In this document: positions 1-25,439 of the stretch, in pieces
Layout: the number at the start of each line of letters is the position of its first letter
Numbering within the stretch: the first letter of the stretch is position 1
Source of the DNA: a virus
Strand: one strand, 5' to 3'
DNA: 25,439 nt
IMG/VR virus record: IMGVR_UViG_3300009183_004141
Location: 1-25,439 of that record
The notes under the pieces: model-generated
Seen by the model: only the letters and a program-made list of their open reading frames with translations
What the model was told of the DNA's origin: nothing
Database searches by the model: none
Program-made: the position numbers and the translations under genes

Positions 1-636
1 GAAAGTTATATCGCTAGTGCAGTACGCCAACGTGCTAATAAACTATCAGTTCCACAAAGCTGGATTGAAAGCACTATTCAAAAGATTAATTTAGGCGAAG
101 CAGACCGTGATGAACTAAAGGCTGAATTACAAGTACGTTACGATATCAATGAATCACAAGCTAGCTGGATGTTATTAGAAGGCGAAGAAGACAAGGCCGA
201 GATTATTATGGCTACTAAAGATATGGTCGACCGTATCACAGGTTGGTTAGAAGACGTCGCTGCCATGAAGGCAGAACAATTATTAGAATTAGTAGACTCT
301 ATAAGAGAACAACAAGGCAGTGATGTAGCTCAAAAGTATCAGGATACTGTTAAGCCTGCATTAGAGGCCATTTATACAACATTAGAAACAAGTCGTTCAG
401 GCTTGTCAGGCGCATTGGCAATTGTATCAGGCGGCGAAGCACCAACAATGGGAGCCCCGGCAGACACAGCTAGCAGTATGGGAGGCGCAGACCTTGGCGC
501 CCCAGCAACAGGCGAAGAACCAGAAGTTGGCGGAGAAGAAATGGCTTCACCAGCAGTGGCAGCAGGCAGAGAAAAACGTGAGTCAGTAGACTACAGCAGA
601 CGCTTAGGCATGTTACTCAACTCAAAAAAAAAGTAA
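1..636 (+). CDS. Partial acidic, probably structural phage protein (N-terminus outside window)
   Basis: The reading frame is open from base 1, so the start lies upstream; the ATG at 169 is internal. The visible 211 residues are mostly helical and charged (segments around EEDKAEIIMATKDMVDRI and AAMKAEQLLELVDSIREQQ). A Gly/Ala/Pro/Glu-rich low-complexity stretch follows, and the end is basic (SRRLGMLLNSKKK). I do not recognise a named family. The composition fits a virion or prohead-core/scaffold-type component of T4-like phages, but that is inference. The stop TAA at 634-636 directly follows an A AAA AAG heptamer (627-633), and the -1 frame beyond it stays open to 956. The full product may therefore be a fusion with the next ORF. 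Confidence 0.6.
   Translation, partial: ESYIASAVRQRANKLSVPQSWIESTIQKINLGEADRDELKAELQVRYDINESQASWMLLEGEEDKAEIIMATKDMVDRITGWLEDVAAMKAEQLLELVDSIREQQGSDVAQKYQDTVKPALEAIYTTLETSRSGLSGALAIVSGGEAPTMGAPADTASSMGGADLGAPATGEEPEVGGEEMASPAVAAGREKRESVDYSRRLGMLLNSKKK
627..633 (+). promoter_or_regulatory. Candidate -1 frameshift site A AAA AAG with stop codon and downstream hairpin
   Basis: The zero-frame codons are TCA AAA AAA AAG TAA at 622-636, which contains the classic slippery heptamer A AAA AAG in the correct phase, in a run of nine A. A slip of -1 continues as GTA AAT GAA from 633 and stays open to 956. A perfect 9-bp hairpin with a GCAA tetraloop follows at 651-672, 17 nt downstream. That spacing is longer than is usual for a stimulatory stem. 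RNA polymerase slippage on A9 would have the same effect. Confidence 0.5.
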
Positions 637-650
637 ATGAAAGTATAGAC

Positions 651-672
651 CCCTTAGTGGCAACACTAAGGG
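651..672 (+). other. Perfect 9-bp RNA hairpin with GNRA loop
   Basis: CCCTTAGTG at 651-659 and CACTAAGGG at 664-672 are perfectly complementary around a GCAA loop. No T tract follows, so it is a poor intrinsic terminator. It buries the only possible start (GTG 657) of the following ORF. That argues against independent initiation there and fits a role as frameshift stimulator or mRNA-processing/stability element. Confidence 0.55.
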
Positions 673-956
673 CTCTTCAATCAGCCGCAAACAATCAAGG
701 TAGTGAAGCACAGATGACCTGGAAGGCTCTTAATGCTTCCGATTCCGGCATGGGTTCTCCTAACATTGATTATGACCGTTTTGCCGCCCGTTGGGAAACA
801 GATCCCATTCTCAAGCAGTTAGTTGATCGCTTTGACGGAAATGGACTAGTTATTAAAACCAATAATAAAGAACAGATCCCACAAGGCCAACATAAAGAGC
901 GTGAAATCAGCAGAATGGCAAAACGAGCTACCCATAAAAAGCACAAATTCGATTGA
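657..956 (+). CDS. C-terminal -1-frame segment of the preceding protein, or small phage protein
   Basis: The frame is open from 633 to the TGA at 954-956. The only start in it before residue 20 is GTG 657, which has no Shine-Dalgarno and lies inside a stable hairpin. The encoded text contains SAANNQGSEAQMTWKALN and DPILKQLVDRFDGNGLVIKT, then a basic tail (ISRMAKRATHKKHKFD). It is compositionally ordinary coding sequence, so the frame is real. I think it is most likely read as a -1 extension of the 1-636 protein, giving at least 318 residues in total. The alternative is a sequencing loss of one A in the A9 run, in which case the two are simply one gene. The function is not recognised. The sigma70 -35 of the next gene overlaps its stop codon. 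Confidence 0.6.
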   Translation: MATLRALQSAANNQGSEAQMTWKALNASDSGMGSPNIDYDRFAARWETDPILKQLVDRFDGNGLVIKTNNKEQIPQGQHKEREISRMAKRATHKKHKFD

Positions 957-981
957 CAAATAGATCCTATTAGTTTATAAT
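953..981 (+). promoter_or_regulatory. Consensus sigma70 promoter
   Basis: TTGACA at 953-958 and TATAAT at 976-981 match consensus perfectly with a 17-bp spacer. The expected transcription start (about 7 nt after the -10) is at about 988, the A of the exonuclease ATG, so the message would be leaderless. Confidence 0.85.
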
Positions 982-987
982 AGCTAC

Positions 988-1707
988 ATGACATTATTAA
1001 CTGAAAGGTTTGACTACACACCTCTTGATAGAGCTAGCGTAGAAGGCAAACGATTATATGCAACACCAGATGGATCCAAAGTACCTAGCGTAACTACTAT
1101 TCTAGATAAAACTAAACCATTTGAAAAAGTACAAGCTCTCCTTAATTGGAAAAAACGAGTAGGTGAGGTTAAGGCACAAGAAATTGTAACTGAAGCCGCA
1201 GGACGTGGAACACGTATGCATAAGTTCTTAGAGGACTATATTGTGCAAGGTGTTATTAACGAGCCAGGCTCAAACCCTTACTCTGTACAAAGCCACAAGA
1301 TGGCCAAACACATCATTGAGCAAGGACTTAAAAACGTTACCGAAGTATGGGGCGTTGAAGTCCCGTTATATTACCCAGGTCTATATGCGGGGACTACTGA
1401 TTGCGTAGGTGTACATTTAAACGATGACGCAATCATGGATCACAAACAGACTAACAAACCCAAGAAAGAAGAGTGGATTGAAGACTACTATTTGCAAATG
1501 GTCGCTTATGCACTTGCACACAATAAAGTGCATGGAACTAACATTCGAAAAGGTGTTGTGTTTATGTGTGTCAAACCCCCGGAAATTAAGCCGTTAATAT
1601 GGGGAGATCCTAGTTACCAAGAGTTTATCCTAACACCTAACATGTTTAACCACTGGGAAGCACAGTGGTGGAACAGAGTGGAACAATACTACAGAGAAAA
1701 CAGCTAA
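988..1707 (+). CDS. PD-(D/E)XK superfamily exonuclease (RecB/Cas4-like)
   Basis: This 239-residue protein has the layout of phage PD-(D/E)XK nucleases. An N-terminal helix carries GRGTRMHKFLEDYI. A GTTDCVG strand supplies the first Asp, and IMDHKQTNK is the D-x-K catalytic strand. EDYYLQMVAYALA is the Q-x-x-x-Y helix typical of the RecB/Cas4-like branch. Such enzymes resect or degrade DNA with a divalent metal and occur widely in T4-like cyanophages and pelagiphages. It is probably involved in host DNA breakdown or recombination. There is no Shine-Dalgarno upstream. The ATG lies 7 nt after a perfect -10 box, so leaderless translation is predicted. No alternative start with a ribosome binding site is in frame nearby. 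Confidence 0.75.
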   Translation: MTLLTERFDYTPLDRASVEGKRLYATPDGSKVPSVTTILDKTKPFEKVQALLNWKKRVGEVKAQEIVTEAAGRGTRMHKFLEDYIVQGVINEPGSNPYSVQSHKMAKHIIEQGLKNVTEVWGVEVPLYYPGLYAGTTDCVGVHLNDDAIMDHKQTNKPKKEEWIEDYYLQMVAYALAHNKVHGTNIRKGVVFMCVKPPEIKPLIWGDPSYQEFILTPNMFNHWEAQWWNRVEQYYRENS

Positions 1708-1710
1708 ATA
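1703..1710 (+). promoter_or_regulatory. Candidate T4-type late promoter for tailspike
   Basis: GCTAAATA shares the TAAATA core of the T4 late consensus TATAAATA. The predicted start near 1716 leaves a leader holding the AGAGGA ribosome binding site of the tailspike gene. The promoter overlaps the stop region of the exonuclease gene. Confidence 0.45.
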
Positions 1711-1730
1711 TCACATAAGAGGATATTATT

Positions 1731-3446
1731 ATGGCAGTTGTGCAAATCTCAAGAATCCAGATCCGTAGAGGACAAAAACAAATTACAGGAATGCCTCAAT
1801 TAGCCAGTGGCGAATTAGCATGGGCTGTTGATACTCAAGAATTATATATTGGTAATGGATCAGTTTTTGAGGGTTCGCCTGCCGTTGGCAACACTAAGAT
1901 TTTAACACAAAATGACCTTACTATTCAAGGTAACTTATTAAATCTATTACAACATATCTATAAAGCTAACGACACATCCATCATTACCGGTGAAAGTGTT
2001 AATTTTCCAGTTACAAGAAAATTACAAGATAGATTAGATGATCGAGTTACAGTATTTGATTTTGGTGCAACCGGTGACGGGTTAACTGACGACTATGCCG
2101 CTATACAACGTGCTATTGACAATCTATTCTTAAACTCAGCAACCCAAGCATACTTAGATACCCCCAACGGTTATACTGCTAGAAGAATTTTAGAAATTCC
2201 AGCTGGAAAATATATTATTAGCGAACCTCTACTAATACCAAGTTATGCTACAATCATTGGAGCAGGTGCAGATAAAACAATTATTGAGTACACTGGTAGT
2301 GTAACAATGGGCTCAATGGTTAAACTAATCAATGACGACTATCCCGATACTGCTGGCCTAGGGACTGGTAACCAGGCTAGATTTATTACATTAAAAGACA
2401 TGTCCCTACATACTGTTACTGGAGATCAAATTGGTCTTGAATTGTATTGTGTAAGCGACAGTGTGTTTGAAAATTTAATTATTAGTGGCGACTTAACTGA
2501 CGATGATGAAGATAGTATCGGTATTAGTTTAACTGCATTATCAGCAATAACTACCTGTGAAAGAAATAAATTTAAAAATATTTCTCTTAGTGGATTTAAT
2601 TATGCAGTATATTCTGCAAAAGATATTATTGATAATATGTTTGACAACAATTATATCCATGACGTCAAAGTTGGTTTTTCATTAGGCTATGGATTGACTG
2701 GTGGTAACATTCCGGGCGAAGAGTATGGGCCACGTAACACGTTAATTGCTAATTGTAAATTTGAAAACGTAAAACAACAAGCAGTGTATATTGGATTAGG
2801 AACTGGCAATGTAGTTAAGAATCCGTCATTGTCCGATGTCGGCCAAGCACTTGGTGGGGTAAGTCTTACCCAATATCCGCAAATTTATTTTAAAGTAGTT
2901 GGTAACGAAGCTGTTGGCGTTATGTCTGATAGATGGGGCAAATTATCAACAGCAAATATAACAACACCGTATGTGCCCGAAGTATCTGGTTGGACAAACG
3001 CCGAATCATGCGGAACTAAACAGGTTTCAATAGGATATATTCCATTAACTCCTGTATTTGCCAATAGGCCATTGTTGTTTAGATTGCCAGTTGTAATGGA
3101 TAGCGGTGGTGCCCCAAGCGGCAGTATTGTGTACACGCTCAATTATGTATACCAAAGCACCTCAAGTTCATTTACTCGTCGAGGAACACTGACTATTTCA
3201 GCAGATGTTAATCACGGGTATATCCAATTATCTGATGAATTTGATTACACTGGTCCAGTTGACCCATCTGATGAAACTGCACTACATTTAGATTTCTCAG
3301 CAGGATTTTTAACAGCCGCTGGTACAACTTGGACTAGCCTTCCAGGCAAACCATATTCAATCGTTGTTAGATATCAAAATGATTTAATCAGTGATGCAGG
3401 GAAGATGACTTTTTCTTATAAGTCAATCCACTCTAAGTATCCCTAA
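1731..3446 (+). CDS. Tailspike / receptor-binding protein with pectate-lyase-like beta-helix
   Basis: The protein has 571 residues. Residues 5-45 (IQIRRGQKQ, ASGELAWAVDTQELYIGNG) look like the N-terminal anchoring module of the major tropism determinant type found at the base of many phage fibres. Residues about 107-130 contain DFGATGDGLTDDYAAIQRAID, the signature that opens pectate-lyase-3/right-handed beta-helix tailspikes. It is followed by IPAGKYIISEPL and many short Asn/Ile-rich strands typical of beta-helix rungs. The C-terminal 150 residues look like beta-sandwich trimerisation or binding modules. The expected role is host recognition, possibly with polysaccharide depolymerase activity; catalytic residues cannot be assigned. 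The start is ATG 1731 with AGAGGA upstream. Confidence 0.75.
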   Translation: MAVVQISRIQIRRGQKQITGMPQLASGELAWAVDTQELYIGNGSVFEGSPAVGNTKILTQNDLTIQGNLLNLLQHIYKANDTSIITGESVNFPVTRKLQDRLDDRVTVFDFGATGDGLTDDYAAIQRAIDNLFLNSATQAYLDTPNGYTARRILEIPAGKYIISEPLLIPSYATIIGAGADKTIIEYTGSVTMGSMVKLINDDYPDTAGLGTGNQARFITLKDMSLHTVTGDQIGLELYCVSDSVFENLIISGDLTDDDEDSIGISLTALSAITTCERNKFKNISLSGFNYAVYSAKDIIDNMFDNNYIHDVKVGFSLGYGLTGGNIPGEEYGPRNTLIANCKFENVKQQAVYIGLGTGNVVKNPSLSDVGQALGGVSLTQYPQIYFKVVGNEAVGVMSDRWGKLSTANITTPYVPEVSGWTNAESCGTKQVSIGYIPLTPVFANRPLLFRLPVVMDSGGAPSGSIVYTLNYVYQSTSSSFTRRGTLTISADVNHGYIQLSDEFDYTGPVDPSDETALHLDFSAGFLTAAGTTWTSLPGKPYSIVVRYQNDLISDAGKMTFSYKSIHSKYP

Positions 3447-3455
3447 CCAACTCAT

Positions 3456-3484
3456 TTGACTTAAACAAAATATTAGCATATAAT
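3456..3484 (+). promoter_or_regulatory. Sigma70-type promoter upstream of nrdA
   Basis: TTGACT at 3456-3461 and TATAAT at 3479-3484 have a 17-bp spacer. It would drive the nrdA-aldolase-nrdB-grx block early, using host RNA polymerase. The leader would be about 155 nt. Confidence 0.75.
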
Positions 3485-3594
3485 TTGATTTAAGACAATG
3501 ATAAGGTTACCTCCTATATATTTTTTTAAAAAACAAGCATATTGCCGGTATAAACCGTTGATAGCCAAGATGTTTTATAGGCCACCAGCTCATC

Positions 3595-3602
3595 TATAAA
3601 TA
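3595..3602 (+). promoter_or_regulatory. Perfect T4-type late promoter TATAAATA upstream of nrdA
   Basis: An exact match to the T4 late -10 consensus. The predicted start is near 3608, about 39 nt before the nrdA ATG. Together with the sigma70 promoter at 3456-3484 it gives nrdA two promoters of different classes. The rest of the 3447-3646 gap holds an A/T-rich T7A6 palindrome near 3520 and no gene. Confidence 0.6.
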
Positions 3603-3646
3603 CTTCCTAAATGGCATAAACAATAATATACTAGCGGAACGGACAG

Positions 3647-5992
3647 ATGATAAAAATAACAGTAATAAAAAGAAGCGGCAATAAAGAACCGTTAGCGGTA
3701 GAAAAATGGCAGGCTCAGATAGCAAAAGTGTGCAGTGGCATTGCTGATGTTAGTCAATCAATGATAGAAATTAAAAGCCAACCACATTTTTACGACGGTA
3801 TCACTACTAAAGAAATTGACGAAATAACACTACGAGCAATCGTAGATTTGATTGATGTAGAACACAATCCAGATGTAGGGCATGTCAATTATCAATACGT
3901 AGCAGGCAAACAACGCCTAAGTATGTTACGTAAAGACGTATATGGCTCATATCAACCTCCGAGCTTGTACGAAATTGTAAAGAAGAATGTCGCAACAGGT
4001 TTATATACTGCTGAACTACTTGAATGGTATACAGAAGAAGATTGGAATCGAATGAATGAAATGCTGGATCATGAAAAAGATGAACAGTATGGATATGCGG
4101 CTATTGAGCAATTGATTGAAAAATACCTAGTACGCAATCGTGCTACTAAAGAAATTTATGAAACACCTCAAATTCGTTACATGATTGCCGCGGCAACCGT
4201 GTTCCATAAAGAAGAGCCCAATGCGGCTCGGATGCGGTATATAAAGGAGTACTACAATGCGGCAAGCGATGGTTTATTTACTTTGGCTACTCCTGTGCTG
4301 GCTGGCTTGGGGACTCCTACTAAACAATTTTCAAGTTGCGTTCTTATTCGCAGTGATGACGATCTTGATAGCATATTTGCGTCCGGAGAGATGATGGCCA
4401 AGTATGCCAGTAAACGTGCGGGGATCGGATTGGAAATCGGTCGACTACGCCCATTGGGCTCCCCGATTCGCGGTGGCGAAATCATGCATACTGGTATGAT
4501 CCCATTCCTTAAGAAATGGTTTGGAGATTTACGTTCATGCAGTCAAGGAGGCATTCGCAATGCTAGTGCTACAGTATTTTATCCCATTTGGCATCATCAG
4601 TTTGATGATCTTATTGTACTTAAAAACAATCAAGGAACCGAAGAAACCCGAGTCCGTCATATGGATTATGGGGTTGTGCTTAGTGCTTTCTTCTGGAGAC
4701 GATTTAAAAACAAAGAAAACATAACATTCTTTGATCCCAATGAAGTTCCCGACTTATATGAAGCTTTCTATCAAAACACAGAACGCTTTGAAGAGCTGTA
4801 TGTGAAATATGAAAAGCGTAAAGACCTTCGCAAGAAAACAATGAACGCAGAAGATGTATTCAAAGGCGGCATACTAAAAGAGCGTACTGACACAGGGCGT
4901 ATCTATCTTGTGTTTATTGACAACGTACAGAACCAAGGACCGTTTGATCCTGAGTATCATACAATTTATCAAAGCAATCTCTGTTGCGAGATCCTACTAC
5001 CTACAAAATCTTTCAAACGTCTGGATGATGTCGAAGGCCGCATAGCGTTATGTACATTAGGATCAATCAACTGGGGAGCATTCCGCAATCCAGAAGACAT
5101 GCGCCGTGCTTGCCGCATCCTACAGCGTAGCCTATGCAACATACTTGATTACCAAGACTTCTTATCTATACAGTCTAAGTTAAGCAATGATGAGATACAG
5201 CCATTAGGTATTGGTGTAACTAACCTAGCCTATTGGCATGCCAAGCGTGGACTCAAGTATGGCGAGAAAGATGCACTACAAGATGTTAAGAGCTGGATGG
5301 AACATCAAGCCTTTTACCTAACAGAAGCCACGGTTGAACTTGCTAAAGAACGTGGTGCATGTATAGATAGTGCAAAAACACGATATGGACAAGGCATATT
5401 CCCCTGGGAATTACGGGCAAAGGGTGCTAATGAATTAGCAGACTTTACTCCAGAACTTGATTGGGAAACACTACGAGTTAATATGAAACAGTACGGTGTT
5501 CGCAATGCTACATTGATGGCCATTGCCCCAGTTGAAAGCTCAAGTGTTGTTATAAACAGCACTAATGGAATTGAGTTACCCATGAGTTTAATCAGTGTTA
5601 AAGAATCAAAAGCAGGATCGTTTGTACAGGTTGTACCTGAATACCACAAGTTGAGGAATAAGTATCAAATGATGTGGGAACAGAAAGATTGCCAAGGATA
5701 TTTAAAGACGGCGGCGGTGCTTGCGGCCTATATTGATCAAAGTATTTCAACCAACACATTTTATAATCCCGCCCACTTTGCGGATCGCAAAGTTCCAACT
5801 ACATTGATTGCTAAAAATTTGATGCAGGCACACATGTGGGGATTGAAAACATTCTACTACAGCTTAATTAACAAAGCAGGTAGCAAAATGACAGCAGAGC
5901 CTACCCCAGAGCAAACACAAGTAAATGGTGTACAAGTCAACGGATACCATTACGAAGAGTTAGAAGATGATTGCGAGGCATGTAAACTATAA
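3647..5992 (+). CDS. nrdA: Class I ribonucleoside-diphosphate reductase, alpha (large) subunit
   Basis: The 781-residue catalytic subunit reduces NDPs to dNDPs. Residues 1-90 are an ATP-cone-like region. The expected active-site pieces are present: SSCVLI with C231, NLCCEI with N444/C446/E448, C469 in IALCTLGSINWGAF, and the radical-transfer pair Y737/Y738 in KTFYYS. The C-terminal tail ends DDCEACKL, giving a redox pair C776/C779 to accept electrons from glutaredoxin. That pair is closer together than the CESGAC of E. coli NrdA. The gene heads a tight block with the aldolase, nrdB and grx. The ATG 3647 has only a weak GGA upstream. Two candidate promoters precede it. Confidence 0.95.
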   Translation: MIKITVIKRSGNKEPLAVEKWQAQIAKVCSGIADVSQSMIEIKSQPHFYDGITTKEIDEITLRAIVDLIDVEHNPDVGHVNYQYVAGKQRLSMLRKDVYGSYQPPSLYEIVKKNVATGLYTAELLEWYTEEDWNRMNEMLDHEKDEQYGYAAIEQLIEKYLVRNRATKEIYETPQIRYMIAAATVFHKEEPNAARMRYIKEYYNAASDGLFTLATPVLAGLGTPTKQFSSCVLIRSDDDLDSIFASGEMMAKYASKRAGIGLEIGRLRPLGSPIRGGEIMHTGMIPFLKKWFGDLRSCSQGGIRNASATVFYPIWHHQFDDLIVLKNNQGTEETRVRHMDYGVVLSAFFWRRFKNKENITFFDPNEVPDLYEAFYQNTERFEELYVKYEKRKDLRKKTMNAEDVFKGGILKERTDTGRIYLVFIDNVQNQGPFDPEYHTIYQSNLCCEILLPTKSFKRLDDVEGRIALCTLGSINWGAFRNPEDMRRACRILQRSLCNILDYQDFLSIQSKLSNDEIQPLGIGVTNLAYWHAKRGLKYGEKDALQDVKSWMEHQAFYLTEATVELAKERGACIDSAKTRYGQGIFPWELRAKGANELADFTPELDWETLRVNMKQYGVRNATLMAIAPVESSSVVINSTNGIELPMSLISVKESKAGSFVQVVPEYHKLRNKYQMMWEQKDCQGYLKTAAVLAAYIDQSISTNTFYNPAHFADRKVPTTLIAKNLMQAHMWGLKTFYYSLINKAGSKMTAEPTPEQTQVNGVQVNGYHYEELEDDCEACKL

Positions 5993-6648
5993 TGTTAGAA
6001 ACTATCTGTGATATTCTAGTAGATGCTTATAAGCGTAATTGGATTACTAGTCGTGATGGCAATGTAAGTATTCGTCATCACGACCGTGACCATTTTTACA
6101 TCACACCTAGTGGTGTACGTAAACAAACACTACAGCCAGATCAGTTTAAGAAGATAGCTATCCACAGAAGTATTAACAGTGGTGTTGGTAGTGCATCATT
6201 TAACTATGCCTGGGAAGATGTAGAGTATACTGATATCAGTAAAAATTTAATACCGAGCGGAGAGATTCCTTTACACTTTGGCTTACAAAAAGAAATGGGC
6301 AAGCATAAAGATGAGGTGCGAGTTGTAGTGCATGTTCATCCCACTTACTGTATTGCGGCCATGCATGCCGGTATTGACTTAGGAACTATTAGTGATTCGT
6401 TTCCGGAATTGAATCGTTACACTAAGGTAGCACCAAACGTAGGCGATGTCGCTCCTATCAGTCAAGAGCTAGCAGATCAATGCCATAAAAATTTAAAGTT
6501 AGATAGAGATGGAAACATTGCCCACGATATTGTAGGTATCAAAGGACACGGAGTAGTTGCTATTGATACTAGCCCGTGGAGAGCATACGAACACATTGAA
6601 CGATTAGAACACATTTGCAAGATTGTACTTGCATCAGGAAAATACTAA
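5992..6648 (+). CDS. Class II aldolase/adducin-family protein
   Basis: This 218-residue protein has the zinc site of the class II aldolase/epimerase family. E91 lies in PSGEIPLHFG, H114 and H116 in VHVHPTY, and H201 is in the helix AYEHIERLEHI. GIKGHGVVAID corresponds to the conserved HG loop. The family includes fuculose-phosphate aldolase, ribulose-phosphate 4-epimerase and methylthioribulose-phosphate dehydratase (MtnB); the substrate cannot be told from the sequence. The ATG overlaps the nrdA stop by one base (TAATG) and nrdB follows with no gap. It is thus translationally embedded in the ribonucleotide reductase operon, which suggests a role in sugar-phosphate or nucleotide salvage during infection. 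Confidence 0.85.
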   Translation: MLETICDILVDAYKRNWITSRDGNVSIRHHDRDHFYITPSGVRKQTLQPDQFKKIAIHRSINSGVGSASFNYAWEDVEYTDISKNLIPSGEIPLHFGLQKEMGKHKDEVRVVVHVHPTYCIAAMHAGIDLGTISDSFPELNRYTKVAPNVGDVAPISQELADQCHKNLKLDRDGNIAHDIVGIKGHGVVAIDTSPWRAYEHIERLEHICKIVLASGKY

Positions 6649-7749
6649 ATGAGTAAAGAACAATACGACTTACACACAAAGACAGACTACCTAAATCGCA
6701 AGATGTTTTTAGATCCTGCTGGGCCAGTTACTATTCAACGATTTGAAGAAGTTAAATATAACAAGATTGCAGACTTTGAAAAAACTGCACGTGGTTTCTT
6801 TTGGGTTCCAGAAGAGATTAGTTTAGCCAAAGATGCTAACGATTTTAAGGATGCATCAGATGCAGTTAAACATATCTTTACTAGTAACTTGCTTAGGCAA
6901 ACTGCTCTTGACAGTTTGCAAGGCCGCGGCCCAAGTCAAATCTTTACTCCGGTCGTAAGTCTGCCAGAATTAGAGGCATTAATATACAACTGGACATTCT
7001 TTGAAACAAACATTCATAGCCGCAGTTACAGCCATATCATTCGTAACATTTACAATGTACCAAAAGATGTGTTTGCTACTATTCACGATACAAAAGAAAT
7101 TGTCGATATGGCTTCAAGTGTTGGCAACTACTATGACGCATTACATTTAATTAATTGTCGGAAAGAAGCTGGTGAGAAAATAAACGAACGCACACATATT
7201 AAAGCAATTTGGTTGGCACTACATGCTAGTTACGCATTAGAAGCGTTCCGCTTTATGACTAGTTTTGCCACAAGCCTAGCAATGGTTGAGAACAAAATCT
7301 TTATTGGCAATGGTAACATTATTAGTTTGATTCTACAAGACGAGCTATTACACAAAGGTTGGACAGCTTTCTTAATCAATCAAGTAGTTAAGGAAGATCC
7401 GAGATTTGTTGAAGTTAAAGCAGAGTGTGAACAAGAAGTGTATAATCTGTACATGGATGTTATCCGTGAAGAAAAACAATGGGCAGACTATTTGTTTAAT
7501 AAAGGCCCAGTGATTGGACTCAATGCAAATATACTTAAAGATTTTGTTGACTATACAGCAGTTGGAGCATTAAAAGATATTGGTGTTAAGTACAATAATC
7601 CTGCACCAAAAAGCACACCCATTCCTTGGTTTAATAAACATACTGATACTAGCAAAAAACAAACAGCACTACAAGAAAATGAATCAACTAATTATGTTAT
7701 TGGTGTGATGTCCGATGCCATTGACTATGATGAATTACCTGCGTTATAA
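6649..7749 (+). CDS. nrdB: Class I ribonucleoside-diphosphate reductase, beta (small) subunit
   Basis: The 366-residue radical-generating subunit is ferritin-like. By comparison with E. coli NrdB the di-iron ligands are D88 (QTALDSLQG), E119, H123, E198 (YALEAFRF), E232 and H235 (QDELLHKG), and the radical tyrosine is Y127. The motif reads FFETNIHSRSY. Glu and His are therefore four apart (119/123) instead of three as in E. coli (115/118), which looks like a one-residue insertion in a metal-binding helix. All other ligands keep normal context. The C-terminal tail (AIDYDELPAL) is the usual acidic peptide that docks on NrdA. The start ATG directly follows the aldolase stop. Confidence 0.95.
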   Translation: MSKEQYDLHTKTDYLNRKMFLDPAGPVTIQRFEEVKYNKIADFEKTARGFFWVPEEISLAKDANDFKDASDAVKHIFTSNLLRQTALDSLQGRGPSQIFTPVVSLPELEALIYNWTFFETNIHSRSYSHIIRNIYNVPKDVFATIHDTKEIVDMASSVGNYYDALHLINCRKEAGEKINERTHIKAIWLALHASYALEAFRFMTSFATSLAMVENKIFIGNGNIISLILQDELLHKGWTAFLINQVVKEDPRFVEVKAECEQEVYNLYMDVIREEKQWADYLFNKGPVIGLNANILKDFVDYTAVGALKDIGVKYNNPAPKSTPIPWFNKHTDTSKKQTALQENESTNYVIGVMSDAIDYDELPAL

Positions 7750-7760
7750 TAAGAAATATT

Positions 7761-8003
7761 ATGATTACAATTTACTCAAAAAATAATTGCCCGTTTTGTG
7801 ATCGTGCAAAAGCACTATTAGAAAGCAAAGGCATTACTTATAAAACAATCAACATTGAAGAAGAACCAGAACATCGAGAAACCCTAGTAGGATTAGGATT
7901 GCGCTCAGTTCCACAAATTTTCAATAATGCCGAATTACTTCCTGGAGGCTTTCAGGGTCTTGCAGGTAGAGATGAAGAATTTTTTAACACACTCAAAGGA
8001 TAA
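7761..8003 (+). CDS. grx: Glutaredoxin
   Basis: The 80-residue thioredoxin-fold protein has the dithiol active site CPFC (C10, C13), the cis-proline segment RSVPQIF and the GG motif (LLPGGFQGL) that binds glutathione. It sits 11 nt after nrdB and so is the likely electron donor to the C776/C779 tail of NrdA. The length and motifs match phage and bacterial class I glutaredoxins. Confidence 0.92.
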   Translation: MITIYSKNNCPFCDRAKALLESKGITYKTINIEEEPEHRETLVGLGLRSVPQIFNNAELLPGGFQGLAGRDEEFFNTLKG

Positions 8004-8005
8004 AC

Positions 8006-8296
8006 ATGTTAATATCAAAAGGCGTAAGCGTAGGTGAAGTAATCACTTTAAAACTTACAAGCGGCGAAGAACTAGTAGCCAAACTTTCAGAAGAAACAGA
8101 CAGCTATTACAAGTTATCACACCCAAAAGTTATTGGTATGGGTGCTAAAGGTCCAGGACTAATGCCGTATTTGTTTACAGTAAGCCCAGAGAAAGAAGTG
8201 AAACTTCTTAAAACAACAGTAACCGTTGCTGAAGCAACTGATGAACAGTTTGCTAAACAATTCATCGAATCAACTACTGGGATTGCGTTAGCATAA
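8006..8296 (+). CDS. Conserved small phage protein, possibly Sm-like fold
   Basis: The 96-residue protein starts 2 nt after the glutaredoxin stop. Its N-terminal 40 residues (GEVITLKLTSGEELVAKLSEE) resemble the first strands of an Sm/Hfq-like barrel. The remainder has a PYLFTVSPEKEVKL strand and an acidic helix (EQFAKQFIESTTGIALA). I recognise similar proteins from T4-like cyanophages, where the function is unknown. RNA binding is only a fold-based guess. The stop overlaps the ATG of the PAAR gene by one base. Confidence 0.65.
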   Translation: MLISKGVSVGEVITLKLTSGEELVAKLSEETDSYYKLSHPKVIGMGAKGPGLMPYLFTVSPEKEVKLLKTTVTVAEATDEQFAKQFIESTTGIALA

Positions 8297-8601
8297 TGCC
8301 AGCCGTAGCTAGACAAGGAGATCCAACAACAACTGGACACGGTTGCGATGGTACTACCACCGTAGTAGGCCCAACCGGTGCCAGTGCAAAAGTATATGCT
8401 AACGGCATACCAGTTGAGTGCAAGGGAGATCCGACAGCCGTACATTCAATAGGGTCTCCACCATTTTGTGTTGCGCATACTGCGGTAATTAATGTAGGAT
8501 CCGGAACTGTTAAAGTGGGCGGAAAACCATTAGCTAGAAAAGGTGACTCTACCGATGATGGCGAGATCACAGCCGGAAGCCCAAACGTTAATTGTGGCTA
8601 G
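8296..8601 (+). CDS. PAAR-motif baseplate spike tip protein (T4 gp5.4-like)
   Basis: The 101-residue Gly/Pro-rich protein opens with AVARQGDPTTTGHGC and repeats the pattern GxPxxxKGD (GIPVECKGDPTAVH, GKPLARKGDSTDDG) typical of PAAR proteins. Candidate zinc ligands are H15, H50, H61 and C100. PAAR proteins form the sharpened cone on the central spike of contractile tails; in T4 the equivalent is gp5.4. The ATG overlaps the preceding stop by one base. Confidence 0.88.
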   Translation: MPAVARQGDPTTTGHGCDGTTTVVGPTGASAKVYANGIPVECKGDPTAVHSIGSPPFCVAHTAVINVGSGTVKVGGKPLARKGDSTDDGEITAGSPNVNCG

Positions 8602-8610
8602 CCAAACAAG

Positions 8611-8639
8611 TTGACCTTTATTTTTAACCCCTGTAAACT
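8611..8639 (+). promoter_or_regulatory. Sigma70-like promoter for the histone-like gene
   Basis: TTGACC at 8611-8616 and TAAACT at 8634-8639 have a 17-bp spacer. The predicted start at about 8646 coincides with the first base of a perfect 6-bp hairpin, AAGTAC-TCT-GTACTT (8646-8660). The AAGG ribosome binding site follows. Confidence 0.5.
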
Positions 8640-8677
8640 AGGTATAAGTACTCTGTACTTCATATAAAGGAAATAAA

Positions 8678-8872
8678 ATGGCTACAAACAAACACGCAGA
8701 ATTTACAGCAATCGTAGAAGCAATGGAAGCAGACTTTGAAAAGTTTTATGACAAGGAAGTTGGCGCTGCCGGCACCCGTGTTCGTAAACATTGTCAAGAT
8801 TTAGCTAAGTTGTGTAAAGAAACTCGTAACGACGTTACCGCAGTTAAAAATACCCGTAAAGAAGCAAAATAA
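8678..8872 (+). CDS. Histone H1-like (Hc1-type) DNA-binding protein
   Basis: The 64-residue basic protein matches the Hc1 pattern. An acidic helix (IVEAMEADFEKFYDKEV) leads into GAAGTRVRKHCQDLAKLCKETRNDV and a Lys/Arg tail. AAGTRVRK is the characteristic core. Hc1-type proteins compact DNA, and similar short versions occur in T4-like aquatic phages. The ribosome binding site AAGGAA lies upstream of ATG 8678, with its own promoter at 8611-8639. It could act in host nucleoid disruption or phage DNA condensation. Confidence 0.7.
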   Translation: MATNKHAEFTAIVEAMEADFEKFYDKEVGAAGTRVRKHCQDLAKLCKETRNDVTAVKNTRKEAK

Positions 8873-8875
8873 TCC

Positions 8876-8883
8876 GATAAATA
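8876..8883 (+). promoter_or_regulatory. T4-type late promoter (GATAAATA)
   Basis: It matches the T4 late consensus at seven of eight positions. The predicted start near 8889 precedes a strong AGGAGG ribosome binding site. ATACAC (8886-8891) and GTGTAT (8904-8909) could pair and hold that site in the loop. Confidence 0.55.
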
Positions 8884-8910
8884 CTATACACTTTTATTAG
8901 GAGGTGTATT

Positions 8911-9030
8911 ATGTTAGAAACTTTATTTTGGTTAGCACTAGGTGCTTTCATTGGTTGGAATTTTCCTCAGCCCAGTTTTGCTAAGAACATTCAAGCAAAA
9001 ATAATGGGCATGTTTAAAAAGGCAGAGTAA
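8911..9030 (+). CDS. 39-residue single-pass membrane peptide
   Basis: The short reading frame has an excellent AGGAGG ribosome binding site and a late promoter. The N-terminal 20 residues (MLETLFWLALGAFIGWNF) form one hydrophobic helix, followed by PQPSFAKNIQAKI and a basic end (MFKKAE). The function is unknown. Tiny membrane peptides like this are common in T4-like phages and may alter the inner membrane or act in lysis timing. Confidence 0.7.
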   Translation: MLETLFWLALGAFIGWNFPQPSFAKNIQAKIMGMFKKAE

Positions 9031-9036
9031 ACAAAA

Positions 9037-9066
9037 CTGACGTCTAAGGCGTTATATTAGTATACT
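9037..9066 (+). promoter_or_regulatory. Weak sigma70-like promoter candidate
   Basis: CTGACG at 9037-9042 and TATACT at 9061-9066 have an 18-bp spacer. The predicted start would leave only about 6 nt before ATG 9079 and exclude the AGGA ribosome binding site, so the real start may differ. Confidence 0.3.
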
Positions 9067-9078
9067 AGGAAACATACT

Positions 9079-9390
9079 ATGAAAAAACTATTAGCGATCT
9101 TATTAATGACTATTAGCGTCACGGCGATGGCACAACATCACGGACACTATGGTCATCATAACAACTATTACAGAGGTGGTAACGGATGGGGGTGGATAGC
9201 ACCGGCAGTTATTGGCGGTGTTGTAGTTTACGGAATGACTCGTCCACATATTGTTCAACAACCTCCTGTAGTAGTAATACAACAACCAAATCAAATGATT
9301 GTGCCCTATGCGGCTCCTCAAGGATTCCATTGGGAACAAATTCTAGATGCGAATTGTAATTGCTATAGAACAGTACTAGTACAAGGATAA
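9079..9390 (+). CDS. Secreted His/Gly-rich small protein of unknown function
   Basis: The 103-residue protein begins with a clear Sec signal peptide (MKKLLAILLMTISVTAMA, cleavage before Q19). A His/Gly/Tyr/Asn-rich stretch (HHGHYGHHNNYYRGG), a Gly/Val hydrophobic segment (WIAPAVIGGVVVYGM), a Pro/Gln/Val-rich linker and a Cys-containing end (DANCNCYRTVLVQG) follow. I do not recognise the family. The His cluster could bind metal. It sits just before iscU, one base apart. It should be exported to the periplasm or envelope. Confidence 0.7.
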   Translation: MKKLLAILLMTISVTAMAQHHGHYGHHNNYYRGGNGWGWIAPAVIGGVVVYGMTRPHIVQQPPVVVIQQPNQMIVPYAAPQGFHWEQILDANCNCYRTVLVQG

Positions 9391-9391
9391 T

Positions 9392-9772
9392 ATGGCTTAT
9401 TCGGAAAAAGTACTCGATCACTACGAGAATCCACGCAACGTAGGGTCGTTTGCTAAAGACGACCCTACGGTAGGTACCGGTATGGTTGGTGCGCCTGCTT
9501 GCGGTGATGTAATGAAATTACAAATTAAAGTAGAAGATGGCATTATTACCGATGCACGTTTTAAAACATACGGATGTGGCTCAGCTATTGCAAGTTCATC
9601 ACTCATTACAGAGTGGGTCAAAGGTAAGACGTTGGATGAAGCAGGATCTATTAAGAATAGTGAAATTGCTGAAGAGCTAGCATTACCTCCAGTCAAGATA
9701 CATTGTTCAATACTAGCAGAGGATGCTATCAAAGCGGCCGTAAATGATTATCGTAACCGACACAGCAAGTAA
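9392..9772 (+). CDS. iscU: Iron-sulfur cluster scaffold protein IscU
   Basis: At 126 residues this is full length for IscU and reads almost like the gamma/betaproteobacterial protein. All cluster ligands are present: C37 in GAPACGDVM, D39, C62 in TYGCGSAIASS, and H104/C105 in KIHCSILAEDA. The LPPVK motif at 98-102, which the Hsp70 HscA recognises to release clusters, is intact. No iscS, hscA or hscB is visible here, so it probably works with host partners. It overlaps iscA by 29 nt, which indicates coupled translation. The close match to bacterial IscU implies recent acquisition from a host. Confidence 0.95.
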   Translation: MAYSEKVLDHYENPRNVGSFAKDDPTVGTGMVGAPACGDVMKLQIKVEDGIITDARFKTYGCGSAIASSSLITEWVKGKTLDEAGSIKNSEIAEELALPPVKIHCSILAEDAIKAAVNDYRNRHSK

Positions 9773-10070
9773 AAAGATTAAACAAAATTTAGAGCGCCGC
9801 GGTAAAGGTGTAGGTATACGGGTAGGTGTACGTACTACAGGATGCAGTGGATTGGCATACACTATAGAATACGTTGACGAATATCTAGCTGAAGTAGGCG
9901 TTACTAATTTTGCTCAAAAAGACTTTGTTGTGTTAATAGATGCCAAAAGTCTAGCCTACCTAAATGGACTAACAATGGATTGGGTTCGCAATGGACTCAA
10001 TGAAGGATTTGATTTCATCAATCCAAACGAACGTGACCGTTGTGGTTGTGGCGAATCATTTCGAGTATAA
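9744..10070 (+). CDS. iscA: A-type iron-sulfur carrier IscA/HesB family
   Basis: The 108-residue protein has the three conserved cysteines of A-type carriers: C34 in TTGCSGLAY and C100/C102 in RCGCGESF. The length equals that of E. coli IscA. A-type proteins receive clusters from IscU and pass them to target enzymes. Its ATG lies inside iscU, so the two form a phage Fe-S cassette. Possible clients are ferredoxins needed by the bilin reductase in this window and host metalloproteins. Confidence 0.92.
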   Translation: MIIVTDTASKKIKQNLERRGKGVGIRVGVRTTGCSGLAYTIEYVDEYLAEVGVTNFAQKDFVVLIDAKSLAYLNGLTMDWVRNGLNEGFDFINPNERDRCGCGESFRV

Positions 10071-10076
10071 CCCCAG

Positions 10077-10105
10077 TTGACATAAAACAAATTAGGCTAT
10101 ACAAT
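10077..10105 (+). promoter_or_regulatory. Strong sigma70 promoter
   Basis: TTGACA at 10077-10082 and TACAAT at 10100-10105 have a 17-bp spacer. The predicted start is near 10112, followed by TTGGAG and the next gene. Confidence 0.8.
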
Positions 10106-10143
10106 ATAGCTTATGTGTAAAACTTTTGGAGTTTAAATTGAGT

Positions 10144-10536
10144 ATGCATTTAGAAGGTCCGTGGCTTAGTACCACCGGCAAAAAGAAAGGCAAAAAGAAA
10201 TTCGCTTCGGCAGAACACGCAAGGAAGGCTAGAGAATTGGACGAATCATGGAAAGAATTACTCAAACGTCAAGGTATTGAGCAAGAAGAAAAGAAACGTG
10301 CTCGTGCTATGAGTGCCCCTAGTTTGAGCTCGGTTTACCGTTTGACGATTCCAGAAGGTCGCAACACTACTGCTCATATTAAGAGTGTATACACTGGCGG
10401 CGGGTCTGCTACGCTTGCCCCTGCCAAAGTCTATACCGGAACCAAAGTCAAGGGCATTGCAACCATGCATAAAAGCAATGCTGTGCCGGTTTTCAGCGAT
10501 GAAGAGGCGGTTGACATTTCCAAAATGAGACGTTAA
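10144..10536 (+). CDS. Conserved basic phage protein of unknown function
   Basis: About 131 residues. The N-terminus reads MHLEGPWLSTTGKKKGKKKF, then a charged helical region (EHARKARELDESWKELLKRQ) and a more ordered C-terminal half (SSVYRLTIPEGRNTT). Similar proteins with the GPWLSTTGKKKGK opening occur in T4-like cyanophages, with no known role. Its basic nature suggests nucleic-acid or ribosome contact. The start is uncertain. GGAG at 10128-10131 is 6 nt from TTG 10138 and 12 nt from ATG 10144; a further TTG at 10126 overlaps the GGAG. Confidence 0.65.
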   Translation: MHLEGPWLSTTGKKKGKKKFASAEHARKARELDESWKELLKRQGIEQEEKKRARAMSAPSLSSVYRLTIPEGRNTTAHIKSVYTGGGSATLAPAKVYTGTKVKGIATMHKSNAVPVFSDEEAVDISKMRR

Positions 10537-10539
10537 ACT

Positions 10540-10701
10540 ATGGATAACTATAAACATAGTAGTTTTACTCTGCTTACAGAGGATAATTACTTATTGTACC
10601 CCAAAGGTTGGGGTACCAAAGCAGTAAGGCTTTTAACGCACAAGGAGATGTATCAGAGCCATTTTAAAATGACGGAACTAGCGATTCCTGATCCAGCGTA
10701 A
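10540..10701 (+). CDS. 53-residue hypothetical protein
   Basis: The short reading frame starts 3 nt after the previous stop and ends just before the ribosome binding site of the lysin gene. The product begins MDNYKHSSFTLLTEDNYLLY and ends KMTELAIPDPA. No recognisable family or membrane segment is present, and no good Shine-Dalgarno is seen, so translation may be coupled to the preceding gene. It contains a perfect 9-bp inverted repeat (10596-10616). Confidence 0.45.
   Translation: MDNYKHSSFTLLTEDNYLLYPKGWGTKAVRLLTHKEMYQSHFKMTELAIPDPA
10596..10616 (+). repeat. Perfect inverted repeat (9-bp arms)
   Basis: GTACCCCAA at 10596-10604 and TTGGGGTAC at 10608-10616 flank AGG. It lies inside the small ORF upstream of the lysin gene and has no T tract. 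It could be an mRNA processing or stability element or a protein binding site. Confidence 0.5.
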
Positions 10702-10713
10702 AGGAGAAATAAC

Positions 10714-11244
10714 ATGATACGCATTATCAAATTTGTAGTATATGCCCTAGCTTTGCTAGTGGTCTCGTATGTAGGCTATAACGCAGTTGATCGTAAACTG
10801 ACAGGCCTAAAAGAAGCTCATGCACAAGTGAGTCCGGTTACAGCGCAATTAAGACAAAAACAATTAGATTGTCTTGCTCGTAACATCTATCATGAAGCCG
10901 GTAGCGAACCTTTTGAAGGCAAGGTTGCAGTGGCACAAGTTACCCTAAACAGAGCAGAAAGTGGACAATTCCCTTCTGACATCTGCCAAGTAGTATATCA
11001 AAAGAACATAGTTTATGAAAAAGTACTTTGCCAATTTAGCTGGTACTGTGATAGCGCAAGCCTAAAAAAGCCAATGAACGGTCCAATTTATTATGAATCT
11101 ATGGAAGTGGCTAAAAAAGTGCTGTTAGAAGGTTTTCGGTTGCCATCAATGAAGGATGCACTATATTTCCATGGGGATTACATTAACCCGGGATGGAAAC
11201 GCGAACGGGTTGCCAAAGTAGGTCGTCACATTTTTTACAAATAA
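10714..11244 (+). CDS. SleB/CwlJ-type cell wall hydrolase (endolysin)
   Basis: The 176-residue protein has an N-terminal hydrophobic helix (residues 4-22, IIKFVVYALALLVVSYVGY) acting as signal anchor. The Hydrolase_2 domain opens CLARNIYHEAGSEPFEGKVA, with the likely catalytic E61 in YHEA and the conserved VAQVTLNR. It continues with CQFSWYCD and YFHGDYINPGW. SleB-family enzymes cleave peptidoglycan glycan bonds and serve as lysins in many T4-like aquatic phages. The signal anchor suggests Sec export, possibly as a signal-anchor-release type. Ribosome binding site AAGGAG. A holin-like gene follows. Confidence 0.85.
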   Translation: MIRIIKFVVYALALLVVSYVGYNAVDRKLTGLKEAHAQVSPVTAQLRQKQLDCLARNIYHEAGSEPFEGKVAVAQVTLNRAESGQFPSDICQVVYQKNIVYEKVLCQFSWYCDSASLKKPMNGPIYYESMEVAKKVLLEGFRLPSMKDALYFHGDYINPGWKRERVAKVGRHIFYK

Positions 11245-11252
11245 GGAATAAT

Positions 11253-11588
11253 ATGAACCGCAGTCAAATTAAGCAATTTGCACAAGATATTTTTAACTTA
11301 GACCTTTGGGTTAAAAACATCAAGGAACATGCACCACATATTAGTGCAGACACGGCAGGATGGATTGCTGTAGTACTACTACACCTAGCAACAATACCAA
11401 CTATGATAGCTATTCTAACAGGGCTTACTGAAAAAATGCCGCCTGTAGATATGGTTCTTTTTAGTTGGGCTGGCTTATTCCTGTTTTTTATTAAAGCAAC
11501 TATCCAAAAAGACCTATTGAACATTGTTACAATTGGCTTTGGATTCTTTGTACAGGCCGCCTTGTTAGCCTTAATTGTGTTCAAGTAA
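11253..11588 (+). CDS. Three-helix membrane protein, candidate holin
   Basis: The protein has 111 residues from ATG 11253, which has AAGGAA 8 nt upstream; a longer frame opening at 11193 lies inside the lysin gene and is not used. It has three hydrophobic segments, at about 38-56 (WIAVVLLHLATIPTMIAIL), 66-83 and 89-110. The size, the three helices and the position directly after the lysin fit a class I holin, though no family motif proves it. The N-terminus is charged and would face the cytoplasm or periplasm. Confidence 0.6.
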   Translation: MNRSQIKQFAQDIFNLDLWVKNIKEHAPHISADTAGWIAVVLLHLATIPTMIAILTGLTEKMPPVDMVLFSWAGLFLFFIKATIQKDLLNIVTIGFGFFVQAALLALIVFK

Positions 11589-11589
11589 C

Positions 11590-11597
11590 GATAAATA
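11590..11597 (+). promoter_or_regulatory. T4-type late promoter (GATAAATA)
   Basis: Seven of eight matches to TATAAATA. The predicted start near 11603 lies just before AAGGAG of the virion protein gene at 11621, as expected for a late structural gene. Confidence 0.6.
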
Positions 11598-11620
11598 TTA
11601 GATAATTAAGGAGCATAATA

Positions 11621-12340
11621 ATGCCATCAGGATTTCAACAAGATAACAATCAATTACAACCAGCCTATTTCCGTGTCGTTATGGATATGAGTGATAGTGA
11701 CATATACATTACAGGTAATGCCGACGGCGCTGGCGCAGTTAACCCGTATACATGGGACAATTTCGCCGGTAACGACTTGCCAAGCACATTAGACAACGCA
11801 ATTCGCCTTGCTCAGGGTAATATTCGTTTCCAACGTATTATAGAAGAACTTACCAAATACAGCGATGCTCAAATCATTGACTTAGAGTGTCTGTCAAACG
11901 GTGATGATATCACGGGTAACAATACACCAACAGCTTTAGCTTTCACAGTACGCTATGACCGTTTTGGTATCGATGATGACAATGTAGAAGCTGACTCTCC
12001 GTTACTAGCAATGGAACGCAAATATCTACGTTCTATCAACGACGGTAGTACAAGTAGCCCATACGATGGTGAAAACATCAACAATACCAATGAAGCCATT
12101 CAAGAAGCAATTATGAGAGCGTTGATTGAAGACGTTACTCGCTCAGTACGTGTGTTTGCTCCAGTTGAAGGATCTGATCCACTTGTTGGAGAAGGTACTC
12201 AACAAAAAGTTCAAGCTGACGATGTAACTGATAACGAAAATGAGGCTAGCTACGGTGATCTACGTAACACTATTACAGTCAATGCGATGGACGGTACTAC
12301 ACTAATTTCAACTGATAACAACGCAGACGTAGCCCCATAA
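11621..12340 (+). CDS. Probable virion structural protein
   Basis: The protein has 239 residues and is acidic. The opening MPSGFQQDNNQLQPAYFRVV and the segments YTWDNFAGNDLPSTLDNAIRL, QGNIRFQRIIEEL and TALAFTVRYDRFG are patterns I associate with a conserved structural protein of T4-like cyanophages and pelagiphages. It is not the gp19 tail tube, whose N-terminus differs. The C-terminal third is low complexity and Asn/Asp rich. A late promoter and a strong AAGGAG ribosome binding site support late, abundant expression. Confidence 0.6.
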   Translation: MPSGFQQDNNQLQPAYFRVVMDMSDSDIYITGNADGAGAVNPYTWDNFAGNDLPSTLDNAIRLAQGNIRFQRIIEELTKYSDAQIIDLECLSNGDDITGNNTPTALAFTVRYDRFGIDDDNVEADSPLLAMERKYLRSINDGSTSSPYDGENINNTNEAIQEAIMRALIEDVTRSVRVFAPVEGSDPLVGEGTQQKVQADDVTDNENEASYGDLRNTITVNAMDGTTLISTDNNADVAP

Positions 12341-12347
12341 GGATCTA

Positions 12348-13568
12348 ATGATTTTAGCCTGGCTATTACTTCTCACTGGTTTAGTAATTTCAGCAGTCGC
12401 AATCTACTACTCCGTAGTAGGTTTAACTGCCATTTTCTCTGCGGCTGTTATCCCAATTATCATCATGGGTTCAGCCCTTGAGGTTGGTAAACTTGTTTGC
12501 GCCTCTTGGTTAAAAGAGAATTGGGAACGTGCTCCGGTCTATATGAAGTCATACATGATTACAGCAGTTATGATACTAATGTTAATCACTTCAATGGGCA
12601 TTTTTGGATTCTTATCTAAAGCACATAACGATCAAAATCTAGTAAGCGGTGATGTGCAAAGTAAGATTGCCATATATGATGAAAAGATCAAGACCGAAAA
12701 AGAAAACATCGAATCCAATCGTAAAGCACTCAAGCAAATGGATGCTACTATCGATGAAACTATTGCTCGTAGTAAAACAGATCAAGGCGCCGTAAACGCT
12801 AATGCAATGCGCCAACGTCAAACCAAAGAAAGAACACAAATTCAATCTGACATCACTAAATCACAAAAAGCAATTGCTACGTTAAATGAAGAACGTGCTC
12901 CAATCGCGGCTGAAGTACGCAAGGTCGAGGCAGAAGTAGGACCAATAAAATATATTGCTAAATTTATATACGGTGAAAAAGGCGCAGATGAGAACATGCT
13001 AGAGCAAGCAGTAACATGGATCATTATCCTTATTGTTGTTGTGTTTGATCCACTGGCAGTTATTATGTTACTAGCCGCGCAGATGACATTTGGTTGGCGC
13101 AAAGAACAACCAACTGAAGCAATAGACCCTGTAGTTGAAACAGAGAAGATTGAACCAACATACCCTAAAGATGATGGTCCACTAACACCTGAACAAGTTG
13201 ACCAAATTAAAGAACAAACACACACAGTAGTTCCAAGCGAAACACAGCCGACCGCACTAGGAGGTGATATAACGGCGCCTGAGGAAAAGCCAGTAGAAAC
13301 GGTAGAAGACCTACCGCTTGAACAATGGAACAAAATGATAGCCGAAGCTGAAAAAGCAATTGAAGTGGAAAAAGAAACTACAGTTGAAGAACGTGTAGCC
13401 AAAGGTGAAACTTACATTGATGGAGAAGGCAAAGAAATACCTGCACAACCTCCTAAAACAATTTTGCTATCAGATGTATTAGGCATATCAAGTCAAGACG
13501 ATTCAAAAAAAAAGACGTATATGACCAAGGACCAATTGGGACAAATACAGATCAAGAACAGAGAATAG
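12348..13568 (+). CDS. Conserved phage membrane protein with coiled coil (zero-frame product)
   Basis: The protein has 406 residues. TM1 and TM2 (about 2-22, 24-47) include VVGLTAIFSAAVIPIIIMGS, and TM3 is at about 68-90. A long Lys/Glu/Gln coiled coil spans about 100-195. TM4 (221-245, WIIILIVVVFDPLAVIMLLA) and an acidic Pro/Glu/Thr-rich tail follow. This architecture is widespread in T4-like cyanophages and pelagiphages with no known role; an inner-membrane assembly or injection function is possible. The frame ends 17 codons after TCA AAA AAA AAG (13503-13514). The -1 frame from there is open to 13849, so a 500-residue fused form is plausible. Confidence 0.75.
   Translation: MILAWLLLLTGLVISAVAIYYSVVGLTAIFSAAVIPIIIMGSALEVGKLVCASWLKENWERAPVYMKSYMITAVMILMLITSMGIFGFLSKAHNDQNLVSGDVQSKIAIYDEKIKTEKENIESNRKALKQMDATIDETIARSKTDQGAVNANAMRQRQTKERTQIQSDITKSQKAIATLNEERAPIAAEVRKVEAEVGPIKYIAKFIYGEKGADENMLEQAVTWIIILIVVVFDPLAVIMLLAAQMTFGWRKEQPTEAIDPVVETEKIEPTYPKDDGPLTPEQVDQIKEQTHTVVPSETQPTALGGDITAPEEKPVETVEDLPLEQWNKMIAEAEKAIEVEKETTVEERVAKGETYIDGEGKEIPAQPPKTILLSDVLGISSQDDSKKKTYMTKDQLGQIQIKNRE
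13508..13514 (+). promoter_or_regulatory. Second candidate -1 frameshift site A AAA AAG
   Basis: Zero-frame codons TCA AAA AAA AAG at 13503-13514 repeat exactly the 12-base context of the site at 622-633, again in phase. After a -1 slip the next codon is GAC (13514-13516) and the frame is open to 13849. A modest stem from CCAA and TTGG copies around 13524-13539 may lie downstream. Zero-frame translation ends at 13568. Confidence 0.5.
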
Positions 13569-13603
13569 GGTACGTACAAAACGCTGAACAAACTGATAAT
13601 ACG

Positions 13604-13849
13604 TTGTGGTCACGTGTAGTAGAACGTACTGGTGCAAGAGCTAGGGACCAATTATATAGGTTATATAGTGCTAAAATTTTTGAAACCCTAGTAGTAGACC
13701 CGACAACAGATTCAGAATTATTTGATTTTGTTGAAGAGACTAAAACTAGAGGCCCAAGATTTAGTAACTATAGCGCAGAAACAGTAGAAACATTTGTAAG
13801 TAGGATATATGAACTTAGGAAAGATAACAGTAATAACACCGCCGGATAA
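13604..13849 (+). CDS. C-terminal -1-frame segment of the membrane protein, or small phage protein
   Basis: The frame is open from 13514. No ATG or ribosome binding site begins it; the first possible start is TTG 13604, without a Shine-Dalgarno. The text GYVQNAEQTDNTLWSRVVERTG just before and at the start looks like coding sequence, and a soluble charged domain follows (LYRLYSAKIFETLVVDPTTD). It is best explained as the tail of the 12348 protein made by -1 shifting, or as one gene if an A is missing from the A9 run. The last 41 nt overlap the next gene. Confidence 0.55.
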   Translation: MWSRVVERTGARARDQLYRLYSAKIFETLVVDPTTDSELFDFVEETKTRGPRFSNYSAETVETFVSRIYELRKDNSNNTAG

Positions 13850-14213
13850 ATTGTTTAATTTAACTTTGAGCTATCTATTAGTTAAACCAAGCGTCATAGT
13901 TAAAGAACAATTCCAAGCCATATTAAGTCAAAGCATTGATGATTTAAATGTTTTTATATACGATCAAGAAGAATCGGATATTAGTTGGTTATTGAGTGTT
14001 GCCCAACAAGTGGATGTTGTTATTATCGATGTGGATAATTGTGATGCTATTACAAAGCAATTTGTCACATTTATGATTGCACAACCAAATGCACACTATA
14101 TAACTAGAGACGAAACTACTCCTTATAATTTAATATCTAAAAATAGAATTTATGATTTGGATCAGCTAGTTGAACAATTACAAGAGGATAGTGATGATTC
14201 AGAAGAAGAGTAG
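13809..14213 (+). CDS. Conserved T4-like phage protein of unknown function
   Basis: The protein has 134 residues. The opening [26 protein letters not shown] and the later [20 protein letters not shown] and [15 protein letters not shown] look like an alpha/beta fold with parallel strands. The end is highly acidic ([10 protein letters not shown]). I recognise the pattern from T4-like cyanophages, where it is uncharacterised; it usually lies near the structural block. AGGA precedes ATG 13809. The gene starts inside the previous frame and ends 20 nt inside the bS21 gene. Confidence 0.65.
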
Positions 14214-14427
14214 GGGTACAGGTATAACCGTAAGAGAAGGTGAAAACATTAACCAAATGTTACGCCGGTTCAAACGTAAAGTAGAAGAAGCAGGCACGTT
14301 GGATACACTCCGTGCCAAAGAGTTTTACGAAAAACCGACTACTGAGCGTAAGCGTAAAAAGGGTGCGGCCAAAGCACGTTGGAAAAAGAAACTACAAAAA
14401 GAATCATTACCACCAAAACTCTATTAA
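14194..14427 (+). CDS. rpsU: Ribosomal protein bS21
   Basis: The 77-residue basic protein carries the family core: [34 protein letters not shown] and [31 protein letters not shown] is nearly invariant in bS21. In the 30S subunit this protein lies beside the anti-Shine-Dalgarno of 16S rRNA and aids initiation. Phage copies can replace the host protein and bias translation. I chose ATG 14194 because AGAGGA sits 5 nt upstream; an in-frame TTG at 14170 lacks such support. It overlaps the preceding gene by 20 nt and ends in an intrinsic terminator. Confidence 0.93.
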
Positions 14428-14437
14428 TTTTTCAACC

Positions 14438-14465
14438 CTGATGCTATAATACAGCATCAGTTTTT
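14438..14465 (+). terminator. Rho-independent terminator after bS21
   Basis: CTGATGCT (14438-14445) and AGCATCAG (14453-14460) form a perfect 8-bp stem with a 7-nt loop, followed directly by TTTTT (14461-14465). It lies 10 nt after the bS21 stop. A TATAAT string spans the end of the left arm and the loop but has no -35 partner. Confidence 0.8.
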
Positions 14466-14482
14466 AAGAAAGAAGTTGCAGT

Positions 14483-14707
14483 ATGGACATGGATCAATCA
14501 GCAGTATTTTTAGCTGGAAGCATTTTAACAGCATTAGGTTTTATTGTAGTAATAGCGGCCATTATTGCTGTTAATAATTTACTACATAAATTTTGGAAAC
14601 CAGTTCGGATTTTTACAGCGGATAGCTGGAATTTTAATCCGCCAGCAAGGTTTGCCCACGAAGATGAGTTAGCTCGAGTTGCACCGCACTTAGAAGAAAA
14701 GAAATGA
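14483..14707 (+). CDS. Small single-pass membrane protein
   Basis: The protein has 74 residues. One long hydrophobic helix (about 8-35, VFLAGSILTALGFIVVIAAI onward) is followed by KFWKPVRIF and a soluble tail with FNPPARFAHEDELARVAPHL. Similar short proteins with a KFWKPV segment after a helix occur in T4-like aquatic phages, without known function. The ribosome binding site is weak (AAGAAAG). It overlaps the next small gene by an ATGA junction. Confidence 0.6.
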   Translation: MDMDQSAVFLAGSILTALGFIVVIAAIIAVNNLLHKFWKPVRIFTADSWNFNPPARFAHEDELARVAPHLEEKK

Positions 14708-14829
14708 TAGCCTATTGGATAGTAGCAGGATTCTTTACTGCGTTTGGCTGGCATTACGGAGAAAAGTTTGTTGTAACATACATAGACAAACCAGAACCTA
14801 AAATAGAGCAAATAACCAACTCTAAATAA
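14704..14829 (+). CDS. 41-residue membrane peptide
   Basis: The ATG overlaps the preceding stop (ATGA), the usual sign of coupled translation. The N-terminal half is hydrophobic and aromatic (MIAYWIVAGFFTAFGWHYG) and the rest is soluble, ending KIEQITNSK. It probably works with the preceding membrane protein. No family is recognised. Confidence 0.5.
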   Translation: MIAYWIVAGFFTAFGWHYGEKFVVTYIDKPEPKIEQITNSK

Positions 14830-14853
14830 AAATTAGCCCGTTATGTTAAATAC

Positions 14854-15498
14854 ATGATGAAGGGCAAAATTGCATTATTTTTACACCAGCCCAAGTGCTC
14901 AGTCCAAAGTGGTAATGGAATTATGCGAGCACTTAGTCCACACTATTCTTTCAAAATTTTTACCCGCCATGAACTTGAGCGGGATTTTTTTGACGATGTT
15001 GATTTAATTTGTATTCCAGGTGGGTTTGGTGATGCTGCCAGTTTTGATTATCTACTAAGTGAGAATGGCAATCGTATAAAAGAATTTGTAAACAACGGCG
15101 GTGCATATTTAGGCATCTGTATGGGAGCATATTGGGCAGGACAATACTACTTAGACATACTAGAAGGTATCGATGCCGAACAATACATTACTCGCCCAAA
15201 TGCAGATACTCGCCGACCTCATGCTAAAAATTTAGATGTAACCTGGAATGGTAAGCAAGAACAAATGTATTTTTATGACGGTTGTTCTCTAGTTGGTAAC
15301 GGCAAATATAAAACTGTAGCAACTTACGCAAACGGAGACCCGATGGCTATTATTCAAAATCGCATAGGTCTTATAGGATGCCATCCAGAAAGCGAACAAC
15401 ATTGGTACGATGCATACAGCTGGATGCAGGGAAAATATCATCAAGGTAACCATTATTCGTTGCTTTTAGACTTTGTTAATACTATAATAGACAAATGA
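14854..15498 (+). CDS. Class I glutamine amidotransferase-like protein (BPL_N type)
   Basis: The 214-residue protein has a flavodoxin-like amidotransferase fold. IPGGFGDAASF lies near residue 54, the nucleophile elbow GAYLGICMGAYWAG contains C89, and GCHPESEQHW supplies H177 and E179. These form the Cys-His-Glu triad of class I amidotransferases. The closest named type is the biotin-protein-ligase N-terminal-like family (BPL_N), whose substrate is not established. It has no fused synthetase domain, so it may be a stand-alone hydrolase. There is no clear Shine-Dalgarno. The start could be ATG 14854 or 14857. The stop overlaps the next ATG (ATGA). Confidence 0.75.
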   Translation: MMKGKIALFLHQPKCSVQSGNGIMRALSPHYSFKIFTRHELERDFFDDVDLICIPGGFGDAASFDYLLSENGNRIKEFVNNGGAYLGICMGAYWAGQYYLDILEGIDAEQYITRPNADTRRPHAKNLDVTWNGKQEQMYFYDGCSLVGNGKYKTVATYANGDPMAIIQNRIGLIGCHPESEQHWYDAYSWMQGKYHQGNHYSLLLDFVNTIIDK

Positions 15499-15728
15499 GC
15501 AATTTAACAGATTATTTTAATCGCATTGGGTACAAATGCAAATATTTTATTGGGGATCGTGTAAGTGGTACATGGAATAAAATTCCATTTATGGGAACTG
15601 TCGGAAACGACAGCGCAGTTGATCGGGTATCAATCCATTTGGATTTACCAATCAAATATTCCGATAAAATACACAATATTATTTTTGTTACACACAAAGA
15701 TATCAAACTTCTAAAAGAAATCGAGTAA
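15495..15728 (+). CDS. Small conserved phage protein
   Basis: The 77-residue protein overlaps the amidotransferase stop by an ATGA junction. It is beta-rich: KYFIGDRVSGTWNKIPFMGTV then SIHLDLPIKYSD and IIFVTHKDIKLL. The GDRV-x-G-x-WNKIPFMGTV pattern is reminiscent of short proteins in T4-like cyanophages and suggests an SH3-like barrel. The function is unknown. Confidence 0.6.
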   Translation: MSNLTDYFNRIGYKCKYFIGDRVSGTWNKIPFMGTVGNDSAVDRVSIHLDLPIKYSDKIHNIIFVTHKDIKLLKEIE

Positions 15729-15738
15729 GCCGATTTAG

Positions 15739-15768
15739 ATGACAACAGCAAGGCATTTCTGCTATAAT
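15739..15768 (+). promoter_or_regulatory. Sigma70-like promoter for the exonuclease gene
   Basis: ATGACA at 15739-15744 and TATAAT at 15763-15768 have an 18-bp spacer. The expected start is near 15775, 22 nt before ATG 15797, with AAAGA upstream of the start. Confidence 0.6.
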
Positions 15769-15796
15769 ATTAGTTCATAATAAAGAAAGAGCTAAT

Positions 15797-16381
15797 ATGG
15801 CAAATACAGATGTAATGATTGACTTAGAAACATTGGCGACGTCTACTGATGCCGCTATTCTTACCATAGGCGCTGTAAAGTTTGATCCGTTTGGTAAAGA
15901 CATTAGTGATCCGGCAATGACTAGTTTTTATGTTCGTGTAGATCAAGACAGTTGTGACGAACTAGGGCTAGTTGTAAATGATGATACTGTTGCTTGGTGG
16001 TCTAATCAAAGTAAAGAAGCCCAGGACGAAGCATTTAGTGAGGATGGACGTATTCATATTCGTAGTGCGTTTGATCAGCTATATAAATTCTGTTGGGGAG
16101 CAAAACGTGTTTGGTCAAATGGCAGTGTGTTTGACATTATGATTTGTGAACACGTATTTAAAAAATTAGGCAAAGCTGTTCCTTGGCAGTTCTGGCAAAT
16201 CCGAGATGTGCGCACAGCATTTGACTTAGGTATTAATCCACAGCGTCCTCCAGTTACTGCTCACCATGCTTTACAAGATGCGTGGAATCAAGCAGTAGGT
16301 ATTCAAAATGTATACGGTGCATTACGCACCAGTACAACTAGCGATGGTAAGTATATTGCTCCGTTCAGCAACGAAAGGTAA
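15797..16381 (+). CDS. DEDDh 3'-5' exonuclease (T4 DexA-like)
   Basis: The 194-residue protein has the exonuclease motifs in order. MIDLETLAT supplies D9 and E11, WSNGSVFDIMICE supplies D113, and AHHALQDAWNQ supplies H156 and D161 (HxAxxD). The arrangement matches the single-stranded-DNA 3'-5' exonuclease DexA of T4 and its cyanophage relatives. Probable role: degradation of host DNA or RNA, or replication clean-up. It has its own promoter and is followed 3 nt later by a MazG-type gene. Confidence 0.88.
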   Translation: MANTDVMIDLETLATSTDAAILTIGAVKFDPFGKDISDPAMTSFYVRVDQDSCDELGLVVNDDTVAWWSNQSKEAQDEAFSEDGRIHIRSAFDQLYKFCWGAKRVWSNGSVFDIMICEHVFKKLGKAVPWQFWQIRDVRTAFDLGINPQRPPVTAHHALQDAWNQAVGIQNVYGALRTSTTSDGKYIAPFSNER

Positions 16382-16384
16382 ATC

Positions 16385-16669
16385 ATGAATAAAGATGTTA
16401 AAGAAGTAATGGATATTCTTCAAGAAGAATGTGCAGAAGTTATTCAAGCAGTAAGTAAAATTAGCCGCTTTGGCCTTGATAACTATAAACCAGGCAAACC
16501 TAAAACTAATAGGGAACACCTAGAAGAAGAGCTCGGTGATATGTTAGCTATGATTGACATCCTACAAAGCATGGATATTGTTAGTTATAGCAATATTGAA
16601 CGTGCTCAAGAAGCTAAAATTGAAAAACTAAAAAAATGGTCAAATATTCAGAATTTAGAGAATATCTGA
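16385..16669 (+). CDS. MazG-like nucleotide pyrophosphohydrolase
   Basis: The 94-residue all-helical protein has the metal-binding ExxE...ExxD pattern: E15 and E18 in LQEECAEVIQAVSKISRFG, then E49 and D52 in HLEEELGDMLAMIDIL. MazG-type enzymes cleave NTPs or dNTPs to NMP and PPi. Aquatic phage copies have been proposed to sanitise dNTP pools or alter (p)ppGpp, with the evidence favouring nucleotides. It matches single-domain phage MazG in length. AAAGG precedes ATG 16385. Confidence 0.85.
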   Translation: MNKDVKEVMDILQEECAEVIQAVSKISRFGLDNYKPGKPKTNREHLEEELGDMLAMIDILQSMDIVSYSNIERAQEAKIEKLKKWSNIQNLENI

Positions 16670-16677
16670 GATAAATA
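16670..16677 (+). promoter_or_regulatory. T4-type late promoter (GATAAATA) of dnaK
   Basis: Seven of eight matches to TATAAATA. The predicted start is near 16683, which is the first base of the dnaK leader hairpin. Confidence 0.55.
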
Positions 16678-16681
16678 AATT

Positions 16682-16728
16682 TGTAGGGCGCCGTAAGGGC
16701 TTTACATATTCTTGCTTAATTAAAGGAG
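16682..16728 (+). ncRNA. dnaK leader RNA element: bulged hairpin plus anti-Shine-Dalgarno
   Basis: GTAGGGCGCC (16683-16692) pairs with GGGCTTTAC (16697-16705) through seven pairs, a bulged G and two C-G pairs, closed by a GTAA tetraloop. TTCTT at 16709-16713 can pair with AAGGA at 16723-16727, part of the ribosome binding site. The same architecture with different bases stands before hsp20 (18648-18691). This suggests a cis-regulatory RNA, possibly heat-sensitive. Confidence 0.5.
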
Positions 16729-16734
16729 AAAAAT

Positions 16735-17967
16735 ATGAGCAAAATCATCGGTATCGACTTAGGTACAACAAATAGCTGTGTAGCAGTCCTAGAAAACGGA
16801 GTTGCTAAAGTAATTGAAAACAGCGAAGGTGCTAGAACAACACCATCAATCGTAGCTTACACTAAAGACGAGATTCTCGTTGGTGCCACAGCAAAACGAC
16901 AAGCAGTAACAAACCCAAAAAATACAATCTATGCTAGTAAGCGTTTGATCGGACGTAAGTTTGATGAGGCCGCAGTACAAAAAGATATTGACTTGATGCC
17001 TTACACTATTATCAAAGCTGATAACGGTGATGCGTGGATTGAAGCAAATGGCGAAAAATTGGCGCCGCCGCAGATTTCAGCAGAAGTTCTTCGCAAGATG
17101 AAGAAGACCGCAGAGGACTATTTGGGCCACGAAGTTACCCAAGCAGTTATCACCGTGCCTGCGTACTTCAACGACAGCCAACGTCAAGCTACTAAGGATG
17201 CAGGTAAGATTGCAGGCCTAGAAGTTCTACGCATCATCAACGAGCCAACTGCGGCGGCCTTATCATATGGTGTTGATAAAGCAGAAAAGAAGGATCGTAA
17301 GATTGCAGTGTACGACTTGGGTGGTGGCACATTTGACGTAAGTATTATTGAAATTGCCAACATCGATGGCGACAAACAAATCGAAGTACTGTCAACAAAC
17401 GGCGACACCTTCTTGGGCGGCGAAGACTTTGACCAAGTGATTATGGACTACTTGGTAGATGAGTTCAAGAAAGAATCCGGTGTTGATCTTAAGAAAGACA
17501 TGTTAGCACTACAACGTTTGAAAGACTCTGCAGAAAAAGCCAAGATTGAATTGTCTAGTACACAAAGCACTAGTGTTAATTTGCCTTATATTACAGCAGA
17601 TGCAAGTGGCCCCAAGCACATGAACGTAACTATCAATCGTGCCAAGTTTGAGGCAATGGTTGAAACATTAATCCAACGTTCAATTGAGCCATGCCGTGTT
17701 GCTATGAAAGACGCAGGCGTTACAAATGCAGATATTGACGAAGTTATCTTAGTTGGTGGTCAAACACGTATGCCTAAGGTACAAGAAGCAGTTGAAAAGT
17801 TCTTTGGCAAGGCACCACGTAAAGATGTTAATCCAGATGAAGCAGTTGCCGCGGGAGCCGCTATTCAAGGTGCTGTGTTAGCAGGCGACAAGACAGATGT
17901 ACTATTGCTAGATGTTACTCCATTAACATTGGGTATTAAACAATGGGAGGTGTGTTTACCAAGTTGA
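16735..17967 (+). CDS. dnaK: DnaK (Hsp70) nucleotide-binding domain, N-terminal part of frame-split gene
   Basis: The 410-residue frame contains the whole ATPase domain: [15 protein letters not shown] (phosphate 1), [46 protein letters not shown] (phosphate 2) and [12 protein letters not shown] (adenosine). It continues to the interdomain linker [13 protein letters not shown]. After GIK the frame reads QWEVCLPS and stops, while the correct continuation (MGGVFTKL) is in the -1 frame. One extra A near 17938-17940 would restore IKTMGGV, as in E. coli IETMGGV. The sequence resembles betaproteobacterial DnaK (KADNGDAW). AAAGGAG ribosome binding site and late promoter are upstream. It is either a sequencing or assembly indel, or a DnaK split at its domain boundary. 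Confidence 0.9.
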
Positions 17968-18635
17968 TTCAAAAGAATACAACTATACCAACCAAACACT
18001 CACAAGTGTTCTCAACAGCAGACGATAATCAACCAGCAGTTACTATCAAAGTAGCACAAGGTGAACGTGAGTTGTTTAAGTACAATAAGATTCTAGGTGA
18101 GTTTAACCTAGAAGGTATTGCACCTGCACCTCGCGGCACACCGCAAATTGAAGTTACACTTGATATTGATGCTAACGGTATCTTGAATGTAAGTGCCAAA
18201 GATAAAAATACTGGCAAAGAAAACAAGATTACTATCAAATCAGATAGTGGATTAAGTAAAGAAGATATTGAGCGTATGGTTCAAGAAGCTGAACAAAACG
18301 CAGAGTCAGATAAGAAAGCAAAAGAATTGATTGAAGCACGTAATGGTGCTGATGCGCAAGTTCATTCTCTAAAGAAAGATTATGACACTTACAAAGATCA
18401 ATTAACTGACGAAGAAAAGAATGCTATCGACACAGCCCTTCAAGGGGTTAACGATGCATCAAATGGTGAGGATGCTGAAACTATTCAAAAGTCAGTATCA
18501 ACACTATTTGAGTCTGCCGCTCCGTTGTTTACAAAGAAACAACAAGCAGAGCAGGCAAAGCAGGCCCAAGCTGAAACGGGTGAACAAACTGTAGATGCCA
18601 GCTTCACAGAAGTTGACCCTACAGACAAAAAGTAA
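17943..18635 (+). CDS. dnaK: DnaK (Hsp70) substrate-binding domain, C-terminal part of frame-split gene
   Basis: The 230-residue frame starts at the ATG of [21 protein letters not shown], overlapping the first part by 25 nt. It holds the beta-sandwich domain ([59 protein letters not shown]), the helical lid ([18 protein letters not shown]) and a Gln/Ala-rich tail. It ends [11 protein letters not shown], like the EEV-type tail of bacterial DnaK. No Shine-Dalgarno precedes its ATG, and upstream in this frame a TAA stands at 17937. There is no slippery heptamer at the junction, so ribosomal frameshifting is not a good explanation. The two parts together would give about 634 residues, normal for DnaK. 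Confidence 0.88.
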
Positions 18636-18641
18636 TATAAT
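18613..18641 (+). promoter_or_regulatory. Sigma70-type promoter for hsp20 inside the dnaK end
   Basis: TTGACC at 18613-18618 and TATAAT at 18636-18641 have a 17-bp spacer. The predicted start is near 18648, the first base of the hsp20 leader hairpin. This gives hsp20 transcription independent of dnaK. Confidence 0.7.
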
Positions 18642-18647
18642 ACAAAC

Positions 18648-18691
18648 GTAGGATGCCTTCGGGGTCCTACAACTGTTCTTGCTAATAAGGA
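18648..18691 (+). ncRNA. hsp20 leader RNA element: bulged hairpin plus anti-Shine-Dalgarno
   Basis: GTAGGATGCC (18648-18657) pairs with GGGTCCTAC (18662-18670): seven pairs, a bulged G and two C-G pairs, with a cTTCGg tetraloop. TTCTT at 18676-18680 can pair with AAGGA at 18687-18691. Several pairs differ from the dnaK leader in a compensating way (G-U to G-C, G-C to A-U, C-G to U-G), so the structure rather than the sequence is kept. Confidence 0.5.
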
Positions 18692-18700
18692 GATCATAAA

Positions 18701-19126
18701 ATGACACAATTAAGAACAATTGACACAGCCGCTCTAGCACAACTGAGCAAAGCACTAGTAGGTTTTGACCGCTATTTTACAGCACCACATCACCAAAATG
18801 GTAACTACCCTCCGCATAATATTGTAAAATATAGCGATGATAGTTATGCAATTGAGGTAGCAGTAGCAGGCTTTACCAAAGAAGAAGTTACTGTAGAAGT
18901 AGATCAAGACCAACTAACAATTCGTGGCATTAAAAATCGCCCAAATGTAGACGTTGGAGTTGAATATCTACACCGTGGATTGGCTGCTCGTGACTTTGAA
19001 CAAACATTTACTCTTGCTGAGTATATGGAAGTTCGTGGGGCTAAGGTACAGGACGGAATGTTACAAATTGACATTCAACGCCTTGTACCAGAAGCGTTAA
19101 AGCCACGTACGATAGAAGTTAAATAA
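18701..19126 (+). CDS. hsp20: Small heat shock protein Hsp20 (IbpA-like)
   Basis: The 141-residue alpha-crystallin domain protein resembles IbpA/IbpB. YPPHNIVKYSDDSYAIEVAV and AGFTKEEVTVEVDQDQLTIRG form the first strands, GLAARDFEQTFTLAEYMEV the central part, and the C-terminus has the anchoring IEV motif (PRTIEVK). Small Hsps hold unfolding proteins for refolding by DnaK, the adjacent gene. Hsp20 genes are common in T4-like cyanophages. AAGGAG ribosome binding site, partly maskable by the upstream UUCUU. Confidence 0.93.
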   Translation: MTQLRTIDTAALAQLSKALVGFDRYFTAPHHQNGNYPPHNIVKYSDDSYAIEVAVAGFTKEEVTVEVDQDQLTIRGIKNRPNVDVGVEYLHRGLAARDFEQTFTLAEYMEVRGAKVQDGMLQIDIQRLVPEALKPRTIEVK

Positions 19127-19132
19127 TCAACC

Positions 19133-19150
19133 GGGGGAGGAAACTCCCCC
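19133..19150 (+). other. Very stable RNA hairpin between hsp20 and clpS
   Basis: GGGGGAG (19133-19139) and CTCCCCC (19144-19150) form a perfect 7-bp GC-rich stem with a GAAA loop. No T tract follows, so termination is unlikely. It probably shields mRNA ends or sets relative expression of hsp20 and clpS. T4 carries comparable tetraloop hairpins between genes. Confidence 0.65.
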
Positions 19151-19168
19151 ACTTTGAAAGAGAACAAG

Positions 19169-19471
19169 ATGCCAAGTACAGATATCCAACTAGAAGAAAA
19201 GATTAAAATTAAAGCAACTGAACCAAGACGTTGGAAAGTAATCTTACTTAATGACGATACAACTCCTATTGAATTTGTAATTTCTTTACTGATAGAAATT
19301 TTTAAACATACTCAAGAAACAGCTAAAGATATAACAATCCAAGTTCACGAAACAGGATCGGGCATTGCTGGAGTATATAGTTTTGAAATAGCAGAAGTAA
19401 AAGCCGTTGAGTCAACACAATTAGCTCGAACAAACGGATATCCATTACAGATTAAACTGGAGGAAGAATGA
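19169..19471 (+). CDS. clpS: ClpS, N-end-rule adaptor of ClpAP
   Basis: The 100-residue protein matches ClpS throughout. RRWKVILLNDDTTPIEFV contains the N28/D29/D30 pocket for the substrate amino-terminus. H60 is in QVHETGSGIAGVYSFEIAE, the conserved strand that contacts the peptide and ClpA. The C-terminal helix-strand reads LARTNGYPLQIKLEEE. ClpS delivers proteins with destabilising N-terminal residues to ClpAP, so a phage copy could redirect host proteolysis. I use ATG 19169, since AAGAGA lies upstream; an in-frame TTG exists at 19154. The stop overlaps the heme oxygenase start (ATGA). Confidence 0.93.
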   Translation: MPSTDIQLEEKIKIKATEPRRWKVILLNDDTTPIEFVISLLIEIFKHTQETAKDITIQVHETGSGIAGVYSFEIAEVKAVESTQLARTNGYPLQIKLEEE

Positions 19472-20016
19472 GTCTAAAAGAACTAACACACGAAGCACAT
19501 AAAAATGCTGAAACACAGCCTTTTGTAAAAATTCTTTTTTCGGGTAAAATTAATCCCAAATTATACGCAACGTACTTAAAGAATCAACATCCTTGCTACG
19601 AAATTTTAGAAGTGTGTGCTATGCCGCATAGACTATTAGCCGGCGAAGATGCACGTAGAGCTCCTGCTATCCTAGCAGATTTTGTAGAATTATGGGATGA
19701 CAACGACGGCGAGGCACAGATTATGCCAGCCACTGAAGCATACATTAAATATATTTTATCAATTAAAGACAATCCTAAAAAGTTAATGGCACACATTTAT
19801 GTGCGTCATATGGGCGACCTTGCAGGTGGCCAGATGATTGCTAAACGTGTTCCAGGATCTGGAAAATATTATCAATTTAAAGACCCAGAAACACTTAAAG
19901 CAGATATTCGTAGTAAAATTGACGATTCCATGGCCGACGAAGCTAAAGTGTGCTTTAAGTTTGCAGAAGACATGTTTAAAGACATGATGGAAATAGTTGA
20001 GTTTAACGATGAGTAA
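19468..20016 (+). CDS. hemO: Heme oxygenase
   Basis: The 182-residue all-helical protein of the HO-1 type opens LKELTHEAHKNAETQPFVKI, with H11 the probable proximal heme ligand. The distal helix carries HIYVRHMGDLAGGQMIAKRV (GDLAGGQ, residues 116-122), the family signature. The enzyme opens heme to biliverdin IX-alpha, CO and Fe2+ using reduced ferredoxin. It overlaps clpS by 4 nt and the bilin reductase by 8 nt, so the two bilin genes are translationally coupled. Cyanophages carry ho1 with pebS; this window lacks photosynthesis genes. Confidence 0.92.
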   Translation: MSLKELTHEAHKNAETQPFVKILFSGKINPKLYATYLKNQHPCYEILEVCAMPHRLLAGEDARRAPAILADFVELWDDNDGEAQIMPATEAYIKYILSIKDNPKKLMAHIYVRHMGDLAGGQMIAKRVPGSGKYYQFKDPETLKADIRSKIDDSMADEAKVCFKFAEDMFKDMMEIVEFNDE

Positions 20017-20689
20017 TGTTTGGGAAACGCTAATTGACGTACAACAACTGTTAGAGGAACAATTTAATGCAACAGGCAATGAAATACATGAACCCGGAAT
20101 GGATCGTTTTAATCAGCCAGGTTGGGTTAACCGCGTGTGGACTAGCGATCGCTACCGCAGAGCGCATATTGACATCGTAGACGCTCGCAAAACAAAAGGC
20201 CTGTGGATGATGCATTGTTGTGTTTTCCCACATACTCATAATCCAGCTCCAATTTATGGATTTGATGTTATTGCAGGAAAGAATAAAATTACAGGATGTT
20301 TCCATGATTTTAGCCCTGCAGGTGATCTTGATCATCCGTTGATTGACTGGTTTGCAGAACAAGCACAACTACTACAATGGAATAAGACCCGAAAACTTCC
20401 TGATTGGGCAGAACGTATTTTTACTACTAGTATGATAGCCGCGGGTAACGTGCAAGACGAAGAAGAGCTAGATCAGATATTTGCCATTGCCAATCGTACA
20501 ATTAAGCATTACTTAAATGCAGTTGCCGAAACAAATAATACTGCCAGCAATACTACAGAAGCACAGAATTATTACGCTATTAATCAAAAGTGTAACCCCC
20601 ACACCCCGCGTGTTATGACTAGTTTAGGACTCAGCGAAGAAGATGTAAGCGTGTTTATCCAGGAATGCCTGTTCCCTGAGATCAAATAA
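20009..20689 (+). CDS. pcyX: Ferredoxin-dependent bilin reductase, PcyX-like
   Basis: The 226-residue protein has the core of ferredoxin-dependent bilin reductases. GLWMMHCCVFPHTHNPAPIYG includes H69, GFDVIAGKNKITGCFHDFSP includes D86 and D100, and KCNPHTPRVMTSLGL includes N196, near where PcyA has its catalytic Asn. H69 and D100 correspond to the catalytic His and Asp of PcyA. The text looks closer to PcyA/PcyX than to PebS. PcyX, described from uncultured ocean phages beside a heme oxygenase, makes phycoerythrobilin from biliverdin. The ATG 20009 lies inside the heme oxygenase gene. Assignment to PcyX rather than another reductase of the family is inference. Confidence 0.85.
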   Translation: MSNVWETLIDVQQLLEEQFNATGNEIHEPGMDRFNQPGWVNRVWTSDRYRRAHIDIVDARKTKGLWMMHCCVFPHTHNPAPIYGFDVIAGKNKITGCFHDFSPAGDLDHPLIDWFAEQAQLLQWNKTRKLPDWAERIFTTSMIAAGNVQDEEELDQIFAIANRTIKHYLNAVAETNNTASNTTEAQNYYAINQKCNPHTPRVMTSLGLSEEDVSVFIQECLFPEIK

Positions 20690-20692
20690 ATA
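20685..20692 (+). promoter_or_regulatory. Candidate T4-type late promoter (AATAAATA)
   Basis: Seven of eight matches to TATAAATA. The predicted start near 20698 is 2 nt before ATG 20700, so that message would be leaderless or nearly so. It overlaps the bilin reductase stop. Confidence 0.4.
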
Positions 20693-20699
20693 CATTACT

Positions 20700-22454
20700 A
20701 TGAGATTTCAAGAATTTAAACTTAATTTGTTAGAAGCCAGCGGCGGAATGTGGGACCGTATGGCAGAACGCCGCAGTGGAAAACCTATTGTTTTTGGCAA
20801 AGGCGATAGAACACTAGATTTGATTGATGTACAAGTTTTCCCTCAAGATCCAAAAATTACATCGTACAAAGATCTAGTCACTGCTGAACCACAAGCAAAA
20901 ACATCTGCAAAACAACCAGCTAAAACAGAACCGCAATGGAAGGGCCGTCAACAACCAACTGCTACAGCCGCGGTGGCACCTGTAGTTCCTGTAGCAGTTA
21001 CTCCTGATAACATTGATCAACAATTAGAAGTTCCTGCAGAGCAAGATGAACAAGAGCGTCCAGAAGCAATTGCAGAAGATGCACAAATGGCAAATGCATC
21101 TCATACACAAGTTATGTTAGATGATATCCTACAGTGGATACAATCACAAGAGGCTACTATTGAATACGCACAACCTCCAAAAAACAGTGATGCCGCGGCA
21201 ATGGTTGTTATACTAGGTGGAACAGACGAAAACGGTGTAGTTGAAAAGTTTGCGTTTGTTAACTGGTATTCAGAAAAGAAAAGCAAGGTTCCGCCTTTAT
21301 TCTGGAAAACAATTCGTTTCGAAGAAGCAACAGGATGGGTACAAGGAAGTGCTGGTAAGAGTGCAACATCAAAAGCCGCATTACTAAGAATTGATCCATC
21401 AGACTTGCTTGATGCAAATCAAACATACGATATTGCCAGTGTTCCTGATGAAGTGGCATCGGGTAGATTAGCGACTAGAACTGATATCCCAAGAGAACTA
21501 GTTGCAGGAGTTCCTGCAATGCTTACCGATTTATTAAACAATGCAAGCCCAGTTCCAACACAAGACTTGGAAAAATACGAACGCGAGTTGGAAGTTGTAC
21601 TCGGTGAAACAGCGGCACCTATTGCCTTAATGACTGGTAACAGAGTATCAGGTGCATACGATGAAGTAACTACACAATTATTAGAGCCTATGGGCTTAAC
21701 ATGGGGAGACTTTACTACAGTTACCTATGGTAAGAAAGGTGGTAAAGTTGAAGACTGTTCTGTATATGCTAACGAAACAAAGTTAATGGTTAGTAGTAAA
21801 GACAGTGGTGGCGGTGCCCCAGCTAGCTTAACAGGATTCATGGAAACGCTTGAAAAGTATCCAGACCAATTTGGTCCAGGAACTAAGTTTGCAGAACAGT
21901 ATGCTGATATCTTAACTGTATTACAAACACTACATACAAGAAGTTCTATGATGGGGATTCTAACAGCATCTCTTGATTTAGGATTTATTGATGAGCAAGA
22001 AGCTCAGTATATTATGAGCATCTACGGTAAAGCTACAGGCAGTATGAAGGATGCTAAAAACTTCTCTAATTTGTCAACTGTATTAAAAGCCAAGGGCATT
22101 AAGGGTTCTACTATAACTAATGCCAAAGGCGAGAAGGTTGTATCTAAACAAGGTGTTGATGTTGGTAATTTTAAATACCAGTTTGGTTATCATTTAATGG
22201 GTAATCTTGCAGTAATGTTACAAAAGCATTTTGCCAAGGATCAAGACCGTGTTACAAAAATGTTTAAATCTGTATTAAACAGAGCTGACATGGTGCAAGT
22301 ATACACAAAAGTTGGCAAAAGTAGCCAAGGTTTATGGTTTGATGATTTTAAAGTAACATGGCCGCCAACATTTGATGGTAAAATTGTTATCATAGCAGAT
22401 CACTATACAGCTAATGCGCCCGCCGCAAAGAAAATTAGTTTCTACTTCAAATAA
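20700..22454 (+). CDS. Large uncharacterised phage protein
   Basis: The 584-residue soluble protein belongs to no family I recognise. Residues 1-55 (MRFQEFKLNLLEASGGMWDR onward) are followed by an Ala/Pro/Gln/Thr-rich disordered linker to about 105 and an acidic stretch. A mixed alpha/beta region with AMVVILGGTDENGVVEKFAF follows. A second half includes YGKKGGKVEDCSVYANETKLMVSS, KDSGGGAPASLTGFMETL and a C-terminal WPPTFDGKIVIIADHY strand. No membrane segment or signal peptide is seen. An N-terminal MxFxEF start is common in late genes of T4-like aquatic phages, which hints at a virion or ejected protein. There is no Shine-Dalgarno. A late promoter candidate lies just upstream. Confidence 0.6.
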   Translation: MRFQEFKLNLLEASGGMWDRMAERRSGKPIVFGKGDRTLDLIDVQVFPQDPKITSYKDLVTAEPQAKTSAKQPAKTEPQWKGRQQPTATAAVAPVVPVAVTPDNIDQQLEVPAEQDEQERPEAIAEDAQMANASHTQVMLDDILQWIQSQEATIEYAQPPKNSDAAAMVVILGGTDENGVVEKFAFVNWYSEKKSKVPPLFWKTIRFEEATGWVQGSAGKSATSKAALLRIDPSDLLDANQTYDIASVPDEVASGRLATRTDIPRELVAGVPAMLTDLLNNASPVPTQDLEKYERELEVVLGETAAPIALMTGNRVSGAYDEVTTQLLEPMGLTWGDFTTVTYGKKGGKVEDCSVYANETKLMVSSKDSGGGAPASLTGFMETLEKYPDQFGPGTKFAEQYADILTVLQTLHTRSSMMGILTASLDLGFIDEQEAQYIMSIYGKATGSMKDAKNFSNLSTVLKAKGIKGSTITNAKGEKVVSKQGVDVGNFKYQFGYHLMGNLAVMLQKHFAKDQDRVTKMFKSVLNRADMVQVYTKVGKSSQGLWFDDFKVTWPPTFDGKIVIIADHYTANAPAAKKISFYFK

Positions 22455-22461
22455 CCGCTAG

Positions 22462-22483
22462 TTTCTTGTTTTAGAACAAGAAA
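22462..22483 (+). other. 9-bp perfect hairpin after the large unknown gene
   Basis: TTTCTTGTT (22462-22470) and AACAAGAAA (22475-22483) flank TTAG. The + strand continues with A rather than T, so it is not a typical intrinsic terminator. It may protect the 3' end of the upstream mRNA or separate it from the curli block. Confidence 0.5.
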
Positions 22484-22505
22484 AAACAGTCACTTAATGA
22501 TTTGC

Positions 22506-22541
22506 CTCCCGCTAGTAAATACTATTACGGCACACCGGGAG
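22506..22541 (+). promoter_or_regulatory. csgF control region: late promoter inside an RBS-masking hairpin
   Basis: CTCCCG (22506-22511) is perfectly complementary to CGGGAG (22536-22541), which contains the csgF ribosome binding site. Between them lies AGTAAATA (22514-22521), which has the TAAATA core of a late promoter and a predicted start near 22527. A late transcript would keep the ribosome binding site and lose the masking arm. Confidence 0.45.
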
Positions 22542-22548
22542 CGAATCG

Positions 22549-23019
22549 ATGTCCAAAACAAAACTAATAATATTAGCATTGCTACCATTAAATTTAATGG
22601 CGGCAGAATTACAACATAACTTTAACAGTCCATCTTTTTCAGGAATTGGATATAGTTCTCATGTCTTAACGCTATATCAATTAGAAACACAAGCTAAAGA
22701 TAAAAACAAAGCCGCGGCTGATGCGTTAAAAGCTAAAGAAGAAAGTGATAAGTTAAACACTCCGCAAGCTAAGTTTCAAGCAAACTTAGAAAGCCGTATC
22801 TACTCACAGTTAGCCAAACAAATTACAGATAGTTTGTTTGGGTCTAACGGAGCCCCACAATGCACAGTGTCCAATGGTGTGTGTGGTGAAATGTCAGTTG
22901 CTGGCAATAATATTACTTGGAAAGTAGACGGAGCATTTATTATCGTTAGAATTGAAAATGCGCTTGATCCAAGACAATTTACAGAAATGAAAGTGCCGAG
23001 CGGTACTTTTGGATTTTAA
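22549..23019 (+). CDS. csgF: Curli secretion specificity factor CsgF
   Basis: The 156-residue protein has an N-terminal signal peptide (KLIILALLPLNLMAA, cleavage before E20). It is followed by the CsgF core ELQHNFNSPSFSGIGYSSHV, which in E. coli CsgF (TFQFRNPNFGG) inserts into the CsgG pore. A Lys/Ala/Asp-rich segment leads to FQANLESRIYSQLAKQITDS, matching the E. coli FTQAIQSQIL helix. A Cys pair (APQCTVSNGVCGE) and a beta C-terminus follow. CsgF forms the second constriction of the curli channel and couples it to the fibre nucleator. GGGAG is the ribosome binding site. csgG starts 9 nt downstream. Confidence 0.85.
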   Translation: MSKTKLIILALLPLNLMAAELQHNFNSPSFSGIGYSSHVLTLYQLETQAKDKNKAAADALKAKEESDKLNTPQAKFQANLESRIYSQLAKQITDSLFGSNGAPQCTVSNGVCGEMSVAGNNITWKVDGAFIIVRIENALDPRQFTEMKVPSGTFGF

Positions 23020-23028
23020 GGATAGATT

Positions 23029-24210
23029 ATGAAAAAAACATTATTGTCCTTATCAGTCGTGGCCATTTTATCAGGATGTGCTACAGGATCGGCTATTAAG
23101 GAAAAGCTAACTGGAAATCAGTTTGACGACCCAACAGTTGAAACTAGCAAATTTTTAAAGAAAGATGCTAATAAATTACAACCACCAGCAGGCGGACCTG
23201 TAGCAGTAGCAGTTTATGGATTCCGAGATTTAACTGGACAGCGTAAGTCGCAACCATTAATTGCCAGTTTAAGTTCAGCAGTTACTCAAGGCGCTGAAAA
23301 CTATCTAATCAAAGCACTACAAGATGTGGGTGATGCTCGTTGGTTTACCGTATTAGAGCGTGTTGGTTTAGAAAACTTGATTAAAGAGCGCCAAATGATT
23401 CGTCAGATGCGTGAGCAGTATCAAGGAAAAGATGCCAAGGCATTACCTCCTATGATGTTTGCTGGAATTATTATGGAAGGCGGTATTGTTGGGTATGACA
23501 GCAATACATTAACAGGCGGAAGTGGCGTGAGAATTTTTGGTATTGGCGCTAGTACGCAATATCAATCAGATACAGTAACAGTAACTCTAAGAACAGTTAG
23601 TGTAGCAACTGGTGAAATTTTAACCACAGTTACAGTAACAAAAACAGTCCTAAGCTATATGGACAAACTAACATTACTACGTTTTGTTGACGATGGCACA
23701 CAATACGGGGCCGGAGCAAATGCGTTAGAAGGCGAGCTAGGCGGCAGTATTAACGAGAGTATTAACCGAGCCATTGATGTAGCTGTACAGGCGGCAGTAG
23801 TTAATACAATTAACGAAGGTGCTCGCAAAGGGCATTGGGCATTTAAACAATATAGAGCAGATGTGCCAGCACCGTTACCTATCAAAGAAGAAGTCAAAGT
23901 AGTAGAAGAAAAGAAAGAAGTGGTAGTAGAAAAATCACTACCTCAAGTTGAACCTAAAATAGAAACCGTGTTGGCCGCGGTTGCTGTAGTAAAGAAAGAA
24001 GAACCTAAACCGTTATTTGGCCAGCGTACACTAAAAGAAAATTCTTTTTTGTATACAAATGAAAATGAAGCAAGTACTCGTAAATGGTGGATACCTAAAG
24101 GCACAGTAGTAGATGTAAAACAGCCCGGAATAGAAGGCTGGTGGAGAGTAACGATTGCTGATGGAACTAATCGTGGAGGTTGGATTCAGACTAACAAGTT
24201 GGAGAATTAA
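23029..24210 (+). CDS. csgG: Curli export channel lipoprotein CsgG with C-terminal SH3-like domain
   Basis: The protein has 393 residues, against 277 in E. coli. A lipoprotein signal ends LSGC with acylated C17. The CsgG domain runs to about residue 280: VAVAVYGFRDLTGQRKSQP, SSAVTQGAENYLIKALQDV, FTVLERVGLENLIKERQMIR, the transmembrane-hairpin region IFGIGASTQYQSDTVTVTLR and a C-terminal helix near IDVAVQAAVVNT. CsgG forms a nine-subunit outer-membrane pore for curlins. A Lys/Glu/Val-rich linker (about 288-330) leads to an extra bacterial SH3-like module (FLYTNENEASTRKWWIPKGT, EGWWRVTIADGTNRGGWIQT). That module could hold peptidoglycan or regulate the pore. Ribosome binding site AAGGA. Confidence 0.9.
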   Translation: MKKTLLSLSVVAILSGCATGSAIKEKLTGNQFDDPTVETSKFLKKDANKLQPPAGGPVAVAVYGFRDLTGQRKSQPLIASLSSAVTQGAENYLIKALQDVGDARWFTVLERVGLENLIKERQMIRQMREQYQGKDAKALPPMMFAGIIMEGGIVGYDSNTLTGGSGVRIFGIGASTQYQSDTVTVTLRTVSVATGEILTTVTVTKTVLSYMDKLTLLRFVDDGTQYGAGANALEGELGGSINESINRAIDVAVQAAVVNTINEGARKGHWAFKQYRADVPAPLPIKEEVKVVEEKKEVVVEKSLPQVEPKIETVLAAVAVVKKEEPKPLFGQRTLKENSFLYTNENEASTRKWWIPKGTVVDVKQPGIEGWWRVTIADGTNRGGWIQTNKLEN

Positions 24211-24431
24211 GGTGTTGTTTTTTTAACAGTGTAAATTTTTTAACAGTAAAAAAAATAACAGCGGCATATAACTTTTGTAAAGAAGTAATTAAATATTTTA
24301 AACAAGCATTGCTTGTTAAAGGAAGGCAGTAAAACAACATAATGGCCAGTGGCCAAGGAGCGATGCGGGGTATAAACTAAGCGTTTGTAAACAATTACAA
24401 ACAAGGTGTTCCAACCCAAATCAGTAACAAA
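24211..24431 (+). promoter_or_regulatory. Structured control region before the curlin-like gene
   Basis: This 221-bp gap has no gene but several ordered elements. A 12-bp direct repeat TTTTTTAACAGT occurs at 24219-24230 and 24236-24247, 17 bp apart. An 8-bp-arm palindrome AACAAGCA/TGCTTGTT occupies 24301-24317. TGGCCAGTGGCCA lies near 24343-24355. TATAAACT at 24371-24378 is a weak late-promoter match. A hairpin GTTTGTAA/TTACAAAC is at 24383-24402. The predicted start from TATAAACT (about 24384) falls at the hairpin's first bases. The A/T-rich part resembles a regulator binding region. Confidence 0.5.
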
Positions 24432-25247
24432 ATGAAAAATAGAATGACAGGCGGTTGTGGGTTGTCGAGAAAATTACTCACTGTGATGCTTTTGAGCTTT
24501 GCCACCATAAGTGGTGCCCAGACAGCAACAGGTCCTAACAAGGTCTATATCGAACAAGTAGGTAGTAGCAATACTATTACTATTGAGCAAGTTGGTGGGA
24601 CCAACAATGTCGGCGGGGTTACTACAAGTGTAGCAACAGCAGTAGCAGGCACTGGTATTACTACGCTGACGCCAGACGCACCTAGTGCAACTAACTATGG
24701 AACTATCACAGGTAGTACTAACACCGTCGACATTACACAGACTGGCAGTGGAAACAGTAGCCAATACAACATTCGTGGCAGTAATAACAGCTACACTACC
24801 AATATGTTAGGAAACAATAATCAAACTAGATTGACCGTTGGTAACCCTAATAATGCTACTAATAGTCTTAACGTTATTACAGAACAGATTATTGGTAACA
24901 ACAACATGATCATACAAGATCTAGTTGGTAGTAACATTACTACAGATACTCATCTAGTCGGCGATGGTAATCAAGTTACTAGTAGTTTGCTTAGTAGTAG
25001 AGGCACAGTATCAAATGTAGTTACTGGCAATTCTAACGTATTCAACATTCAGCAAACAGATGCCGCTGGCGCAAATGGGGATGTTCTTGCTATGATGACT
25101 ACTGGCGACTATAACAGTATTACTACACAGCAACAAGGTATTAACGATACTACTGTAAATATTCAAACTATGGGTAGCAACAACACTATCACAGTTCGTT
25201 CAAGTAGTTCAACTATTGTATCGCCAGCTACAGCAGTTGCGAGGTAA
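24432..25247 (+). CDS. Curlin-like amyloid repeat protein (CsgA/CsgB-like)
   Basis: The 271-residue protein begins with a signal peptide (LLTVMLLSFATISGA, cleavage before Q30). The mature part is rich in Asn, Thr, Ser, Gln and Gly, with repeats of the form V-x-I-x-Q-x-G-x-x-N: VYIEQVGSSNTITIEQVGG, NTVDITQTGSGNSSQYNIRG, FNIQQTDAAG and VNIQTMGSNNTITV. This is the curlin strand-loop-strand pattern, which stacks into a beta-solenoid amyloid. The repeats are less regular than in CsgA, so it may be a nucleator or minor curlin. csgF and csgG upstream make it the expected cargo. No good Shine-Dalgarno is visible, and ATG 24444 is an alternative start. Confidence 0.8.
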   Translation: MKNRMTGGCGLSRKLLTVMLLSFATISGAQTATGPNKVYIEQVGSSNTITIEQVGGTNNVGGVTTSVATAVAGTGITTLTPDAPSATNYGTITGSTNTVDITQTGSGNSSQYNIRGSNNSYTTNMLGNNNQTRLTVGNPNNATNSLNVITEQIIGNNNMIIQDLVGSNITTDTHLVGDGNQVTSSLLSSRGTVSNVVTGNSNVFNIQQTDAAGANGDVLAMMTTGDYNSITTQQQGINDTTVNIQTMGSNNTITVRSSSSTIVSPATAVAR

Positions 25248-25249
25248 TT

Positions 25250-25439
25250 ATGCGTGTCCTATTGTTAGCCCTACTGCTAACATTTATCAGCCCTTTATGG
25301 GCTGGTATCGGCACGGTTTCAGACAACAAAGGTACTGCTTGTGAAGTTGAACGTAACAAGAAAAAGATGTCTGGTGTTAAGGGTGCTGAAATTGAAAGCA
25401 TGGATACTTACACTACTGGTGCGTGTGTAAGTAATATAA
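25250..25439 (+). CDS. Secreted FecR-domain-like protein (3' end outside window)
   Basis: The gene starts 2 nt after the curlin-like gene, with AGG upstream of the ATG, and the frame runs off the window after 63 codons. A signal peptide (MRVLLLALLLTFISPLWA) precedes GIGTVSDNKGTACEVERNKK and AEIESMDTYTTGACVSNI. The pattern 'I-G-V...G...R.....MD-T-x-TG' resembles the start of FecR-type domains, found in other periplasmic phage and bacterial proteins. The family call is tentative because most of the domain is missing. It probably belongs to the curli module as a periplasmic partner. Confidence 0.5.
   Translation, partial: MRVLLLALLLTFISPLWAGIGTVSDNKGTACEVERNKKKMSGVKGAEIESMDTYTTGACVSNI

Follow-up and report, generated by a model that had tools for sequence, protein, structure and literature searches.

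ROSE-like RNA thermometers carry a U(U/C)GCU strand that pairs imperfectly with the Shine-Dalgarno sequence, leaving a bulged G, and ROSE elements at ABC transporter genes are described as later additions (PMC11342760, available excerpt). The short form found in Pseudomonas consists of two hairpins, of which hairpin II melts and hairpin I does not (Krajewski 2013, PMC3669281, in the part available). For phages, a 2023 paper states in its accessible section that only one thermometer was known before that of SPbeta blyA (PMC10586365). Here, we analyzed a 25,439-base viral record, referred to as the window, whose phage-type genes include ribonucleotide reductase, exonucleases and MazG and which encodes, at approximately 16.7-19.5 kb and based on Pfam, dnaK (in two frames), hsp20 and clpS. 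Each of the leaders preceding dnaK and hsp20 is probably a short two-hairpin ROSE-like RNA thermometer, with a temperature response that we infer. The features of the locus are collected in Table 1.

Table 1 Features of the dnaK-hsp20 locus, with positions in the window.
Feature	Position	Strand	Basis and remarks
T4-late-type promoter element GATAAATA of dnaK	16670..16677	+	Sequence reading; promoter class presumed; start predicted on G16683
dnaK leader hairpin I (7 pairs, bulged G16690, 2 C-G pairs, GUAA loop)	16683..16705	+	RNAfold, covariance model, covariation
UUCUUGCU, dnaK leader	16709-16716	+	Sequence reading
AGGAGA (within AAGGAGA), dnaK ribosome site	16724-16729	+	Sequence reading
dnaK leader hairpin II (ROSE-type sensor), holds Shine-Dalgarno	16709..16730	+	Register count in relatives, covariance model, folding; pairs U16710-A16729, C16711-G16728, U16712-A16727, U16713-G16726, C16715-G16725, U16716-A16724; G16714 unpaired
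dnaK, first part	16735..17967	+	Pfam HSP70 profile positions 1-398
dnaK, second part, other frame	17943..18635	+	Pfam HSP70 profile positions 399-596
sigma70-type promoter TTGACC-17-TATAAT, inside dnaK 3' end	18613..18641	+	11/12 matches; start predicted on G18648
hsp20 leader hairpin I (7 pairs, bulged G18655, 2 C-G pairs, UUCG loop)	18648..18670	+	RNAfold, ROSE_3 alignment, covariation, covariance model
UUCUUGCU, hsp20 leader	18676-18683	+	Sequence reading
AGGAGA (within AAGGAGA), hsp20 ribosome site	18688-18693	+	Sequence reading
hsp20 leader hairpin II (ROSE-type sensor)	18676..18694	+	Rfam ROSE_3 alignment, register count, covariance model; pairs U18677-A18693, C18678-G18692, U18679-A18691, U18680-G18690, C18682-G18689, U18683-A18688; G18681 unpaired
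hsp20, small heat-shock protein	18701..19126	+	Pfam HSP20 1.5e-17; phrog_432

The dnaK gene of the window is split by a frameshift at 17943-17967 into a stretch of 410 amino acids followed by 230 amino acids in another frame. Among its relatives (best 80 among the matches listed), 74/80 encode DnaK in a single complete frame of 621-650 codons and 6/80 run off their contig. The frameshift reflects either a sequencing error or a truly broken gene. Downstream of hsp20, at 19154-20689, clpS, a heme oxygenase and a ferredoxin-oxidoreductase-like gene are found, and clpS likewise lies two genes after hsp20 in phage Phosso.

An initial sequence-only reading of the window had proposed that both leaders share one architecture, and this could be confirmed: a 5' hairpin with a bulged G is followed by UUCUUGCU and then by the ribosome site. 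Hairpin I can be drawn in the same way in both leaders, each time with a four-nucleotide loop. RNAfold recovers its outer seven pairs in both cases and displaces the inner two pairs by one base in hsp20; the 63-nt leaders have z values of -2.4 and -2.2. The layout resembles that of ROSE-type elements in that the leaders lie 5' of heat-shock genes (Hsp20 and HSP70 by Pfam), a stable, covarying hairpin I precedes the sensor and a U(U/C)GCU strand faces the Shine-Dalgarno sequence with its G unpaired. By eye, dnaK leaders L086, L098, L121, L127, L159 and similar ones show a third hairpin, located after hairpin I and before the sensor; GGGCAAGGUGCCC is an example of this extra middle hairpin, which gives the classical three-hairpin ROSE layout.

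The same reading placed the predicted transcription start on the first base of hairpin I, and the promoter sequences of both leaders appear to fit this position. We take the dnaK promoter to be of the T4-type late class and the hsp20 promoter to be of the sigma70/host-type class. TAAATA occurs somewhere in the 75 nt before the anti-Shine-Dalgarno strand in 59/59 distinct dnaK leaders and a loose sigma70-like pattern is found in 48/57 distinct hsp20 leaders. Seven sites resembling TTGACC-17-TATAAT, including the one at 18613-18641, were found vs 4.5 expected. Two other readings of the hairpin were discarded. It does not resemble a terminator, as neither a T run nor a terminator-like site is located 3' of it, and a DNA-level repressor site such as CIRCE was ruled out because the hairpin I stem changes its letters yet keeps its pairing.

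Relatives of the window were collected for hsp20 (best 80 of 139 in IMG/VR) and dnaK (best 80 among the matches listed). One locus whose contig begins inside the leader (L147) was excluded, leaving 159/160 loci, and identical leaders or segments were merged. Based on pattern matching, the common leader layout is present in 80/80 of these best 80 of 139 IMG/VR hsp20 relatives. The proposal that base changes in the stem compensate each other was borne out for hairpin I, where 7/9 pairs show compensatory changes across 54 distinct hsp20 leaders. In the alignment of these leaders (A1), 98.1% of hairpin I cells are paired, and shifting the partners gives 44-61% pairing for the whole structure. None of 500 shuffles was as good as A1 on four of five measures, including the covariation score, while all 500 reached the fifth, which counts pair types. 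When a mixed set comprising 108 distinct phage rows was aligned, two-sided changes were observed in 13/15 pairs, 8/9 of the hairpin I pairs among them, and 0/500 shuffles equaled any of the five measures; this alignment was made by fitting rows to the structure and is biased in its favor. Covariation support is strong for hairpin I and thin for hairpin II, because the core of the latter hardly varies.

The sequence-only reading had also suggested a covariance search in related aquatic phages, which recovered both leaders, with conservation and covariation present. At an E threshold of 10, a covariance model built from hsp20 leaders alone (R1) matched the window only twice, in the hsp20 leader (69.4 bits) and in the dnaK leader (57.6 bits, E=6.9e-15). 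In ten large related records, R1 matched both chaperone leaders in 10/10 (E=7.8e-21 to 0.006), with the best match elsewhere at E=0.0138. A second model (R2) was built from 120 matches in phage loci; alignment A3 includes matches down to E=0.39 and two that are cut by a contig end. One of the ten records, G009 (that of L021 and L024), contains four leader matches, as two pairs at 22.8-25 kb and 35-37 kb in opposite orientation. Their spacing resembles two dnaK-hsp20 cassettes, representing either a duplication or a chimeric assembly. The contig of L003 is palindromic with matches mirrored on both strands, likely an assembly artefact.

Kinship with bacterial ROSE elements was assessed in both search directions. 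In a permissive Rfam scan, the 81-base hsp20 leader matched a single family, RF02523 (ROSE_3), at 24.2 bits and E=0.0013, below the gathering cut-off of 43 bits, with the alignment spanning model positions 1-69 and including both the hairpin I bulge and CUUGCU:AGGAG. The same scan returned six weak matches for the dnaK leader, none of them ROSE. At the gathering cut-off, the Rfam scan of the window gave no match, nor did a ROSE_3 search of the window record at E 0.001. Across 10 large phage records searched at E up to 1, ROSE_3 had one weak match in each of four (two in dnaK leaders, two elsewhere), none over the cut-off, and 6/14 control genomes also matched at that weak level. Three matches at E up to 1, again none over the cut-off, were obtained for 14 other phage loci. 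The best phage leader, that of Melnitz-3 hsp20, scored 34.1 bits; L418 reached 31.4 bits. Among 14 bacterial genomes, ROSE_3 matched six at E up to 0.1, three of them above the cut-off, all titled Pseudomonas and all with a gene that is HSP20 by Pfam following the match. In the reverse direction, the phage-only model R1 found the Pseudomonas ROSE element at the ROSE_3 place in 1/14 bacterial genomes (E=2.6e-5) and the phage-only model R2 found the same ROSE_3 places in 2/14 (1.6e-4 and 3.3e-4). The third above-cut-off Pseudomonas element was missed by both. The likeness of phage leaders to bacterial ROSE elements holds both ways. By the available sequence tests, the leaders are ROSE-like, formally below the ROSE_3 cut-off. 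R2 gave no match in 12/14 bacterial genomes, including one with an above-cut-off ROSE_3 match, and 0 matches in 100 genomes of the Limnohabitans family, searched with stricter filters and as a set without a positive control; these searches therefore identified no host donor.

The motif is specific to chaperone genes. Across 159 phage loci, 241 distinct frames of at least 100 codons are preceded by AGGAG at a normal distance, and the motif precedes 151/153 chaperone genes (79 hsp20, 72 dnaK) vs 0/88 other genes with the same ribosome site. Two hsp20 genes of related phages, at L120 and L154, lack the motif and represent natural controls for a temperature test. Confining the element to the phage group of the window would be too narrow: hsp20 leaders carry it in cyanophages and pelagiphages as well, and also in a Methylophilales phage and a Sinorhizobium jumbo phage. 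Hairpin and motif could be seen by eye in 7/7 phages chosen from 508 matching GenBank records (Melnitz-3, HTVC008M, HTVC115P, S-SSM5, Phosso, C48C1 and Bellamy). When R1 was applied to these seven and 80 cyanophage-type contigs, a match ending at the hsp20 start codon was obtained in 84/87 at an E of 0.017 or better. Of the remaining three, HTVC008M is matched only in the upstream part of its leader (E=0.014), HTVC115P reaches E=0.19, and L335 is a contig without a leader.

Leader-pattern scans were restricted to loci with at least 60 nt of leader and retained 79/80 cyanophage-type, 23/32 pelagiphage-type and 53/63 third-scan loci; 15 of the 53 are repeat finds of contigs from the window's own group. 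Further out, leaders diverge: the strict pattern is present in 75/79, 16/23 and 37/53 of these and missed in 4/79, 7/23 and 16/53, respectively. The four cyanophage-type misses (L286, L290, L291 and L297) still match R1 and fail the strict pattern only because their ribosome site is GGAG. In a pelagiphage-type hsp20 branch (L358-L365), U(U/C)GCU is absent and AACUGUCU before AAGGAGGUU or a near variant could pair with the ribosome site; these leaders perhaps represent another thermometer type. In L423 and L433, the ribosome site lies within a short inverted repeat, GUUGUC...GACAAC, a different mode of hiding.

To trace the origin of the dnaK leader, cellular dnaK genes were compared. The best 80 among the matches listed carry titles mainly from beta- and gammaproteobacteria, with Burkholderiales on top (74-80% identity). 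The strict motif occurs in 0/80 of the 60-nt leaders of these best 80 cellular matches listed, and a looser pattern in 3/80 vs 79/79 phage dnaK leaders. A host origin of the dnaK leader was rejected on this near-absence among the best 80 cellular leaders listed. The ROSE-type leader on dnaK seems to be a phage arrangement, because the nearest cellular dnaK genes among the matches listed are without the motif. Perhaps it arose by copying of the hsp20 leader.

Folding predictions give a mixed picture. Between 10 and 40 °C, the predicted opening of the Shine-Dalgarno sequence rises by a mean of 0.279 in dnaK leaders vs 0.092 in controls (p=1.7e-8) and by 0.143 in hsp20 leaders vs the same 0.092 (p=0.027), the controls being 90 genes of which two are hsp20 without the motif. 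Under the nearest-neighbour model, the Shine-Dalgarno sequence is not more closed than in control genes at any temperature (one-sided p 0.78-1.0). In the window, predicted opening from 10 to 50 °C is 0.44-0.79 for the hsp20 site and 0.77-0.90 for the dnaK site; for four bacterial elements, whose folding included a longer flank, it is 0.07-0.43. From 20 to 42 °C, the best-fold energy of hairpin II changes from -3.6 to -1.0 kcal/mol for hsp20 and from -5.3 to -1.6 kcal/mol for dnaK. As proof of thermosensing, folding failed the closure test; the modeled energies give a temperature response weak support and in part argue against it. ROSE hairpins contain non-standard pairs, to which such folding models assign no score. 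A weak hairpin II would suit cool-water hosts and would leak. Weaker Pseudomonas hairpins leak more at low temperature, and a leak is reported for P. putida (PMC3669281, available part).

The class to which the sensor belongs can be judged from its pairing register. The sequence-only reading had assigned the leaders to the fourU class, with UUCUU pairing to AAGGA. This pairing can be drawn in both window leaders but is broken in relatives that keep the ROSE core. Nearest-neighbour energies favor it over the six-pair ROSE register in both leaders: the isolated hsp20 hairpin II folds best in this way, with a margin of 0.1-0.8 kcal/mol over ROSE, and in dnaK it leads by about 0.9 kcal/mol, although the isolated dnaK hairpin folds best in the extended ROSE register. 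Conservation argues for ROSE. Relatives keep CU(U/C)[G/A]CU:AGGAG, the ROSE signature, in 76/76 distinct anti-Shine-Dalgarno/Shine-Dalgarno segments (window included), a count anchored on a pattern that presupposes the shape of the motif and that only L147 of 160 loci failed. Each pair of the five-pair ROSE core is formed in 37/37 hsp20 and 39/39 dnaK segments and the sixth, outer pair in 36/37 and 28/39, respectively, whereas the fourU register is complete in 50/76 (34/37 hsp20 and only 16/39 dnaK) and broken in 26/76. It is broken by U to C at position Y, which makes a U-G pair of the ROSE register C-G, and, for the most part, by U to A immediately 5' of the core, which costs ROSE outer pairs only. 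The unpaired sensor base is G in 72/76 segments, including both window leaders, and A in 4/76. The dnaK leaders L133, L136, L145, L155 and L156 carry this A (CUUACU) and depart from the signature in the literature, U(U/C)GCU. Moreover, UUCUU contains no run of four U, so the four consecutive U paired to the Shine-Dalgarno sequence that mark a fourU element are missing from the window, and the family matched by the hsp20 leader in Rfam is ROSE_3, not FourU. We therefore regard a fourU-type thermometer as quite unlikely and the leaders as ROSE-like instead.

Two further explanations dispense with heat sensing by hairpin II. The leaders may simply combine an mRNA-stabilising 5' hairpin with a strong ribosome site, the conservation of UUCUUGCU being due to something else, for example a trans-acting RNA or protein. 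Hairpin I does begin at the predicted start, a protective role of its Pseudomonas counterpart has been suggested (Krajewski 2013, PMC3669281, in the part available) and the Shine-Dalgarno sequence is predicted to be fairly open. Set against this, the motif is confined to chaperone genes, though other mRNAs would profit from a stabilising hairpin too, and the anti-Shine-Dalgarno core is kept with a U/C exchange opposite G, making this explanation unlikely. Alternatively, the leader could be a riboswitch or protein operator that senses a signal other than heat, either through a ligand at the bulged G of hairpin I or through chaperone autoregulation. The bulged G and its flanking C-G pairs indeed vary less than the outer stem, but this bulge also occurs in the Rfam ROSE_3 model and in Pseudomonas leaders, whose hairpin I is reported not to respond to temperature, with no ligand mentioned in the available portion of that study (PMC3669281). 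A non-heat sensor is thus very improbable.

As a ROSE-like thermometer, each leader would work through two hairpins. Hairpin I is, by comparison, a covarying stem that begins at the predicted 5' end; judging from Pseudomonas ibpA elements, it may stay folded and protect or guide the RNA. In hairpin II, comparison shows CUU[G]CU pairing with AGGAG in the ribosome binding site, with a single purine left unpaired. By analogy with Pseudomonas ibpA, hairpin II would hide the Shine-Dalgarno sequence at low temperature and open on warming, resulting in more translation of DnaK and Hsp20. Two cooperating chaperones would thereby come under temperature-gated translation, with dnaK presumably transcribed from a late-type and hsp20 from a host-type promoter. 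The same leader structure precedes heat-shock genes in many aquatic phages, and such phages therefore probably adjust their chaperone production to temperature. We further consider it likely that ROSE-family thermometers are an inherited part of the toolkit of T4-like and related aquatic phages, that most hsp20 genes of such phages carry one and that one group added a second on a captured dnaK, so that the chaperone pair is temperature-gated without a regulator protein.

If the leaders do work as ROSE elements, RNA thermometers would be common in aquatic phages, including cyanophages, water temperature would be linked directly to infection, a dnaK gene would be under ROSE control and the presence of chaperone genes in phages would have an explanation open to testing. 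The thermometer idea can be tested in phages whose genomes are deposited and whose hosts are named, such as S-SSM5, Bellamy, HTVC008M and Melnitz. In the open literature, we found neither a phage or cyanophage ROSE element nor a ROSE element on dnaK. The term thermometer is absent from the available text of a 2025 study that treats other large aquatic phages encoding DnaK and HSP20 (PMC12619734), and studies of cyanophage Hsp20 proteins mention neither a thermometer nor a UTR (PMC3827213, PMC5028025). As far as these searches reach, a ROSE-type element is new in phages and new on dnaK.

Compared with known phage systems, the leaders share with the lambda cIII thermosensor that a phage mRNA leader would respond to temperature, but lambda cIII switches between two alternative folds and its translation is shut off on heating (PMC4166951, available excerpt). 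The SPbeta blyA thermometer is likewise located upstream of a phage gene; it differs in being a fourU element of one temperate phage that precedes a lysis gene (PMC10586365, accessible section). With the classical ROSE elements of three to four hairpins (PMC3669281, as far as available), the leaders have the U(U/C)GCU sensor in common and, in some phage dnaK leaders (L098, L121 and L127), by eye, an extra middle hairpin, whereas the window leaders are shorter, belong to a phage and include one copy on dnaK. The Pseudomonas ibpA thermometer is similar in its two hairpins, its stable GC-rich hairpin I and the small heat-shock gene downstream (PMC3669281, available part). Hairpin I of the window hsp20 leader shares the bulged G and GAUGCC..GGGUC with the Pseudomonas leaders examined, and phage hairpin II sets the same U(U/C)GCU against the Shine-Dalgarno sequence. 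Unlike Pseudomonas ibpA, the element is phage-borne, scores below the Rfam cut-off, has a second copy on dnaK and contains a hairpin II that is without the loop-side UGA/UCA pairs and folds more weakly.

Follow-up and report, generated by a model that had tools for sequence, protein, structure and literature searches.

Phage curli have been known since 2020, and their role is not agreed. An operon with the order csgF-csgG-curlin-FecR-curlin-cyclase and a CsgA/B-like cargo was described in pelagiphages, both podo- and myophages (Wittmers 2022; PMC9599517). The operon was also reported in a study that proposed sibling capture and cited CsgE as non-essential to the curli phenotype (PMC7029224). 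For the phage Melnitz a lysis pore was proposed, csgA and csgB were stated to be missing, and a loss of pairing between CsgF and CsgG was raised as a possibility (PMC9004378). The GenBank record of Melnitz annotates two curlin repeat proteins, at odds with the premise of the latter paper.

The pelagiphage type VIII secretion system (T8SS; HTVC008M, Melnitz, and HTVC023P-type podophages) has the same gene order as the locus analyzed here, csgF-csgG-curlin-FecR-second curlin-CHASE2 adenylate/guanylate cyclase, and neither includes csgC or csgE. Curli of E. coli (csgBAC/csgDEFG) share with the phage module the CsgG pore, CsgF, and secreted curlin subunits with repeats of ~22 residues. In contrast to E. 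coli, the phage module lacks CsgE and CsgC, carries FecR and a CHASE2 cyclase in the operon, has a longer cargo, and is under phage control. Bacterial loci found with the CsgG profile mostly hold csgF, csgG, and curlins; in operons of Halomonas, Azospirillum, and other Proteobacteria (L119-L184), csgF-csgG has one or two curlin genes nearby, as in phage, but no adjoining relative of FecR or the cyclase. Genome hits with the complete module (L116, L117, L121, and L186, with L118 and L123 in part) were regarded as phage contamination rather than bacterial operons, being short metagenome-bin contigs with the phage gene order.

A phage curli operon and its viral relatives

The DNA analyzed here (the window) is a 25,439 nt virus record from IMG/VR with curli genes at its 3′ end (Table 1). 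Judged by its sequence, this end covers the front half of a curli (type VIII secretion) operon of a phage: it holds the first four genes of the order csgF-csgG-curlin-FecR-(curlin)-(cyclase), and the rest was read in relatives. Because the contig ends inside fecR, the phage's own cur2 and cyclase are inferred from those relatives. A preliminary description of this DNA had placed csgF, csgG, a curlin-repeat gene, and a FecR-like gene together, which Pfam, profile searches, and repeat statistics confirmed, and its view that the phage encodes both a curli module and a cargo for it was borne out. It had also called a cargo beside csgFG less familiar; this did not stand, as such cargo is annotated in HTVC008M and Melnitz and has been described as CsgA/B (PMC9599517). 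The module itself is therefore already known, and the window is a variant with new features that were mostly read in relatives.

Table 1. Curli-module features of the window, with positions counted from its first nucleotide.
Feature	Position	Strand	Description	Evidence
csgF	22549..23019	+	156 aa, secreted pore-associated factor	PF10614 E 5.7e-9
csgG	23029..24210	+	393 aa, outer-membrane lipoprotein pore	PF03783 E 5.5e-45
cur1	24432..25247	+	271 aa, secreted curlin-repeat cargo	Curlin_rpt, AlphaFold2 beta-arch stack, dN/dS
fecR-like gene	25250..25439	+	first 63 codons, cut by contig end	95% identity to L012 FecR
TAAATA, presumed late-promoter core	22516..22521	+	33 nt 5′ of csgF	kept across alignment
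second TAAATA	24290..24295	+	csgG-curlin gap, 142 nt before cur1 start codon	tentative
CsgF residues 25-32 (F-N-S-P-S-F-S-G)	22621..22644	+		alignment with E. coli CsgF
SH3b-like C-terminal domain of CsgG	24052..24189	+	after proline/lysine/glutamate-rich linker	

The window phage is T4-like by its nucleotide and chaperone genes and by the T4-type gp23 on large contigs of its clade (280-353 kb); these contigs set its relatives apart from the pelagiphages. An endolysin-like hydrolase separate from csgG is encoded at 10714-11244. The gene preceding csgF (20700-22454) had no Pfam match, and the histidine kinase gene that precedes csgF in podophage T8SS was not found there. An Rfam scan of the window returned nothing, so the csgG-curlin gap contains no known riboswitch or structured RNA.

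A search for the module in related phages, as the preliminary description had suggested, covered 2.9 million viral contigs and recovered 33 loci through cur1 and 80 through CsgG. Removal of near-copies left 65 distinct viral modules, among them the window, HTVC008M, and Melnitz. Gene content and order are conserved: where enough DNA follows csgG, cur1 was present in 61/61 modules, FecR in 55/55, and cur2 in 53/53, while 40/45 had the CHASE2 cyclase. The preliminary description had staked its reading in part on a conserved association between the repeat protein and csgFG, and this is kept in every case; CsgE, which it had proposed to look for downstream, was in none of 25 records. Outside the module, flanking DNA can fall to chance-level identity, so the cassette also appears to be transferred whole into otherwise unrelated surroundings.

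The secretion pore and its promoter

CsgF of the window matched phrog_35372 (E 1e-28), and in alignment its residues F25, P28, F30, and G32 are invariant with respect to E. coli CsgF (F-R-N-P-N-F-G-G). The corresponding motif, F-x-[SN]-P-x-F-x-G, occurs in 64/65 phage CsgF proteins, including that of Melnitz (shuffled rate 8e-5). In E. coli the N-terminus of CsgF is the part that plugs CsgG, and phage CsgF keeps the segment aligned with it in all but one of the 65 proteins. This retention is new relative to the known module and runs contrary to the suggestion that the Melnitz proteins may no longer pair (PMC9004378).

In CsgG, PF03783 spans residues 56-271, the lipobox LSGC is retained, and the profile matched solved CsgG at E 6e-102; the constriction loop differs from that of E. 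coli. The protein is 40-42% identical to pelagiphage CsgG and differs from it in an SH3b-like C-terminal fusion that belongs to the window clade. Taken alone, this domain is weak in the window (SH3_3 E 0.089), while in relatives it is strong (SH3_3 E 2e-16 in L056; SH3_4 E 1.5e-9 in L006). By profile it follows a charged linker in 17/65 phage CsgG proteins, the window among them, and was found in none of the bacterial CsgG examined. SH3b domains usually bind the cell wall, and the pore would therefore be anchored there. We regard the predicted fusion of an SH3b-like domain to CsgG in this clade as new here.

Among type VIII secretion components, the CsgG pore, a plug-bearing CsgF, and a curlin-repeat subunit are present, while CsgE and CsgC are missing. 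CsgE was detected in 0/25 records and CsgC in 0/17, with E. coli controls positive for both, in agreement with the preliminary description and, for CsgE, with known phage modules. CsgC is not a defining part of curli systems outside some lineages, and in E. coli CsgE improves export.

The 100 nt before csgF contain the hexamer TAAATA in 49/65 modules (median distance 33 nt). By comparison, 5.4% of random 100-nt windows contain it, and it precedes csgG in 0/65; it is invariant in 14/14 aligned regions upstream of csgF. We take it to be the core element of a late promoter of the T4 type (TATAAATA). Mostly read in relatives, its place before csgF is new relative to the known module. The second TAAATA is invariant in ten close relatives, which are all those aligned, but in the full set only 5/61 curlin genes have the hexamer within 100 nt. 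It is possibly a separate late promoter for the cargo, a reading that we leave tentative because it is far from the cur1 start.

Two curlins and a secreted FecR-like protein

Export signals throughout the module were judged by hydropathy only; by this measure, the N-terminus of cur1 is hydrophobic and predicted to direct secretion. The Curlin_rpt match of cur1 (Pfam, E 7e-4) falls just under the curated cut-off, while 48/59 relatives match at E <= 0.01 and the family profile retrieves R15.5 (8c50), a curlin of solved structure that binds thioflavin poorly, at E 4e-9. Mature cur1 has 13 G-x-x-N motifs where 3.6 are expected, and because this exceeds every one of 5000 shuffles (maximum 11), the repeat ladder is not attributable to chance. 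Q-x-G-x-x-N occurs three times (0.22 expected). Most of the G-x-x-N motifs follow one another at intervals of about 11 or 22 residues, which agrees with the curlin repeat length of 23 +/- 5 given in a report in which R15.5 fibres were studied by cryo-EM (PMC10192328). An AlphaFold2 model predicts a stack of beta-arches with strands at 91-258 and pLDDT mostly above 80. A Foldseek comparison of the model with the PDB yielded nothing at E <= 0.001 and only generic beta-solenoids beyond that, an observation that weighs against a fibre.

No CsgA/CsgB equivalog matched cur1, and tblastn against annotated phages gave no match, as the divergence of the cargo defeats pairwise comparison; the curlins of HTVC008M and Melnitz were located by synteny and profile. 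For close pairs in the window clade, cur1 dN/dS was 0.07-0.10, and module genes overall gave about 0.02-0.2, by a simple counting method with dS often near saturation. Such low values indicate that the gene products, cargo included, are maintained by purifying selection.

In relatives, fecR is followed by cur2, mostly with a 4-nt overlap, and then by the CHASE2 cyclase. Full-length FecR proteins of these relatives match PF04773 at E about 1e-8 to 1e-9. They have an N-terminal signal peptide with the FecR domain directly after it and lack the cytoplasmic N-terminus of anti-sigma FecR, so that by architecture they are not iron regulators. A role as anti-sigma regulator was rejected on the same architecture and on the lack of a sigma factor partner, no sigma factor gene being found in the HTVC008M and Melnitz operons. 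The C-terminus ends in ...N-x-V-x-I-x-Q and has HYAEV...SNT like cur2; comparison with the curlin profile was weak (probability 8%, E 0.005). Secreted FecR might, together with the CHASE2 cyclase, detect assembly in the periplasm and pass the signal on through a cyclic nucleotide.

The second curlin, read in relatives, is by its sequence a chimera with a fixed C-terminus and swapped N-termini. Its last ~165-195 residues form a conserved curlin domain ending ITVxQG, and its profile finds R15.5 at E 2e-20. N-terminally, F5/8C domains were found in 16/55 and PA14 in 12/55, besides three unnamed families (X1, X2, and X3), with the domains standing alone or combined; X2 and X3 had no PDB relative by sequence, and some cur2 have no such domain. 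Mapped onto a CsgG tree, the N-terminal type requires no fewer than 27 changes. Exchange is visible in DNA as well: between L016 and L017, identity is mostly 92-95% over csgF-csgG-cur1-fecR, drops to about 51% where the N-terminal part of cur2 is encoded, and then recovers to 86-88%, and the pairs L008/L009 and L091/L088 show a similar pattern. In an AlphaFold2 model of L009 cur2, F5/8C is placed between X1 and a curlin stack of beta-arches. Structurally, this F5/8C domain can be overlaid on CBM32 modules that bind galactose (E 1e-8 to 1e-5, TM about 0.75 by target), which points to a CBM32 lectin fold; the F5/8C fold also binds lipids or proteins.

Compared with pelagiphage T8SS, cur2 with X1 and F5/8C domains is particular to relatives in the window clade, and bacterial curlins among eight proteins scanned had curlin repeats only, with no F5/8C or PA14. 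The text of PMC9599517 makes no mention of PA14, discoidin, lectin, or CHASE2, and no paper in the literature searched joins phage, curli, and a PA14 domain; relative to that literature, the swapped cur2 domains are taken as new. The nearest parallel is engineered curli display, which likewise puts a foreign binding domain on a curlin scaffold, and where CsgA-nanobody fusions are reported to function as displayed fibres (PMC9477280). Set against these fusions, the arrangement in cur2 is natural, N-terminal, and exchanged between phages.

Possible roles of the module

We consider it probable, at roughly 0.6, that the module serves late in infection to put an adhesive curli fibre, decorated with lectins, on the host cell, and that it does not act as a lysis pore. 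Late in infection, csgF-csgG-cur1-fecR-cur2-(cyclase) would be transcribed from the T4-type late promoter, and Sec would export the secreted products. CsgG would form the outer-membrane pore, tied in the window clade to the cell wall by its SH3b domain, and CsgF would plug into it. Leaving through CsgG, cur1 would stack into an amyloid fibre of curlin beta-solenoid on the infected cell, and cur2, secreted by the same route, would co-assemble and decorate the fibre with lectins through its replaceable sugar-binding or other N-terminal domain. The fibre would then stick the infected cell, and the debris after lysis, to neighbors or particles, with progeny released beside new hosts. Swapped domains on cur2, predicted to bind sugars, favor the gluing of cells over their bursting. 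Two further points count against a fibre: CsgE is missing, and folded domains of the CBM32 type would have to cross the pore unfolded. A more elaborate picture, in which the exchangeable-tip amyloid is a second, cell-borne adhesin under phage late control, the pore is anchored to the cell wall, and a periplasmic FecR/CHASE2 pair reports assembly, is offered tentatively, with the odds somewhat against it.

A late curli coat might instead hide receptors or clog the surface as a barrier to superinfection, with cur2 domains tracking host surface sugars. The secretion and domain-swap data also fit such a barrier, and it has been argued that biofilm curli can limit phage penetration (PMC9599517); a plain coat, however, needs no exchangeable lectin domains, and under a late promoter it would come late and therefore when exclusion is worth least, which makes this explanation unlikely in our judgment. 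The lack of clumping in Melnitz-infected cultures counts against adhesion and in favor of the proposal, made for that phage, that CsgG is a lysis or depolarising pore with the other genes as passengers (PMC9004378), and CsgG without CsgE may be ungated. What speaks against such a pore is the constant presence of the cargo, its strong purifying selection, and a separate endolysin-like hydrolase in the window; curlins and FecR are never lost, the CsgF plug motif is kept, and the premise that Melnitz lacks csgA and csgB is contradicted by its GenBank record. We consider it very unlikely, and the stricter version, with a holin-like CsgG as the only lysis function and a dispensable cargo, was rejected on the separate endolysin and the constant cargo. 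Of the functions offered in the preliminary description, aggregation or adhesion has accordingly been strengthened by the swapped lectin-like cur2 domains, while a lysis or leak pore has been weakened.

An uptake channel, in which the pore imports large nutrients, for instance siderophores or cobalamin, for a starved host and FecR provides the link to iron, would suit the FecR domain name and the oligotrophic hosts (PMC7029224; PMC9599517). It conflicts with the architecture of the FecR proteins and leaves curlins with lectin domains unexplained, and we find it hardly probable. The least probable explanation is a fibre on virions or lysis debris by which released particles, and not the infected cell, are attached to surfaces: late expression, as inferred from the promoter motif, and the resemblance of cur2 swapping to that of tail-fibre adhesins agree with it, but all the proteins bear predicted export signals, an outer-membrane pore accompanies them, and nothing was seen to tie them to the virion.

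With exchangeable, predicted sugar-binding domains on a curlin scaffold and a T4-type late-promoter motif, the adhesion hypothesis becomes concrete enough to test, and the view of the module as a pore only is weakened. If this reading is true, phage modules would be natural parts for curli display, and open-water phages may organize their own prey around a dying cell.

Apparent movement of the curli module, and extra DNA within it

The curli module (csgF, csgG, a first curlin gene, fecR, a second curlin gene and, in most phages, a CHASE2 cyclase gene) seems to move between phages as a cassette, because between-phage identity in L016, L017, L008, L009, L088 and L091 is mostly 85-95% within the module and ~50% in flanking DNA. 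In many phages (L022, L023, L035, L081 and others), extra DNA of 0.9-3.5 kb separates the second curlin gene from the cyclase gene.

Curlin repeats and CsgG in other loci

Melnitz (L003) has been described as being without csgA/csgB (PMC9004378); contrary to that description, two curlin associated repeat proteins are annotated in its GenBank record, MZ577095. The secreted FecR-domain proteins of L012, a relative of the window phage, and of other loci carry a curlin-repeat-like C-terminus (HYAEV..SNT..., GGNxVxIxQ), and profile comparison gave a weak match between the FecR C-terminus and the second curlin. Among bacterial curli loci, an alphaproteobacterial CsgG in L120 has a fused TonB C-terminal domain (PF13103, E 2.5e-6).

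Host-type and secreted proteins of the window

The small secreted protein has the sequence HHGHYGHHNNYYRGG..., and a TAAATA core, as in T4-type late promoters, lies 201 nt upstream of its gene. The coding sequence of DnaK breaks into two frames that overlap, through either a genuine frameshift or an error of assembly. The two iron-sulphur assembly genes, one IscA-like and one IscU-like, adjoin. Judged from its sequence, the window phage is rich in genes of host type.

Coordinates of the features discussed
Record	Positions	Feature	Remark
Window	9079-9390	Small His-/Gly-rich secreted protein	
Window	9392-9772	IscU-like	Assigned by reading translation
Window	9744-10070	IscA-like	Assigned by reading translation
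Window	16735-17967	DnaK, first frame	410 aa
Window	about 17940-17967	DnaK frame break	
Window	17943-18635	DnaK, second frame	230 aa
Window	19154-19471	ClpS-like	Assigned by reading translation
Window	19468-20016	Heme oxygenase-like	Assigned by reading translation
L012	9686-9910	FecR C-terminus	Curlin-repeat-like
L120	8968-10416	CsgG	TonB fusion
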